Source: an uncultured Methylococcaceae bacterium
GTDB lineage: Bacteria; Pseudomonadota; Gammaproteobacteria; Methylococcales; Methylomonadaceae
NCBI GenBank assembly: GCA_903859415.1
Contig: CAIOMN010000010.1
Coordinates: 1-60,953, forward strand
Direction of reading: 5' to 3'
DNA length: 60,953 bases
Position numbers and translations under genes: made by a program
Shown here: positions 1 through 60,953 of the stretch, piece by piece
How positions within the stretch are numbered: position 1 is the first letter of the stretch
Layout: the number at the start of each line of letters is the position of its first letter
The notes under the pieces: model-generated
Told to the model about the DNA's origin: nothing
The model's database searches: none
What the model saw: only the letters and a program-made list of their open reading frames with translations

Positions 1-35
1 CGAAAGCCGCGTTTAACTTGTTAGAGATTTGACAC

Positions 36-1829
36 TTATTCCACTGAAAACTCTCTCATCATACCCATATCCTCATGCTCAAGGTTATGACAGTGATACA
101 TGAACAGACCTTTGAAGTCTTGAAAGGGCTTAATGATTTTTACTCGTTCACCGGGCATAACGAGAACCGTATCTTTAAAGCCCCCCTCTATAAAACCATC
201 TTTTACAGTCGCATAATCTTCACTTTCGGCTGCACCAATAGATCGACTCAGAATCTGGAATGACTGACCATGCAAATGAATCGGATGCGCCATTGACATC
301 ATAGTGCCCATGCCCGCCATACCTTCGCCGCCCATCATCCCCATGCCGCCCATTTTATGACCGCCTCCTTCCGTGCTATCACTATTGCCATGATTCATTC
401 CCCCCATCATACCCATACCCCCCATTTTATGGCCCTCTGCTTGCGGCTTTTCATTTCCATGTTGCATGCCCTGCCCTTGTTCTTTCGATTTATCATCTCC
501 ATGACCACCACTGCCGCCATGCGCATGGAAAATTTCCATCAGTTGTATGGTATTAACAGGAATACGTTCGCTGGGTAAAGCATCGTTATAGGCATAAGGC
601 CGCCCATTCAATAACATGGACATCGGCCCTTCTGAGATGGCAATGGGTACCGGTTTATTGGGGTTCACTGTATCACTGATCTGATAATGATGATAAGTAG
701 ACAGGGAATTGGGTAATGCAGGACTATCGCTCACCTGCCGCGTCACTTTAACAGTCAAAAGCGGATAATCACTACCAACCGGCAAGCCCATTTGATGCAT
801 ACGCCCCGCATGTCCCATCATCCGCTCGGCCATTTTTGGCAACACACCCGAAAAGGAACTGCTACGCAAGACCAGTTGAGACCCAACATTTCGGCCACTA
901 AAATCAGCCCAGACATCCAGACGCTCACCGGGAGCCAACATCACATAAGGTTTATGAACCGGAGATTCCAGCAAACCACCATCAGTGCCAATGACAGTAA
1001 TCGGTGAATTATCATCCCAGGCCAATTTATAGATACGGGCGTTCGAGCCGTTGAGTATTCTGAACCGATAAGCCCGACTGGCCACATCCAGATTAAAATC
1101 AGGACGACCGTTAATGAGTATTTTATCCCCGTAAAAGCCCATCATACGGTCACGCATATGACTCGCATAGATCAGCTGATTGTTATCATCAAACTGTCGA
1201 TCCTGTATCACAATCGGAATTTCGTACTCGCCGTCTGGCAACCCCAATTTCTGTTCTTCTTGATCATTGACCAGAATGGCACCTGCTAGCCCATGGTAAA
1301 CCTGACTGGCAGTTAAATTATGTGGATGTGGATGATAAATGTTCATACTGGCACGATTAAGCATTTCAAACTCATAAACATAGAGCTGGCCTTTATCGAT
1401 TGCATACACTGGATGACCGTCCATTAATGCTGGCACATGCAATCCATGCCAATGAGCGATAGTCGGCTCATTCAGTTCACTGCGAAAATTAATTCGGATT
1501 TTTTGGCCTTTTTCAAAACGTAATATAGGGCCTAAATAAGAACCCGGTATCTCGGTCACTGTATTAGCAGGACCTTTAACTAGCTTTGCAACGTATTGGA
1601 AAACCTGTGTCGGTTGACCTGAAAGAATAGAAATTGTTGATGGTTTGCTCAGTAAATCGATTTCTACATCGGGATGAAAGTTAGGGGATGCTTTATTGGG
1701 TGCCTTTTTAGGCATTTCACTCATGCCTTCCATAGCCTGTAACCAGCTGGGTAATCCTGCCCCAACTAAAAGACCGGCGCCAGTTTTCGCAAAAAAGCGA
1801 CGACGGGATAGATTAATTGATTTGTGCAT
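36..1829 (-). CDS. Multicopper oxidase, CueO/CopA-like, Tat-exported
   Basis: Probable periplasmic cuprous or metal oxidase involved in copper tolerance. The N-terminus carries a twin-arginine signal (SRRRFF, residues 8-13) followed by a hydrophobic stretch. All copper-site motifs are visible: HWHG at 126-129, HPHPH at 166-170, HPIHLHG near 525, and the C-terminal HCHNLEHEDMGMM with C580, H585 and M590 as likely type 1 copper ligands. Between the second and third cupredoxin domains (roughly residues 440-520) lies a Met/His/Gly-rich insert with a duplicated HKMGGMGMMGG segment, like the Met-rich copper-binding insert of CueO. At 597 residues it is slightly longer than CueO because of this insert. 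A strong ribosome-binding site (GAGGAGAGG) precedes the ATG. The exact substrate cannot be told from sequence. Confidence 0.93.
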   Translation of the reverse strand: MHKSINLSRRRFFAKTGAGLLVGAGLPSWLQAMEGMSEMPKKAPNKASPNFHPDVEIDLLSKPSTISILSGQPTQVFQYVAKLVKGPANTVTEIPGSYLGPILRFEKGQKIRINFRSELNEPTIAHWHGLHVPALMDGHPVYAIDKGQLYVYEFEMLNRASMNIYHPHPHNLTASQVYHGLAGAILVNDQEEQKLGLPDGEYEIPIVIQDRQFDDNNQLIYASHMRDRMMGFYGDKILINGRPDFNLDVASRAYRFRILNGSNARIYKLAWDDNSPITVIGTDGGLLESPVHKPYVMLAPGERLDVWADFSGRNVGSQLVLRSSSFSGVLPKMAERMMGHAGRMHQMGLPVGSDYPLLTVKVTRQVSDSPALPNSLSTYHHYQISDTVNPNKPVPIAISEGPMSMLLNGRPYAYNDALPSERIPVNTIQLMEIFHAHGGSGGHGDDKSKEQGQGMQHGNEKPQAEGHKMGGMGMMGGMNHGNSDSTEGGGHKMGGMGMMGGEGMAGMGTMMSMAHPIHLHGQSFQILSRSIGAAESEDYATVKDGFIEGGFKDTVLVMPGERVKIIKPFQDFKGLFMYHCHNLEHEDMGMMREFSVE

Positions 1830-1998
1830 TTCCTCTCCTCGACCTTGGTAGGTTCATTATTATAATTGTCGTGACTGAACGACTTGTTTGAAAGCTTGCT
1901 TTTGAACTTTATCAACAGGAAAACCGTTTCAACAATAAGAGATATTGTTTTTTCTTAATGATGCGCTTAATTTAAAGCGATATCAACCAAACAACGAT

Positions 1999-2027
1999 AT
2001 AAAAAAATTATTACGAAAATGTGTCAA
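1999..2027 (-). promoter_or_regulatory. Candidate sigma-70 promoter for the multicopper oxidase
   Basis: On the minus strand a perfect -35 TTGACA (2022-2027) is followed after 17 bp by TTTTAT (1999-2004, 4 of 6 matches to -10). The -35 overlaps an inverted repeat, TGTCA-5 nt-TGACA (2022-2036), that could be an operator. The predicted leader is about 165 nt. I saw no convincing CueR-type operator. Confidence 0.35.
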
Positions 2028-2140
2028 TAAATGACAAGGTATTTGGCACCATATTGATGATTTGCAATATTCCAACAAATCACCTGCATGATCTGGTAAA
2101 CATGTTCAGTCCGCGCCATATAAATTAATATTAAGGAATT

Positions 2141-2500
2141 ACGTGCGGCATTACTGAAATAGCGTATGGTATTGGAAAATTCCGTCTGGTATTGTCAAAA
2201 TAACGTACGGTATTGGAAAATTCCGTGTGGTATTGTCAAAATAACGCACGGTATTGGAAAATTCCGTCTGGTTTTGTCAAAATAACGTACGGTATTGGAA
2301 AATTCCGTGTGGTTTTGTCAAAATAACGTACGGTTTTGGAAAATTCCGTGTGGTATTGTCAAAATAACGTACGGTATTGGAAAATTCCGTCTGGTATTGT
2401 CAAAATAACGCACGGTATTGGAAAATTCCGTATGGTATTGTCAAAATAACGCACGGTATTGTAAAATTCCGTATGGTATTGGGAAATAACGTGCGGTATT
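2141..2500. repeat. 41-bp tandem repeat array made of alternating 20/21-bp half-units
   Basis: Seventeen GGTATT or GGTTTT blocks occur between 2168 and 2500 at alternating spacings of 20 and 21 bp, giving about eight 41-bp units plus a decayed leading unit from about 2141. One half-unit reads ATTGTCAAAATAACGTAC and the other ATTGGAAAATTCCGTGT, each followed by GG. Point differences between copies are few (GTAC/GCAC, GTGT/GTCT/GTAT, TATT/TTTT). The unit is not a multiple of three and the array is not an open frame. Each half-unit carries an A-tract, so A-tracts recur every two helical turns. It fills most of the 669-bp gap between the oxidase and the next ORF. Confidence 0.95.
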
Positions 2501-2750
2501 ATCGATTCAGAGTAAAGTTAAAGCTGCCATGTTTGCCAAATATTTCACAATAACCCGTTTCAGAAAAGCGGTGTTTTCCTTTTCCACAGTTAAACATTTG
2601 TCGAACCACACGGTCATTCTTTGTTGTGTAGATGACGTCTTTGGTCATGTGGTTATCTAAAGATTGGTAGCAAGGGCAGTCGCGTCTTGGACAAAATAAT
2701 TTAAAGTGGGGTGGGAGGTGATCCATGCCATGAGTGCTGTAGAAGATCAC
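2499..2750 (-). pseudogene. Possible N-terminal fragment of a zinc-ribbon transposase
   Basis: This is an 83-codon frame; an internal ATG at 2726 is a likelier start than the GTG at 2750. It contains cysteines in a ribbon-like pattern (CPRRDCPC, then FNCGKGKHRFSETG). The FSET stretch resembles the zinc-ribbon N-termini of some insertion-sequence transposases, but no catalytic DDE region follows. The frame stops exactly where the tandem repeat array begins (TAA at 2499-2501), suggesting that the array or a deletion truncated it. The family assignment is from memory of general patterns and is weak. It may simply be an uncharacterised small ORF. Confidence 0.3.
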
Positions 2751-2825
2751 TATTCACTTTAACTTTGCTCAGTTTCTTACCCCCCATGGACTATCCAATA
2801 CAGCATTATTTATTAATCCGTTGAC

Positions 2826-3626
2826 TCATCTTTTGATATTGTCTCTACAAACCCGCTTTTGTAATTGCACTCGCCAAAAAACTGGCGACAGAAAAAAACG
2901 TATCATGCTCGTTAAATGTACTTTTAAATACTCATAATTAGCATGGCTGGTACGTTGAGCGTAATGAAAGACTCTCACTTGAGGATTAAATAAAACGTCA
3001 TAGCCAAGCAGCCTCAACCTTGCACAAATATCCACATCCTCATAATACAGAAAATAGCGTTGATCAAAGCCATTCAACCCCTCAAACATATTTCGCTTAA
3101 ATAACAAAAACATTCCGCCCACCCAATCAGGCTTAATAGGCTGCTCTGTAATTTCATAATCACTGCCTTTATAATAACCAAATGCTTTGGCTACTATCTT
3201 AAAAGGCGTTGGAAAATGTCGTGCACTATCCCCAATCTCATTATCTTCACCCAGAACCAACGGTGCAACCACACCCACTGAATCATCATTTAGACAATCA
3301 ACTAATAATGGAAATGGATTACTCTTTAATCGGATATCGGGATTTAATATACAAAAAAATTGACCTTTAGACTGCATAAAGGCTTTATTATGATTTTCGC
3401 CAAAACCTTGTCGGGTTTTGTTATGAATCATTCTAATTGGAAACGAAAAATTATCTGGCGTAAAGGGCAACTCCTCTTCTAAGTTAAGAGTAAGAATTAA
3501 TTCAATTGAATCTTCAGAGCAATGTAACTCGATGTCTGACAATAACAGACTCACTAAATCTGCTTGCTTATGACTCACTACAGAAATAGAAACTTTTGCT
3601 GATTGATCTCTAACTATTTCATCCAT
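2826..3626 (-). CDS. Glycosyltransferase family 2 (WbbL/rhamnosyltransferase-like)
   Basis: A 266-residue GT-A fold enzyme that probably adds a sugar to the surface polysaccharide at the cytoplasmic membrane. Family features visible are the N-terminal beta-strand (VSISVVSHKQ), the metal-binding NPDIR (DxD-like) near residue 114, and the FDQRYFLYYEDVDICARL signature characteristic of WbbL-type rhamnosyltransferases. It is the last gene of the minus-strand glycosyltransferase run, 12 bp after the preceding gene, so it is probably co-transcribed. Sugar donor and acceptor cannot be deduced. Confidence 0.85.
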   Translation of the reverse strand: MDEIVRDQSAKVSISVVSHKQADLVSLLLSDIELHCSEDSIELILTLNLEEELPFTPDNFSFPIRMIHNKTRQGFGENHNKAFMQSKGQFFCILNPDIRLKSNPFPLLVDCLNDDSVGVVAPLVLGEDNEIGDSARHFPTPFKIVAKAFGYYKGSDYEITEQPIKPDWVGGMFLLFKRNMFEGLNGFDQRYFLYYEDVDICARLRLLGYDVLFNPQVRVFHYAQRTSHANYEYLKVHLTSMIRFFLSPVFWRVQLQKRVCRDNIKR

Positions 3627-3638
3627 TTCAGATAGCCA

Positions 3639-4688
3639 TTATTTTTGACATAGAATTTCAAAATAATTTAAATAATGACTAACCATTATTTCTTGCGTAT
3701 ATGAAGTTTCGACTCGCTCCCGCGCACGCTTTGAAAGTGCAACTCCATTATTTTCAAGGTATTTTATGGCCGTTACGAAATCCTCTATGTTATCCAATTG
3801 GAAAAAGCTGACTTCATGTTCCGAGAAAATCTCTCGAAAAACAGGTATATCAGAACATACCGCCGGAACTCCGGCACTCACAGCCTCTAACAATGCTAAT
3901 CCCATGCCTTCAGAGCGTGAGGGCATAGCGTAAATATCTATATAGGGCATATAATCTCTGGCATTGTTTTTTTGACCCAAAGTGATGAAACGATTTGCTA
4001 CCCCAAGAGAGTTTGCAAGGATTTGAAGATCTTGCAACGCGGGGCCATCACCAATTAATAAAAACGCATAATCAGTCAAAAAAGGCAGTGCTTTTATAAC
4101 CTGCTCCAATCCTTTCCTGTGGGAGACAACCGCACAAGCGCCAATTAACTGCCAACGTTTTTTTGCGTCAGTAATAATTACGGCATCATCCACTTCAATA
4201 CAGGACGCAATATGTGGATTACAACCATTATAAATTCTGAGAAATGAAAGCTTGGGTTGAGTCAAATTATAATAGTTAAGTTCGTGATCACTTATCACTA
4301 CACGACCATCGAGGCCACTCCAAATCCTCCGCCAAATCCACGAAAAAATGACCGAAATGAACTTACCGTGACTATACGATAAATCTTCTTCAACGATATT
4401 GTGGATAGTGGTTACAAATTTACCAGACCTATTTCGGATTTTCTTACAATACCACCCGAATAAGTCTGGACGCAACATATGGGTATGCACAACATCAAAA
4501 CCATCCAATTGCACGTAATCAAAGAGTTTTATCAGTTTAACTGGACAAGGAAATTGTACTTCATTACTTATATCAAAATAAAAAGCAGTAACTGAATGCC
4601 CTGCTAAAACAAAACCTTTAGCTAAATCACGCGCTACTAATACGGGGGCTTTATGTGCAAGAGAAGGCACAATTATCGCAATTTTCAT
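3639..4688 (-). CDS. Glycosyltransferase family 4 (GT-B fold)
   Basis: A 349-residue retaining glycosyltransferase. The N-terminal Rossmann half begins MKIAIIVPSLAH. The C-terminal donor-binding half contains the EX7E motif in PSRSEGMGLALLEAVSAG near residue 270, followed by GVPAVCSD. It is flanked by other glycosyltransferases on the same strand and probably builds the same cell-surface glycan. Sugar specificity is unknown. Confidence 0.87.
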   Translation of the reverse strand: MKIAIIVPSLAHKAPVLVARDLAKGFVLAGHSVTAFYFDISNEVQFPCPVKLIKLFDYVQLDGFDVVHTHMLRPDLFGWYCKKIRNRSGKFVTTIHNIVEEDLSYSHGKFISVIFSWIWRRIWSGLDGRVVISDHELNYYNLTQPKLSFLRIYNGCNPHIASCIEVDDAVIITDAKKRWQLIGACAVVSHRKGLEQVIKALPFLTDYAFLLIGDGPALQDLQILANSLGVANRFITLGQKNNARDYMPYIDIYAMPSRSEGMGLALLEAVSAGVPAVCSDIPVFREIFSEHEVSFFQLDNIEDFVTAIKYLENNGVALSKRARERVETSYTQEIMVSHYLNYFEILCQK

Positions 4689-4732
4689 TTATATAATATT
4701 CACATGTAATCATTTAAAAAATATAACTTAAA

Positions 4733-5548
4733 CTATTTATTAAAATAGTTAGACAATCTAGATTTGATTTTAAAGATCCGATTTATAAGTGTTTCACAAT
4801 GAATTTTATAGAGTCCTATTAGGATAATCTTCTTTAAGTAATCCAAATCAATCAATCTAAAGGGATATAGATCATGCTTTTTCCGCAGGAGATAAGTCTC
4901 ATGCATCAACAACTCAAGTTTTGAAGGAGCCGTACTTAATCCACCCATGACATGAGCAACAATTGAAAAGGGATAAAATACTGTTTTACCATACTTTGAG
5001 ACTAATCTATAGACCAAATCATAATCACCGACAATTTTAAAATGCGTATCATATAAACCAATTTCGGACATCATGACGCGATTATGAAAACAGCCTGGAT
5101 GCCTAACGACCATTTTCTTCATTAAGGCTGCTTTAAGGTTTTCAAAAGTACTCCCCAAAACTTGAACAACTTCATTACTACGAATAATTAAGTTTTGTCC
5201 GTGAACAAGCGGGGCGTTCATTTTATGAGCCGCCTCAAGATAAGGTATCACACTAGTTAATGCGTTTTCATCAGTGAAATAATCATCACTGCCCAAAAAT
5301 AAAAGCCAATCACCTGTTGAATATTTTATACATTCATTCCAGGCGTCATAAACACCCGAATCAGCTGATGATTTATAGAAAGAAAACTGGTTGGCATATT
5401 CATTTAAAAGGCTCACAGTGTTATCTGTACTTGCGCCATCCTTAATAAGCACTTCAACATCTTTACATGTCTGAGAAAATACTGACTCCAAACAACGTAT
5501 TAATGTTTTTTCTGAATTGTAAGTTGCAATAATAATACTAAATCGCAC
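4733..5548 (-). CDS. Glycosyltransferase family 2 (WcaA-like)
   Basis: A GT-A fold enzyme with FSIIIATYNSEKTLIRCLES at its N-terminus, the nucleotide-binding KDGASTDNT, and LFLGSDD as the metal-binding DxD-like site. The frame is open back to 5638, but that extension is not family-like. The GTG at 5546-5548 (VRFSII) has a GGAAG ribosome-binding site 9 nt upstream and overlaps the stop of the upstream glycosyltransferase by 11 bp, which implies translational coupling. This start gives about 271 residues, typical for the family. Probable role is one transfer step in surface polysaccharide assembly. Confidence 0.82.
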   Translation of the reverse strand: MRFSIIIATYNSEKTLIRCLESVFSQTCKDVEVLIKDGASTDNTVSLLNEYANQFSFYKSSADSGVYDAWNECIKYSTGDWLLFLGSDDYFTDENALTSVIPYLEAAHKMNAPLVHGQNLIIRSNEVVQVLGSTFENLKAALMKKMVVRHPGCFHNRVMMSEIGLYDTHFKIVGDYDLVYRLVSKYGKTVFYPFSIVAHVMGGLSTAPSKLELLMHETYLLRKKHDLYPFRLIDLDYLKKIILIGLYKIHCETLINRIFKIKSRLSNYFNK

Positions 5549-6776
5549 GTCTATAGACTTCCAAATATTGTGGTACAACAACCTCATGTGACCACAAACT
5601 AACCGCCCGCTGCCTCGCTTGAATAGACAACCTTGCATTGCGATCTTTATCTTCTAAAACCCACATAATACCTTTAGCTAAATCATTACTGCTAAATGGC
5701 TCTGCCAAATAACCTGACTGCTCATGCTCTACAACATCATTTAATCCGGTTGTATTGAATGCAACTACAGGACATCCGCATGCTTGTGCTTCAGTTGCCG
5801 TTTGAGGTAAATTTTCTTGTCGTGAAGGCACTACAGTGACATCAACAGCGCTATACAATATTGAAAGCGTTACATCATCATTCAAATGCCCCATCCAATG
5901 CAGCGGCACCCCTAAATGAGGAGGATTTTCTGGCTCACTTTGACCGAAAATAACACACTGAATGTCGAAACTGTTATTCGCAATCTCCATTAAAGCCGAC
6001 TGCAACAAATCCCAGCCTTTGCGTGGATCTTTGCCACCACCAATAGCACCAAATAATACCAACATGGCTGTTGGCGGTAGATTAAGTAATGCTCGCGACA
6101 TCGGCTTAGGCCAAGGTTGATATTGTCGTGTATCTAGTGGATTAGGAATGACTGTGACCGGCCAGTCGTGCATTAATGCACTATTCTTAACGCATTTGGC
6201 CAACCATTGACTGGGGGTAACAATTTGCATAGGCGTTGTCCATGCATTCAACTTTCGCTTCCATACCCAACGATCAATATCTACTCCTCTATGATCTTCT
6301 GGACAATTATCAGGTGAATAACCCATCCTCCAACGCGCTTTTATACCGTCTGGTGCATAGTGCTCAGAACCACAAAATGCCCACATATCATGTAACGTTA
6401 TGACGATGGGTTTTCGCAGATGCCCTATATCCTCAATAGATAAAAACTCGTCATTTATCCAATGCAAATTCAACACATCAGTATCCGAATTATTGATCTT
6501 ACTCACTAGCCCTGAAGGTAAAATTGCTGGTGAGTGATGTATTGAATTGGATGATTTCTGACATCGCATCAACTGAACGCCAAGAATGAGTCTTAACATT
6601 CTTAATGCCTGACTAATGTTGCCTTGAGCAGTATCCACCGAAGAAAGACCCGACTTCTTAGCTGCTACAAGCATACGATTTTGAGCATTACTTTCCATTA
6701 ATGCTTTATGTAACCTTGTAGCAGCGCGGGATGCACCACCCATAGTATCGGAAGAAGAAAGTATTAATGATTTCAT
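5538..6776 (-). CDS. Glycosyltransferase family 4 (WcaC-like)
   Basis: 412 residues. The opening MKSLILSSSDTMGGASRAATRLHKAL matches the GGAxRAAxRLH start of WcaC-type colanic acid glycosyltransferases. The C-terminal half carries the EX7E segment QENLPQTATEAQACG and CPVVAFNTTG. HDMWAFCGSEHYA near residue 130 is also typical of this subgroup. It lies downstream of a methyltransferase with a 19-bp gap and its 3' end overlaps the next glycosyltransferase. The donor sugar is not identifiable. Confidence 0.87.
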   Translation of the reverse strand: MKSLILSSSDTMGGASRAATRLHKALMESNAQNRMLVAAKKSGLSSVDTAQGNISQALRMLRLILGVQLMRCQKSSNSIHHSPAILPSGLVSKINNSDTDVLNLHWINDEFLSIEDIGHLRKPIVITLHDMWAFCGSEHYAPDGIKARWRMGYSPDNCPEDHRGVDIDRWVWKRKLNAWTTPMQIVTPSQWLAKCVKNSALMHDWPVTVIPNPLDTRQYQPWPKPMSRALLNLPPTAMLVLFGAIGGGKDPRKGWDLLQSALMEIANNSFDIQCVIFGQSEPENPPHLGVPLHWMGHLNDDVTLSILYSAVDVTVVPSRQENLPQTATEAQACGCPVVAFNTTGLNDVVEHEQSGYLAEPFSSNDLAKGIMWVLEDKDRNARLSIQARQRAVSLWSHEVVVPQYLEVYRRAI

Positions 6777-6795
6777 TTCATTACAAGTCTAGACA

Positions 6796-7632
6796 TTAAA
6801 TACCCAACTGATAACGAGCCATATTAACGGATGGACCAACAAACTTTGCAATACTTTCAAGGAATTTGAACCTGGTTTTATTAACATTTCCTACGCGCCG
6901 AAAAATCATCGCATGATTCACGCCTGCGACTTGCCCTATAAACTCAAGTCCCGCCCCCCGCATAACCCATTTGAAAGTATGTCTAAGATAGAAAGTTGAA
7001 GGCAAGTGACACTTAATCACAGGATAAAAACAATTTGCAAAAATAAGATACCCACCTAATTTTGTTGCTGCCACCAACTGCTCAACCAATTCCAAAGGAC
7101 GTTCTATATGCTCAAGAACATCCTGAGCAATAACACAGTCATACTGGTTTTCGAAGTCTTTTATAAATCTAATATGAGTACCCTGCTTAATTCTTTGTAT
7201 TCCCAGCGTTGAAGGATAAGGTTCCACGATATCTATATGTATTTTAGAATCAACAGCACTCAACTTCTGCGCTAATTCACCAAAACCACCCCCATAATCA
7301 GCAATACGTTCAACACCTAACTGACTGACAAACAATGCAATAGCGTCTCTATGCTGAATTGAAACGGGATCAGTTGCTGTGAATACGCCGTTAACCACCC
7401 AAATGGGGTGTGAATAAAAATCGCCTATCGCTTGGCCTTGCAAAGCCACTCGGTTATCAAGACCTAGAGCATCCCAAATACGATCCATTTCTTGCCAAAT
7501 CCATTCTACCGATGGACGTTCCATTCTTGAGACACCTTCTAAATAAGCAATATCGCCTAGTGACAAAATATTGAACGGCAAGGGAATCCCCCAAAGCCTG
7601 ATATCCGTTGTAACGGTCTGATTATTGTCCAC
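6796..7632 (-). CDS. Class I SAM-dependent methyltransferase
   Basis: A 278-residue protein with a methyltransferase core at about 105-210: motif I is IADYGGGFGELAQKL, the acidic end of strand 2 is DIVEP, and post-I/motif IV is CVIAQDVLEHIERP. It probably methylates a sugar of the growing glycan, perhaps as a chain cap, but this is inferred only from its glycosyltransferase neighbours. The start is a GTG at 7630-7632 with AGGAG a few bases upstream, overlapping the end of the preceding gene by 11 bp, so the two are probably translationally coupled. Confidence 0.8.
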   Translation of the reverse strand: MDNNQTVTTDIRLWGIPLPFNILSLGDIAYLEGVSRMERPSVEWIWQEMDRIWDALGLDNRVALQGQAIGDFYSHPIWVVNGVFTATDPVSIQHRDAIALFVSQLGVERIADYGGGFGELAQKLSAVDSKIHIDIVEPYPSTLGIQRIKQGTHIRFIKDFENQYDCVIAQDVLEHIERPLELVEQLVAATKLGGYLIFANCFYPVIKCHLPSTFYLRHTFKWVMRGAGLEFIGQVAGVNHAMIFRRVGNVNKTRFKFLESIAKFVGPSVNMARYQLGI

Positions 7633-8557
7633 GGAAACTCCTAACCCTTCTTGCCACCTTATTTTTCAACCGCAAAGAAAATGGCCGGCAAAATATACGT
7701 CTGAAAGCACGATTATCTAACGTTTGATTACCGATCACACCGATTGGATGCACCAGAGGGAAACTCAGTGTTTCTACCGGTAAATTTGCTAATTCACATA
7801 CGGTGGTCGTATGGGTAGCATCCACTCCAAAACCAATATTTGAAACGAGATTCTGATTTGGCAAAACTGTTAATCTACCTTGTAACCAGCAGGCGAATGT
7901 CCATTGATAATCCCAACAAGAATTAAGTTCTCCGCGATAAACACGTTCAAAAATAGCGGCCCAATAGTCAGCTTCCCTCTTATTTGGCAACATATCGTAA
8001 ATCAAACCTTCATCTCTCACTTTTGGCCAATCCGCCAATTTAAGATCATGGATGTTTTGCCAACGATCACGCCATGAAGCCCAGCCCCAGATATGAGTGT
8101 ACCGGGAATAGTAGTAGCTGTCATCATTGCGCCGATAACCAAACTGGAAGTTATCACCACTGATCATGGCGATGCGCTGATCGTAACGATAGCGCTCAAG
8201 TAACTCTTGGCAATATCTAAAAAATGTTGGATCAGGCAAGCAATCATCTTCAAGAATAATCGCTTCTTCAACTTGCTCAAACACCCAGTCGATGCCGGTG
8301 GCGGGTCGAATTTTACAGCCCAAATTTACGTCAGAGTAATGAGTTAGCACTTCGCAGTCCCAATCTACCTGATCAATAATAGCTCGGGTTGCAGCCACTT
8401 TTTCAACTTCACCTGCTTTATCAGTTCTCGGACCATCAGCCACAACCAGTAACTTAGCTGGCTTGGCTTTGGCAATCTCGGCAAAAACCCTGGCGGTGGT
8501 TTCAGGCCGATTGAAAATAATAAAGGCAACAGGTATATTTAATTGAAAATCAAGCAT
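7622..8557 (-). CDS. Putative sugar transferase, GT2-like (HlpA-related)
   Basis: 311 residues. The N-terminus PVAFIIFNRPETTARVFAEI and the segment AIILEDDCLPDPTFFRYCQELL are hallmarks of a GT-A-like family often labelled sugar transferase or 'hemolytic protein HlpA-like'. LEDDC holds the acidic metal-binding residues. A conserved HIWGWASWRDRW block follows near residue 160. Its place between a flippase and a methyltransferase in the polysaccharide locus supports a role in glycan assembly rather than hemolysis. Confidence 0.75.
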   Translation of the reverse strand: MLDFQLNIPVAFIIFNRPETTARVFAEIAKAKPAKLLVVADGPRTDKAGEVEKVAATRAIIDQVDWDCEVLTHYSDVNLGCKIRPATGIDWVFEQVEEAIILEDDCLPDPTFFRYCQELLERYRYDQRIAMISGDNFQFGYRRNDDSYYYSRYTHIWGWASWRDRWQNIHDLKLADWPKVRDEGLIYDMLPNKREADYWAAIFERVYRGELNSCWDYQWTFACWLQGRLTVLPNQNLVSNIGFGVDATHTTTVCELANLPVETLSFPLVHPIGVIGNQTLDNRAFRRIFCRPFSLRLKNKVARRVRSFRGQ

Positions 8558-8610
8558 TCAACCATGCCCCAAGAAAGAGTTTGATCATTTATTCTTTTTA
8601 TTACTTTAAG

Positions 8611-9918
8611 TTAAAAGAAAACAACTGAGCGGGTTAATCGAAAAAAATTCAAACGGGTTCGCTTGAACAAGATATTCATAAAATAAGAGGCTAAAGCCTG
8701 AGACATAACGGTTGCTATTGCAGCCCCGTATATTCCGTATTTTGGTATTAAGAATATATTTAATAAAATATTCATAATGGCTCCTGCTACCGTATTAATG
8801 GTCAAATGCCGTTGTAAGCCCTCACTGATAAACCATTTAGAACTAGCTACACCCATAAACACAAATACACCCGCCCAAATATGTATCATTAATATTTGCC
8901 CTGCTTCTCTATAAGCCTCGCCATATAAAAGCGTTACCAGCCAATTACTCAGAAATGTCATAGGTAATGCAATCATTATTGCTAGCCAAATCATGAAGGT
9001 ATATAAACGTCGAAGCCTTGTATCATACAACTTATCACTTATTTTTTTTGCATTCACAATAGATGGAAAAAGTGATGTGGAAATAATCACCGGAATAAAA
9101 TACCAGACTTCACTGAGCCTTACTGCTGCAGAAAAAAGCCCAACATCCCTTTCTCCCAACATTTCTTTGATCATGATCTGATCGATACGCATATAAATCA
9201 TGATAACTAAGCCACTGAAAATGAGCGGCCAACTGTCTTTAAGAAGTTGTTTGGCGATGGCTTTATTAAAGTGCCCATAAAAACTGCCCAGCTCTTGGAA
9301 ACGATAGGCAATATACAATGACAGCGCGAGTGTTACTTGATCAAGCAATGTAACAAGAACAAAGTAAATCAACTCTGCTCCTGTATAAATAAAGTACAGC
9401 TTAAGTAAAGATGAGATAAACAGTTGCGCCATTTTACAGATCGATACAAACTTGGAAAGCACTTTTGACTGAAAATAAAAATCAACCACTTCAAATGACT
9501 GAAAAATTGCCCCACTGGCAATAATCAGTATATATAAGTTTGTCAGGGGATCACTCGAGGTTAATTGCATGGCAATAGCAACAATGCCTAACATAAGTAA
9601 AGCGCCTAGCAGCTTTAACCAGAAAGCAGTGCCTAGATAAATATCTCTTTTCTCAGCTTCTTTAACTAAATCACGAACAACAATGCCATCCAAGCCTAAT
9701 TTTGCGATACTATTAAATAAAGAAGTAAAAGCAATGGCATAGCTAAATATCCCAAATTGTTCAGGCCCTAAATAACGCGCGACCCAAATCCCCACCAATA
9801 AACCTGCAACCATGCGCAAGAGTTGTTCTGCAAACAGCCATGAAGTATTTGCAAAATAGCGGCGAAATCCCTGATGATTTTTAACTGTTTGGGCAAGATG
9901 TTTTAAGCGTTTAATCAA
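8611..9918 (-). CDS. Polysaccharide flippase, Wzx/RfbX family
   Basis: A 435-residue polytopic membrane protein with roughly twelve hydrophobic segments. The N-terminal block NTSWLFAEQLLRMVAGLLVG and the segment VARYLGPEQFGIFSYA are typical of oligosaccharide flippases (MOP superfamily). Such proteins move undecaprenyl-diphosphate-linked repeat units across the inner membrane. No obvious Wzy polymerase accompanies it, while an ABC-type exporter lies at 17.1-19.3 kb, so this region holds two candidate export routes. Confidence 0.88.
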   Translation of the reverse strand: MIKRLKHLAQTVKNHQGFRRYFANTSWLFAEQLLRMVAGLLVGIWVARYLGPEQFGIFSYAIAFTSLFNSIAKLGLDGIVVRDLVKEAEKRDIYLGTAFWLKLLGALLMLGIVAIAMQLTSSDPLTNLYILIIASGAIFQSFEVVDFYFQSKVLSKFVSICKMAQLFISSLLKLYFIYTGAELIYFVLVTLLDQVTLALSLYIAYRFQELGSFYGHFNKAIAKQLLKDSWPLIFSGLVIMIYMRIDQIMIKEMLGERDVGLFSAAVRLSEVWYFIPVIISTSLFPSIVNAKKISDKLYDTRLRRLYTFMIWLAIMIALPMTFLSNWLVTLLYGEAYREAGQILMIHIWAGVFVFMGVASSKWFISEGLQRHLTINTVAGAIMNILLNIFLIPKYGIYGAAIATVMSQALASYFMNILFKRTRLNFFRLTRSVVFF

Positions 9919-9997
9919 GGTAAAGAAAGTTTATTGATAAAGTTTCAGGGACACTACTACGTATAGCAGATTGTTGTTTAGTTATGCGCATAAATAG

Positions 9998-10489
9998 TCA
10001 ATATACAGGCGCGTTGCCTGCACTATCTCGCATCTCAACATACCGTGTTTTTATAAGCTGATAAATACTTTCTAAAATCGGTTTTACTGCGTAAATAGCA
10101 TTTAGCGCTTCTGATGCTTGCTTAGGTTCATCTTCATATTGATGAGCAATAGTATTTCTGATTTTTCTAAGTTCTAACCAGGTATTTTTATTTTCTAATA
10201 ATCCAATCTGCTCTAGCCTGTTAAGCGTATCAATAAAAGGTTTTGATTTAGGATTTTCTTCTTGCAACAACTCTAACATCAATACAAATAATTTCTCACC
10301 CATTGCATCTTGCAATTTTGAAAACCGAAACAAAAATTGATCGATGTGCTCAACCTCATCATCAGAAAGCTGTTGATATCGACTTATATCTAAGGGCATA
10401 AATAATGCCATTTTTATATAGGCATAACTCATTCTTTGCACATGCTTATCGCATTCAGCGATGAGCTTGTCCATTCTTAGATTAATCAT
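9998..10489 (-). CDS. hepT: HEPN-domain toxin, HepT-like
   Basis: A 163-residue helical protein. The RNTIAHQY sequence near residue 128 matches the Rx4-6H (RNxxxHxY) active site of HepT-type HEPN ribonucleases. Its ATG overlaps the stop of the nucleotidyltransferase gene (ATGA, 10486-10489), the usual mntA-hepT coupling. In characterised pairs HepT is an RNA-targeting toxin that the antitoxin silences by adenylylating the tyrosine of this motif; that tyrosine is present here. The assignment as toxin is by family. The pair sits as an insert between ugd and the flippase. Confidence 0.8.
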   Translation of the reverse strand: MINLRMDKLIAECDKHVQRMSYAYIKMALFMPLDISRYQQLSDDEVEHIDQFLFRFSKLQDAMGEKLFVLMLELLQEENPKSKPFIDTLNRLEQIGLLENKNTWLELRKIRNTIAHQYEDEPKQASEALNAIYAVKPILESIYQLIKTRYVEMRDSAGNAPVY

Positions 10490-10773
10490 AAGCGAATTCC
10501 ATGCAGTATGGCTTGTTGTTCAATCGGTCGACTTTGATCTTCAGCAAAGACAATATCTATTTTTTGCTCACCTAACTCTTGTTCAAGCAATACTAAAAAT
10601 TTAATTTTATGAATTAAATCATTACCCACTTTAGTTTTGATATACAAATCGATGTCTCCACCTTTTTTAGTATCATCTACCCGACTACCAAACAAAAACA
10701 CCTGAACGTCTGAGCCAAATATCTCATTGGCTGATTGTTTTATAACGTTAATTTCAAAATCGGTTAAGCGCAT
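10486..10773 (-). CDS. mntA: MNT-type minimal nucleotidyltransferase antitoxin
   Basis: 95 residues. It has the polymerase-beta-like nucleotidyltransferase motif FGSRVDDTKKGGDIDLYIK (G-S then DxD) near residues 27-45, with a further acidic residue in KIDIVFAED. In characterised MntA/HepT systems the antitoxin transfers AMP groups onto the toxin. It is immediately upstream of, and translationally coupled to, the HEPN gene by an ATGA overlap. Confidence 0.82.
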   Translation of the reverse strand: MRLTDFEINVIKQSANEIFGSDVQVFLFGSRVDDTKKGGDIDLYIKTKVGNDLIHKIKFLVLLEQELGEQKIDIVFAEDQSRPIEQQAILHGIRL

Positions 10774-10823
10774 TGACTATTCAATGTAAAGCTTAAGGAT
10801 AAGTAACGCTTTCGAAGTTCTGG

Positions 10824-11990
10824 TTAGTCTTTGCCAAATAAATCGCGAGTATAGACTTTATCGACGACATCTTGAATTTCATCGGTTATCCGGTTTGCCA
10901 CAATCACTTCGGCTTCATTTTTAAATTGAACAAGATCATTGACAACTCTAGAGCCAAAAAAACTTGTTTCTTCAATCACTGGCTCGTAAACAATGACTTC
11001 AATTCCTTTTGCCTTGATACGTTTCATAATTCCCTGAATACTGGAAGCCCGGAAATTATCAGATCCTGCTTTCATGATGAGACGATGAATACCCACCACT
11101 CTTGGTTTTAACTTAAGGATGCTATCGGCAATAAAATCCTTACGAGTTGAATTGGCTTCAACAATCGCGTTCATTAAGTTCTGTGGTACGTTTCGATAAT
11201 TAGCCAATAATTGTTTGGTATCTTTAGGTAGGCAATAGCCACCATAGCCAAATGATGGATTATTATAAAAATCACCGATACGTGGATCCAGGCTAACCCC
11301 TTGGATAATCTGCTTAGTATCTAATCCATGTGTTGCTGCATAAGTATCCAGTTCATTAAAATAGGCCACGCGCATCGCCAGGTAAGTATTTGCAAACAGC
11401 TTGATTGCTTCAGCTTCCGTTGAGCCGGTTAACAATACATCTATGTTTTGTTTGACTGCACCTTGTTGAAGTAGATTCGCAAACGCTTGTGCGCGTTCTG
11501 ACCTTTCTCCTACTACAATACGTGATGGGTAAAGATTGTCATAGAGTGCCCGACCTTCACGAAGAAATTCGGGTGAAAAAATCAGATTATCACAGTTAAA
11601 CTGTGCTCGCGCTTTAGCCGTATAACCTACAGGTACTGTTGACTTAACGATCATCACTGCCGCAGGATTAATGGCTAAAATATCCTTTATCACTGCTTCT
11701 ATTGAGCTTGTATTGAAATAACTGGTCTCAGGATCGTAATCCGTTGGGGTTGCAATGACGATATAATCTGCATTCGTGTAGGCGTCATGTTTGTCCAGTG
11801 TCGCTCTTAAATTCAGAACCTTGTGACTCAGATATTCCTCAATTTCAAGGTCTTCAATGGGTGATTGCTTACGATTTAACATGGCCACTTTTTCTGGAAC
11901 AATATCAAGGGCCACCACTTCATTGTGCTGAGACAGCAAAACTGCAATTGAAAGTCCCACGTAACCCGTGCCAGCAACAGCTATTTTCAT
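10824..11990 (-). CDS. ugd: UDP-glucose 6-dehydrogenase
   Basis: Oxidises UDP-glucose to UDP-glucuronate with NAD+, supplying acidic sugar for the surface polysaccharide. The N-terminal Rossmann motif is [19 protein letters not shown]. The catalytic cysteine lies in [15 protein letters not shown] near residue 254. The central helix and C-terminal UDP-binding domain ([18 protein letters not shown]) are intact. At 388 residues it matches the short enterobacterial Ugd form. It lies between the S-layer-like gene and the mntA/hepT pair, all on the minus strand. Confidence 0.95.
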
Positions 11991-12131
11991 GAATCCTCAC
12001 TCGTGATATTTGAACAAGCTACTCTATCTTGCTTGATGATTTGATATAAAAGTCAGTTATTATCCTATAAACCTTCGGTAATAGAAAATCATTATGATTT
12101 GAGAACTATTTTTTAGCCTTTCATAGGGCAT

Positions 12132-12162
12132 AAAAAACCCCCGCCTTTTGGGCGAGGGTTTT
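12132..12162 (-). terminator. Rho-independent terminator of the S-layer-like gene
   Basis: On the minus strand the sequence reads CCCTCGCC-CAAAA-GGCGGGGG followed by six T residues. This is an 8-bp GC-rich stem with one G-T wobble, placed about 50 bp after the stop codon of the 1228-residue gene. It separates that gene from ugd. Confidence 0.88.
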
Positions 12163-12207
12163 AATACGGCACAATCCACGATGCTCAGTGGATCAGACTG
12201 TTTTTAA

Positions 12208-15200
12208 CTACACATGGACAGCCAAAGTACCATTAGCCGCTGCAAAATGAGCTGCGGTTGTTGTTGAAACACCCACTAATTCTACAACTGTTACACCAAA
12301 GTTATTATTTGATTCTACCAAATAAGTGTTGCCACCAAAACCGAATGCTTCAATTTGATGAACATTGGCCACTGCTAAAGTTTCAGCTGCTGCAAACCAG
12401 TCGTTAATATTGGTAAACGCACCGGCCAGAACATTAACTGAACCCGTTGCACCGCCCACACCATTATCAGCCGCAAAAACCAACTGATCATTCGATGTTG
12501 ATGTAGTATTAAACCCAGACGAGATACCATCTGTGTTCTCAATAACGGAATAACCTACTGTTACTCCGGTGGTTGTATTATAAGACTGTGTTGCACCTAC
12601 ACCCACTACGTCTGTAGCTGACACATCATGAGTACCCAATTGAATGGTGTCATTTCCTGATGTATAAACGTCATTTGAAGGATTACCGCCACCATAGATA
12701 AAGTTATAAGCCCAAACATGGTTTGAACCAGAACCTAAAGTAATGTTGACTGTTCCCAGACCACCGTCAGCAATATTATTGTTACCATTACCTAAAGTAA
12801 TGTTATCAACCGCAGTTGGGTTGAGTCCATCAGCATTTGCACCGCCATTATTGGCTGTCCAGAACCAGACAGCTGCATTATCTGTGGCACCTGAGACAGT
12901 AATACCCGTCGTGACAGTGTCAAATCCCCATGCAGAACCCATTGATCCAAATACATAACCATTAACATTACCTAACACGCTGTCATAAATAACTTTACCA
13001 CTTAAGGTTAAGCTACTTAGATTATTATCCTGTACTGCAATAACTTCCAATAATCCTTTTGGACTAGTGTTGATCAAAGTTAAGCTGGTTAAATAATCTT
13101 GAAGAACGACAGGTGTTTCAGCAGTCGGATCAACTGTATGGGTCGCAGTTGTCCATAGGCCGTTAATATACGCATCCCCAGCAAAACTGTCATTCACCGT
13201 CAACGTAGTCGTGCCTAATGCTAGATTATCAATTTGTGAAGACCCACCAACTTTAATAAGTGAGTTTACATTGCTACCTGCAAAGTTTATGGTAGTCAAA
13301 TTCTGAGCAGTTAGCCCATCGATATAAATACCCCATTGGCTAGTACCATCATCTGTCAAAGTCAGCGTTGGTGATGACAGTGCAAAATTATTTGTTGAAA
13401 ATCCACCCGTACCCGTCAGATGTAAAGAAGCCAATCCAGCATCATCTAATGTATTAATCGAGTTATATCCACCTGCGTTAACCGTACTATAGGTACCATG
13501 ATTACCTAAGGCAATTGTATTAGAATTGATCGTTAAGTTAGCAATGCCTACGTGTGTACTATCAGATAATGTCAAGATATTTGCGGCTTGAAAACCTGAA
13601 TCTGTAGCAGAAACCAGACTGGTACCCAAAGAAGCAGCGTAAGCAACACTAATACCTAAATTGATAGTTAGAGAATCTGTAGCCCCTGTTGTGTCTGCTG
13701 TTTGGAACACTACGTTGTAATAGTTTGATCCATTATAACCGTCAAAAGTCAAGGTAGTTGCCTGACTTGCACCTGTAAATGTTACATCACCGGCTGTTTG
13801 AGTAATTACATCAACTGCATTGATACCCGAAAACAAAGCCGTTAAACCACTTAGAGCAAAGGTACCTGATGAACCATTCGCCACACCCAACGTGGTGAAG
13901 CCCTGCACATTTGCACCGGTATAAGTTTGTGAGAAGGCCGAAACGTTATTATTCAAAACGATTTCATTACCTCTTGCAGACCCTGCTTTAATAAGTTTAG
14001 TAGCATCATTGCTTATCAGAACCGCATCTTGACCCGCACTACCTGTAAAGCTTGTTTTTTGTGCATTAAGAGCAACGCCTACCAAACCAGTAGAAGTAGA
14101 ATCAGCAGTCACTGATGTCAATTTTGAAAGTCCTGATAAGTCACTAATAAAGCCTGCACCACCACTTACAGTGATTGTTTTTAGAGAATCAAGACCTAAT
14201 GTTGAATCTTGTGTCAGCACGCTAGAACCACTAACAGTTTCAGAAGTTACCGAGGTAAAATTACTAAAACCAACAGTTGAGCCTTTTGCCCCAGTGGTAA
14301 CATTCAACGTTTGATAGTTATTCCATGAATCTTCGATGGTAAATCCCACATCTTTACTGACTGTCAAATTCAATACAGTTGTTGAATTTGTGTTGTGAAG
14401 TTTATTATCCAAATAGAGATAACCTTGGCTATTGGTAACAGTCAAATTCGATAAAACGTCACTGTTTATAACGTTTGTTAAAAACGGTAGAGCTGCAGTA
14501 GCGTATGGTCCAACTGAAGGAGCACCACCTGCTAAACCATCTAATTTAACGGTAGTAATAGTACCCGCCTTATCCACTTTACCCTCAGTTAAATCATTGA
14601 TCACTACACTTTGTGAACTCGATCCCTTAGTTTCTGTCTGACTCACTGTCACACTGGTTGTACCTGTACCACCATTTACAGTGATAATTCCGCCATTAGC
14701 AAATTTACCATTTGACTCGTTAATAACAACAGTAGATCCACCATTAACAGTCAAGCCACCCCCTGCAGAAAAACCAGATACAACAACATCATTTAAGTTA
14801 ACTGCGGTTGTAGCTGCTGCAGTAATTAAGTCGGCATTTGCATAGTAACTACCACCATAATAGTAAGTACCAGCTCCAGATTGGCTGTTAACGTTCAACT
14901 GGGTTAAACCAGAAAAACCTAAGCTGCTATTTAAAGTATCGGCGACAACAACTTCAGTCGAATTAAAAGTTACTGTTTGAACATTTGATACTGTCGCACC
15001 AGGAAGGTCTGTAGCGAACCACACGCCAGGAGTATACAGTAAGGGTTGGTTATCATTGACTGTCAAGGTATTTCCAGTACCTACTGGAGTAATTTGATCG
15101 CCTGAGTTATAAGTACCTTGAACACCGAAGGCAGTGGTATAACCCGTCACTGCAACATTGCTTCCAGTAACCACGTCAGTGTTTTGGGTCAATAAAAAAG

Positions 15201-15894
15201 AAGATTGTGGCGCTGGGAAAGCCGGTGCATTTGTGTTGACATATGAAATTGGACTTCCACTTGCCTTTGCAGCATTAAGCAGGTTAATTGCAGCAGTCAC
15301 TGAACCAGGATCGCTAGTAACTGATTTAAGCACCGCTTGAGATGCAACAAAAGCAGGATCAGAATTTAAACCTGCAATAGTTGAAACGTTTGTGTGTGGA
15401 TCCATATTAGTACTGGACCCTAAAAGACTAGCAAACTGCAAACCTACAGATACTTTGTTTAGCAGTAAATTTTGACGGCCAATTGCAGTAGTCCATTCAG
15501 CATCTGTTAAACCTGGTGGCTTTGTAGTCAGGTCAATTGTTAATGAGTCATAAACAAATTTTCCCAGCAATGCAGTTCTTGTCAAGCCAGCACCACCAAA
15601 GGAGGTAGGCGTTAACTCTTGAATCCAATAAGCAACCCCTTTCGCATCACCAGGAGCACCCAGTATGTTTTGGTAAAGAGCATTTACAAACTGTGAATCA
15701 TTCAAGGAACCGTAAGTTTGTGCAAATATAGGGTTTGCAGCAAAGCCCGCCGCTAAAGAAGATGAAACCTGAAATGAGGTTTGACCAGCGGGAATTTGAC
15801 CAACCCAATAGGCTAAACCATTATTGTCAGGAGCTCTATCATAAGTTGCAACATACAATGCTGCAATTATTTGTTGATTATTAATTGTAGGCAT
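12208..15894 (-). CDS. DUF4214 S-layer-like protein, predicted type I secretion substrate
   Basis: 1228 residues, rich in Thr, Ser, Asn, Gly and Val, with no cysteine that I can see. The N-terminus has DUF4214-type repeats (ALYVATYDRAPDNNGLAYWV near 11-31, and LYQNILGAPGDAKGVAYWI near 73). The body is a long beta-rich repeat region of short T/N/S/G strands. Near the C-terminus is a small RTX-like patch (LGNGNNNIADGGLG, then GNDTIQLG) followed by the hydrophobic-rich end expected of a type I secretion signal. There is no Sec signal peptide. DUF4214 and RTX-type ends occur in S-layer proteins and adhesins secreted by type I systems, and a complete such system lies at 23.9-28.4 kb. Strong expression is suggested by the AGAGGA ribosome-binding site 8 nt before the ATG, a good promoter and its own terminator. 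It could also be a giant adhesin. Confidence 0.78.
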   Translation of the reverse strand: MPTINNQQIIAALYVATYDRAPDNNGLAYWVGQIPAGQTSFQVSSSLAAGFAANPIFAQTYGSLNDSQFVNALYQNILGAPGDAKGVAYWIQELTPTSFGGAGLTRTALLGKFVYDSLTIDLTTKPPGLTDAEWTTAIGRQNLLLNKVSVGLQFASLLGSSTNMDPHTNVSTIAGLNSDPAFVASQAVLKSVTSDPGSVTAAINLLNAAKASGSPISYVNTNAPAFPAPQSSFLLTQNTDVVTGSNVAVTGYTTAFGVQGTYNSGDQITPVGTGNTLTVNDNQPLLYTPGVWFATDLPGATVSNVQTVTFNSTEVVVADTLNSSLGFSGLTQLNVNSQSGAGTYYYGGSYYANADLITAAATTAVNLNDVVVSGFSAGGGLTVNGGSTVVINESNGKFANGGIITVNGGTGTTSVTVSQTETKGSSSQSVVINDLTEGKVDKAGTITTVKLDGLAGGAPSVGPYATAALPFLTNVINSDVLSNLTVTNSQGYLYLDNKLHNTNSTTVLNLTVSKDVGFTIEDSWNNYQTLNVTTGAKGSTVGFSNFTSVTSETVSGSSVLTQDSTLGLDSLKTITVSGGAGFISDLSGLSKLTSVTADSTSTGLVGVALNAQKTSFTGSAGQDAVLISNDATKLIKAGSARGNEIVLNNNVSAFSQTYTGANVQGFTTLGVANGSSGTFALSGLTALFSGINAVDVITQTAGDVTFTGASQATTLTFDGYNGSNYYNVVFQTADTTGATDSLTINLGISVAYAASLGTSLVSATDSGFQAANILTLSDSTHVGIANLTINSNTIALGNHGTYSTVNAGGYNSINTLDDAGLASLHLTGTGGFSTNNFALSSPTLTLTDDGTSQWGIYIDGLTAQNLTTINFAGSNVNSLIKVGGSSQIDNLALGTTTLTVNDSFAGDAYINGLWTTATHTVDPTAETPVVLQDYLTSLTLINTSPKGLLEVIAVQDNNLSSLTLSGKVIYDSVLGNVNGYVFGSMGSAWGFDTVTTGITVSGATDNAAVWFWTANNGGANADGLNPTAVDNITLGNGNNNIADGGLGTVNITLGSGSNHVWAYNFIYGGGNPSNDVYTSGNDTIQLGTHDVSATDVVGVGATQSYNTTTGVTVGYSVIENTDGISSGFNTTSTSNDQLVFAADNGVGGATGSVNVLAGAFTNINDWFAAAETLAVANVHQIEAFGFGGNTYLVESNNNFGVTVVELVGVSTTTAAHFAAANGTLAVHV

Positions 15895-15960
15895 AATTCT
15901 ATTCCTCTAGGAGTATTTAAAATATAAAAAGAAATTCAATAGTACAATCGACCGACCGGG

Positions 15961-15975
15961 CCACTTATTAAGTGG
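15961..15975. other. Hairpin in the leader of the S-layer-like mRNA
   Basis: A perfect 6-bp inverted repeat CCACTT-att-AAGTGG lies in the predicted 5' untranslated leader, about 67 bp before the start codon. Abundant surface-protein mRNAs often carry 5' stem-loops that slow decay. That role here is a guess. Confidence 0.4.
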
Positions 15976-16017
15976 TATCAGACTACACTCAATACCGACA
16001 GTGTGCAGTTGGTTTTA

Positions 16018-16079
16018 AGTTTAGGGCATTAGATCGACAAATGTCAATATTTACGCTATTAATCTATTAATCTATTAAT
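16018..16079 (-). promoter_or_regulatory. Promoter of the S-layer-like gene with AT-rich upstream repeat
   Basis: On the minus strand a perfect -35 TTGACA (16042-16047) is followed after 18 bp by TAAACT (16018-16023). Directly upstream of the -35 lie three exact tandem copies of an 8-bp unit (CTATTAAT on the plus strand, 16056-16079). In this position they resemble an UP element. The predicted 5' leader is about 115 nt and includes a CCACTT-3 nt-AAGTGG hairpin (15961-15975). Confidence 0.55.
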
Positions 16080-16120
16080 TGATATAATTATTTCATGGAA
16101 AATTATAGCTTTAAATTCAG

Positions 16121-17095
16121 CTATCTAAATCTTTTCCACAATGGGCGTTCAATGCACCAATGCCCAAAGGCTGAAACACTTACCGTCAGTATTGCTACAA
16201 TAATCATCTCAGTGGAAACAATCCCTGATTGCTCCCACTTTAAAGACCACATTACCGGAAAATGATATAAAAAAACGCCGTAGGAAAGCGCTCCAAGGTT
16301 TTTATCTAATGATCGTCCTAATACAGGTAACGAAGTTATCTTATGCGTACTTAAGCCTAAAAGTAAGGGCATCGCTAACATTAACCCTAATGAAACTTCC
16401 TTTCTAAAAGGGACATAGGAAGCATCTGCCATCAAAATCCCAAAAAAATAATATACATTAAGCAACCATAATGCAACTAAAGCTTCTGTTAAGTTTTTGT
16501 ATTTTAGTCTTTGTTCCTGCAAAACACCGATTAAAAAAATAAACAAAATACCCGGCAACAAACGATAACCAAAATAGTCAGCACTTAAACATTGAGCTTG
16601 GGCAAGCGTAAATATGAGTATACTCAGCCCAAAGCATATTTTTAACATCAAACGCGTTTTAGACATCAATAACAAAGGTGCCAGAAGATAAAATTGAACT
16701 TCCGTAGCTAATGACCAGGCGGGGGGAATGAGTGTAAAGCCATCCTGTCCGGTGTACATATAATAATTTAAAGGTATTATGAATATGTTGGACATCCAAT
16801 CTAATATTGTTGGTTTAACTGATATAAAAGGCGATGATGCACCATTAAGCCATAAAAGAGCCGATAACATCATGGCCATAGCATATTGAGGCGCTATTCT
16901 AAAGAATCTATCCTTATAAAAATGCACCAATGCATTGGGCTGATGACACCATTTACCCCATAAACCGGCAACAACATGGCCCGCGAGCAAATAGAAAATT
17001 ACAACAGCTGTTACACCTGGATTAAGACCATAAACTCTAACGCCTAAATGACTAAGCAGCACTACACAAGCCAATAAAAAACGGAGACTACCCAT
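16121..17095 (-). CDS. Acyltransferase 3 family membrane protein (OafA/YrhL-like)
   Basis: A 324-residue integral membrane protein with about ten hydrophobic helices. The N-terminus MGSLRFLLACVVLLSHLG contains the conserved arginine and the catalytic-type histidine of the acyltransferase-3 family. A second signature is PPAWSLATEVQFYLLAPLLL near residue 128. Family members O-acylate, usually O-acetylate, sugars of surface polysaccharides using cytoplasmic acyl-CoA. It lies between the ABC exporter genes and the S-layer-like gene, so the exported glycan is the likely substrate. Confidence 0.85.
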   Translation of the reverse strand: MGSLRFLLACVVLLSHLGVRVYGLNPGVTAVVIFYLLAGHVVAGLWGKWCHQPNALVHFYKDRFFRIAPQYAMAMMLSALLWLNGASSPFISVKPTILDWMSNIFIIPLNYYMYTGQDGFTLIPPAWSLATEVQFYLLAPLLLMSKTRLMLKICFGLSILIFTLAQAQCLSADYFGYRLLPGILFIFLIGVLQEQRLKYKNLTEALVALWLLNVYYFFGILMADASYVPFRKEVSLGLMLAMPLLLGLSTHKITSLPVLGRSLDKNLGALSYGVFLYHFPVMWSLKWEQSGIVSTEMIIVAILTVSVSAFGHWCIERPLWKRFR

Positions 17096-17142
17096 CTATT
17101 TATAGTAACTCATTTGATTGACCAAACTTTCCAGCATTATTG

Positions 17143-18501
17143 CTAATCCATAGACTGTAGTGTCACCTTATAATCCACATGGACAAAGCCCCACAAATCA
17201 AGTTGCACCGAACTATCTGGAAACCTCACAGTAAATAATGTTCCACTTGGACAATAATCAATCACTTGATCTATAAGCGTCTGCCCATGATTTTTTGGAT
17301 TATTAATTAAAGTAGCCACCCCAGCATTGATGTAAAACTCACCTGGACATAAGGGATTCTTAAATCTAATTTCCATCATTTGTAGAATATGAAGCGGGGC
17401 ATCTGAAGCGAAAATACCTGAAAACATTGGATTAAAGTGCAGTAACTGTCTGCCTGAACTATCTGTGATTCCAACATTAAGCACTGCCTTCTGTGGGGGC
17501 AATGATTCCACATGATAAAAAACCCGAATTCGGATTTCTTCGTCAATCCCTACTGAATCGGTATCTGAGCCAGATTCATCAATAATGGCAATATCATCAA
17601 TGAGGATTTCTCCGCTGCCAGTTCTTAACTGACTCACTTTTTCGGTAAAAGCTTTTAGCCTTGAGCTATCTAGCTTAGAAATAACGAGTGCAGATTGCTC
17701 TGCGGGTGACTCAGGTATTAGGTCTGTTTCTTGGGTAAAGCCTGCACCTATCATTCGACTAAAAACCTCACTCTGATAGGCTCCTCCAACAGCAGCAGAC
17801 GTTCCAGCCAATCGTATCTTCCCCTTCTCTAGCCATATTCCTTCATTGCAAAGGGAACGAATAGCATCTGCTGCGTGAGTCACATATATAAATGTTATAC
17901 CCTGATCCAGCATAGATCTAATTTTATGCAGACATTTATTCTGAAAATAAGCATCGCCCACACTCAATGCCTCATCCACGATAAGAATATCTGGTTGCAC
18001 ATAGACCGCACAAGCAAAGCCCAGACGAACTCCCATTCCACTACTGTATGTTTTAACCGGATGTGTTATGGCATCACCCAACTCACTGAACTTAATAATT
18101 TCTGGGAGAGCCGCTTCGATTTCGTCACGATGTAACCCATGTAACATACAAAACTGACTTATATTCTCGTATCCAGACAACTCCATGTTAAAACCTGCAC
18201 CTAACTCAAGCAGCGCTGACACACGACCAGTTACTTTTACTGTTCCTTGTGTCGGTGTAAGTACGCCCGCTAATATTTTAAGCAGAGTACTTTTACCGCT
18301 GCCATTTTCACCAACGACACCAAAACGACAGCCTTTTTGTAATGAAAAGGAAACATTATCCAGAGCCCTTGTTTCACGAGCATAACTTTTGCGCCCACCT
18401 GTCATAATCTCAAACATGCGATGATGAGGCGCAGTGTAGGTGTGATAAATTTTACTGACATTTAGCAGCTCTATAATCGGCTGACTTTCTTTATCCATCA
18501 T
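17143..18501 (-). CDS. wzt: Polysaccharide ABC exporter ATPase with C-terminal glycan-binding domain (Wzt-like)
   Basis: The ATPase domain (about 10-235) has Walker A GENGSGKSTLLKIL, the signature YSSGMGVRLGFACAV and Walker B PDILIVDEALSVGD. A C-terminal beta-rich domain (about 290-450) resembles Wzt C-terminal domains that recognise the terminal modification of the polymer before export. The adjacent methyltransferase-containing locus would fit such a cap. The frame opens at a TTG at 18516, but the ATG at 18499-18501 with GAGAG upstream is the better start; a second ATG follows directly. It partners the permease immediately upstream. Confidence 0.88.
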   Translation of the reverse strand: MMDKESQPIIELLNVSKIYHTYTAPHHRMFEIMTGGRKSYARETRALDNVSFSLQKGCRFGVVGENGSGKSTLLKILAGVLTPTQGTVKVTGRVSALLELGAGFNMELSGYENISQFCMLHGLHRDEIEAALPEIIKFSELGDAITHPVKTYSSGMGVRLGFACAVYVQPDILIVDEALSVGDAYFQNKCLHKIRSMLDQGITFIYVTHAADAIRSLCNEGIWLEKGKIRLAGTSAAVGGAYQSEVFSRMIGAGFTQETDLIPESPAEQSALVISKLDSSRLKAFTEKVSQLRTGSGEILIDDIAIIDESGSDTDSVGIDEEIRIRVFYHVESLPPQKAVLNVGITDSSGRQLLHFNPMFSGIFASDAPLHILQMMEIRFKNPLCPGEFYINAGVATLINNPKNHGQTLIDQVIDYCPSGTLFTVRFPDSSVQLDLWGFVHVDYKVTLQSMD

Positions 18502-18520
18502 ATTTTCTGCTCTCAATCCT

Positions 18521-19327
18521 TCATATTACATCAGCAAAGCCCGGCTGAAGCTTACGAAATATTAAAGCACCTACAGTCAATATCGAAATAGCCACGAGAC
18601 TCATCAACCCTAAGACTACCCAAGAAATTGCGGAACTGCCAAATACCGCATCTCGTGATAACTCAACCAGGTAATAAAATGGATTGTAATCCATAATGAT
18701 TTTTCTTATCCACAATGCCCCATGTTCTTCTACTAAACCAGCTGGATAAAGTATCGGAGTCAACCAAAACAATATAGTTATGCAAACGGGTACAACCTGA
18801 ACTAAATCTGGAACATAGACCGATACCGCTGCAACCCCATAGGTAATGCCAAGTGTAATGACCAATGAAATTAACCAAATAAGTAAAAATATACCCACTG
18901 TATTAGCGGGATAAACATGCAGCCTTAACATTAGCACCAAAGTAATCAGTATTATTATAAACTGGCTTAATAATGCAGATGCTAGAGGCACTAATGGTAG
19001 CACCCAAGAAGGAAAAGCTATTTTATTAATTAGATAACTATACTCTTTCAATATGCAAGGGCTACGCCCTACCACTTCAGAAAATACAGTCCACAATGAA
19101 AAAGGTACGAAATAAAATAATACGAAGGGAACCTCACTATAACGCAGCCCCATTCGTCCAGTCATCATGATTGAAAAAACAACAACATTAATACTCGCAT
19201 ACAGCAACGGCACACCGATGTTCCATGCCACGCCTGCGTATGAACTGGCATAGCGGTTTTTAAGATCCCTCTTGGCAAGCATCCAGGCTAACCTTATATC
19301 GTTACTTATGCTTTTAATGTTTGACAT
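18521..19327 (-). CDS. wzm: Polysaccharide ABC exporter permease (Wzm-like)
   Basis: A 268-residue ABC-2 type membrane protein with six predicted helices. The N-terminal amphipathic segment (AWMLAKRDLKNRYASSYAG) and GVAWNIGVPLLYA are characteristic of Wzm/KpsM-like permeases. Together with the downstream Wzt-like ATPase it would export a completed lipid-linked polysaccharide across the inner membrane. The two genes are about 20 bp apart and co-directional, so they are probably one transcript. Confidence 0.9.
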   Translation of the reverse strand: MSNIKSISNDIRLAWMLAKRDLKNRYASSYAGVAWNIGVPLLYASINVVVFSIMMTGRMGLRYSEVPFVLFYFVPFSLWTVFSEVVGRSPCILKEYSYLINKIAFPSWVLPLVPLASALLSQFIIILITLVLMLRLHVYPANTVGIFLLIWLISLVITLGITYGVAAVSVYVPDLVQVVPVCITILFWLTPILYPAGLVEEHGALWIRKIIMDYNPFYYLVELSRDAVFGSSAISWVVLGLMSLVAISILTVGALIFRKLQPGFADVI

Positions 19328-19364
19328 ACAAAACTACTCTCTTAATTGCACTCATTTTTCTGTT

Positions 19365-20477
19365 TCATAAGGCATAAATAAATGTCAAAAATTGTCTTTT
19401 TACCTGTTCAGGATAATATTGCTTTACATACTCGCCTACTTTCTGCGAATAATCTAAATAACTTCCCACTTCTTGAGTTTTCCATAGCTGTGTAGTTACT
19501 TCAAAAATTGTGTCCTTTATTGCTGTGGTTAACGCCTCTACATCACCTGTTGGTGTCAATTTAGCAAACCCACCAGAAATAGCCGGCGTATTGGAGTTCT
19601 TATAGGCTATTACTTTGCAGCCACTACCTAATGCTTCTATGATTGGCACACAAAAGCCTTCATGATAAGTTGGAAGTACGAATATATCTGCATCACGCAA
19701 TAGTTTCTGCTTCATTTCTTCCGTTGCATTCCCTTGGATAGTTATTTTCACTCGACCTTGGAATGATAATTGCGTTTCCTGCGCCATCATTCGAACTTTT
19801 TCTAGCAACGCAACATCGGAAAATGACAAATTCCCAATCATGTCAAGCTCTACGTGTACAAATGGATTTTGTGTTAGTATTTTATGCAGCGATTCTATAA
19901 GCTCTCCCGGGCCTTTAGAGCTAACAAATCGCCCTACAAAAACAATACGAATCAGGCCATCTATAAAGCTTAATTTAGTGTTGGGCATCTGGAAAGTAGT
20001 TCCATGAACGGCAAGAGGTAAAACCTTAGTGGGCACATTGATCCCCGCCGATTGCAATACTTCAAGATTAGTTTCACTAACACAAATAACTTGATCAGCA
20101 AAAATAATATTAGACATCTGTTGAAAAGATTTTTCTATCAATGAATGGCTTTCTATAGCGACATATTCTTTAGGCGTTATATTGTGAAAAACTACTAAAC
20201 GCTTGGCTGATTTTTGAACTACCAGTAGCAAATTAAATAATTCGGAATACACCCCAAAATGGAAAACAACAAGATCGCTAGATTTAAAATGAGGGTCAGT
20301 GATGATATCCATCACATTATTTACTTTGGTAAAAGGTAGCTCTTCGTGCTCGCATTTGTATGCATAAAGACGAACTTCATTGTTTGGCTGACTCATTAGC
20401 CAAGATACTTCGTCCCTGATAGAATTAGAGATAGCGTCATTTTTGACACATATCCCATTTACATACGAAATTATCAT
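19365..20477 (-). CDS. Glycosyltransferase family 4
   Basis: A GT-B fold glycosyltransferase. The C-terminal half has VFVGRFVSSKGPGELIESL and the EX7E motif in LPTYHEGFCVPIIEALGSG. The ATG at 20475-20477 overlaps the stop of the preceding gene as ATGA. The TTG two codons upstream is less likely, so the protein is about 370 residues. The overlap implies coupled translation with the large GT2-GT4 protein, and the pair may act in sequence on one glycan. Confidence 0.86.
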   Translation of the reverse strand: MIISYVNGICVKNDAISNSIRDEVSWLMSQPNNEVRLYAYKCEHEELPFTKVNNVMDIITDPHFKSSDLVVFHFGVYSELFNLLLVVQKSAKRLVVFHNITPKEYVAIESHSLIEKSFQQMSNIIFADQVICVSETNLEVLQSAGINVPTKVLPLAVHGTTFQMPNTKLSFIDGLIRIVFVGRFVSSKGPGELIESLHKILTQNPFVHVELDMIGNLSFSDVALLEKVRMMAQETQLSFQGRVKITIQGNATEEMKQKLLRDADIFVLPTYHEGFCVPIIEALGSGCKVIAYKNSNTPAISGGFAKLTPTGDVEALTTAIKDTIFEVTTQLWKTQEVGSYLDYSQKVGEYVKQYYPEQVKRQFLTFIYAL

Positions 20478-22702
20478 GCCCAAGCTACGTTGAAGTTTTC
20501 TTTGGCCAAATCGTAAACTTGTCCGCTGACTTTAGCCATTATTTCGGAAGTAAATTTCTCCAAAAACAGTTCTCTACCTGCTGCCCCCATTGATAGACGT
20601 AATTCTTCAGACGTTACCAGGCGCAAAATCGCGGTAACCAACGCATCAACACTACCTGGCTCTATCAACAAACCATTAACATCTTTCGAAACGACTTCTG
20701 GCATACCACCGGCTAGACAACCGATGACAGGCTTACCTTCTCGCATTGCCTCAAGAAATACTAAACCGAAAGACTCAAATCGGCTTGGCGCTACAAATAA
20801 ATCACAGGTTTTATAAGCGATACGCAAAACATCATTGTCAATTCGACCTTCGAACTTGACTTCTTTGTTCCAGCGACGACCCATTGAAGATGAAAGGTAT
20901 TCATCTTTATATGTTTTATTTTCGCCTGGCTTTAATAAAGTATCATCGCCTATTATACGAAACCTGACGTTAGGATTAATCTCAAGCACTTGAGGGATTG
21001 CTGCAAGCAGTATATCGATACCTTTTCGATATTCGAGTCTACCAACAAATAAAACAGTAACGGTTTCAGCGGGTATTAATTCTTTAATCTCTAACTCTTG
21101 ATTAATCATGCCCAGTGGTGCAATACAAATTTTTTTATCATCAAACCTGAAACCGTAGGCAAGTTCAATCTCATGACGTATTGCTGAACTGATAGATCGT
21201 ATAGCATTTGATTGGACCATAAGGGATTGTTCTAACTCCAACATAGGAGAACCAAAAGTATCCATCCACCCCACATCAGCCTTTAATTCTGGATGAGACT
21301 CTAACCAAAATTGCAACGTTGTTTGTAAACTTGTCACTAACGGCCACTGTCCGTTAAGCAAAAAAGCCGCGCCTTCACAATCCCATATTGGCGCTTCAAC
21401 AACATTAATAGTTCGATGGGTAGCAATACGTTTCGTTTCTTCGAGAGCAGTCGCACTCCAATTCCAAATTTGCTGAGGGATTTTACGTTTGATTGCGACT
21501 GGTGATCGATCTAATTTATGGATAACCCTACGATGCACCCAAACCCCATTCTCAAAATCTACGCTATTGATATCTTTACTTTGCGTTATAACATGGACTA
21601 TATTTCCCTCTGCAGCAAGTGCTTCAGAAAGATCTTTATTAAAAGTAGCAATCCCACCACCATGGTTAGGTGGAAAATCACGGGAAATAAGAACAATAAC
21701 CCGATAAGTATCGTTTTTGAGAGTATTAAAAGCAAAAAAATGCCCCGCGTACTTTTGAAGCTTTTTATTATCAATCATAGATCCGTCAGCGACCCCCTCA
21801 ATCCCACGCTTTATACCAACTTCAATTGCACGCTCTATATCCTTATGAAAACTTCTAACATCAACATCTGAAATTAATTTTTGACTGGTGGCCCAGCTAA
21901 CCTCATTACGTTGAGTCTGAATGAAGTTTTGTTGCTCTTGCATAATTCTATCCAGTGGGTAAAACTCACGGGCATGCTTAAGCATGAAATAGATTTTATT
22001 TTTTATAATCGGGTAGCGGTAACGAACCACTTTATTATGTCCCCGAATATTGCTCGGCGCATACTTATGATGAACATAAGCACATGGCAGTTGCGCGATA
22101 AGATAACCTTCATCTACAATTCTTAAGCACACATCGGTTTCATCAAGAAAATATTCAAACTCCTCATCAAATCCATTAATTTCCAATAATGCTGCTCTTC
22201 GAAAAGAGGCATTGCATCCCAATAAATGTGGAAAACGATAGCTTTTAGGAAAAGACAAATGTGGAGTAGGTTGAATTTGTGAGGTATCAGCATTACCGAA
22301 TCGATCAACTACACAGTATTTAGATTGAAACTCATATCCTGTGTGGTTGTACACCAATCCGCCAGCACCTCCTACTATCGGATCTTTATATACTTCAGAT
22401 AATTGGGTTAACCATTCAGGCTCAGGAATTGCATCATCGTCAATAAATGCCACAATATCGCCCTGAGCCATACAGATACCGATATTTCTGGAAACTGAAA
22501 GATTAGCAACTTCGCATTTTCCAACTCTGATCAGAGGCAACCAAGAAGCTATAATATCTTCTGTATGATCACTTGATGGGCCATTCACAACAATAATCTC
22601 AAATTCGCCTGGATATTTCAGCCATTTAAAACTCTCCAGTGTTTTTTGTAGTTCACTTGCACGATTAAGCGTGTTAATAACTACTGAAAAAGTTGGGTAC
22701 AT
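20474..22702 (-). CDS. Bifunctional GT2-GT4 glycosyltransferase fusion
   Basis: 742 residues with two catalytic domains. Residues 1-300 form a family 2 GT-A domain: FSVVINTLNRASELQKTLES, NGPSSDHTEDII, the metal-binding VAFIDDDAIPE, and GFDEEFEYFLDETDVCLRI. Residues 330-740 form a family 4 GT-B domain: RDFPPNHGGGIATFNKDL, VLFVGRLEYRKGIDIL, and the EX7E motif in SRFESFGLVFLEAMREG. Such fusions can carry out two consecutive transfers. The product sits in one operon with a GT4 and a coiled-coil methyltransferase upstream. No frameshift is visible. Confidence 0.88.
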   Translation of the reverse strand: MYPTFSVVINTLNRASELQKTLESFKWLKYPGEFEIIVVNGPSSDHTEDIIASWLPLIRVGKCEVANLSVSRNIGICMAQGDIVAFIDDDAIPEPEWLTQLSEVYKDPIVGGAGGLVYNHTGYEFQSKYCVVDRFGNADTSQIQPTPHLSFPKSYRFPHLLGCNASFRRAALLEINGFDEEFEYFLDETDVCLRIVDEGYLIAQLPCAYVHHKYAPSNIRGHNKVVRYRYPIIKNKIYFMLKHAREFYPLDRIMQEQQNFIQTQRNEVSWATSQKLISDVDVRSFHKDIERAIEVGIKRGIEGVADGSMIDNKKLQKYAGHFFAFNTLKNDTYRVIVLISRDFPPNHGGGIATFNKDLSEALAAEGNIVHVITQSKDINSVDFENGVWVHRRVIHKLDRSPVAIKRKIPQQIWNWSATALEETKRIATHRTINVVEAPIWDCEGAAFLLNGQWPLVTSLQTTLQFWLESHPELKADVGWMDTFGSPMLELEQSLMVQSNAIRSISSAIRHEIELAYGFRFDDKKICIAPLGMINQELEIKELIPAETVTVLFVGRLEYRKGIDILLAAIPQVLEINPNVRFRIIGDDTLLKPGENKTYKDEYLSSSMGRRWNKEVKFEGRIDNDVLRIAYKTCDLFVAPSRFESFGLVFLEAMREGKPVIGCLAGGMPEVVSKDVNGLLIEPGSVDALVTAILRLVTSEELRLSMGAAGRELFLEKFTSEIMAKVSGQVYDLAKENFNVAWA

Positions 22703-22713
22703 GAATACAGTCC

Positions 22714-23730
22714 TTAATTAACGGCAGAGTTTTGATTTGGCTTTTTAGCCAATACTTCAAACTCATAGCATTTTCCATTTTTACGCCCCTGATCTAAAAC
22801 TGTAACATTTATAAAACCTGCTTCTACGAGCAAATCATTTAATTCAAGTGGGGTAAACATATTAAAATGAAAGTCTCCATCATAGTCTTGTGCACCGTAC
22901 AGTACCTCGCGCATATCATCGTAGGAATAGTGTCCACTTGAATATTCACGAATCATGGCTTCCGCGTCTGGAACTACCGCATGAAATTCGCCCCCTTCTT
23001 TTAGAAGATTAAAAAAATAGGGCAACAATTCTCTGCGCAATTGCTCTTTGGGAAAATGCTCCAAAAGATGCGCAGAAAATATTTTATCGACTTCTTCCAA
23101 TTCAAAAGGTAGCTCGTCAACCTCGGCAACAATGTCCACTCCAGGTAAAGAACGGCGGTCAACATTCAAATAACCAGCCAACGGTATATTTCCACATCCC
23201 AAATTTAATCGCAACCGATCACTCTTAAATGCTATCAACTTTTCTGGTGAAAGAATCTCTGCTTTAACTTTAAGCTGTTTACTATCATCTAACACTTTTG
23301 AAGCACCGTAGCGCATCTCGAACATTAATTCGCGACGAACAAATTCCACTCGCCCCAAAAGGTAGCTTACAGATTCAGTAAGATTAACCAGTTGTTCTTT
23401 TGTATCAGACAATTGTTCTTTTGTATCAGACAATTGCTCTTTTGTATCAGACAATTGCTCTTTTGTATCAGACAATTGTCGGTTTATATCTGAAATATCT
23501 CGGGTGATCTTTCTCAATGCTATAGGCACAGATTTAACTAGATTTTCCTTGTCAGTATCACTAGAAAGCTGCCTATGATTTATTTCTGATACTGTTTGTA
23601 GCAAGGCGGGTACTTGTCGCACTATACTTTGATAGTTTAGGATCTCCTTTCCAATCACGCGAATATAACGACCTATTATTGGCCAACTGGACATACTAAG
23701 AGCAATTCTTTTAAGTCGTTCAATCATCAT
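22714..23730 (-). CDS. SAM-dependent methyltransferase with N-terminal coiled coil
   Basis: 338 residues. The N-terminal half is helical with a coiled coil built from four near-identical QLSDTKE octads (residues about 85-116). The C-terminal half (about 165-330) is a class I methyltransferase-like domain: LRLNLGCGNIPLAGYLNVD as motif I, VDKIFSAHLLEHFPKEQL as motif IV, and LLKEGGEFHAVVPD after it. Proteins with this layout in polysaccharide loci are reminiscent of coiled-coil chain-terminating methyltransferases such as WbdD, in which coil length acts as a molecular ruler. That role is an inference. It lies 11 bp upstream of the GT2-GT4 gene. Confidence 0.8.
   Translation of the reverse strand: MMIERLKRIALSMSSWPIIGRYIRVIGKEILNYQSIVRQVPALLQTVSEINHRQLSSDTDKENLVKSVPIALRKITRDISDINRQLSDTKEQLSDTKEQLSDTKEQLSDTKEQLVNLTESVSYLLGRVEFVRRELMFEMRYGASKVLDDSKQLKVKAEILSPEKLIAFKSDRLRLNLGCGNIPLAGYLNVDRRSLPGVDIVAEVDELPFELEEVDKIFSAHLLEHFPKEQLRRELLPYFFNLLKEGGEFHAVVPDAEAMIREYSSGHYSYDDMREVLYGAQDYDGDFHFNMFTPLELNDLLVEAGFINVTVLDQGRKNGKCYEFEVLAKKPNQNSAVN
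23390..23480. repeat. 24-bp in-frame tandem repeat (four copies) encoding a coiled coil
   Basis: Four consecutive 24-bp units containing TTTTGTATCAGACAATTG encode the eight-residue unit QLSDTKEQ. The copies differ by at most a base or so. Because the unit is a multiple of three, slippage would change coiled-coil length without breaking the frame. Confidence 0.93.
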
Positions 23731-23940
23731 TTATTTCCACATTCGCCCTAGATACCTAATGGCATTATTAAATTTTCAACACAAATCATTACACACACTG
23801 GTCTAACTTTTGTTCCTTCTTTAAACCGCCGCTCATTACACCAACCTTAAGCTTGAATGTAAGTGAATTAACATGTCGATTTATCCAAGTTTTAGTTTTC
23901 GAATCTTTGAAAAAAGGAAAAATTGGGTTAAATTATTGTT

Positions 23941-25269
23941 TTAGGGCTGCTTTGAAGGAACAGCTTGCAGCCATTCATTTACCTCAACCATATTAGCATC
24001 GCTTATTAAGCCGGTAGATTGTAGAAAACGTATTTTATTTTTTATATACGCATATTTCGCAGCAGATAAATCTCGCTTCGCCTTAAATTCATTTTGCTGG
24101 GCAATGATGACATCCCCGATAGTTTGATCGCCATAGCGAAAACCTGTTTCTAATGACTCCCTTGCTTTAGTAGTAGACTCTAATGCCTTTTGAGTCGCAT
24201 TAATTCGCTTAACACTCGCATTAGAACTTAAAAATGCATCACTGGTGTCCTTAATTAGCGCCCGGACTTTAGAATCATTTTCATATTGACTGATAGATAA
24301 TCTATATTGAGCTTCATGCATCCGATTAGTCGTTGTACCACCGGTAAAAATAGGCACAGTCACATTGATTGCAGCAACTTGCGTATCGTAGTTTGTTCCT
24401 AGAGAAATACTTTGATAACCTGTATTAGTTGAGTTGTAGCTTAATTGCATATCGACAACTGGCAAATATCTTGATTTTTGTACAGCTACATTATCACTGG
24501 CTGCTGCTATGGCTCTAATTTGTGCTGCTATAAGTGGATTTTCACTTTTAGCTACTGCAATCCAATCTTCAAGCTTTCCATCCAGCGGCTTGAAATTAAT
24601 ATTATTACGTAATTTAAAAAGCCCCTCTGGCTCACTATTAGTCAACTCTTTTAAACTTTCCTTAGCAATAACAAGCTGAGTCTCCGCTTCAATAGCTGAA
24701 GCTTTTATTTGGTCTAGCCTGGCCTCTACTTCATAAACATCGGTGATTAAAATAAGTTGTTTAGCATATTGCTTTTGAACTTGATCCAATTGTTTCGTAG
24801 TGGCCTCCTTTTCAGACTCAGTAAAATTCACCTGGTCTTCGGCCTCCAACACATTAAAATATTTTTCAACTACATTAAACATCAGTTCATGTTGCGCACC
24901 AATATTTTCTAATGCATATTGATTTTCGACTTCTTGTGCACGCCGCCAATCCCAAAACTTTGCAAAATCAAGCACTGTCTGTGTTAAAGAAACGGTATAG
25001 CGAGTACCTTGGTAATTCGGATTCGCTGTGGAGGGTTTTCCTGAATTTTGATGATTTAAGGACCAGTTAGCATTCCCACTAATTTGCGGCAACATAGATC
25101 CCAAGGATTGACCTTTTTGAGCAGTACCGATCTGGACTTTCATTGCTGCAGTTTTTAGCTTCGGATCAGCTTCTAAAGCTTGTTGATAAATTGTCAATAA
25201 ATCTTCTGTATGACCTATACTCATTTTCATGAGTATAATACATAAAACTAACCATTTTATTTTATTCAT
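23941..25269 (-). CDS. TolC-like outer-membrane channel of a type I secretion system
   Basis: A protein of about 442 residues with a signal peptide (MNKIKWLVLCIILMKMSIGHTED) and two outer-membrane efflux protein repeats rich in Ala, Gln and Lys. Family elements include LLTIYQQALEADPKL at the mature N-terminus, YTVSLTQTVLDF, and GFRYGDQTIGDVI near the C-terminus. The frame is open to 25308, but the ATG at 25267-25269 fits the signal peptide and gives a 7-bp gap from the adaptor gene. It would form the outer-membrane exit duct for the ABC/HlyD pair encoded just upstream. Confidence 0.9.
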   Translation of the reverse strand: MNKIKWLVLCIILMKMSIGHTEDLLTIYQQALEADPKLKTAAMKVQIGTAQKGQSLGSMLPQISGNANWSLNHQNSGKPSTANPNYQGTRYTVSLTQTVLDFAKFWDWRRAQEVENQYALENIGAQHELMFNVVEKYFNVLEAEDQVNFTESEKEATTKQLDQVQKQYAKQLILITDVYEVEARLDQIKASAIEAETQLVIAKESLKELTNSEPEGLFKLRNNINFKPLDGKLEDWIAVAKSENPLIAAQIRAIAAASDNVAVQKSRYLPVVDMQLSYNSTNTGYQSISLGTNYDTQVAAINVTVPIFTGGTTTNRMHEAQYRLSISQYENDSKVRALIKDTSDAFLSSNASVKRINATQKALESTTKARESLETGFRYGDQTIGDVIIAQQNEFKAKRDLSAAKYAYIKNKIRFLQSTGLISDANMVEVNEWLQAVPSKQP

Positions 25270-25276
25270 AGATCTT

Positions 25277-26605
25277 TTAGTCTTCAATAAAGGCGCGAGC
25301 AAAAGCATTACTAATTGGCTGCATCAAGTATTCGAAAACCGTTCGCTCCCCGGTATTAATAAGTACTTCTGCCGGCATTCCAGGAACTAACTCTAAATTT
25401 CCAAGCTTTACATAACTCTCAGGCGTTAATTCAACTTGTGCCTGATAATAGGGTGCTCCCGTTTTTTCATCCGTTAACCTGTCAGCAGATAAATTAATAA
25501 CCTTCCCTTGCATTTTTGGTGTTATAGCTTGTTTAAAAGCACTAAACCTAATATCCGCCAACAGTCCAACACTCACTCTATCGATATCTAAAGGTGATAC
25601 TTGGGCATCAATTATCAGTTCTTCTTTTTGTGGAACGATATCAAGAATAGGCTTGCCGGGTGTAATAACCCCACCTATGTTATGAACAGATAAACCTAAG
25701 ACCCGTCCCCCGGCGGGTGATCTAATGACGGTTCTTAGTACTTTATCATTAGTAGCTACTAAACGCTGAGCTACATCATAAAGCTGAGACTGGGCTTCAC
25801 CAAGTTTTGCTGCAACTTCCTCCTGAAATTTCTTTTGTAATTGCAGAATTTGTAGTTTTGTCTCACCGATTTGAATCTCACTACTTGCAATCTCAGCTGT
25901 TAAAGCAGCCACCTCTCCTGTAGCGTTTTCATAATTGCGTTCAATATCTCGGAGCCGTTGCTTATTTGCATAACCCTCAGCTAATAATTCTTTTAAATCA
26001 TGAGCTTCTTCCCCATAGGATTTTATTAATTCCTGTTTACTGCGACGCTGACCTTCTAACCCTTTAATTTTTGAAATCAGCTGATTGGCCCTTTGATTTA
26101 AAACGGATATTTCACCTTGATAGGCATTTTTTCTCGCATTAAATATTTGGGTTTCGCCCTGTCTTGCTTCAAATATATGAGGGTCTGAAACATTCTGCAA
26201 ATCATTAGGAAATTTAATTTGATTATGCTGATCTCGTTCCGCGATAAGCCTAGCCAATTGCGCCTCTAATGTTATATGCTGTCCGCGAAGAATCTCTAAT
26301 TGAGCTTTAACTTCAGTACCATCCAATATGAGTAAAACGTCTCCTTCATTAACAATATCACCATCCTTAGCGAGCAATTTGCTAACGATACCTCCATCTA
26401 AATGTTGTATTGTTTTTCTATGTGATTTGACGGTAACAAAACCCGGCGCTAAGGCGGCGCTATCAATCGGCGCCAGATAACCCCAGCCCCCTAGAATACC
26501 AATGGTGACAACCATGATAATAATACCGATGGCACGTATTGAACTATCATCAGTAACAATCATTGTGCCATTTTCTGTAGTTAGTTGTGCAAGCCTTTTA
26601 TTCAT
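25277..26605 (-). CDS. HlyD-family type I secretion adaptor (PrtE-like)
   Basis: A 442-residue membrane-fusion protein. It has a short cytoplasmic N-terminus, one transmembrane helix at about residues 25-45 (IGIIIMVVTIGILGGWGYL), a lipoyl-like half-motif (IQHLDGGIVSKLLAKDGDIV) and a long periplasmic coiled-coil hairpin at about 95-285. The second lipoyl half and beta-barrel follow (IRSPAGGRVLGLSVHNIGG). It bridges the inner-membrane ABC transporter and the TolC-like channel. It lies between the two on one probable operon. Confidence 0.93.
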   Translation of the reverse strand: MNKRLAQLTTENGTMIVTDDSSIRAIGIIIMVVTIGILGGWGYLAPIDSAALAPGFVTVKSHRKTIQHLDGGIVSKLLAKDGDIVNEGDVLLILDGTEVKAQLEILRGQHITLEAQLARLIAERDQHNQIKFPNDLQNVSDPHIFEARQGETQIFNARKNAYQGEISVLNQRANQLISKIKGLEGQRRSKQELIKSYGEEAHDLKELLAEGYANKQRLRDIERNYENATGEVAALTAEIASSEIQIGETKLQILQLQKKFQEEVAAKLGEAQSQLYDVAQRLVATNDKVLRTVIRSPAGGRVLGLSVHNIGGVITPGKPILDIVPQKEELIIDAQVSPLDIDRVSVGLLADIRFSAFKQAITPKMQGKVINLSADRLTDEKTGAPYYQAQVELTPESYVKLGNLELVPGMPAEVLINTGERTVFEYLMQPISNAFARAFIED

Positions 26606-26612
26606 AGGTACA

Positions 26613-28379
26613 TTAAACAGGTGATTTTAAAGGAGTAGCAGGTGACTCTGAGGGTGGATTCTCTTGCGTAGCAACAACTTGCTGTTTTTGCAAATGAGCA
26701 ATGACTTGATCCTTAGGCCCATAGATAGATAAAAGCCCATCATTCAATATAAGTAATTTATCTACGTTAACCAACACGTTATTACGATGGGTAATGACAA
26801 TGACTGTGGCATTTTTTTGCTTTAATTTACTGATAGCATTACCTAAGGCCACCTCACCTTGTTCATCTAAATTTGAGTTCGGCTCATCCAATACAACAAT
26901 AACCGGATCTCCATACAAAGCCCTAGCCAAACCAATTCGTTGACGCTGTCCCCCCGAAAGATTACCCCCACCAGCTCCTATATGCGTATCATATCCTTGC
27001 GGTAAACGTAAAATCATACTATGGACATCAGCCATTTTGGCCGCATTAACCACTTTTTCTGGATCTATATCACCAAATCTGGCTATGTTTTCACTAATAG
27101 TGCCTTCAAAAAGCTCTATATCTTGAGGCAAATAACCAATAAAGGGACCTAATTCTTTACGATTCCATGCAAAAACATCAGCGCCATCTAAACGAACCTT
27201 GCCATTCGATGTTGGCCAGATCCCAAGTAACGCCCGAGCAAAAGTTGATTTTCCTGAGCCACTTGGTCCAATAACGCCTACCACATCGCCCTTAGCTATC
27301 GTCAAAGTAATGCCTTTTAATGCCGGCACTTTTGCTCCAGGGGGAACGACTACTGCACCTTCAATCTGAAACAAACCTTCAGGATCAGGCAAAGTCATTT
27401 TATCAATGTCGGATGGAACCTGACGTAATAGCTCATTAAGTCTACTGTATTGACCACGAGCTCCGATAAATCCTTTCCATGAGCCAATCATCATATCTAT
27501 CGGAGCAAGTGCACGGCCTAATAATATAGAACCGGCGATCATCAACCCGCCTGTTATTTCATTCTCTATAACTAAATACGCACCTAAAGCTAAAATCAAA
27601 GATTGTGAAGACATTCGAATAACTTTTGATAGACCACTCACTAACCCAGCTCGTGAGCTTGCTGTTGCCTGTAAAACAAGTACCTGTCTGGTGCCTTCTA
27701 CCCAACGCCGCTGGATATTCTGCAACATACCCATTGATTCAATAACTTCAGCGTTTCTCAAATTTTTATTTACCAATCCCCGTCCTACATTTGCCAAGGC
27801 ATTGGCTTCATCCAGTATTTTTGCCGTAGATCTCTCTTGGATTATCGCAACAATAATTAGAATAATAGCAACGCCTATAGCCGCCCATCCATAATAGGGA
27901 TGAAAAACAAACATAACAGCTATATAAACAGGTAACCATGGCACATCAAAAAAAGCAAAAAGGCCATTTCCGGTCAAAAATTGTCTTAACGAAGTTAAAT
28001 CATCCAACGCTTGAGATGAAGCCTGTTGCCCACCTGAATAAAGCGCTTGTTTATAACAAATATTAAATAATCTTTCATTAAGCAATGTTTCCAATCGGGA
28101 ACTAACTCTTACCAAAATTTGAGAGCGTACCCATTCCAAAGCGCCCAAAGTTAAAAACAATACTAACATTATTAATGTTAGCATAAGTAATGTTGAACGA
28201 TTGCCTGTTGGAACGACTCGATCATATAATTGCAACATATAAATTGTTGGGACAAGTTGCAATATATTAATGACCATACTAAAAACTGCAGCCCATATAA
28301 AGGCGCCTTTACATAAGTTTAAAGCCTTTTCCAAATCAGATTTATTTGTTTTTGTCATTTGCTCACAATTGAAAACCAC
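26613..28379 (-). CDS. Type I secretion ABC transporter, permease/ATPase (PrtD-like)
   Basis: 588 residues. An N-terminal six-helix membrane domain (about 25-310) is followed by an ATPase domain with Walker A GPSGSGKSTFARALLG, signature LSGGQRQRIGLARAL, Walker B VIVVLDEPNSN and the switch histidine in VITHR. Length and layout match PrtD/RsaD-type transporters without a peptidase domain, which export RTX-like proteins bearing an uncleaved C-terminal signal. The obvious local substrate is the DUF4214 protein at 12.2-15.9 kb. The start may be the GTG at 28379 or the ATG at 28358; neither has a strong ribosome-binding site. Confidence 0.93.
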   Translation of the reverse strand: MVFNCEQMTKTNKSDLEKALNLCKGAFIWAAVFSMVINILQLVPTIYMLQLYDRVVPTGNRSTLLMLTLIMLVLFLTLGALEWVRSQILVRVSSRLETLLNERLFNICYKQALYSGGQQASSQALDDLTSLRQFLTGNGLFAFFDVPWLPVYIAVMFVFHPYYGWAAIGVAIILIIVAIIQERSTAKILDEANALANVGRGLVNKNLRNAEVIESMGMLQNIQRRWVEGTRQVLVLQATASSRAGLVSGLSKVIRMSSQSLILALGAYLVIENEITGGLMIAGSILLGRALAPIDMMIGSWKGFIGARGQYSRLNELLRQVPSDIDKMTLPDPEGLFQIEGAVVVPPGAKVPALKGITLTIAKGDVVGVIGPSGSGKSTFARALLGIWPTSNGKVRLDGADVFAWNRKELGPFIGYLPQDIELFEGTISENIARFGDIDPEKVVNAAKMADVHSMILRLPQGYDTHIGAGGGNLSGGQRQRIGLARALYGDPVIVVLDEPNSNLDEQGEVALGNAISKLKQKNATVIVITHRNNVLVNVDKLLILNDGLLSIYGPKDQVIAHLQKQQVVATQENPPSESPATPLKSPV

Positions 28380-28441
28380 TTAAATTAGTGGCCTATTATT
28401 ACATAATTTACAATCAAAAAATATTCAGCTTTTAACTTTAA

Positions 28442-29590
28442 CTATCTATCAGATTGTTTAGATCCTCTGGATTTAATACTCTCGTCCATTAACTCCTTAT
28501 ATAAATCCACATACGAATTAACCATTCGCTCAGCAGTAAAAAGACGCCAATAGCGCTCTTGGGCTTTTTTACCCATAATGGCCGCTTGTTCTGGATGTTG
28601 CCATAAATATTGCATGGCTTCACGTAATGCTATGGGATCACTGGGCGGCACAACCAGCCCCGTTTCATTTGCAATGTTAATAAAAGTTGTACCCGTACCA
28701 ATCTCACTAGAGATCAACGGCTTACCATACATTGCCCCTTCTAAAAGGGAAATACCAAAAGCCTCTGAACGTAAATGTGATGGAAAAACAACACTATAAC
28801 AGAGCGTTAAAAGCGCAACTTTATCTTCATCAGGTAAAAAACCCAAAAAATGTACTCTCTCCAGCCCAAGTCTTGTCACCTCGATTTTTAATTGCTGTTC
28901 AATTGGCCCAGCACCCACTATAACGATTGGATAATCAGTTCCTTTCGACGCACTTAATAAAATGTGCAGACCTTTGTAATAACGAATAACACCAATAAAT
29001 AAGAAAAACTTTCCACCTAACCTCTCACTCCAATATTTCATCCGATCTTGGGAGGGTTTTGGATAGGTTGCCTTATCCAAACCAATAGGAATAACGCTAG
29101 TTTTATCGGAATACCTCACCATCACTTGACTTGTTGCCCTATAGTTTGGGGATGTCGCAACGATACGATCAACACTCCCAAGGAATCTATTCATTAGTGG
29201 TCGATATATAAATAGCAGTTCTTTTTGTCTGATAATATCAGAATGATAAGTCACTATAGTGGGCTTCTTTACACCCGTAACAAAATGCACTACATCCATA
29301 AAAGGCCAGGGAAAATGATAATGAATTACATCAGCCTTTTTAGCCAATCGAGAAAATTGTCTAATGACCGACAAGGAAAACCCCGTTGACGCCAATTGAA
29401 AGTCTAAGTGAGCACGATGAGTCCAATAACCATTAAACTCAATAGACTTTATTTGTTTATCTGAGCTAAGCGAAAGTACATCAACCTCAATCCCTGATTG
29501 GCTCGCCCCTAAAGCAAGTTGATGAATAACTTGCTCAATACCTCCCATGGTGTCTGGAAATGCTGTACGGTAAAAATGTAATATTCGCAT
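28442..29590 (-). CDS. Glycosyltransferase family 4
   Basis: 382 residues with a GT-B fold. The N-terminus (MRILHFYRTAFPDTMGGIEQVIHQLA) has the GG(I/V)E acceptor loop of family 4 enzymes. The donor half has FLFIGVIRYYKGLHILL and the EX7E motif in SEAFGISLLEGAMYG. It lies upstream of the type I secretion genes in the same direction and probably belongs to the surface-glycan pathway. Confidence 0.87.
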   Translation of the reverse strand: MRILHFYRTAFPDTMGGIEQVIHQLALGASQSGIEVDVLSLSSDKQIKSIEFNGYWTHRAHLDFQLASTGFSLSVIRQFSRLAKKADVIHYHFPWPFMDVVHFVTGVKKPTIVTYHSDIIRQKELLFIYRPLMNRFLGSVDRIVATSPNYRATSQVMVRYSDKTSVIPIGLDKATYPKPSQDRMKYWSERLGGKFFLFIGVIRYYKGLHILLSASKGTDYPIVIVGAGPIEQQLKIEVTRLGLERVHFLGFLPDEDKVALLTLCYSVVFPSHLRSEAFGISLLEGAMYGKPLISSEIGTGTTFINIANETGLVVPPSDPIALREAMQYLWQHPEQAAIMGKKAQERYWRLFTAERMVNSYVDLYKELMDESIKSRGSKQSDR

Positions 29591-29696
29591 TAAACTCAGT
29601 TTATCTAATTCACTACCCTGAATAATTATTGATTCTTTTAAGTTTTAATCATTTGACATCTAAGTTGCTATCAACGATTCTGTTCTCACGTATAAA

Positions 29697-30839
29697 TTAA
29701 GTTCGACCTAAAACATGTTTATATACACCAAGCGTAGTTGATACTGTGGAATCCCAAGAATAGAGCTTTGCTCTCATATTACCTTTTTTTATGAGAACGT
29801 CTGCCAAGCCTGACTGCTCAACCAAACTCAGCATAGCCTCGGCAATGCTTACCGTATCAAATGGATCAACTAACAACGCAGCATCACCCGCCACTTCGGG
29901 TAAAGACGTACAATTAGAAGTAATAACAGCAGTACCCGCTGCAAACGCTTCCAGAACTGGTAACCCAAACCCCTCAGACAATGAAGGAAATACTAATGCC
30001 GTTGCGGCCTTAACGATAGTTAATAAATCTGAATCGGGCAAATGCTTTAACCAAACAATAGATTTTCCATAACTACCTGACGAAAGTGAAGCAACAATTT
30101 CGTCACACTGCCAACCCGCTCGCCCCACAATTACCAATGGAATTTCATTAGAAATGTAACATGGCAAAGAACGGTGAGCATCTATTACCCTAGCGATATT
30201 TTTTCGTGGTTGCAAGGTTCCAACAAATAAGAAAAATCTTTTTGGCAAACCATAAAACCTTAATGTCTTTTCAAACACATCCCCTCCGACTGGATGAAAC
30301 CATCGCTCATCAACACCCAGTGGAATAACACTAATTTTTTCTGCTGATAAATCAAAATGACTTATTATTTCCTGTTTAGAATATTCAGAAATTGTTATGA
30401 CATGATCAGCCCATTGTGCTGATCTTTTCCATAATACGTTTTTCATTACCCTATAATTTAACTTCACCCATTCAGGATGCGATAAAGGAATAGCATCCAT
30501 TATGGTAGCAACTACAGGAACCTTTCTTAATTTCGGAATCAAGTGATCAGTAGAATGCATCAAATCAATTTTTCTACTTAACTTATGCGTCTTTGAAAAA
30601 GATAAGCCTGTCAGAGCAGAAAATACAGCAGACGAGGGGAAGTGCCCACATTGCAAGATATTATATGAAACACCATTAATTGGTGGTAGCGTATACCCAA
30701 AAGACATGGGAGTAAGATGGACCTCATCCTTGTCTTTTAGTCTTTTCATTAACTCCAAAGTATAACTTCCTATACCGTCTACTCCGTGAGTGTCAAGACA
30801 ACGAGCTAATACTGTAACACCAAATCCTACTCTAATCAT
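29697..30839 (-). CDS. Glycosyltransferase family 4 (mannosyltransferase-like)
   Basis: A GT-B enzyme with [20 protein letters not shown] and the EX7E motif in [19 protein letters not shown], followed by [19 protein letters not shown], typical of family 4 enzymes often annotated as mannosyltransferases. The frame is open to 30902, but the ATG at 30837-30839 ([14 protein letters not shown]) begins at the expected Rossmann strand and gives about 380 residues. It is the first gene of the surface locus on the minus strand. Sugar specificity is not certain. Confidence 0.86.
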
Positions 30840-31048
30840 GTTTAGTTGAAAGCTTGATAAAAAATATAATGTTTCTATTTTAACCACAAATAAACTTAGC
30901 AATATTGTATTTTCTCTAAGCTCAAAAACATGCTACATATTTGTTGTTTAAATTATTTCATAAAAATGATATTTCAAAGCTATTCACTGCAAATTTTCCA
31001 GGAATATAGATTAGGGCATAATGCACTATTTATATATTAACTTTAAAA

Positions 31049-31918
31049 CTAATTATTAATCGTTTTACAATTTTTTAAGGTCATTGGACTCCAATGTTCT
31101 ATAGCCCAATCCAGCAACTCTGTTACTGTAGCTTGTTGAAATTCCTTTGGTGGATTTTGCTTTAATAAGCTCAATACATAAAAAATAACTTCACTGGGCC
31201 TTTTAAAATCAACAGCTAAAGCCTTCGTTTGTTTACTGAGCTTGAAGCCTTCTTCATCAATAATAATGGGGACGTGCATATAAACTGGCGTTTTATATCC
31301 CAACAACTTTTGCAGGTATATTTGTTTGGGGGTCGAATCTAACAAATCACAACCTCTCACCACATGATTAACAGCTTGTAGTTGATCATCAACTACTACT
31401 GCAAATTGGTAAGCAATAATTTGATCTTTTCTTTTTAAAATAAAATCGCCCTGTTCATCAATTGGATAAGTCATAAGCCCCTGTAACTCATCATTGAATG
31501 AAATAACAGTGTCATCAGTCTTAACACGATAAGCATGTGGAATTTCAAGATTAATATGATTATGACGGCAAAATCCATCATAGCGAGCTGTTTGACCTTT
31601 TCGACTGCATCGACAAGGATAGATTTGTTCTTCTTTGTTTAATTTATCAAGCACTTCTTGATAAGAATCAAGCGATTGACTTTGAAAAGAAACGCTCTCA
31701 TCCCAATTTAGACCTAGGGTATCCAAGGCTCGTAAGATATTATCAACCGAACCTTTGATATTTCTTGGCGTATCAAGATCATCAATACGCAACAACCACT
31801 TTCCGTTGCACGATCGAGCCTGTAAATAACTCGCCAAGGCGGTAAAAATTGATCCTAAGTGTAAAGGACCGGTAGGCGAAGGCGCGAACCGGCCGATATA
31901 AATTTGTTGATCAGGCAC
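31049..31918 (-). CDS. gluQ: Glutamyl-Q tRNA(Asp) synthetase
   Basis: A truncated class I glutamyl-tRNA synthetase paralogue that attaches glutamate to queuosine in tRNA(Asp). The HIGH-like motif is GRFAPSPTGPLHLGS near the N-terminus and the KMSKS-like motif is FKLSKQTK near residue 232. A zinc site is formed by CRCSR and CRHNH. At 289 residues it lacks the anticodon-binding domain, as expected for this family. The start appears to be a GTG at 31916-31918, 12 bp after dksA. The dksA-gluQ order is conserved in gammaproteobacteria. Confidence 0.94.
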   Translation of the reverse strand: MPDQQIYIGRFAPSPTGPLHLGSIFTALASYLQARSCNGKWLLRIDDLDTPRNIKGSVDNILRALDTLGLNWDESVSFQSQSLDSYQEVLDKLNKEEQIYPCRCSRKGQTARYDGFCRHNHINLEIPHAYRVKTDDTVISFNDELQGLMTYPIDEQGDFILKRKDQIIAYQFAVVVDDQLQAVNHVVRGCDLLDSTPKQIYLQKLLGYKTPVYMHVPIIIDEEGFKLSKQTKALAVDFKRPSEVIFYVLSLLKQNPPKEFQQATVTELLDWAIEHWSPMTLKNCKTINN

Positions 31919-31930
31919 AATAAACTTAAT

Positions 31931-32365
31931 TTAACCCATTTGTTTTTCCCGAATTTCATCGAGAGTTTTACAATCAATACATAAACTAGCCGTAGGTCTT
32001 GCTTCAAGGCGGCGTATACCTATTTCTATGCCACAGGACTCACAAAAGCCATAATCGCCCGATTCAATCTCTTTAAGAGAGTCATCAATTTTCTTAATCA
32101 ATTTCCTTTCACGGTCACGGGTTCTCAACTCAAGACTAAATTCTGATTCTTGCGTCGCTCGATCATTAGGATCTGGGAAATTAGCAGCATCATCTTGCAT
32201 GTGATGCACAGTACGATCTACTTCATGCATTAATTCTGCTTTCCAATTTTTAAGAATACCCTCAAAATGTTTCAATTGAAGTTCATTCATATATTCTTCG
32301 CCTTCGGTTTCTTTATAAGGCTTAAAACTGAAAGGTGAGGCAGTCGCTTTAGTACTATCGGTCAT
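31931..32365 (-). CDS. dksA: RNA polymerase-binding transcription factor DksA
   Basis: 144 residues. It has a coiled coil in the middle ([20 protein letters not shown]) with the acidic tip region [14 protein letters not shown], whose aspartates act in the polymerase secondary channel. The C-terminal four-cysteine zinc finger is CESC-17 residues-CIDC. DksA works with ppGpp to control rRNA and stress promoters. It lies directly upstream of gluQ and divergent from the aminotransferase gene. Confidence 0.97.
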
Positions 32366-32478
32366 CCATTAACTCCTATAGACAGGATAAATAAAAACTG
32401 GGCATTTTTAGCAGAATAATACCCAGTTAGCAAGTATTATTGGTATCATTTAATTTTATCTATGGATACTATACCCTT

Positions 32479-33642
32479 ATGCGCGAACGTCTAGCACAGC
32501 GAAACTCTGAAATATCTTCGTTTCATGTTATGGAATTATTACGCCGCGCTAAAGAATTAGAGGCTCAAGGCAAAGATGTTATTCACCTAGAAATCGGTGA
32601 ACCTGACTTTCCTACCCCACAAGCAGTCATCAATGCTGGCATTGCACACCTAAAAACCGGTCACGTTAAATATACCCCTGCCGCTGGATTACCTGAGTTA
32701 CGTCAAAAAATTGCAGCCTTTTACCAAGCATATTACAAAGTAACTATAGACTGGCAACAAATATTTATAACTCCTGGCGCTTCTGGTGCATTCTTATTAG
32801 CTTTTGGTACCAGTCTTAACCCAAATGAAGAATTATTGATATCAGACCCTTGCTACCCTTGTAACAATAATTTTGCCGCTTTATTTGGCGCCAAGTGCAA
32901 AAATATTCCAGTCAATGCAGACACCCGGTTTCAACTCAATGCAAATCTGATTAAAAGCCATTGGAACTCGAATACTAAAGGGGCGCTAATAGCCTCCCCT
33001 TCTAACCCTACAGGTACATTAATAAGTGCGGAAGAATTAGAGCAGGCCATTAAAACGGTTAATAGTTTAGGCGGCTGCTTTTTTTCAGATGAAATATATC
33101 ACGGCTTGGTTTATGATCAAACTGCAACAACAGCCCTTGCATTCAGTGACAATGTATTTGTAATTAATAGTTTTTCGAAATATTTTGGCATGACGGGGTG
33201 GCGCATCGGTTGGTTAATAGTGCCTGATGAGTTTATTGAAGCCACTGAAAAATTAGCCCAAAACATTTATATTGCGACATCTACCCAATCACAATATGCG
33301 GCTTTAGCTTCTTTTGATATTGATACACTCACAGAACTTGAATTTCGACGCACCGAATTTGCTGCTCGAAGGGATTTTCTATATGATGCATTAATTAAAT
33401 TAGGCTTTGAAATCAACATTAAACCGGAAGGTGCGTTTTACATTTACGCTAATTGTGAAAAATTTACTCATAATAGCTATCAATTCGCAGTGGACTTTTT
33501 AGAATCTGAAGCAGTTGCTATTACACCTGGAATTGACTTTGGTCATCACAAAGCCCATCTAATGCTACGTTTTGCCTATACTACATCTATAGATAAATTG
33601 ACCATTGCCATTCAGCGACTAAAACGATTCATTAATCAATAA
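32479..33642 (+). CDS. PLP-dependent class I/II aminotransferase
   Basis: A protein of about 387 residues after choosing the ATG at 32479 (MRERLAQRNSEI); the longer frame from 32440 adds an unlikely leader. Fold-type I features are HLEIGEPDFPTP, SPSNPTGTLISAEEL, the PLP-phosphate aspartate in FFSDEIYHGL, and the Schiff-base lysine in NSFSKYFGMTGWRIGW. It belongs to the AspC/AlaT-like group. The amino donor and acceptor are not clear from sequence. A rhodanese gene follows after 8 bp, probably in one transcript. Confidence 0.9.
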   Translation: MRERLAQRNSEISSFHVMELLRRAKELEAQGKDVIHLEIGEPDFPTPQAVINAGIAHLKTGHVKYTPAAGLPELRQKIAAFYQAYYKVTIDWQQIFITPGASGAFLLAFGTSLNPNEELLISDPCYPCNNNFAALFGAKCKNIPVNADTRFQLNANLIKSHWNSNTKGALIASPSNPTGTLISAEELEQAIKTVNSLGGCFFSDEIYHGLVYDQTATTALAFSDNVFVINSFSKYFGMTGWRIGWLIVPDEFIEATEKLAQNIYIATSTQSQYAALASFDIDTLTELEFRRTEFAARRDFLYDALIKLGFEINIKPEGAFYIYANCEKFTHNSYQFAVDFLESEAVAITPGIDFGHHKAHLMLRFAYTTSIDKLTIAIQRLKRFINQ

Positions 33643-33650
33643 GGATTCCT

Positions 33651-33974
33651 ATGTTTGTAAAACAACTATCTGCAATAGAGCTAAAAAATAAAATTCAGCA
33701 AAAAGAAAACTTATTCTTACTTGATGTAAGAGAACCTCATGAATTTCAATACGCTAACATCACCAATAGCATTCTGATTCCGCTTAACCAAATTCCTAAC
33801 CGCTTAAATGAGCTAGATAAAGACCGTGAAATTATCGTCATCTGCCACCATGGGATGCGTAGCCAACAGGCAGCTAATTATTTAATTCAATCTGGATTTA
33901 AAAATATTGCAAATTTATCGGGTGGAATCGACGCATGGTCATGCAGTTCTGATAGCTCTGTACGCCGATATTGA
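33651..33974 (+). CDS. Rhodanese-like single-domain sulfurtransferase
   Basis: A 107-residue single rhodanese domain. It has the LLDVREPHEFQYANI entry motif and the active-site loop VICHHGMRS with the catalytic cysteine near residue 65, followed by GFKNIANLSGGIDAW. Such proteins carry persulfide sulfur in the cytoplasm. It probably shares a transcript with the upstream aminotransferase. The sulfur acceptor is unknown. Confidence 0.92.
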   Translation: MFVKQLSAIELKNKIQQKENLFLLDVREPHEFQYANITNSILIPLNQIPNRLNELDKDREIIVICHHGMRSQQAANYLIQSGFKNIANLSGGIDAWSCSSDSSVRRY

Positions 33975-34139
33975 CATTAAAAGGTCATTTATTCTCAATA
34001 TCGCCGAAATCAAAAAAATACTTTCTTTTATCTCAATACCTTATCGTTAATCACTGTAAACATCCCATGAAAAAGTTACTCGTTAGATTGAAATAGCATT
34101 ATGATAGCGGATTAAAATGACACATTGTAAGGATTCATT

Positions 34140-34376
34140 ATGCCCTATACTCAAGACCTTGTAGACGAAATAAATATTCTAGTTCGCTATAACCTAAGTA
34201 CTACACAGGAAGGTATTAAAGTACATAAAACCGCAGCCCCAGAATCAATCGCAGCAACAAAACGCTTATACAACAAGGGACTGGTAACACAAGAAGATGG
34301 TGGTTATTTAACCAGCTTGGGACACGAGGCAGCAGAGCAGGCACAAGCTGTATTAAACTTATTAAATCCGGCTTAA
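34140..34376 (+). CDS. TIGR02647-like small conserved protein
   Basis: A 78-residue protein that I recognise as close to the TIGR02647 family of gammaproteobacteria: NLSTTQEGIKVHKTAAPESIAAT followed by RLYNKGLVTQEDGGYLTSLG. The C-terminal half looks like a small winged-helix fold, so nucleic-acid binding is possible. Its function is not established. It is a single-gene unit with a -10-like TATGAT at 34100-34105 and two hairpins after its stop codon. Confidence 0.8.
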   Translation: MPYTQDLVDEINILVRYNLSTTQEGIKVHKTAAPESIAATKRLYNKGLVTQEDGGYLTSLGHEAAEQAQAVLNLLNPA

Positions 34377-34385
34377 TATAATAAA

Positions 34386-34418
34386 TTAGAATCCTTAATA
34401 AACATTTCAGGATTCTAA
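34386..34418. terminator. Hairpin after the TIGR02647-like gene
   Basis: A perfect 10-bp inverted repeat, TTAGAATCCT-13 nt-AGGATTCTAA, starts 9 bp after the stop codon. It lacks a clear U-run, so it may protect the 3' end or assist the stronger hairpin that follows. Confidence 0.5.
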
Positions 34419-34444
34419 ATAATATAAACATCTAGCCAGATAAT

Positions 34445-34481
34445 AAATAAGGCTCTACTTTACTTTCGAAGAGCCTTATTT
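34445..34481. terminator. Bidirectional terminator between the small gene and rpoH
   Basis: A perfect 12-bp inverted repeat, AAATAAGGCTCT-13 nt-AGAGCCTTATTT, lies between the convergent small gene and rpoH. The A-rich and T-rich outer arms would give U-rich 3' ends in both directions. Confidence 0.72.
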
Positions 34482-34513
34482 AAACGATTGTTCTATTGGT
34501 ATTTAAAACTATA

Positions 34514-35383
34514 TTAAGCGTCAACAGAGAGTGATGTTCTGATTTTTTTCATTGCATTTTGCTCAAGCTGTCGAATTCTCTCTGCAGAAACATTATAGCG
34601 CTCAGCTAACTCATGCAAAGTCGCCTTTTTATCGGCTAACCAGCGACTGGAAAGTATATCAAAACTTCGCTCATCCAGTTCAGCCATTGCATCTGACAAC
34701 AAATCTTGGCCATGCCCTTCCCAATCAGCGTTTTCAAGTATTACGGAAGGATCAGCTCCATATTGCTGAAGATAATTTGATGGATATGCAGCGCCGTCTT
34801 CTGCAGACTCATCTACTGGCATATCAAACGACATATCGTGACTACCTAAGCGTTTCTCCATCTCATAGACATCACTCAAATCAACATTTAAATCTTCTGC
34901 AATTGCCATAGCCTCGGTATTAGACAACCATCCTAAATCTTGTTTTGATTTACGTAGGTTAAAAAATAACTTACGTTGCGCCTTGGTCGTTGCAATCTTT
35001 ACAATGCCCCAGTTTTTAATCACATACTCATGAATTTCCGCTTTAATCCAATGCACAGCGAAAGAAACTAACCGCACACCAACATCAGGATCAAAACGTT
35101 TTACCGCTTTCATTAACCCAATATTACCTTCTTGAATAATATCAGGCATTGATAATCCATAACCACTATAACCTCTAGCAACATGCACTACAAAGCGTAA
35201 ATTAGTCATGACTAATTCACGAGCAGCATCTAAATCGCCTTGATCTCTGAATCTTAACGTTAAATCGCGCTCCTGTTCAGATGTCAATCTAGGCATCTGA
35301 CGAACTAAATTTAAATACGCATCAAATGTTCCAACAGATAAATTAATAGGTAAAGCTAATGCATTACTCATGACAACTCCCAA
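34514..35383 (-). CDS. rpoH: Heat-shock sigma factor sigma-32
   Basis: 289 residues, full family length. Region 2 contains DIIQEGNIGLMKAVKRFDP and FAVHWIKAEIHEYV. The RpoH box, QRKLFFNLRK, is present at about 136-145 and distinguishes it from other sigma-70 factors. Region 4.2 ends with ERIRQLEQNAMKKIR. It directs transcription of chaperones and proteases. The gene lies downstream of ftsX, 67 bp away, with its own candidate promoter overlapped by a CIRCE-like operator (35404-35430), which suggests HrcA repression in addition to any other control. Confidence 0.97.
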   Translation of the reverse strand: MGVVMSNALALPINLSVGTFDAYLNLVRQMPRLTSEQERDLTLRFRDQGDLDAARELVMTNLRFVVHVARGYSGYGLSMPDIIQEGNIGLMKAVKRFDPDVGVRLVSFAVHWIKAEIHEYVIKNWGIVKIATTKAQRKLFFNLRKSKQDLGWLSNTEAMAIAEDLNVDLSDVYEMEKRLGSHDMSFDMPVDESAEDGAAYPSNYLQQYGADPSVILENADWEGHGQDLLSDAMAELDERSFDILSSRWLADKKATLHELAERYNVSAERIRQLEQNAMKKIRTSLSVDA

Positions 35384-35391
35384 AAAATAAC

Positions 35392-35421
35392 TTTATATGA
35401 ATTTTAGCACTCTCTAAGCAA
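35392..35421 (-). promoter_or_regulatory. Candidate sigma-70 promoter of rpoH
   Basis: On the minus strand TTGCTT (35416-35421) and TATAAA (35392-35397) are spaced 18 bp apart. The -35 hexamer lies inside the spacer of the CIRCE-like inverted repeat, the arrangement expected for steric repression. This would let rpoH be transcribed separately from ftsYEX. Confidence 0.45.
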
Positions 35422-35430
35422 GTGTGCTAA
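35404..35430. promoter_or_regulatory. CIRCE-like HrcA operator upstream of rpoH
   Basis: The plus strand reads TTAGCACTC, nine bases, GTGTGCTAA. The CIRCE consensus is TTAGCACTC-N9-GAGTGCTAA, so 17 of 18 arm positions match and the spacer length is exact. It lies 20-47 bp upstream of the rpoH ATG. HrcA binds CIRCE at groES/groEL and dnaK operons in many bacteria; control of rpoH itself is much less usual. No hrcA gene is in this window. Confidence 0.8.
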
Positions 35431-35450
35431 TAATTTTTTACAAGGTATTT

Positions 35451-36470
35451 TTAACTGGCTTTAGTGTACTGAAGCTGAAAAAAAAGGACAGCCCAAGAAC
35501 CTAATACGCCCAGAAACGAAGACAAAAAGATTAACACAATAGTTTCTGTAAAATTTAAAAATAGTAAATGGAAGTTCCCACCATAAAGACCTGACAATTC
35601 TTCAACAGAATTATTTAATATCAACATCAATATCGCCACAATGAACCATGCTAATACACCTGAAATAAAACCAATCCAAAAGCCAGTGTATAAAAATGGC
35701 CGCCGTATAAAGGCATCAGTAGCGCCTACTAATTTTGAAATAACCACTTCATCACGTCGATTGTGTAATTCTAAACGCACAGAATTACCGACTATGAATA
35801 AGACGGCCGCTCCTAATAACACACTAAGCAAATTAGCAAAAAGACGTGCTAATGAAATAATCGATTGAAGACGCTCAACCCATTGTAAATCCATCTGGGC
35901 AAAATCCACCTCCGGTGATTGCTGAAAACTTTTCAATAATGCACTTAATGCTTCCTTATCATTTAATGCATTTTTAGGTAAAACTTGGAGCACAATGGGT
36001 AGTGGATTTGTTGCCAAGGCATTAATAGCGACACCAAAACCACTATAGGTTTTAAACTCTTCTAAAGCCTGTTCTTTGGTTATTAACTTTACCGATTTAA
36101 CATTATTATCCAACTTAATGCTATCAACTAATTTTTTAGCATGCGCATCTGAAACATCATCGCGCAAAAACAACGATATTTGATTACTCGTTTCTAAATT
36201 AGTCGTCAACTGCTGGAGATTGGATACCAAGATATAAAATCCACTAGCCAATGCAATAGCAATCGCTAAAACAGCGATAGTCATTATTGAAATAAATGGA
36301 GTAGCGACAAGTCGGCCCAAACTCGAAAACAAAGCATGAGCATGTTGATCACGATATGCATTTACTTTATCTGCAAAGTTACCACCCGCCAAAGCAGTCT
36401 GACGAATTTCCTGTTTTATTACTCTAACCGGTGGATCTTTCTTAATACGATTTTTGTTACCCCGTTTCAT
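35451..36470 (-). CDS. ftsX: Cell-division ABC transporter-like permease FtsX
   Basis: A 339-residue membrane protein with a cytoplasmic basic N-terminus, a first helix near residues 55-80, a large periplasmic domain (about 85-205) and three C-terminal helices with the FtsX-type segment LVGATDAFIRRPFLYTGFWIG. With FtsE it forms a membrane complex that activates septal peptidoglycan hydrolases through the periplasmic loop. It follows ftsE by 3 bp. Confidence 0.95.
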   Translation of the reverse strand: MKRGNKNRIKKDPPVRVIKQEIRQTALAGGNFADKVNAYRDQHAHALFSSLGRLVATPFISIMTIAVLAIAIALASGFYILVSNLQQLTTNLETSNQISLFLRDDVSDAHAKKLVDSIKLDNNVKSVKLITKEQALEEFKTYSGFGVAINALATNPLPIVLQVLPKNALNDKEALSALLKSFQQSPEVDFAQMDLQWVERLQSIISLARLFANLLSVLLGAAVLFIVGNSVRLELHNRRDEVVISKLVGATDAFIRRPFLYTGFWIGFISGVLAWFIVAILMLILNNSVEELSGLYGGNFHLLFLNFTETIVLIFLSSFLGVLGSWAVLFFQLQYTKAS

Positions 36471-36473
36471 ATT

Positions 36474-37130
36474 TTAACTCGAAACCAATTGACCATGATC
36501 TAATTTTAAAACACGGTGATTAAGTTGTGTAATTAATGAAATATCATGTGACGCAATTAAAATAGTCACTCCTACACGCTGAAACTGACCAAATAAAAAC
36601 ATAATTTCTTCTGACAAATCAGGGTCTAGATTACCCGTGGGTTCATCTGCAATGATAATAGGCGGCTTGTTAACCACTGCGCGAGCAATTCCTACCCGCT
36701 GTTGCTCTCCTCCGGAAAGAGCTAAAGGATATTTTTTTTCTTTACCTGTCAAACTGACCTTATCTAAGGCAGCCCTAACCCGCCGCGTCACTTCATGATG
36801 GCCATAACCCGCTATAACTAAAGGCAAAGCAACATTATCAAAAACTGTTCTATCGTGCAGCAACTTATAATCCTGATAGATAAACCCCATTTTTCTTCGT
36901 ATATAAGGCAATTGGCTTTCTTTAGCGAGACTTAAATCTTGCCCATCTAATAATATCTGGCCTCGACTAGACCGCTCCATCACTGCAATAAGTCTCAACA
37001 AAGTAGTTTTACCTGCACCAGAATGTCCCGTTAGGAACGCCATTTCACCACGCTGCAAATGAAAACTGATATTACGTAGTACATCGCCCGTCTCTGCATA
37101 ACGCTTGCTAACATTGACAAAATTTATCAT
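36474..37130 (-). CDS. ftsE: Cell-division ATP-binding protein FtsE
   Basis: A 218-residue ATPase with Walker [14 protein letters not shown], signature [14 protein letters not shown], and Walker [13 protein letters not shown]. The opening [11 protein letters not shown] and the segment [21 protein letters not shown] are typical of FtsE. It lies 6 bp after the CtaA-FtsY fusion and 3 bp before ftsX, preserving the conserved ftsY-ftsE-ftsX-rpoH order. Confidence 0.96.
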
Positions 37131-37136
37131 TACGTC

Positions 37137-39080
37137 CTAATCTTTAACAAATAAGGCATTAACAAATAATTCAGCATCAAAATCTTGTAAATCATCAATA
37201 CCCTCTCCTATACCAATAAATCGAATAGGAATGCCGGTATGTTTTGCCAATGCAAAAATGACCCCTCCTTTTGCAGTCCCATCTAATTTTGTTAAAACTA
37301 AACCTGTTAAAGCAACCGTTTCATTAAAAAGCTTTGCCTGGGACAAGGCATTTTGTCCAGTCCCAGCATCTAAAACCAACAAAACCTCATGAGGAGCCGA
37401 TTCATCCAGCTTACCCATAATGCGTTTAACCTTCTTCAACTCTTCCATTAAATTTGATTTAGTATGCAAACGCCCTGCGGTATCGGCAATTAACACATCG
37501 ATACCTTTAGCTTTTGCAGATTGCAGACCATCATAAATAACCGAAGCAGAATCCGCCCCCGTATGTTGTGCAACAACAGGGATACCGTTACGCTCACCCC
37601 AGACCTGTAACTGTTCAACCGCTGCGGCTCTAAACGTATCACCTGCGGCTAACATCACACTATGACCCTGCACCTGTAAACGCTTTGCCAATTTTCCAAT
37701 AGTTGTAGTCTTTCCAGCCCCATTAACACCTACTACCAAGATAACAAAAGGTGTATCTTGCTTGGGAATTTCGAGTGGTAAGCTACAGGGCGCCAGAACT
37801 CTAAGCAACTCCTGCTTTAATGCCGTTAACAAGGCATCACTATCCGTTAACTGGTGCTTCTCAAGACTTTTTGTTAAACGCCTGATAATTTCAGTAGTGG
37901 CATCAATCCCCACATCGGCCATCAGCAGGTTAGCTTCGATTTCTTCTAATAATTCATCATTAATTTCTTTTGAACCCAGTGGCAAACTTGATAATAAGCC
38001 ACTCAAGCCAGAACGAGTTCTTTTTAATTGTGATTTAAGACGTAAATACAAAGATTCAGGTAAAGCTTCTTCATTGGCTGGCTCAAGCTCAGCGGCAAAT
38101 GAAGTTCGCCGTTCTTGCAGTGGCTCACTCTGAGGAGGAACAACATGGACCGTTTCGACCCTACCATATCGACTATAAAAACTAATCGCCAACAACGGTA
38201 ACATCAGTATAGCTGCAAGGCATTGATGAAGAGGAACGAACCATAAGGGTAAGGAAAGTTTTGCGCTAATTACAGTTAAACCAATCAACGTAAACAACAG
38301 ACTGCCTAACCACAAACCCGCTGTTCTAACTGGCTTTAAAGAATTGATTGCTGTTGCACCAAACATCACGGCGCTTAGCAATACAAATACGAATAACGTA
38401 CTAACTCTATGGAGCTCATTGGCCGCGACCTGTGCCTCATAAGAAATAACGCCAGAATAACCTGTAAATAAGCCTCTCGTTAAATCCAGGGCGCTTAAAT
38501 AATCGCCTTGAGGCCACCATTGACCGTTACATTGTGGAAAACCAAGGCAGGCTAAGGCCGCATGATTAGCACTGACCCACACGCCCAGAATAACTTGTAG
38601 CCCTAACACAAACATGGCAAGGCGAGCTAAAAATATAAGCCCTTGACGTCTACCTTGATGGACCTTGATCGGCTCTACTGTTAATGGATTAGTCCGTAAA
38701 TACAATCCAAAAAGCAACCAAAAAGTTAGCATGCCTAATAAAACATGACCCGTCACGACAACCGGCATATTAATAACCGCTTTTGCCAAAGACCCAAGTA
38801 CAGCCTGAAAAATAATTAACAGCACTATCAGTAAAGAAGCTAAAATTGAAAACCGCTTATGATATTGCCGCCGCCAGGCTGTTAAAACCAAAATCAAAAC
38901 AGACAAACCTAGGGTTGCTGTTAGATAATGGTGAACAGCGCCTGTTAATAGTGCAATTAAATCCAACTTAAACAAGTCAGGAGCAATATCCGCTACTCTA
39001 ACCAATGAACCTGATACAACAATTATTAACATTAAAATAATGCTAAAGAGTGTTAACTTTCTAAACATTCTGTTTCCCAT
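37137..39080 (-). CDS. ftsY: Heme A synthase-like (CtaA/COX15) domain fused to SRP receptor FtsY
   Basis: One uninterrupted 647-codon frame. Residues 1-304 form an eight-helix CtaA-like domain with candidate heme histidines H50/H51, H112, H224 and H285, and the second-loop cysteines C178 and C184. The first periplasmic loop is very short and lacks the usual cysteine pair and the conserved glutamate before the first histidine. Residues 305-343 are an acidic, proline-containing linker. Residues 344-647 are a complete FtsY NG domain: GVNGAGKTTT (451-460), DTFRAAAVEQL (481-491), DTAGR (533-537), TKLD (597-600) and GIGEGIDDL (623-631). The CtaA part replaces the usual acidic A domain and would anchor FtsY in the membrane. 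The start overlaps the upstream cox gene as TAATG, and ftsE follows after 6 bp. A TTG at codon 344 (38049-38051) could in theory start a free FtsY but has no clear ribosome-binding site. Confidence 0.9.
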   Translation of the reverse strand: MGNRMFRKLTLFSIILMLIIVVSGSLVRVADIAPDLFKLDLIALLTGAVHHYLTATLGLSVLILVLTAWRRQYHKRFSILASLLIVLLIIFQAVLGSLAKAVINMPVVVTGHVLLGMLTFWLLFGLYLRTNPLTVEPIKVHQGRRQGLIFLARLAMFVLGLQVILGVWVSANHAALACLGFPQCNGQWWPQGDYLSALDLTRGLFTGYSGVISYEAQVAANELHRVSTLFVFVLLSAVMFGATAINSLKPVRTAGLWLGSLLFTLIGLTVISAKLSLPLWFVPLHQCLAAILMLPLLAISFYSRYGRVETVHVVPPQSEPLQERRTSFAAELEPANEEALPESLYLRLKSQLKRTRSGLSGLLSSLPLGSKEINDELLEEIEANLLMADVGIDATTEIIRRLTKSLEKHQLTDSDALLTALKQELLRVLAPCSLPLEIPKQDTPFVILVVGVNGAGKTTTIGKLAKRLQVQGHSVMLAAGDTFRAAAVEQLQVWGERNGIPVVAQHTGADSASVIYDGLQSAKAKGIDVLIADTAGRLHTKSNLMEELKKVKRIMGKLDESAPHEVLLVLDAGTGQNALSQAKLFNETVALTGLVLTKLDGTAKGGVIFALAKHTGIPIRFIGIGEGIDDLQDFDAELFVNALFVKD

Positions 39081-39817
39081 TAACCAATTTGTGAAATTCT
39101 AAGTAGATGCATAAGATCATCTTTTACCTTATAGGTATTAAAGCCTGGCTCATATTGCATCATTAAATTCCCCAAAGGATCGATTAAAAATAACATCCCA
39201 TCTGGAATATTTCCCCTCCTGATATCCAGCAATTTTTTTGTCAAATCGACACTTGGCTTAACTCTAATCAAGTCGGAATTAAGTGCAACGTCGCGGTTAT
39301 CATTAACAATTAATTTTTCTTTCAACGCCTCATCCAGATTATTTTCTTCATGCAATAAACTCGAATAAAGAGATTTACTCTCTTGATCTTCCAGACGATT
39401 TAACCTCCATAGCAAAGTATCTTTAAGCCACCATTGCTGAGCAACCTCTTGAGAAGGTTCTTTAAAGATAATGACCACACGCCGTGTGCGCGGTAACTCT
39501 TTATTCAACATAAGTCTTAGTTGTTTTGTTTTAAGCAACGCCTCTAAACAGACTTCATTACAACCACTATTTGGAATTACATTAACTATTAACCAATGAC
39601 CTGGTAATTCTCCAATATTGCTTGTTGAGAATGAATCAAACCCCGAAAAGTCAGAATGACTAATTGCCACGGAAGGAATAATTAGCTGCCCAGTATTGGT
39701 AGTCCCTTTTACTAAACTAGGATGTTCTTTCAATCCCCAAGCAATTAAAAATGGAATAATAGTCATTCCAAAAATAATAATAATTAAGCGCTGATTTTTC
39801 TTTTGTTGATTATTCAT
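39080..39817 (-). CDS. Cytochrome oxidase assembly-associated membrane protein, SCO/thioredoxin-like
   Basis: 245 residues. It has one N-terminal membrane helix (LIIIIFGMTIIPFLIAWGL), then a periplasmic domain with a strand-rich thioredoxin-like outline (LPGHWLIVNVIPNSGCNEVCLEALL). The GCNEVC pair could be a CxxxC metal or redox site as in SCO proteins. The C-terminus (PDGMLFLIDPLGNLMMQYEPG) also resembles SCO/thioredoxin folds. It occupies the position of the hypothetical gene found between SURF1 and ctaA in Pseudomonas cox clusters. Its exact role is unproven; copper or thiol handling during oxidase assembly is likely. Confidence 0.75.
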   Translation of the reverse strand: MNNQQKKNQRLIIIIFGMTIIPFLIAWGLKEHPSLVKGTTNTGQLIIPSVAISHSDFSGFDSFSTSNIGELPGHWLIVNVIPNSGCNEVCLEALLKTKQLRLMLNKELPRTRRVVIIFKEPSQEVAQQWWLKDTLLWRLNRLEDQESKSLYSSLLHEENNLDEALKEKLIVNDNRDVALNSDLIRVKPSVDLTKKLLDIRRGNIPDGMLFLIDPLGNLMMQYEPGFNTYKVKDDLMHLLRISQIG

Positions 39818-40550
39818 CTTTACTTCTTTTTATACTATACCAAAAAAATAGTGCGGTTAGAGTGGCTGCCAAGGCGAACCATTGAACAGCATAGGCTATA
39901 TGTTGTTCTGGCGGCATAATCGTTGTAACCTGCCATTCTCTTTTAAACCCTTCAGGCGACTCTTTATCCAACTCAATCTGAAATGCAGCTACTGGATAGC
40001 CGAGTTTTTCAGACAACACGCGAGCATCAATTACTTGTAAAACTGAAGGCCAACCTGATGTAGGTATTTCTGCCCCAGCTAACTTAATACCTACACCAGG
40101 AAAATTATTAATCCGTCCTTTTAAAGTAACTTTCCCATTTATAATGTTTATATCAGGCAATTGCGATCTATCCTGATTTAATGGTACCCAACCTCTATTA
40201 ACTAATACTGCTGCTTTTGATGGTCTATCCATAATAAAAGGCGTCATAACTAAATATCCGACCTTTCCACTAGTGATCTGATTATCCAGCAAAAACTGAT
40301 GTGCTTTATCATAATGCCCAACAGTTTGTACCTTTTTATATCTAAGCGAATTGATGTTATCTTCAATACTGTTCGATAGATCTAAAACCTCAGTTGATGC
40401 CAACCCCTGTTTTTGTTGCTCAAAAAAGTTTCTTTTCTGTTCGGCTCGACCTAATTGCCACATACCTAATGCTATCAATAGTGACAGGGTACATAGATAA
40501 AGAAATATAGGGAGTTTTTTTAGTTTCATTTGACTATTATATCCCTGCAT
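39810..40550 (-). CDS. SURF1-family cytochrome oxidase assembly protein
   Basis: 246 residues with one transmembrane helix at each end (LPIFLYLCTLSLLIALGMWQ and YAVQWFALAATLTALFFWY) and a periplasmic domain between them. Signatures are GMWQLGRAEQKR, VLVNRGWVP and the C-terminal HIAYAVQWFALA. SURF1 proteins help insert heme a into subunit I. The start is either codon 1 or the methionine at codon 8. The gene overlaps the next one by 8 bp, which suggests coupled translation. Confidence 0.93.
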   Translation of the reverse strand: MQGYNSQMKLKKLPIFLYLCTLSLLIALGMWQLGRAEQKRNFFEQQKQGLASTEVLDLSNSIEDNINSLRYKKVQTVGHYDKAHQFLLDNQITSGKVGYLVMTPFIMDRPSKAAVLVNRGWVPLNQDRSQLPDINIINGKVTLKGRINNFPGVGIKLAGAEIPTSGWPSVLQVIDARVLSEKLGYPVAAFQIELDKESPEGFKREWQVTTIMPPEQHIAYAVQWFALAATLTALFFWYSIKRSKDE

Positions 40551-40636
40551 AAAATCTAGCTTTTATATTTAACCTATTGGCACAAATGCGTTAATAAACG
40601 AAAATATGCAAATCCTTAATTATTAATAACTCTACC

Positions 40637-40894
40637 ATGATTCTTCAAAGCTTAGTCATAATTGCCTTTATCCTAATAATTATTAGCCTCGGCAAAGCAC
40701 TTTTTCATCTTGTAAACCATAAAACTGAAGAACAATCCCAAAAAACTGTCAAATCACTGACCTTTCGCATTACACTTTCAATTATTTTATTTATTTTTCT
40801 CTTTATTGCTGTTGCAACAGGCTTATTCAAACCCCATGGCCTCGGTTCAAAAATACATCTACAAAAACCAGTTCAAGTTGAAACAACTCAGTAA
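40637..40894 (+). CDS. DUF2909 twin-transmembrane protein
   Basis: 85 residues with two hydrophobic helices (residues about 3-25 and 48-68) joined by a polar loop containing KSLTFRITLSI. The family is small, of unknown function, and regularly found in gammaproteobacterial cox clusters between coxC and SURF1. Here it lies on the opposite strand from the rest of the cluster and is followed by a shared bidirectional terminator. It may assist the oxidase, but that rests only on location. Confidence 0.8.
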   Translation: MILQSLVIIAFILIIISLGKALFHLVNHKTEEQSQKTVKSLTFRITLSIILFIFLFIAVATGLFKPHGLGSKIHLQKPVQVETTQ

Positions 40895-40919
40895 ATCAAC
40901 AATCTTTCGACAAAAAAAA

Positions 40920-40945
40920 AGCGCCGCCTGTTCTTAGGCAGCGCT
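40920..40945. terminator. Bidirectional terminator between DUF2909 and coxC
   Basis: The hairpin AGCGCCGCCT-6 nt-AGGCAGCGCT has a single mismatch in a 10-bp stem. It is flanked by nine A residues on the left and a T5 run on the right, so it can stop transcripts from both convergent genes. Confidence 0.9.
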
Positions 40946-40967
40946 TTTTGTATTTTCGTTTAGAAAC

Positions 40968-41819
40968 TTACAATAAATAAACGAATATAAACAGACCTAA
41001 CCATACCACATCAACAAAGTGCCAATACCAAGCCGCCGCTTCAAATGCAAAATGGTTTTCTGGTTTGAAATGTCCTTTCACACTACGAAATAAAACTACA
41101 CTTAATATAATAGCACCCACGCAGACATGGAAACCATGGAATCCAGTTAACATAAAAAATGTCGATCCATAAACACCAGAACCTAAAGTTAACCCCATTT
41201 CGGTATAGGCTTCGTGATATTCGAATGCTTGAAACGCAACAAATAAAAAGCCTAAAGCGACTGTTGCAATCAAACCTTTAATTAACTGATCCCTATTTTT
41301 TGCCAACAAACCATGATGTGCCCAAGTACAAGTTACACCACTTGTTAATAAGATTAAAGTATTCAAAAAGGGTAAGCCCCATGCTCCCATCGGTTCAAAA
41401 TTACCACCCACTTTACCAGGACCATTAGTTGGCCATGCCGCTTCAAATGAAGGCCAAAGTAATTCTTTAGTAGCACCTTCACTTAACCAATGCACCGATA
41501 AATTACGTGTATACCAGAGTGTTCCAAAGAATACAGCAAAAAATACGATTTCTGAAAAAATAAACCACATCATGCCATGACGATAAGATATGCCTACCTC
41601 ATGGTTATACATTCCAGTTTCACTTTCAGTTGCTTGCAAAGTAAACCAACCAATCAGCATGGTAATGAAAATAAGTAAACCTATCACCATTAGAGCTGGA
41701 CCAATTGAAGAACCATTTAAATAATTTGCAAATCCAGCCAGCATAGTCACCAGACCTGCAGTGCCTATCACTGGCCAATTTGCTTTATGCGGAATGTAAT
41801 AAGCAGTATTCGTAGACAT
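40968..41819 (-). CDS. coxC: Cytochrome c oxidase subunit III (aa3 type)
   Basis: 283 residues with seven helices. Family signatures are the N-terminal YYIPHKANWPVIG, WFIFSEIVFFAVFFGTLWY, and the C-terminal FHGFHVCVGAIIL and WYWHFVDVVWLGLFIFVYL. Subunit III stabilises the catalytic core and the proton-uptake path. The gene follows ctaG by 12 bp in the usual coxB-coxA-ctaG-coxC order. Confidence 0.97.
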   Translation of the reverse strand: MSTNTAYYIPHKANWPVIGTAGLVTMLAGFANYLNGSSIGPALMVIGLLIFITMLIGWFTLQATESETGMYNHEVGISYRHGMMWFIFSEIVFFAVFFGTLWYTRNLSVHWLSEGATKELLWPSFEAAWPTNGPGKVGGNFEPMGAWGLPFLNTLILLTSGVTCTWAHHGLLAKNRDQLIKGLIATVALGFLFVAFQAFEYHEAYTEMGLTLGSGVYGSTFFMLTGFHGFHVCVGAIILSVVLFRSVKGHFKPENHFAFEAAAWYWHFVDVVWLGLFIFVYLL

Positions 41820-41831
41820 AAGATTCCCCTT

Positions 41832-42383
41832 TTATTTTTTTACTGATTTTTCAGTATTGTCGAAAAACGTGTATGAGAGTGTAATGGTTTTGTATTGCTC
41901 TGGTATTTCAGGATTAATAACAAAACGCATCGGGAGAGTTTTTGCTTCTCGGGGTTTAAAAGTTTGTTCCGAAAAACAGAAACACTCGATTTTTTCAAAA
42001 TAACTACTTATGACAGCTGGAGAAAAACTGGCGATTGCTCTAGCTTGCATCTCTTTATCAGATTTATTTTCAGCATAAAAATTCACCGTATAATATTGCC
42101 CTGGATGAACCTTTAATTGTCTTTTTTCTGCACGAAACTCCATCGGAGTTGACTCGTTCAATATTGTCATGAACTCCACTGAAATCTCCCTTTCCATGTC
42201 AACTTTATAAGCAACCTCTGGTACCTTTTTAATGTCATCGGGTCTATTTCGCTCAATCCATTTCCATTCACATAAAACATCGTAAAGAGGGACTAAAGCG
42301 TAACCAAAACCGAACATCGCTACCGCGACTAAAAGCAAGGTTCGCGCTAATTTAAGGTTCTTTTTACCTACAAAATCATTCAT
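41832..42383 (-). CDS. ctaG: Cytochrome c oxidase assembly protein CtaG/Cox11
   Basis: 183 residues. It has an N-terminal membrane helix (LLLVAVAMFGFGYALVPLYDVLC), a periplasmic immunoglobulin-like domain, and the copper-binding cysteines in IECFCFSEQTFKP, with MRFVINPEIP near the C-terminus. It delivers copper to the CuB site of subunit I. Its ATG overlaps the stop of the 32-codon membrane ORF directly upstream (ATGA), indicating coupled translation. Confidence 0.96.
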   Translation of the reverse strand: MNDFVGKKNLKLARTLLLVAVAMFGFGYALVPLYDVLCEWKWIERNRPDDIKKVPEVAYKVDMEREISVEFMTILNESTPMEFRAEKRQLKVHPGQYYTVNFYAENKSDKEMQARAIASFSPAVISSYFEKIECFCFSEQTFKPREAKTLPMRFVINPEIPEQYKTITLSYTFFDNTEKSVKK

Positions 42384-42478
42384 TGAGATACTGCTTGTGC
42401 GACAGCAAACAGATAAACAATTAAGGTGATAGCCACCAAAATAACAGCTGTTAACAGATTTTTATTTTTAGTTGTCAT
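42380..42478 (-). CDS. 32-residue single-helix protein, putative cytochrome oxidase small assembly protein
   Basis: This short gene lies between coxA and ctaG. It starts with ATG at 42476-42478 and ends with TGA at 42380-42382, overlapping the ctaG ATG by ATGA. The product starts MTTKNKNLLTAVILVAITL: a short basic N-terminus, then one hydrophobic helix (residues about 8-27) ending in a polar tail. Very small membrane proteins are annotated at this exact place in many proteobacterial cox clusters as cytochrome oxidase small assembly proteins. A weak AAGAA ribosome-binding site precedes it. Functional assignment is by position and form. Confidence 0.7.
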   Translation of the reverse strand: MTTKNKNLLTAVILVAITLIVYLFAVAQAVSQ

Positions 42479-42539
42479 ATTTCTTAAGTGGTACATTACC
42501 CAGTCATTCATATAACCAGGCAATGTATCCTTTTATGCC

Positions 42540-44180
42540 TTAATGTGAATCCAAAACGTGTTCAGTCGGCACAACACTTGGAGGTGTAGTCCAAGTATGG
42601 TAAGGAAGTGGTGATGGTAAAGTCCACTCTAAGCTATGCTTAGCCGCATCTTCCCAAACTTCGTCAGATACTTTTTCGCCAGTACCGCCTCTTATAGTGT
42701 CGATCACTATATACAAAAATAGCAATTGGCTTGCTCCAAATATAAAACCGCCCACGCTTGAAATCATATTCCAATCTGCAAATTGCACTGCATAATCAGG
42801 AATTCTGCGAGGCATTCCCGCTAATCCCAAGAAATGCTGAGGGAAAAACAATACGTTCACAGAAACCACTGAAATCCAAAAATGCAATTGGCCAATTTTC
42901 TCGTTATACATGTGACCCGTCCATTTAGGTAACCAGAAGTATCCCGCAGCCATCAGAATAAAAACCGAGGCGGGTACTAAGGTGTAGTGGAAATGGGCAA
43001 CAATGAAATAGGTATCATGGTATTGAAAATCAGCGGGGGCAATAGACATCATCAAACCAGTAAAACCACCCATGGTAAACAACACCACAAAAGCAATAGA
43101 AAACAACATAGGGGTTTCAAAGGTCATAGCCCCTTTCCACATAGTGGCTGTCCAGTTAAATACTTTAACACCTGTTGGAACCGCAATAATCATTGTCGCA
43201 TACATGAAATACAATTCACCGGCTAAAGGCAAACCGACAGTGAACATGTGATGCGCCCAAACGATAAAGGATAAAAAAGCAATAGAACCGGTTGCCCAAA
43301 CCATTGAAGCATAGCCAAACAAAGGCTTACGAGCAAATACTGGGATAATAGTAGATGCAACGCCGAAAGTTGGCAGAATCATAATATAAACTTCTGGGTG
43401 ACCAAAGAACCAGAAAATATGTTCATAAAGTACTGGGTCACCACCCCCTGCCGCATTAAAGAAGCTGGTATGGAAAAACTTATCAGTCAATAACATGGTC
43501 ACTGCACCTGCAAAAACAGGCATAACAGCAATTAACAAAAATGCGGTAATCAACCAAGTCCATACAAACAATGGCATATCCATCATTTTCATAGAAGGCG
43601 CACGCATATTGAAAATAGTCGCGATAATATTAATCGCGCCCATGATCGAAGAAATACCCAATAAATGTACAGAGAAAATAGCAAAAGGTAGCGCTTTACC
43701 CACTGTAATTGGTTGCAGTACTAATGGTGGATATAAAGTCCAGCCACCATTCGGAGCACCACCTTCCATGAATAGAGTACTGGCTAATAACAACACACCT
43801 GCAACCAACATCCAAAAACTCATGTTGTTCATACGAGGTAATGCCATATCAGCAGCACCAATCATTAATGGAATTTGCCAGTTAGCCAACCCCACAAAAG
43901 CAGGCATAACTGCACCAAATACCATGACTAACGCGTGCATAGTGGTCATGGAATTAAAAAATGCAGGATCTACAAACTGTAAACCTGGCTCAAATAATTC
44001 AGCCCGAATCACCATGGCCATTGCGCCACCGACAAAAAACATTGCTAAGGCAAACAATAAATACAATGTACCAATATCTTTATGGTTAGTAGTAATAACC
44101 CATCTTAACAACCCCTTAGCGGGACCGTGATCGTGATGATCATCAGCATGATGATCATGTTCATCTACGACAGCAGACAT
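42540..44180 (-). CDS. coxA: Cytochrome c oxidase subunit I (aa3 type)
   Basis: 546 residues with twelve helices. It carries the His-Tyr cross-link motif WFFGHPEVYIMILP, the CuB histidines in VWAHHMFTVGL, and the heme ligands in TMHALVMVFG and YFIVAHFHYTLV. The N-terminal tail is unusually histidine-rich (alternating H and D at residues 8-18), which could bind metal. It is the catalytic oxygen-reducing subunit. A GAGG ribosome-binding site stands before the ATG, and coxB lies 55 bp upstream. Confidence 0.98.
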   Translation of the reverse strand: MSAVVDEHDHHADDHHDHGPAKGLLRWVITTNHKDIGTLYLLFALAMFFVGGAMAMVIRAELFEPGLQFVDPAFFNSMTTMHALVMVFGAVMPAFVGLANWQIPLMIGAADMALPRMNNMSFWMLVAGVLLLASTLFMEGGAPNGGWTLYPPLVLQPITVGKALPFAIFSVHLLGISSIMGAINIIATIFNMRAPSMKMMDMPLFVWTWLITAFLLIAVMPVFAGAVTMLLTDKFFHTSFFNAAGGGDPVLYEHIFWFFGHPEVYIMILPTFGVASTIIPVFARKPLFGYASMVWATGSIAFLSFIVWAHHMFTVGLPLAGELYFMYATMIIAVPTGVKVFNWTATMWKGAMTFETPMLFSIAFVVLFTMGGFTGLMMSIAPADFQYHDTYFIVAHFHYTLVPASVFILMAAGYFWLPKWTGHMYNEKIGQLHFWISVVSVNVLFFPQHFLGLAGMPRRIPDYAVQFADWNMISSVGGFIFGASQLLFLYIVIDTIRGGTGEKVSDEVWEDAAKHSLEWTLPSPLPYHTWTTPPSVVPTEHVLDSH

Positions 44181-44235
44181 ACTTTATACCTCGAAAATAA
44201 TTAAAAAAGAGTGATTCGATAACAGCATCTGAGGC

Positions 44236-45357
44236 TTATTCATCATCATCGGGAAGTGCTGTTTGCTTAGGCTGTAATTCATCACCTACTTTATTACCCA
44301 AATTGTTACGCACGTAGGTCAACAGCTCAGCAACTTCTTTACCATTCAGCTTATCGAATTTTGGCATTTTTGAAGTACCAGCACGTAAGAAGCCATCCAA
44401 AGACTCCCATTTTCCTGTTGCAATTGCGCTACCTGTTAAAGCAGGAATTAAACCAGGGACGCCTGCACCATTAATTTGATGGCAGCCCACACAATTTTTT
44501 AAATAAACCGATTCACCATGTGTCAATAATTGCTGGGTAGTTTGATCACTTAAATCCGGCTTTTGCTTTTGTTGCTCTGAAGTCTTCTTAACCCAAGCAT
44601 CATAGTCAACTTGTTCCATAGCAATAACCACGATAGGCATAAAACCATGATCTCGGCCACACAACTCAGTACATTGACCGCGATAAGTGCCCGGTTTTTC
44701 TACATAAGTCGAAGCCTCATTTATAAAACCAGGATTAGCATCTTTTTTCCAACCAAAATCTGGCACCCACCATGAGTGAATAACATCAGTAGAAGTCAAA
44801 ACAAAGCGTACTTTTTTCTTGACTGGAATAACTAATGGCTTATCAACATTCAATAAGTAGTGAGGAACCGAACGTGGGTCAGCACCCGGTGTTCTATGTA
44901 CCTTTTCACTGGCTTCATCTAAATGACTTTCAAAGTGAATGTCGTTATCCAGATATTTATAATCCCAATACCATTGATGTCCAGTCACCTGAATAGTCAT
45001 GTCTGATTTATCAATATCACTCAACTCAAGCATTGTTTTGGTAGCAGGAATTGCCATACCAATTAAAATCAGAGTGGGTATAATGGTCCAGATAATTTCA
45101 ACAGTGGTATTCTCATGAAATTGAGCTGCTACATGTCCTTTTGATTTACGATGATGGTAAATCGAATAAAACATGGCACCAAATACACCAATGCCTATAA
45201 ATACACAGATCCACAGAATCAGCATATGCAGGTCATAAATGTCATTACTGACTTTTGTGACCCCTTTCATTAAATTGAGCGTATAGTCCGCATGCGCTGC
45301 CCCTAGCCCTAAAGCCATTAGGATCAGACCTGCGAATAGTTGCTTTGCTTTGTTCAC
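44236..45357 (-). CDS. coxB: Cytochrome c oxidase subunit II with C-terminal cytochrome c domain
   Basis: 373 residues. It has a signal peptide, two membrane helices (about 42-66 and 86-106), a cupredoxin domain with the CuA motif CTELCGRDHGFM plus the aromatic patch GHQWYWDY, and a C-terminal cytochrome c domain with heme site CVGCH and axial Met in SKMPKF. The fused cytochrome c marks a caa3/cbaA-like subunit II as found in Pseudomonas-type aa3 clusters. The start is a GTG at 45355-45357 with GAGG upstream. It is the first gene of the cox operon. Confidence 0.97.
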   Translation of the reverse strand: MNKAKQLFAGLILMALGLGAAHADYTLNLMKGVTKVSNDIYDLHMLILWICVFIGIGVFGAMFYSIYHHRKSKGHVAAQFHENTTVEIIWTIIPTLILIGMAIPATKTMLELSDIDKSDMTIQVTGHQWYWDYKYLDNDIHFESHLDEASEKVHRTPGADPRSVPHYLLNVDKPLVIPVKKKVRFVLTSTDVIHSWWVPDFGWKKDANPGFINEASTYVEKPGTYRGQCTELCGRDHGFMPIVVIAMEQVDYDAWVKKTSEQQKQKPDLSDQTTQQLLTHGESVYLKNCVGCHQINGAGVPGLIPALTGSAIATGKWESLDGFLRAGTSKMPKFDKLNGKEVAELLTYVRNNLGNKVGDELQPKQTALPDDDE

Positions 45358-45447
45358 GGAGCAGCCTCTTCGATAGTAGTTATAAATTCTTGCAAATGCT
45401 ATATCGCCTGATTATTTCAAGACACTATAAACATCTTGATTATTGCT

Positions 45448-45463
45448 TGCGACATAAATCACA
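45448..45463. promoter_or_regulatory. Possible CRP/Vfr-like site upstream of coxB
   Basis: On the minus strand the sequence reads TGTGA-6 nt-TCGCA, one base off the CRP consensus TGTGA-N6-TCACA. It is centred about 98 bp before the coxB start. Such a short match can occur by chance, and I did not see a clear promoter to pair with it. Confidence 0.25.
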
Positions 45464-45532
45464 AAAAACGTGTAGATTTTAACTCATGAAGCTTATCTAT
45501 ACCAGATGTCGTTTTTATGATTTTAACTTGAT

Positions 45533-45571
45533 GCAAAAAAAAAGCTTGTGACAAACAGAAGTCACAAGCTT
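45533..45571 (-). terminator. Rho-independent terminator of the bacteriohemerythrin gene
   Basis: A perfect 11-bp stem, AAGCTTGTGAC-8 nt-GTCACAAGCTT (45542-45571), lies 25 bp after the hemerythrin stop codon. On the minus strand it is followed by a run of T residues. It insulates the gene from the coxB promoter region. Confidence 0.9.
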
Positions 45572-45596
45572 CTTTTAAGTTAATAGACGATTTATG

Positions 45597-45995
45597 TCAA
45601 CTGTTTAATGCTTCCGCATACGCTTTATCGAAAGTAGGAATGTGGTGTTCTAACCAACCTTTTACTAATTGGCCCACTTCTTCGGTTACTTCAGCCTCAC
45701 CTGCATGAAATTTGGTCTGTAAACCACCACAGATTCCAACTAAAGCAACATGCTCTGCTTTGTGAGCATCATATGCAGAGTAGTTTTTAGCTATCATTTC
45801 TTTCTCTTCATGTTCGAAATGACCAACCACATAAGCAATCAAATCATCCAATTGCACGCCAACTGCTGATCGTTCGGCACCACCGACGGCCAAGTCATAT
45901 AATTTATTCAGCTTATCAAATAAAACTTTATGTTCTTCGTCAGCAAAACCAACATTAGTACCGAATTGATCAGCTGTCCACGTAATTAAAGCCAT
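45597..45995 (-). CDS. Bacteriohemerythrin
   Basis: A 132-residue four-helix oxygen-binding protein with a diiron site. Ligand motifs are DEEHKVLFDKLN (His and nearby Glu), HFEHEEKEM, HKAEH and the final HHIPTFDKAYAE. Length and sequence closely recall the single-domain hemerythrin of Methylococcus capsulatus, which is proposed to supply oxygen to methane monooxygenase. It sits just downstream of the cox promoter region but has its own AGGAG ribosome-binding site and terminator. An oxygen storage or delivery role is inferred from the family. Confidence 0.95.
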   Translation of the reverse strand: MALITWTADQFGTNVGFADEEHKVLFDKLNKLYDLAVGGAERSAVGVQLDDLIAYVVGHFEHEEKEMIAKNYSAYDAHKAEHVALVGICGGLQTKFHAGEAEVTEEVGQLVKGWLEHHIPTFDKAYAEALNS

Positions 45996-46080
45996 AATAT
46001 ATTCTCCTGTTGTTATTATCGATGCAGTTTTAATTTAAACCGCAAAAAAAGTATGGATTAATTACAGCCAATAGTCAAAC

Positions 46081-48006
46081 TTAATGTAACTTACTTATAA
46101 AAGATGGATCAATTTGACAATCACCACTCACCGGATGATCAAGTACTCCTTGCTCAAAATCCCTGTACGTAGGCAACTGAAAAGCAATTCTATTTATTTT
46201 TCCAGCTGAGAATTCAAACTCAATGGCCCCACCTTTTGCTCTTGGGCTATTTGGTTTCGTGGTAAACAGTACAAATCCAACGCTAGCAACCGACTGCCCC
46301 TGTTGATCAGGCATTAAACGTGCGCAACTAAACTCATTAAACGCTAGACCTGTAATAACTTGCACTAACTGACGTGCCGTCACAATAAGCCCTTCTCCAG
46401 GAATAGTAATGGGTACAGAAGACGCAGGGACTATTGCAGGTACTGACGAGGGTGCGGCAACTGGAATGGTTCCAGAGGCTGAACCTGCTACAGTTGATGA
46501 ATTGATTACGGGGGTGGTAGTCACTTGCTCAATACCGGGCGCCGCCAATAATTTCTCTAAACCAAAATCCCCTAAATGATTTTGCAGCAACACAGTCCCA
46601 TCTCCATTTTTAGTCGTCGCCAACAACGGATACAACTGCTGCTCCATTTCAACCTTGTTAGGATTATTAAGAACTAAAATCAACTGCCGCTCAATCGATT
46701 TAAGCGGAGATAAAAACTGTTCCTTTTTCTGACTAGTCGATTCCATTTGCTGCCAATCAACTGGAGAGTTAACAGATAAGCCCATTGATTTCATTACCGC
46801 ATAATCTTCTGTTGCCAAGCACGAGCCAAAGTTTTTAGCCTGATAACCCGCCATTACTTTCGTAGAAATTTCACTACCCTGAACTTTCTGAGGTGAAATA
46901 TTATAATTTTTCCAATCAGTACTATTCATTAAGAAGTAATAAAGAAAGGCATTACGATCAAACTTATTAAAACCCAAATCTTTCAACACCAATTTTATTT
47001 TTCGGCAATTATTATCTACCTCATTATAATTAACCCAATCAGGTTTTAAATTAGGTTTTGCTGGATGCTTTGAATCCTCAATCAGTTGCAACAATTTAAC
47101 TTCACCCGCTGCTGATTTAATGGGCGAATAACTAATCTCGTCAAACGTTAAATCTCTTGCATCAGGAACCCCATTCGCCAAACTCTTTAACAACAATGAA
47201 GAAATAAGTTCCGGAAAAATCTTTAACTCCCCAAGCGGTTGAGTATCTGCACCAAAAATATTAACCCCACCTTCAGCAACCGCATACACTTTAAACAAGG
47301 TTTGATTAAGAACACCTGTTTTTCCAGAGAAATCAACCAGTGGCGGCAAAGAATGAGACTCGGAACTATTCTTGACAGTTGTTTTAGTCGCTGTAGATAA
47401 GGGTGTCGTTTTTGCCAACTGACCTGCAAACTGTCCAACGACAGCAACCCCCGCACCTACGCCAGTCAATGCCAATAAATTACTCGCTGCCGTGACATCA
47501 TTTGTCAAACCTGAGACATCCACATCACTATTAGCAGTGGATATAAAACTGTAATCAACATCCGTAGCTTTTCCAGAGTCCAATCGTATCCAAGGCGTCA
47601 AAATTGTTTTCTTAGCATCAAATTTAAAATTACATTTCCCAGAAGATGCCTTATACACAAATCCTGGCACCTCATTATTAAACTTAAGAACCTCATTACG
47701 AATAGAAAAAACTAAAGAAGAGGACAAATCTCCCTTCTCATAAGAAGGAGTCATATTATTACAACCCGCCTTTAATACGTTATCGCCTTTAAAATTGAAT
47801 TCAGAAATTAACCGCACATAATAATCATCACCATCAATCACCTCAAAACCAGACAAAGGTTGAAATTGATGCAACTGGGTTGATTGAACAGTCTGTGGAT
47901 CATTATTATTCTGACTAGATGGGTAATCAATAGCAATTTGCCGGGTCGATGTACATCCTACCAACATTACACTCGCAATTAAATTAACTACATAACGATT
48001 AGACAT
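46081..48006 (-). CDS. Unrecognised lipoprotein
   Basis: 641 residues. The N-terminus MSNRYVVNLIASVMLVGC is a lipoprotein signal with lipobox LVGC; the residue after Cys is Thr, which favours the outer membrane. The interior is beta-rich with two short hydrophobic stretches (LLALTGVGAGVAVVGQFAG near 185) and a low-complexity Val/Pro/Ala/Ser linker near 510-540. I do not recognise a family. It is divergently transcribed from a PhoP/PhoQ-like two-component system 155 bp away, so it may be under that system's control. Confidence 0.75.
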   Translation of the reverse strand: MSNRYVVNLIASVMLVGCTSTRQIAIDYPSSQNNNDPQTVQSTQLHQFQPLSGFEVIDGDDYYVRLISEFNFKGDNVLKAGCNNMTPSYEKGDLSSSLVFSIRNEVLKFNNEVPGFVYKASSGKCNFKFDAKKTILTPWIRLDSGKATDVDYSFISTANSDVDVSGLTNDVTAASNLLALTGVGAGVAVVGQFAGQLAKTTPLSTATKTTVKNSSESHSLPPLVDFSGKTGVLNQTLFKVYAVAEGGVNIFGADTQPLGELKIFPELISSLLLKSLANGVPDARDLTFDEISYSPIKSAAGEVKLLQLIEDSKHPAKPNLKPDWVNYNEVDNNCRKIKLVLKDLGFNKFDRNAFLYYFLMNSTDWKNYNISPQKVQGSEISTKVMAGYQAKNFGSCLATEDYAVMKSMGLSVNSPVDWQQMESTSQKKEQFLSPLKSIERQLILVLNNPNKVEMEQQLYPLLATTKNGDGTVLLQNHLGDFGLEKLLAAPGIEQVTTTPVINSSTVAGSASGTIPVAAPSSVPAIVPASSVPITIPGEGLIVTARQLVQVITGLAFNEFSCARLMPDQQGQSVASVGFVLFTTKPNSPRAKGGAIEFEFSAGKINRIAFQLPTYRDFEQGVLDHPVSGDCQIDPSFISKLH

Positions 48007-48161
48007 ACATTAAACCTTATGCCGCAGACTTTGCGACGAACCAAACTTAAAAATTTAGAGAACATGATAGAGCTTACAATACAAACTTGTCATGCTATAT
48101 TACCAGTTTAGCATTCTACACATACAACAATAAGACCAACTATTCTAAGAGGTTTAATTTT

Positions 48162-48827
48162 ATGCGATTACTGCTTGTTGAAGATGATCTTAATTTATCT
48201 CGCTCCCTTAAGATTGAGTTTGAGCATGCAGGTTATGCAGTAGACACCGCCATGGATGGTCAAGAGGCAGAATTTTTAGGCACTACTGAGAATTACGATA
48301 TTGTTATTCTTGACTTGGGCTTACCCAAACTGTCTGGATTAGAAGTGTTGAGGCTGTGGCGTCAAAACCAAAATAATGTACCTGTTATTATACTTACTGC
48401 ACGTGATGCATGGCATGAAAAAGTAGATGGCTTTAAAGTCGGGGCTGATGATTATTTGGGCAAACCCTTCCATACTGAAGAACTCTTAGCACGTGTTGAA
48501 GCGTTACTAAAAAGACAACATGGCGTTAATAAATCAGGACTTAGCGCACCTGGTATAGAATTAAATGAAGAGCAACAAACACTTTTGATTAATGGCCAGC
48601 AACCAATTGAACTAACGGCAGTTGAATTTCGATTATTACGCTATTTAATGATGAACAGTGGCAAAGTCTTAAGTAAAGCCCAATTACGTGAGCACCTCTA
48701 CGACAATGAAAATGAACATGATAGCAATGTAATCGAAGTTTATATAAACCGATTGCGGAGTAAACTGGGTAAGGATTTGATAACAACTCGCCGTGGCCAA
48801 GGCTATGTCTTTGGTAAAAAAATGTAA
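48162..48827 (+). CDS. OmpR/PhoP-family response regulator
   Basis: About 221 residues from the ATG at 48162 (MRLLLVEDDLNLSRSL); the open frame to 48087 is an unlikely extension. The receiver domain has the acidic pocket VEDD, the phospho-acceptor Asp in IVILDLGLPKLSG and the conserved Lys in DYLGKPF. The C-terminal winged helix has LTAVEFRLLRYLM and VIEVYINRLRSKLG with TRRGQGYVF. Its stop overlaps the kinase start (TAATG), so the pair is one operon. Confidence 0.94.
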   Translation: MRLLLVEDDLNLSRSLKIEFEHAGYAVDTAMDGQEAEFLGTTENYDIVILDLGLPKLSGLEVLRLWRQNQNNVPVIILTARDAWHEKVDGFKVGADDYLGKPFHTEELLARVEALLKRQHGVNKSGLSAPGIELNEEQQTLLINGQQPIELTAVEFRLLRYLMMNSGKVLSKAQLREHLYDNENEHDSNVIEVYINRLRSKLGKDLITTRRGQGYVFGKKM

Positions 48828-50149
48828 TGACTTTACGGAAAAAACTAAATCGCGGTTTAGCTTTAATTCTTTGTTCAATCTTTCTTATAAACTGGGATGC
48901 CGTTGACTGGGTGATTCGAACAGTCATTGAAAAGCAAATGGCCACCCGGTTGCAGCATGATAGTGATTCTTTAAAAGATACTTTAACAATTGATATCCAG
49001 GGTCAACTACACTTTGATAGTTACCATATTGGGTCAGTTTATAATCAAGCTTATTCGGGACATTATTATGTAATAAAGATTGATGACGTAAACTATTATT
49101 CGGCTTCATTACAAAATGAAACGTTGGAACTTGCACCTCAAACATCCAAACAACCTCTTCTCTATCATGAATCAAATGGCCCAAAACAACAAACCTTACT
49201 TGTCCTTGAAAGTAGTTTTGAAGAATCCGGGCATCAAATCAGGATCTATGTCACCGAAGATTTAACCGTTATTGATCATGACATTATATCGATTAGTCTT
49301 GGCTATTTGTTAATAAATATATGCTTACTGATCTGTGCGATTGCACTTCAAAGCAGAATAGTTTTACAGGCCTTACGACCTTTTAAGGATGCCCGTAGAC
49401 AACTAACGGATGTTCTGAACGGTGAACAAGACCAAATACAAGTAAATGTCCCCGCCGAAATCAAGCCATTAGTCGATGAGTTTAATCGTTTATTACTATT
49501 AGTCATGCGTCGATTGCTGCAATCACGTACCGCTATCGGTAACCTTGCTCACGCATTAAAAACACCTCTCGCCATCTTATTTAGAATTGCAGAAAATCCT
49601 GTCCTTTCCGCCCACCCCGAATTACAACAACAACTAAAAGTACAAACAACCGCTATACGTCAGACGATTGACCGCGAACTTAAACGTGCCCGAATTGCCG
49701 GCAATCATAAAACTAAAATAGTGTTTAACCCTTATCAGGAATTATTGGCTTTATCACAGGTACTGAAAAATGTTTATAGCGAAAAACAACTGCAAATAAA
49801 AATTACTGCACCGGATATACTCATTCATTATGACAGGGAAGATTTGTTAGAAATGATCGGTAATTTGCTCGACAACGCCTGTAAATGGGCAAAACAGACA
49901 ATCAGTGTCACCGTTGCCTTTTCAAATAAGCTGGTGATAACCATTGAGGATGACGGACCAGGAATAAATGACCAGAACGCCCAATTACTGACCGAACGCG
50001 GTTTACGTCTGGATGAGACTGTTGAGGGACACGGACTTGGTTTGGCAATTGTCCGTGATATCACAGAGTTTTATGGTGGCAGCTTAAGCTTTGATCGTAG
50101 TGAAAGACTGGGGGGATTCCTTGCGAAAGTTCGTTTGCCTCTAAATTAA
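48827..50149 (+). CDS. PhoQ-like sensor histidine kinase
   Basis: 440 residues with two membrane helices (about 10-27 and 160-180) enclosing a periplasmic sensor domain, then a HAMP-like linker. The catalytic region has the H-box GNLAHALKTPLAIL, N-box EMIGNLLDNACKWA, G1 IEDDGPGIN and G2 GHGLGLAIV. The H-box is of the PhoQ type (AHALKTPL). The ligand is unknown. Translational overlap with the response regulator supports a cognate pair, and the divergent lipoprotein is a candidate target. Confidence 0.93.
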   Translation: MTLRKKLNRGLALILCSIFLINWDAVDWVIRTVIEKQMATRLQHDSDSLKDTLTIDIQGQLHFDSYHIGSVYNQAYSGHYYVIKIDDVNYYSASLQNETLELAPQTSKQPLLYHESNGPKQQTLLVLESSFEESGHQIRIYVTEDLTVIDHDIISISLGYLLINICLLICAIALQSRIVLQALRPFKDARRQLTDVLNGEQDQIQVNVPAEIKPLVDEFNRLLLLVMRRLLQSRTAIGNLAHALKTPLAILFRIAENPVLSAHPELQQQLKVQTTAIRQTIDRELKRARIAGNHKTKIVFNPYQELLALSQVLKNVYSEKQLQIKITAPDILIHYDREDLLEMIGNLLDNACKWAKQTISVTVAFSNKLVITIEDDGPGINDQNAQLLTERGLRLDETVEGHGLGLAIVRDITEFYGGSLSFDRSERLGGFLAKVRLPLN

Positions 50150-50161
50150 AGTTATTTGATA

Positions 50162-52000
50162 TTAACTGTATCGCGCATTTTTATCCACCCTTTCAACACT
50201 GGGTGAACGCTTAAACACAATGGTTATGACATACCAAATCACTTTTAGAAATATTGTGATACCAAAAGCAACCAATATCCCCCACTGATATATTCCACCC
50301 CATGAAGATCCTTCTTTAAACTGCGGATAATAGGGCGTAATACTCGCCAAATATCGAAAACAGAAGACTGCGGCGATCAACATCCCAATGCTTACATAAA
50401 ACTTCTTACCGCTGAAAAACAACGGCAAAAACGCCAACAATGGACAAACCACCATCATTAGGATAAACGTTTTATTAATTAAAGTGGTGACTAGCGGATT
50501 CTGTATCTGTGCCAACCTTTCCTCTGTAGCAGCACGGACATCAATTACTTTATCGTCTAAAAGCGGAACAATAGTATGGATGGCCTCCGTTCCCTGTAAA
50601 TCTAACAGCGCATTCATTGTCCCAATCCGTATCTTAGGATCACCATTCTTTATAAAAAACACCAGATTTGGAATTGCTTCCTTAACCTGTAACTTTGCCA
50701 AGGCCGCTATTACCGCGAGACGCACAGTAACCTCTTTATCTTGTAACAGAGACCTAATTTTAGGCGTCGCTTCTTTTGCCTGCAATACAGTTAATGTATT
50801 GACTGCCGTAGTACGAATATTTTTATTAGGATCTTTTAAAAGAGGCAAGACACTAGAAATGACTTCATTTTTATTGAATAACAAATTATCCTCTTGCAGT
50901 TTCGTCAATATCTCCATTGCCCGGGTTCTTACCTGGATATCATTATCATTTAACAAAACAATAACTTGAGAGGTCAAGGCTTTTTCTTGCAAGCGAAATA
51001 ACGAGTTTATCGCCTGAATTCGCACGCTGGCAAAGACATCCTTTAACAAAGGGGTGATACTGGGAATTGATTTTTCACCCTGAAGCTCTTCTAATGCACC
51101 TATTGCATTACTACGCACCTCAGGATTGGAGTCTTTCAACAGCGGCGTAATTTTGGGAGCCGCTTCTCTTGCCTGTACTTTGCGTAACAGTTCAATTGCA
51201 GATGCACGCAGTTTTACATTTTTATCATTCAAAAGAAGAATAATGCTCGGCACTGCTTTTTTTGCATCTAAATCCTGTAATGCTTTTATCGCTGCTAAAC
51301 GTACATTATCGTCCTTATCTTTTAATAGAGAAAGAATCCCAGGTAGTGCATCTTTTCCTTGTAACAACTCCAATACGGCCATCGTTCGAATACGAATTGC
51401 GCTTTCATTATCTTTCAAAAGTTCTGTAATACTTGGCACAGCCTCATTTGCCCGAAATTCCGATAACGTGTTTATAGCCGCCAAACGTACACTGCTTTCA
51501 TCATCTTTTAATTGCGGAATAATAGCGGGAATCGCTTCTCTTGCTTCTAAATGCAATAAGACTTCCATTGCTTTAATTCGAACATTACTGTCTTTTTCTT
51601 CTAGCAGAGCAACAATGCTTGGAATCGCTTCTTTTGCACGGAATTGCACTAAAACATTAATTGCTTTATTCCGTACAGCGCTGTCCGAATCTTGCAAACG
51701 GGGAATAATACTGGGAATAGCTTCTTTTGCACCTAATTGCCCTAATACTTCAATGGCTGCCTCTCGAACATAGGCTTCACTATCTTTTAAGAAAGGCGTA
51801 ATACTGGGAATTGATTTTTGTTCCGCTAAACTTTGCAATAGTTTCAATACATAGGTTTTGCTACTACCCAGGTTCTCCGGCACACACCCCTTTTCAGCCC
51901 CAGATGGATGATTTGTACAGTTTTTAGTTTTTTCAGCCAATGCAGTATGATTAACTAGAATCAAGATCATGGAAAAAATAAAGCGGGGGATTATTTTCAT
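50162..52000 (-). CDS. Exported HEAT-repeat protein with C-terminal membrane helices
   Basis: A protein of about 612 residues from the ATG at 51998-52000. It begins with a signal peptide (MKIIPRFIFSMILILVNHTALAEK). Residues about 45-520 are some fifteen tandem repeats of about 31 residues resembling PBS-lyase/HEAT repeats, with the core (S)I..LL.D.d..VR..A...L..L...eAIP. Three hydrophobic helices near the C-terminus (about 525-610) should anchor it in the inner membrane with the solenoid in the periplasm. HEAT solenoids bind proteins; the partner is unknown. The longer frame to 52153 lacks a signal peptide at its start and is less likely. Confidence 0.82.
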   Translation of the reverse strand: MKIIPRFIFSMILILVNHTALAEKTKNCTNHPSGAEKGCVPENLGSSKTYVLKLLQSLAEQKSIPSITPFLKDSEAYVREAAIEVLGQLGAKEAIPSIIPRLQDSDSAVRNKAINVLVQFRAKEAIPSIVALLEEKDSNVRIKAMEVLLHLEAREAIPAIIPQLKDDESSVRLAAINTLSEFRANEAVPSITELLKDNESAIRIRTMAVLELLQGKDALPGILSLLKDKDDNVRLAAIKALQDLDAKKAVPSIILLLNDKNVKLRASAIELLRKVQAREAAPKITPLLKDSNPEVRSNAIGALEELQGEKSIPSITPLLKDVFASVRIQAINSLFRLQEKALTSQVIVLLNDNDIQVRTRAMEILTKLQEDNLLFNKNEVISSVLPLLKDPNKNIRTTAVNTLTVLQAKEATPKIRSLLQDKEVTVRLAVIAALAKLQVKEAIPNLVFFIKNGDPKIRIGTMNALLDLQGTEAIHTIVPLLDDKVIDVRAATEERLAQIQNPLVTTLINKTFILMMVVCPLLAFLPLFFSGKKFYVSIGMLIAAVFCFRYLASITPYYPQFKEGSSWGGIYQWGILVAFGITIFLKVIWYVITIVFKRSPSVERVDKNARYS

Positions 52001-52079
52001 AGTGATTGAGCTGAAATAATAGGAAACTAGAGTATATATGTTTTCCTCATTTCTTGCACGACAGGCAAAACCAGCTAAA

Positions 52080-52442
52080 TCAAAAATACATCTCGAACTG
52101 TTCAATGGGCACTGGCTTGCTAAACAAATAACCCTGATAATTGGAGCAGCCATTCAGCTCAAGAAACTCCCTATGTTGTTCCGTCTCCATACCTTCGGCA
52201 ATGACCTCAATATAAAGATTCTTGGCATTACCAATAATGGTTTGCACGATGACCGCATCGGAGGCTTTTATACCTATATTGAACACGAAAGACTGATCGA
52301 TCTTTAATTGATCCATCGAAAAGTAGACACTCAGCTCATGGCGCATATTCATCTTTTCTATAGCACCATCTAAGTCATCGAGCACCACCGATTGCTGACG
52401 TAAATCTAATTCCTGATGGGTATCATCAAGACTATTCCACGA
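52080..52442 (-). pseudogene. C-terminal remnant of an EAL (c-di-GMP phosphodiesterase) domain
   Basis: About 120 codons in the same frame as, and directly after, the TAG stop of the CheB-CheR hybrid. The segment DQLKIDQSFV, then AVIVQTIIGNAKNL, VIAEGMETEQHREFL and CSNYQGYLFSKPVP, is the last third of an EAL domain. The EAL motif itself and the first two-thirds are missing. It has only a GTG (52386-52388) as start and no visible ribosome-binding site. It is most likely a decayed piece of a former multidomain protein. Confidence 0.75.
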
Positions 52443-55442
52443 CTATTCATTGATATTCTCCAAAGCGTTATCGCCTAATTCGCTCACCCGTTCTGTTGTA
52501 GCCACTGCATACATCTGTCCAGCTTCATTGACTAAAGCGGTGGCGGTAATCCAAACATCCTTAACCGCCCCACTTTTGGTCATCCGTTGGGTTCGGTAGG
52601 GCTCTATAATGTTAGCATGGCTCAGGTTAATCACTTTGTCCAAGGCCTTCTTGCGCTGGTTTTCGGGGATTCTGTTGCTGACGTTCATCAGTAAAGCCTC
52701 TTCTTCACTCCACCCGTACAGCCTTTCTGCGCCCGGGTTCCAGGCTATAATACGGCCATTCAAATCCTGTACGGTAATGGCATCACGCGCATCACGCACC
52801 ACGACGGCTAAGCGAAGCAGTCTGTTGGCTTTTTCCAGGGCCTCTTCAATCTGAATAGTTCCAGTGATATCCACAAAGGTAATGACCGCCCCCTCAATCG
52901 CATTGTGCAACGTGCGGTAAGGCAAGATTCGCAGGGTATAGCATTTGTCGTCCTTGGCCTGCACACGCTTCTCGATAGGGATCAAAGTTTTAAGGACTGT
53001 CCTTATATCTTCTCCCAAGGTAGGGTAGTTCACGAGATTGGAAACGATGTCGCTGACAGGTCGCTTAATATCGTGCGGAATCAGGTTGATAATCTGGCTA
53101 ACCAGAGGGTTAAAGCGCAAGATACGCAGGTTATTATCTACAAAGAGTGTGGCGATGCCGGAACCATCCAGCAAATTGTTCATATCACTGTAGAGTTGCG
53201 AGGCAATTTCAATCTTGGCTTGCAACTCGGCGTTAACCGTGTTCAGTTCTTCGTTGACTGATTGCAACTCCTCTTTTGAGGTTTCAAGTTCCTCATTGGT
53301 GGATTGTAATTCTTCGTTAACCGACTGCATTTCCTCGTTAGTGGATTTAAGCTCTTCGTTGGACGACTCCAACTCCTCATGGCTCGACAGAATGTAGCTT
53401 TCCTTGTCTGACAGTTCCTGTTTAAGCTCTGCAACAATCCGCTCATTATCGTCCACCAAGTGATCCTGTGCAGGATGGTCGGCAAACGTCTGCAGCATCT
53501 GTTCTGAGTCGATACCCGGTGCCTCTTCCAGGACAACCAAATACAAAGGTGGCTCAAGTGTATCAAAATATTTAGAGACCACTGGACAGATACTTAAGTT
53601 TACCAAGCTAAAATGGCCGTTGGTTTTAACGCGCAACAACTTGTCTTCCGTTATCTCACCGGTGGTCACCACCTTATGTAAGGCAATCGTTAACCGGGAC
53701 CTTAACCCCGTTCTGGCCATCTTTAGAATATTGTTGATCCCTACCTCACCCGACGTAGGTTCCAGGTAAATGCCAGTGCGTCCGTGCAGATAAAAAATGT
53801 CGCCTTTACTATTGACCAGTGCCGCTGAAACTGGAATATGCTGTAACAGCGTTTGTTCGGCCAATTCACGTAAGGGGGGTTTCATTTGAAATTTTGTACT
53901 GATACTGATTTGGGTCAACGCCTTGAGCGTGTTTATGGGAGGCATAAATACGCTTCTGGCTCCATGAGGACTACTGTAACTATTTCCTTGGCGCAGATAA
54001 AGCTTGGATTTTCGATCCAGCACAGAAAAAAGGTCGTCACATTCGCCAATACCTTCAGAAGTCCCTAGAAACAGCAGGCCCTCTGGGTTAAGTGAGTAGT
54101 GGAATAGAGGAATTATATTCTTTTGTAAAGTGGTGTCCAGATAGATGAGCAGATTACGACAACTAATGAGGTCAAGTCTTGAGAAAGCCGGATCTTTAAT
54201 TAAGTCATGCAAGGAAAAAACCACCATCTCACGTATGCTTCTGTGGATACGGTAATTACTAGTGCCCGGTTCAGCAGTAAAAAACCGCGTCAGCCGTTCT
54301 GGCGATAGGTATTCACTGATATTGGCTGGGTAAACACCGCTTCTGGCTGACGTTATCGCAAGGCTGTTAATATCGGTAGCAAATATCTGTACCGAATAAT
54401 TAAGCTTCAGCGCCTCCATGGCTTCCACCAAGAGTATAGCGATAGAGTAGGCTTCTTCGCCAGTAGAGCACCCCGGCACCCATACTCGAATGATCGAACC
54501 TACTGGCTTGTTGGCTAAAAGCTGGACCTTGATCTGTTCAGCAAGCGCCAAAAACGCGGGAGGATCACGGAAGAAATTGGTCACGCCAATCAGCATATCG
54601 AGAAACAGTGCCTCCACCTCGGCAGGGGTTTGCTGTAAATACCTGATGTAATCGCCAATAAACTCAATCTGGTTGACGGCCAAGCGCCGTTCAATACGGC
54701 GATTGATCGTATTAGGTTTATAGTGGGAAAAATCATGCCCCGTCTGGTTTTGCAACAGGATGAAAATCTTCTTCATCGCGTTTTGGTCATTAACCGTAAG
54801 ACCGGTACCGGACGGACTCAGCTTGCCGAAGGCATGGGTGACGTAGTCGATGAGTTTGCCTGGCATATCAGCCACCGGAAGCACATAGTCGACAAGTCCA
54901 GTGGCTATAGCGCTGCTCGGCATGCTGTCAAATTCAATTGTTTCTGGAGATTGGGCCATCACCATGCCAGATTCCCCTTTGATGAGCCGTACCCCTTGGG
55001 TGCCGTCGCTGCCAGCCCCAGACAGGATGATGCCAATGGCTCGTTCCTGCTGCTCTTGCGCCAATGAACGAAAGAAGAAATCAATGGGTAAACGTACTTT
55101 ATCCGTACTGGAAAGGTTAAATAACTGCAAGGTGTTGCCCTGAAGCGCCATAGTGCAATTAGGTGGGATAACGTAAATGCAGTTAGGCTGCACTATCATG
55201 CCATCTTTAACTTCAAAAACCGCCATGGAGGTGTAACGTTGGATAATTTCAGCGAGAAGACTTTTGTGCTCAGGCGCCAAATGCTGCACCAGCACAAAAG
55301 CCATACCCAGATCCGTATTAACTGGGATGCTGGAGAAAAACGCCTCGAAAGCTGACAATCCTCCCGCCGAAGCCCCAATGCCAACGATAGGGAATCGAGT
55401 AAGGGACGCTTGAGGTGCCGCCACGAGCTTTGTTGTTGTCAT
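52443..55442 (-). CDS. CheB-CheR-PAS hybrid chemotaxis-like methylation protein
   Basis: About 999 residues from the ATG at 55440-55442. A CheB methylesterase domain comes first (VGIGASAGGLSAFEAFF with the catalytic Ser, FVLVQHLAPEHKS with His, and LSGAGSDGTQG with Asp). A CheR methyltransferase follows (TNFFRDPPAFLAL, WVPGCSTGEEAYSIA, FATDINSLAI, ISCRNLLIYLD). A long coiled coil of repeated SxNEELxS units then leads to two PAS domains (LLDGSGIATLFVDNNLRIL and AITVQDLNGRIIAWNPGAERLYGW). No receptor genes are near. In such hybrids the PAS part may sense a signal and the chemotaxis parts modify an unknown partner. The frame ends at a TAG after which EAL remains continue in frame. Confidence 0.9.
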   Translation of the reverse strand: MTTTKLVAAPQASLTRFPIVGIGASAGGLSAFEAFFSSIPVNTDLGMAFVLVQHLAPEHKSLLAEIIQRYTSMAVFEVKDGMIVQPNCIYVIPPNCTMALQGNTLQLFNLSSTDKVRLPIDFFFRSLAQEQQERAIGIILSGAGSDGTQGVRLIKGESGMVMAQSPETIEFDSMPSSAIATGLVDYVLPVADMPGKLIDYVTHAFGKLSPSGTGLTVNDQNAMKKIFILLQNQTGHDFSHYKPNTINRRIERRLAVNQIEFIGDYIRYLQQTPAEVEALFLDMLIGVTNFFRDPPAFLALAEQIKVQLLANKPVGSIIRVWVPGCSTGEEAYSIAILLVEAMEALKLNYSVQIFATDINSLAITSARSGVYPANISEYLSPERLTRFFTAEPGTSNYRIHRSIREMVVFSLHDLIKDPAFSRLDLISCRNLLIYLDTTLQKNIIPLFHYSLNPEGLLFLGTSEGIGECDDLFSVLDRKSKLYLRQGNSYSSPHGARSVFMPPINTLKALTQISISTKFQMKPPLRELAEQTLLQHIPVSAALVNSKGDIFYLHGRTGIYLEPTSGEVGINNILKMARTGLRSRLTIALHKVVTTGEITEDKLLRVKTNGHFSLVNLSICPVVSKYFDTLEPPLYLVVLEEAPGIDSEQMLQTFADHPAQDHLVDDNERIVAELKQELSDKESYILSSHEELESSNEELKSTNEEMQSVNEELQSTNEELETSKEELQSVNEELNTVNAELQAKIEIASQLYSDMNNLLDGSGIATLFVDNNLRILRFNPLVSQIINLIPHDIKRPVSDIVSNLVNYPTLGEDIRTVLKTLIPIEKRVQAKDDKCYTLRILPYRTLHNAIEGAVITFVDITGTIQIEEALEKANRLLRLAVVVRDARDAITVQDLNGRIIAWNPGAERLYGWSEEEALLMNVSNRIPENQRKKALDKVINLSHANIIEPYRTQRMTKSGAVKDVWITATALVNEAGQMYAVATTERVSELGDNALENINE

Positions 55443-55793
55443 GATGCCTGAAAAGATTTGCAGTGATTTAACTTGCCTATAGATTATCAGACCTTGAGCA
55501 TGATCATCATTTAAATTACCCTGGCAAGAACGGCTTTGTTGAGATGGTTGATTTGCTTCCTGGTTCAGGGGCTCCACAGCATAACGGTCATCGGCTTTTA
55601 GTAAGTGGCTAATAGGTTACCGTATCGCTATATTATACTAACAATGCGCAATAATGGCTGTTACGTTTATTAGCCGCCAGCGCTTTTTAAAGTCTGAGAT
55701 CAGCGTTATTCTTTAACATTTCAATTCCCTGGATTGTAACATCAATAATGATTAATCTCGTTTGTATGAGATAGAGTCATCATAGCAAGTTTT
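55443..55793. other. Intergenic region with no recognisable gene
   Basis: This 351-bp stretch separates the PhnD-PAS-GGDEF gene from the CheB-CheR hybrid. The hybrid's frame extends open to 55577, but that part is not conserved-looking. One weak inverted repeat (ATCTC/GAGAT near 55755) could be a terminator scrap. I see no RNA gene or clear promoter. Confidence 0.5.
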
Positions 55794-58580
55794 TCATGCT
55801 TGTGTCCTAACATAAAACCGAATCAAATTACGCCCTGCATCTTTGGCCTCATACATGGCTGCATCAGCCCACTTCAGAATATCATCCTGACTACCTTCAC
55901 TACCATTAAAAATCATTACACCAATACTGGCTGTACAGTGATGTTCTATGGTTTTATCTGGATGTCCTTCATCGGAAATAGTGAATACATAAGGCTCGGA
56001 TAAGGCGGTGCGTATTTTTTCTGCCACAATATCTGCTTGTAATGTGGCTACTGATGGATCTTCATCTAATTTAGCAAGTATCACTATAAACTCGTCACCA
56101 CCAAAACGTGCAACGCTGTCCATCTTACGAATACAGCTGACCAATCGACGTGCTGCCTCAACTAAAAGCAAATCACCTACCACATGACCATGCTTGTCAT
56201 TGAGGGGCTTGAAATTATCTAAATCCAGGAACATCAGTGCACCATAACCCCCATCACGTTTTTTGGTTGCCAAAACGAATTGCAGACGGTCATTGAGCAG
56301 GCGTCTGTTCGGTAGATTAGTCAGTGAGTCATAGAACGCCAATTGATGAACTTCTTCTTCCATTTGCTTGCGTTCGGTAACGTCCCTAGCAGTTGCTAAC
56401 ACGCCAAGAACCTCACCTTTAGCATTACGGTATAAGGTAGCGTTATACAGGACGTCGGTGACTTTACCAGATGCATGACGAATTGCTAGTGGATAATCTG
56501 TGACTACGCCTTGTGAGAATACCTGCCGATAGCTTTCGTGTGCTCTTTCGGGTTCTGTAAAATAATCTGCAAAGTCACTGCCAATCAGTTTATCACGCTT
56601 GATGCACGTCACTTTTTCAGATGCAGCATTGGCATCAGTGATTTTACCTTCAACACTGATCGTTACTAAGGGGTCTAAACTCGCTTCAATCAGACTGCGA
56701 GAATATAAAGCCGCTGCCTGTAGGGCTTCCTCTGCATTTTTACGCTCAGTAATATCAATAAAAGTAGTTATTGCCCCACTTGTCACACCCTCTATTACGA
56801 TGGGACGAGTCCAGTATTCAACGGGTATTGCTGTGCCATCTTTATGCCAAAAAACTTCATCTGTGCAATGAATCTCTACATTGTGCATGAAAGCAGCATA
56901 CATTTTGCATTCTGAGACGGGATAGCGGCTACCATCGACATGTGAATGATGGATAAGTTCATGAATCTGCCTACCGATAATTTCGTCGGCTTGATCATAA
57001 CCCAGAATTTTCAAGAATGACTTATTTACAAAGGTGCACTGTCCATTGGCGTCAACCCCATAAGCGCCTTCAGCCATCGACTGTAGAAGGGACTGCATTT
57101 TTTCATGTGATTTACGCACCGCAATTTCTATTTCTTTACGCTGGGTAATGTCGCGAGTGACGCCCAATAAAACCGTCTCGTTCTTGTGATACATCGGCAC
57201 TGCACGAGTTTTCAGCCAACGATGCCCGCCTTTTAATCCCTTTATTTCAAACTCCAACTCCATTATTTCTCCAGCAAGCACGTGTCTATGCACCTGAAGA
57301 AAAGCATCTCGATATTCTGGCAAGACCACATCAAGTAAAGAGCAACCAACGACTTGTGCTAAAGAGTCGGCTTCGATCATTGCCAAGCCAGCCGGGTTCA
57401 TTTGTAACAAACATCCCTGTTTATCCATTATTTTGACACACTCCGGTTCGTTTTCAATGATGGCGTTCAGGTGGGCTTCGCTTTCCTGTAGCTGTTGCTT
57501 TTGCACTAGTAAAACACGATGGTCCGCTTCCAGTTTACGACTCGTAAAAAACAAACGCACGCCCAACAATAAGATGAGACTAATGGCAACTAAACCGCCT
57601 ATCATTTGCCAGAGATACCGTTCCCATATATCCTTTAAAGTAAATTGCGGTTTATCATCGAAGGGAGGTAAACGCAACTCCTTAAGCAAATTGGCTACCA
57701 CTGTATAATCAGAGGGCACAACAAAACCGTGTATGCCCATGTCGTGCAGGGCGGTAGTATTTTCTTCAAGCATGAAAATCGCAGCAGCAATATGCCTGGC
57801 AAGATTTTCGCCAACGTGAGGTAGTGCTGCAAACGGCCACTCCGGATAGAGCTGAGTGGAAAGTTGCCAAGGGAAACTGGACAAATGCTGGTCATTAATA
57901 ACCTTAATCTGCTTCATATCTAGCAATCCTTCGTGAGCCATACCTTCTAACACACCGGTGCGCACGAAACCGACATCAGCATGACCTGCCAGAACCGCTT
58001 GAACGACGTTATCATGAGGCATACCGGTAGAAATTAACTTGACCTCTTGAGGCAAATGAATCCCTACTCGATTGAGCTCATAAGCCTGTGTTTGATAGCC
58101 ACCCAGGGAGTCAGTGCTGGTCACTGCGACAGTTTTGCCTTTAATATCGCTGAGTGAAGTGATATTAGGGTCCCCTGCTCTACAGAAAATGACACCACCA
58201 AACACCGTAAAATTCTGTCCATTGTCATAAGTCGACAAGGTAGCGAGAGGAGCTGACATACCAATGCGTTTTGTCAGCAGAATATAATGTCCTGGGTTAG
58301 TTAACACGAAGTCCACTTTTCGACTAGCGATAGCGGCTTCCATTTCAGGAAAGGTGAGCGCCTCTATTACAAAATCATGATCCGGTATGGACTGTTTCAA
58401 CGCGACAGACAACGGTTGCCATTGCACCAGAGTTTGTGGTTTGGGGCGAAAGGCCAGCACGCCAATCCTTATCGTTTCAGCACCGTAGGCTGGATTAACC
58501 TGCAGTACTGTGCCTGTTATGCATGTGAACAGCATTAACACGCGAAAAAAGGAAGCTATACGGCTTTTTCTTATATTCAA
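55794..58580 (-). CDS. PhnD-like sensor, PAS repeats and GGDEF diguanylate cyclase
   Basis: 928 residues. A signal-like N-terminus is followed by a PhnD-type periplasmic binding domain (about 35-300: IRIGVLAFRPKPQTLVQWQPL, DFVLTNPGHYILL, IKGKTVAVTSTDSLGGYQ). One membrane helix (about 325-348) follows, then three PAS domains (about 365-740) and a GGDEF domain with the intact active site FGGDEFIVIL. It should make c-di-GMP in response to a small periplasmic ligand, perhaps an oxyanion. There is no EAL domain. The frame opens with TTG at 58580, and the true start is unsure (later GTG or ATG possible), but the signal peptide argues for the longest form. Confidence 0.88.
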   Translation of the reverse strand: MNIRKSRIASFFRVLMLFTCITGTVLQVNPAYGAETIRIGVLAFRPKPQTLVQWQPLSVALKQSIPDHDFVIEALTFPEMEAAIASRKVDFVLTNPGHYILLTKRIGMSAPLATLSTYDNGQNFTVFGGVIFCRAGDPNITSLSDIKGKTVAVTSTDSLGGYQTQAYELNRVGIHLPQEVKLISTGMPHDNVVQAVLAGHADVGFVRTGVLEGMAHEGLLDMKQIKVINDQHLSSFPWQLSTQLYPEWPFAALPHVGENLARHIAAAIFMLEENTTALHDMGIHGFVVPSDYTVVANLLKELRLPPFDDKPQFTLKDIWERYLWQMIGGLVAISLILLLGVRLFFTSRKLEADHRVLLVQKQQLQESEAHLNAIIENEPECVKIMDKQGCLLQMNPAGLAMIEADSLAQVVGCSLLDVVLPEYRDAFLQVHRHVLAGEIMELEFEIKGLKGGHRWLKTRAVPMYHKNETVLLGVTRDITQRKEIEIAVRKSHEKMQSLLQSMAEGAYGVDANGQCTFVNKSFLKILGYDQADEIIGRQIHELIHHSHVDGSRYPVSECKMYAAFMHNVEIHCTDEVFWHKDGTAIPVEYWTRPIVIEGVTSGAITTFIDITERKNAEEALQAAALYSRSLIEASLDPLVTISVEGKITDANAASEKVTCIKRDKLIGSDFADYFTEPERAHESYRQVFSQGVVTDYPLAIRHASGKVTDVLYNATLYRNAKGEVLGVLATARDVTERKQMEEEVHQLAFYDSLTNLPNRRLLNDRLQFVLATKKRDGGYGALMFLDLDNFKPLNDKHGHVVGDLLLVEAARRLVSCIRKMDSVARFGGDEFIVILAKLDEDPSVATLQADIVAEKIRTALSEPYVFTISDEGHPDKTIEHHCTASIGVMIFNGSEGSQDDILKWADAAMYEAKDAGRNLIRFYVRTQA

Positions 58581-59156
58581 AATTTATAAAATTCTATTTC
58601 AGTGGCTTGAATAAGACACCTATCATACCTAAAAACACGCCAGCATAATATTCAAGATCAATAAAACTATCTTTATAAACCACTTAGCAATCATAAAAAC
58701 GCATAGACAATCACAACCGAGCAATCGAATAACCCTTTTGAGCGCTAGCCCAAGCCATTCCAGCGCTGGAAAGCCTCAACCAATGCCCTTAAACACCTAA
58801 TCAGACATCACGCTTGTCCTTTGAGAAGGTGGCCCATTCTTTTGGAGTGGTCCAAATACTTGGCGGACTGCTAGATAATGCCTAAAAAAATTAGGCCACC
58901 CTAGTTGAGCGCTCAAACAGTATTTTTCAGCGCTGTAAAAGGTTGGGCTAGCGCTCATGCAAGTGTTGCCAGTGTCTCTCAGGATAAGCCAGACATCTGT
59001 TCAGTTACTTTAGATAATTTTATGGGTTGCTCCAACAGTCTAACGAGTCGCTCTACCGCTGGCTTATGACTGTTAAAATTATTGTATGATTCTCTTACCA
59101 CTCAATCATTATTGATCAGCGCTACAAACGATTAGGCGATACGCTCGGGTTCAGTG
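58581..59156. repeat. AGCGCT-centred palindrome and inverted-repeat cluster
   Basis: This 576-bp gap holds no gene but six AGCGCT hexamers (58741, 58762, 58908, 58929, 58950, 59118). TTCCAGCGCTGGAA (58758-58771) and TTGAGCGCTCAA (58905-58916) are perfect palindromes. TGAGCGCTAGCCCAA (58739-58753) recurs as its exact reverse complement at 58943-58957. ATAAGCCAG (58984-58992) and CTGGCTTAT (59059-59067) form another inverted pair. The whole could be a decayed non-autonomous mobile element or a protein-binding cluster. Confidence 0.75.
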
Positions 59157-59462
59157 CTAACAATGATAAATATCCAGCCCCACACGGTCGATATGTTCAA
59201 TTAAGGCCCGATTTTTAATGTCGCTATAATTTTGCAAATCGACAGCATAAGGCAAATCTGAATCAGCTAAATCCAGCAGTATATCTGCGACTAAAAAGCG
59301 GTCTATCCCTGTTCCTATCAGGACTAAATCAACATCACTACGATCATGAAAGTTGCCTTTTGCGCGTGACCCATACAGTTTTACGCTTGCAACTTCGGGA
59401 TGCATTTTAAACACCTGTTGTAAAATCAGCAGATGTTCAGGTGTTAAGCCAGTTATACTCAT
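59157..59462 (-). CDS. MNT-type nucleotidyltransferase antitoxin
   Basis: 101 residues with the nucleotidyltransferase motif LYGSRAKGNFHDRSDVDLVLIG near residue 30 (GS-x10-DxD) and a third acidic residue in YAVDLQNYSD. Its ATG overlaps the stop of the HepT-like gene upstream (ATGA, 59459-59462). Together they form a minimal nucleotidyltransferase/HEPN module, here with the HEPN-like gene first, opposite to the order in the pair at 10 kb. Confidence 0.85.
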   Translation of the reverse strand: MSITGLTPEHLLILQQVFKMHPEVASVKLYGSRAKGNFHDRSDVDLVLIGTGIDRFLVADILLDLADSDLPYAVDLQNYSDIKNRALIEHIDRVGLDIYHC

Positions 59463-59872
59463 GGCTCGTTAATTTCCGTTAGCAATTGCAAGTACCATTC
59501 TTGCAGCATCGGTAAATAGTCATCAGCTATTGATTGAATAACAGCTTCAAATTTAACAAAGTCATAGGTATGGCTCATTAAGTTTCTGTCACCGATCATT
59601 TTTAACCAGGTTTCAGGATCATCAATGAATTTTGCAATGTAGGCTTGTCTGATAACAGCTTTTGGAGAAATTTGATCTAATACAATGCCGTCATTTTCCA
59701 TTTTGTCTTTTAACACCTTCCAGGCAAGCTCAAAAGTATATTCAAAGCGCTGGATAATACCTTCTTTTTCTAACTGGCTGAGTGTTGCCAGATCATTTTC
59801 CATCGCTTCGCGCAGCAATAAAAAAGCCCGGTTAAAGTTATTAAAGCGCTGTTTCCACCGAATATCCTGCAT
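59459..59872 (-). CDS. HI0074-family nucleotidyltransferase substrate-binding protein (HepT-like)
   Basis: About 137 residues from the ATG at 59870-59872, preceded by AGGA; a start at 59902 is also possible. The four-helix family is recognised by IQRFEYTFELAWKVLKD and by RNLMSHTYD near the C-terminal third, matching the RNxxxHxY site of HepT toxins. It is encoded directly before, and coupled to, the nucleotidyltransferase gene. By family it is likely the toxin or target partner of that enzyme. Confidence 0.85.
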   Translation of the reverse strand: MQDIRWKQRFNNFNRAFLLLREAMENDLATLSQLEKEGIIQRFEYTFELAWKVLKDKMENDGIVLDQISPKAVIRQAYIAKFIDDPETWLKMIGDRNLMSHTYDFVKFEAVIQSIADDYLPMLQEWYLQLLTEINEP

Positions 59873-60131
59873 AGTCTTTTTTCCTGTTAAAGTTAATCCC
59901 ATTCAAATCCCTGCAAAATGCCCTTCGACTTACCCCCTGTGACTGTTTTTCAAGTTACCTGAAACGGCTATTTGTTGAGTTAGTCATCAAGGTGCTTTAG
60001 ACTCACTAACTTTAAAGTAAAATAAGATTTTAACAAAACAGTATTTAGCCTTTATTAAAATCGTTGAAATCCAATTAGATGTGGCAAATAATAATATCGC
60101 TACAACAAAGGCAGGAATAAAAGGAAAACTT

Positions 60132-60380
60132 ATGTTAATACAATTACAGCCAGAATTTGACGAAGTTTTACAACCCCTTGGTAGTCATGCGGTCGAGTTT
60201 TTCTTGGCGGCAAGTTTATACCACGCACGGAAAATAAGTTTTGCAAGTGCCGCTTATATTGCAGGATTAAGTTTCGATGCGTTTCGATACCGATTAGAAG
60301 AGCATTTTGACCAAGGTTATATTATTTCCGATGAATGCGTATTGGAAGACTTGCAAACGGTAGAACATATCGCGTCATGA
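60132..60380 (+). CDS. UPF0175-like antitoxin
   Basis: About 82 residues from the ATG at 60132, which has AAGGA 7 nt upstream; the longer frame from 60081 is less likely. The FFLAASLYHARKISFASAA and AAYIAGLSFDAFRYRLEEH segments match small helix-turn-helix-like UPF0175 proteins that pair with DUF3368 PIN-domain toxins. Its TGA overlaps the toxin ATG (ATGA, 60377-60380). Confidence 0.72.
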   Translation: MLIQLQPEFDEVLQPLGSHAVEFFLAASLYHARKISFASAAYIAGLSFDAFRYRLEEHFDQGYIISDECVLEDLQTVEHIAS

Positions 60381-60776
60381 GAATTGTCCTGAATACCAGT
60401 CCAATTATTTTTCTAGGCAAAATCAACCGCCTGAATTTATTAGAGCATTGCGCAAGTCATATTGTCACCCCCAAAAATGTCGCTCTAGAATTAGGCGATT
60501 ATGAGTTACCAGATTTTATTCACGTTGAAAGCTTATCGATGGTTGGGTTACGTAAAAGGCGCTATGGGGCGCTTGCATGAAGGCGAGCTTTCAGCAATTG
60601 TTATAGCACAAGAATTAGCTGCAGATTTTGTTATCTTGGATGATTTATTGGCCCGACAAAAAGCTCAACATTTAAAGATTAACGTGATTGGAACACTGGG
60701 ATTGTTATTACTCATGGCAAAACGTGAATTACTCAGCCCCCAACAAGTATGGCTGAATATTACCGAATTAACCTAA
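60377..60776 (+). pseudogene. Frameshifted DUF3368 PIN-domain toxin
   Basis: The first frame starts at 60377 (MRIVLNTSPIIFLGKINRLNLLEH), with the PIN-domain aspartate replaced by Asn in LNTSP, and runs to a stop at 60580. The remainder (GAMGRLHEGELSAIVIAQEL, then ADFVILDDLLARQKAQHL and NVIGTLGLLLLMAKRELL) is in another frame from about 60540 to 60776. Both parts align in order with DUF3368 toxins, so a one-base insertion (or two-base deletion) around 60535-60560 has split the gene. The toxin is probably inactive, unless this is a sequencing error. Confidence 0.8.
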
Positions 60777-60953
60777 AAAAATCAGTTGAGTCTAACCCTG
60801 CCAAAAAAATTCACAGCAATTCAGAGCATTCTAGTTCCATCTACAAATCAATCAGTTGCTGAGTATTGAAATTTAATTTTTCCGGTTGTTTTAGTGAATA
60901 ATAAGCAATTTTCTATTAACTTCACCTTTAAAAACCATACTCCCGATGAAAAA

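Follow-up and report, generated by a model that had tools for sequence, protein, structure and literature searches.

FtsY, the receptor of the signal recognition particle, is found throughout bacteria and its binding to the membrane is normally reversible. To our knowledge the need for FtsY to cycle on and off the membrane has long been debated, and has so far been addressed with constructs. The locus studied here raises the question of why such a receptor should be joined in one reading frame to heme A synthase (CtaA), and what the two halves would then do. The window, i.e. the whole stretch of DNA that was analysed, comprises 60,953 nucleotides from an uncultured Methylococcaceae bacterium whose genome is a draft of 280 contigs, 99.94% complete. 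We consider it very probable that the fusion is a constitutively membrane-tethered and sole FtsY, that it is anchored by what was once the heme A synthase of the cox cluster, now retired, and that it originated once by an inversion. Many wild species would therefore carry a receptor that is predicted to be unable to leave the membrane.

A single reading frame encoding CtaA and FtsY

The gene is one open frame of 647 codons on the minus strand (37137..39080), with Pfam and NCBIfam matches to both families. COX15-CtaA is matched at residues 49-294 with 85.8 bits against a Pfam cut-off of 29.9, and SRP54_N and SRP54 at residues 359-425 and 444-644 respectively. The NCBIfam equivalog for FtsY (TIGR00064) scores 362.4 bits with a cut-off of 260.7, and the Ffh model falls under its own cut-off. 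The in-frame fusion of the original prediction is thus confirmed, and it recurs in relatives. These align from residue 1-5 and their consensus begins MFRK, so that translation may start at Met5 (39068).

The fusion gene is flanked by the cox cluster and by ftsE-ftsX-rpoH, all on the same strand. The cox cluster lies upstream and has six genes (39080..45357, minus strand), which we take to be coxB, coxA, ctaG, coxC, surf1 and the gene for a 245-aa cox-linked protein; relatives show the same order. On the other side are ftsE (36474..37130), named from similarity and context, ftsX (35451..36470) and rpoH (34514..35383), all on the minus strand and in an order that recurs in relatives. A 132-aa ORF lies before coxB at 45597-45995, and we take it to resemble bacteriohemerythrin.

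The AlphaFold2 model of the whole fusion was based on six fusions and 11 NG-only proteins (alignment A2; mean pLDDT 78.5). It has eight long helices, the first at residues 2-32 and the last at 281-305. Residues 306-343 form a linker without order, after which the NG domain is folded. With a pTM of 0.48 the model leaves the mutual placement of the two halves unfixed. From the predicted helices and the residue comparison described below, helices 1-4 (the N bundle, residues 2-130; 38691..39077, minus strand) appear to be the former heme O substrate and catalytic half of the enzyme, and helices 5-8 (the C bundle, residues 143-305; 38166..38654, minus strand) the predicted heme-b half. When the CtaA domain was modelled separately from six sequences (mean pLDDT 73.5) the sole PDB match at E<=0.001 was 6a2j, the heme A synthase of B. 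subtilis (E 4.6e-4, TM 0.56).

The NG GTPase, identified by Pfam, NCBIfam and Foldseek, occupies residues 344-647 (37140..38051, minus strand) and includes the membrane-binding first helix, in which R347, L348, L352, T355 and R356 are invariant in 16 fusions (alignment A1). The NG model matches E. coli FtsY (7o9h_A) with TM 0.95 by target and 62% identity (Foldseek). Its sequence contains GVNGAGKTTT, DTFRAAA, DTAGR and TKLD, which we take to be the GTPase motifs of FtsY. The linker of 38 residues (306-343; 38052..38165, minus strand) is predicted to be cytoplasmic and evolves fast, with pLDDT under 50 across 310-340; residues 303-343 include 8 Asp/Glu and 4 Lys/Arg. The acidic A domain that is typical (though not universal) of FtsY is missing, and CtaA occupies its position.

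Using loop limits set by hand, we counted 14 Lys and Arg residues in the predicted cytoplasmic loops versus 4 in the predicted periplasmic loops, matching expectation for both ends being cytoplasmic. The eight-helix anchor would therefore hold the GTPase at the cytoplasmic face of the membrane. An eight-helix domain preceding NG supports the permanent anchoring that was originally proposed, itself a prediction. The first mode of membrane contact of FtsY would be replaced by the CtaA anchor, with the second, helical one conserved. An FtsY tethered by a transmembrane segment is functional in vivo (Zelazny 1997, as cited in PMC2780400).

No second FtsY in the genome, and a fusion widespread in the order

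A second, separate ftsY was sought in the genome of the window and none was found. There are two SRP54-GTPase matches, one the fusion and the other a 476-aa frame that matches as Ffh.

In the same genus 30 of 35 genomes (that of the window included) give a single alignment spanning essentially the whole fusion; the remaining five (G003, G018, G020, G022 and G033) match partially. We numbered the families f1 to f8. Over families f1-f6 the COX15-CtaA match of Pfam lies inside a frame of at least 560 aa in 95 of 111 genomes; 59 of these loci were extracted and all hold an NG domain. For f2-f6 the proportion is 51/54, the exceptions being G271 (a frame break), G278, and G286 (contig ends). Family f1, for which genomes were picked by hand so that every genus was represented and weak cases were included, has a fused CtaA in 44/57, with three cut at contig ends and 10 giving no fused match. 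Two of the f1 genomes that lack a fused Pfam match, G041 and G089, still match the fusion protein at E 1e-173 and 1e-168. The 20 genomes of families f7 and f8 have 15 complete standalone CtaA frames of 325-350 aa and two partial ones, with none in three.

Indels or stops in the linker were looked for in 64 extracted loci, as the original prediction had suggested for the window. One locus has a frame break there: in L221 of G271 the CtaA frame overlaps at the linker with an FtsY frame that is read in another phase. The other 63 are continuous fusions. The break in G271 is either a sequencing error or a true split. G278, a genome 89% complete, has a 370-aa CtaA frame with no adjoining FtsY; it resembles the additional CtaA of its congener G267, but may instead be the product of a fission. 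In G065 (f1; 5.0 Mb, 100% complete) no match of FtsY strength was found, the best having E 1.5e-43, probably because of an assembly gap.

Searches were extended to the class (369 genomes) and the phylum (398 genomes). Among the matches listed, joint matches to both domains were confined to the order members G000 (the genome of the window), G044 and G217 in the first and to G000 in the second; no fusion was seen outside the order among these matches, several of which lie in long open frames (for example G561, 944; G383, 993; G796, 837), so that absence from other orders is provisional. Among the matches listed for named genomes 80 loci were kept, of which five are fusions and 75 align solely within FtsY, starting no earlier than residue 244. 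The five are Crenothrix polyspora, two Methylomonas, a Methylococcales MAG and a Methylothermaceae MAG. We call the order Methylococcales because NCBI places Crenothrix, Methylomonas and Methylothermaceae there.

Gene order and the origin of the fusion

In a tree of 101 FtsY NG domains (IQ-TREE), whose bootstrap was incompletely settled, all 63 fusions group together with support of 94/94, a grouping present in 97% of 200 bootstrap trees. Family f8 is placed next to the fusions (99/92) and f7 outside. The tree of the CtaA half does not unite the fusions, as unfused sisters nest with the fused G218 (100/99), and in a 70-row FtsY tree lacking outgroups the long-branch fused G216 joins the unfused sequences (92/87). 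The placements of G218 and G216 are perhaps effects of very unequal rates. A single fusion event would be later than the split from the two sister families.

The unfused relatives indicate how the genes were arranged previously. In eight of nine unfused genomes inspected the cox cluster ends facing rpoH, with the two in convergent orientation. The convergent arrangement is complete up to ftsY in G246, G231, G226, G252 and G240, and also in G221 with two extra ORFs between; in G243 it extends to the end of the stretch, and in G234 it is seen with rpoH alone. In the ninth genome (G220) the cox and ftsY clusters are on different contigs. It had been proposed that the fusion couples the conserved cox and ftsY-ftsE-ftsX-rpoH clusters. 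They are indeed linked, but the fusion is not what brought them together, since they are already convergent neighbours in most of the unfused sisters inspected. The full order in G252 and G240 is surf1-hyp245-ctaA-ctaB-f183> <rpoH-ftsX-ftsE-ftsY M16-M16-rsmD-coaD>. M16, rsmD or coaD is found divergently upstream of ftsY in 66/75 of the unfused named loci (among the matches listed), from which the f7/f8 order is taken to be the older.

Family f6 has a different arrangement. All eight loci read ctaA-ftsY-ftsE-ftsX-rpoH> <ctaB (ftsE and ftsX where labelled), and in seven of them M16-M16-rsmD-coaD> lies beyond ctaB, the eighth stopping at a contig end. This is the order expected from inversion of [ctaB...ftsY]. 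We therefore suggest that a segment beginning at ctaB and ending within the 5' region of ftsY was inverted, which would set NG in frame behind ctaA and replace the usual acidic A domain of FtsY by CtaA. In the other fused families ctaB is no longer seen after rpoH in the stretches read.

Three Vibrio genomes have ctaB downstream of ftsY-ftsE-ftsX-rpoH, and in a Thiobacillus MAG coxB converges on rpoH (L319, L327, L331 and L359 for the four together). The proximity of cox genes to ftsY may thus predate the order Methylococcales.

Loss of the catalytic site and retention of the heme-b ligands

In heme A synthase the N bundle binds the substrate heme O (E57, H60 and H123 in the B. subtilis enzyme) and the C bundle binds heme b (H216 and H278) (PMC7327177, PMC12808453). 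These residues, the histidines here termed H1 to H4, were located from the E-x-x-H-R motif and by aligning the sequences with 8aw5 and 6a2j. In the window the catalytic glutamate is replaced by Gly47, and the histidine pair of the substrate heme is kept as His50 and His112. The first cysteine pair (of types B and C) is absent there, its members C1 and C2 being kept in 52/63 and 51/63 fusions. The predicted heme-b ligands His224 (H3; 38409..38411) and His285 (H4; 38226..38228) are present, as is a predicted periplasmic pair, Cys178 and Cys184, in the loop before helix 6 (38529..38549; all minus strand). These four residues are invariant in alignment A1.

All 14 unfused CtaA sequences retain the glutamate and the four histidines. 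Among the 63 fusions the glutamate is kept in 22, H1 in 39 and H2 in 43, compared with 59 for H3, 62 for H4 and 60 for the second cysteine pair. The glutamate, H1 or H2 is lost in 46, the window included (45 if G066, with Ns at these positions, is omitted), and in 42 of these 46 both H3 and H4 survive despite the broken N site. Just four fusions have lost H3 or H4 (G175, G180, G151 and G058). This retention could reflect folding of the bundle rather than function.

The remaining 17 fusions keep the glutamate and all four histidines, so enzyme activity may persist in those. On the 70-row tree the label intact or decayed changes 15 times, at least five of the changes being forced by well supported branches; decay was therefore repeated. 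Annotation pipelines that count these fusions as heme A synthase would be misled.

The genome of the window has a second, separate CtaA, a 339-aa frame on contig 106 outside any cox cluster. This copy (L234:6015-6995) has Asn at H1 and lacks the second cysteine pair. The ORFs beside it presumably encode relatives of YgfZ, HflX, HflK and HflC. All 26 second copies taken from fused genomes keep the glutamate, H2, H3 and H4, have Asn at H1 (26/26), and lack the second cysteine pair. An H60N class appears in a table of PMC8239418. In genus g45 there are further standalone CtaA frames besides the fused and second copies (G267 C13:504126-505070; L271 of G278).

In three genomes the fused CtaA is the only copy found and its site is complete, i.e. 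G218 (94% complete), G054 (99%) and G287 (83%). G228 (85% complete) also has the fused copy only, with a middling score (123 bits), which would speak against any simple dependence of decay on having another CtaA.

Selection on the fused domain

The sequence of the window was compared with three congeners. The dN/dS ratio was 0.22-0.28 in the N half and 0.09-0.17 in the C half of CtaA, 1.06-1.35 in the linker and 0.03-0.05 in NG, where the boundaries of the halves are approximate, being fixed offsets from the NG start. The fused CtaA domain is still under purifying selection. Of 23 fused pairs, 22 have a greater dN in the N half than in the C half, the exception being G175/G180, both of which lack H3. 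The reverse is found in unfused f7 pairs, with dN smaller in the N half in 27/28; pairs in both sets are non-independent.

Counting helices by hydropathy in the 63 fusions gave eight in 48, seven in 12, six in two, and five in G066 (which contains Ns). All six loci of genus g13 have six helices, with helices 2 and 3 missing. Deletion of two helices would keep the topology, so that the GTPase stays cytoplasmic. Taken with the selection data, this deletion indicates that the membrane part is maintained without a catalytic site.

The sequence of events may have been as follows. Once fused, the receptor would have become an essential cargo of the enzyme. The substrate and catalytic half would then have lost key residues in most lineages, usually with another CtaA in the genome, with the parity of helix number and the heme-b half retained during decay. 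If so, the conversion of an enzyme into a structural anchor can be followed in living genomes, which include the separate convergent genes, the likely footprint of the inversion and the stages of decay.

Possible roles of the CtaA domain

The original prediction offered a simple anchor as one reading of the fusion. This fits better than a role in heme A synthesis, but retention of the heme-b half in 59/63 fusions leaves room for a role linked to heme. The conserved ligands suggest that the anchor possibly still carries heme b. Bound heme b might stabilize the anchor, or report the state of heme or redox to the GTPase and so tune insertion, a reading we hold only tentatively and think on the whole rather unlikely. 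No other part of the domain is as well preserved as H3, H4 and the periplasmic cysteine pair, the C half has the lower dN/dS, and both histidines survive in nearly all fusions with a broken catalytic half. Yet a path for such a signal is invisible, the linker being disordered and nearly neutral in close relatives, four members persist despite the loss of H3 or H4, and a similar pattern is expected from structural conservation. A more specific form of this idea, in which heme b occupancy or redox state of the C bundle together with the periplasmic cysteine pair would regulate receptor clustering or GTPase cycling, making this a hemoprotein SRP receptor, is in our judgement unlikely. With the heme-b half retained, the part played by heme in protein targeting could be tested directly. 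If such a heme-regulated receptor were real, insertion of membrane proteins in these methane oxidisers would depend on heme supply or on the state of respiration.

The fused domain might instead still make heme A, coupling its supply to insertion of the subunits of cytochrome oxidase. The 17 complete sites are consistent with this, as are G218 and G054, where the fused CtaA is the only copy and is complete, and of 24 fused genomes tested 22 have kept ctaB. We nevertheless regard it as improbable for the fusions generally, given the loss of the glutamate, H1 or H2 in 46/63 and the shift of constraint off the catalytic half. An active synthase in the window was considered and judged unlikely, because of Gly47, the lost cysteine pair and the shifted constraint; it stays a rival for fusions of the G054 and G218 types. 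The suggestion that the fusion places insertion beside heme A synthesis is similarly weak here, where a separate CtaA exists.

The two halves might alternatively act apart, if proteolysis in the linker or internal initiation freed a normal soluble or peripheral FtsY. The disorder and fast evolution of the linker would be compatible with cleavage, and a title cited by PMC2780400 describes the N-terminal anchor of FtsY in E. coli as cleavable. We searched for internal starts. An ATG between helix 8 and NG+12 occurs in 7/63 fusions and not in the window, so that a conserved internal start was not found; between helix 8 and NG the window gene has one in-frame TTG only, with no Shine-Dalgarno-like motif, which bears out the earlier view that a good internal start is lacking. 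Moreover the membrane half remains selected after catalytic loss, and the parity-keeping deletion of two helices fits a working anchor. If the fusion were unimportant more fissions would be expected than the single linker break in 64 loci. Separate action of the halves is therefore quite improbable in our view.

An assembly or frameshift artefact, which the draft state of the 280-contig genome might have suggested, can be dismissed almost entirely, since recurrence of the fusion in other genomes rules out local misassembly, and these include the single-contig assemblies G011 and G217, multi-megabase contigs in G044 and G057, and the five named records.

Comparison with known systems

A tethered FtsY with a retired heme A synthase as its anchor, the reading we prefer, has partial parallels elsewhere. 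The fusion resembles FtsY of the TIGR00064 family in having a complete NG domain with its membrane-binding first helix, in being present as a sole copy and in being followed by ftsE-ftsX-rpoH, but it differs in that an eight-helix membrane enzyme domain replaces the acidic A domain. Gram-positives and archaea are known to have FtsY proteins that carry a true transmembrane helix (PMC2780400), yet the anchor there is not a polytopic enzyme. The laboratory construct with a tethered NG likewise has this domain permanently held by an unrelated membrane protein, whereas the methanotroph fusion is natural and fixed across much of an order. In eukaryotes SR-alpha is anchored by SR-beta (PMC2780400), so that there too the receptor GTPase is permanently held by an integral membrane partner; SR-beta is however a separate subunit with its own GTPase, where here a heme enzyme is in the same chain. 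We found no description of a CtaA/COX15-FtsY fusion in the PMC open-access subset, and as far as the open-access literature goes this is an unrecorded architecture. We class it as FtsY whose anchor is of a new kind, one that descends from heme A synthase but in the window has probably ceased to be such an enzyme.

Fusions of CtaA with CtaB, i.e. of heme A synthase with heme O synthase, exist (PMC8239418, PMC12808453). They also join a CtaA domain to a second protein, but their partner is the preceding enzyme of the pathway rather than a universal protein-targeting GTPase. The domain studied here shares with CtaA/COX15 proteins the eight helices, the location in a cox cluster, the heme-b histidine pair, the second cysteine pair and the fold match to 6a2j. 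Unlike them, the fusion of the window lacks the catalytic glutamate and the first cysteine pair, and catalytic residues are lost in most of the fusions sampled. Judged from the unfused sisters, the CtaA type concerned is the one with two cysteine pairs (B/1.1).
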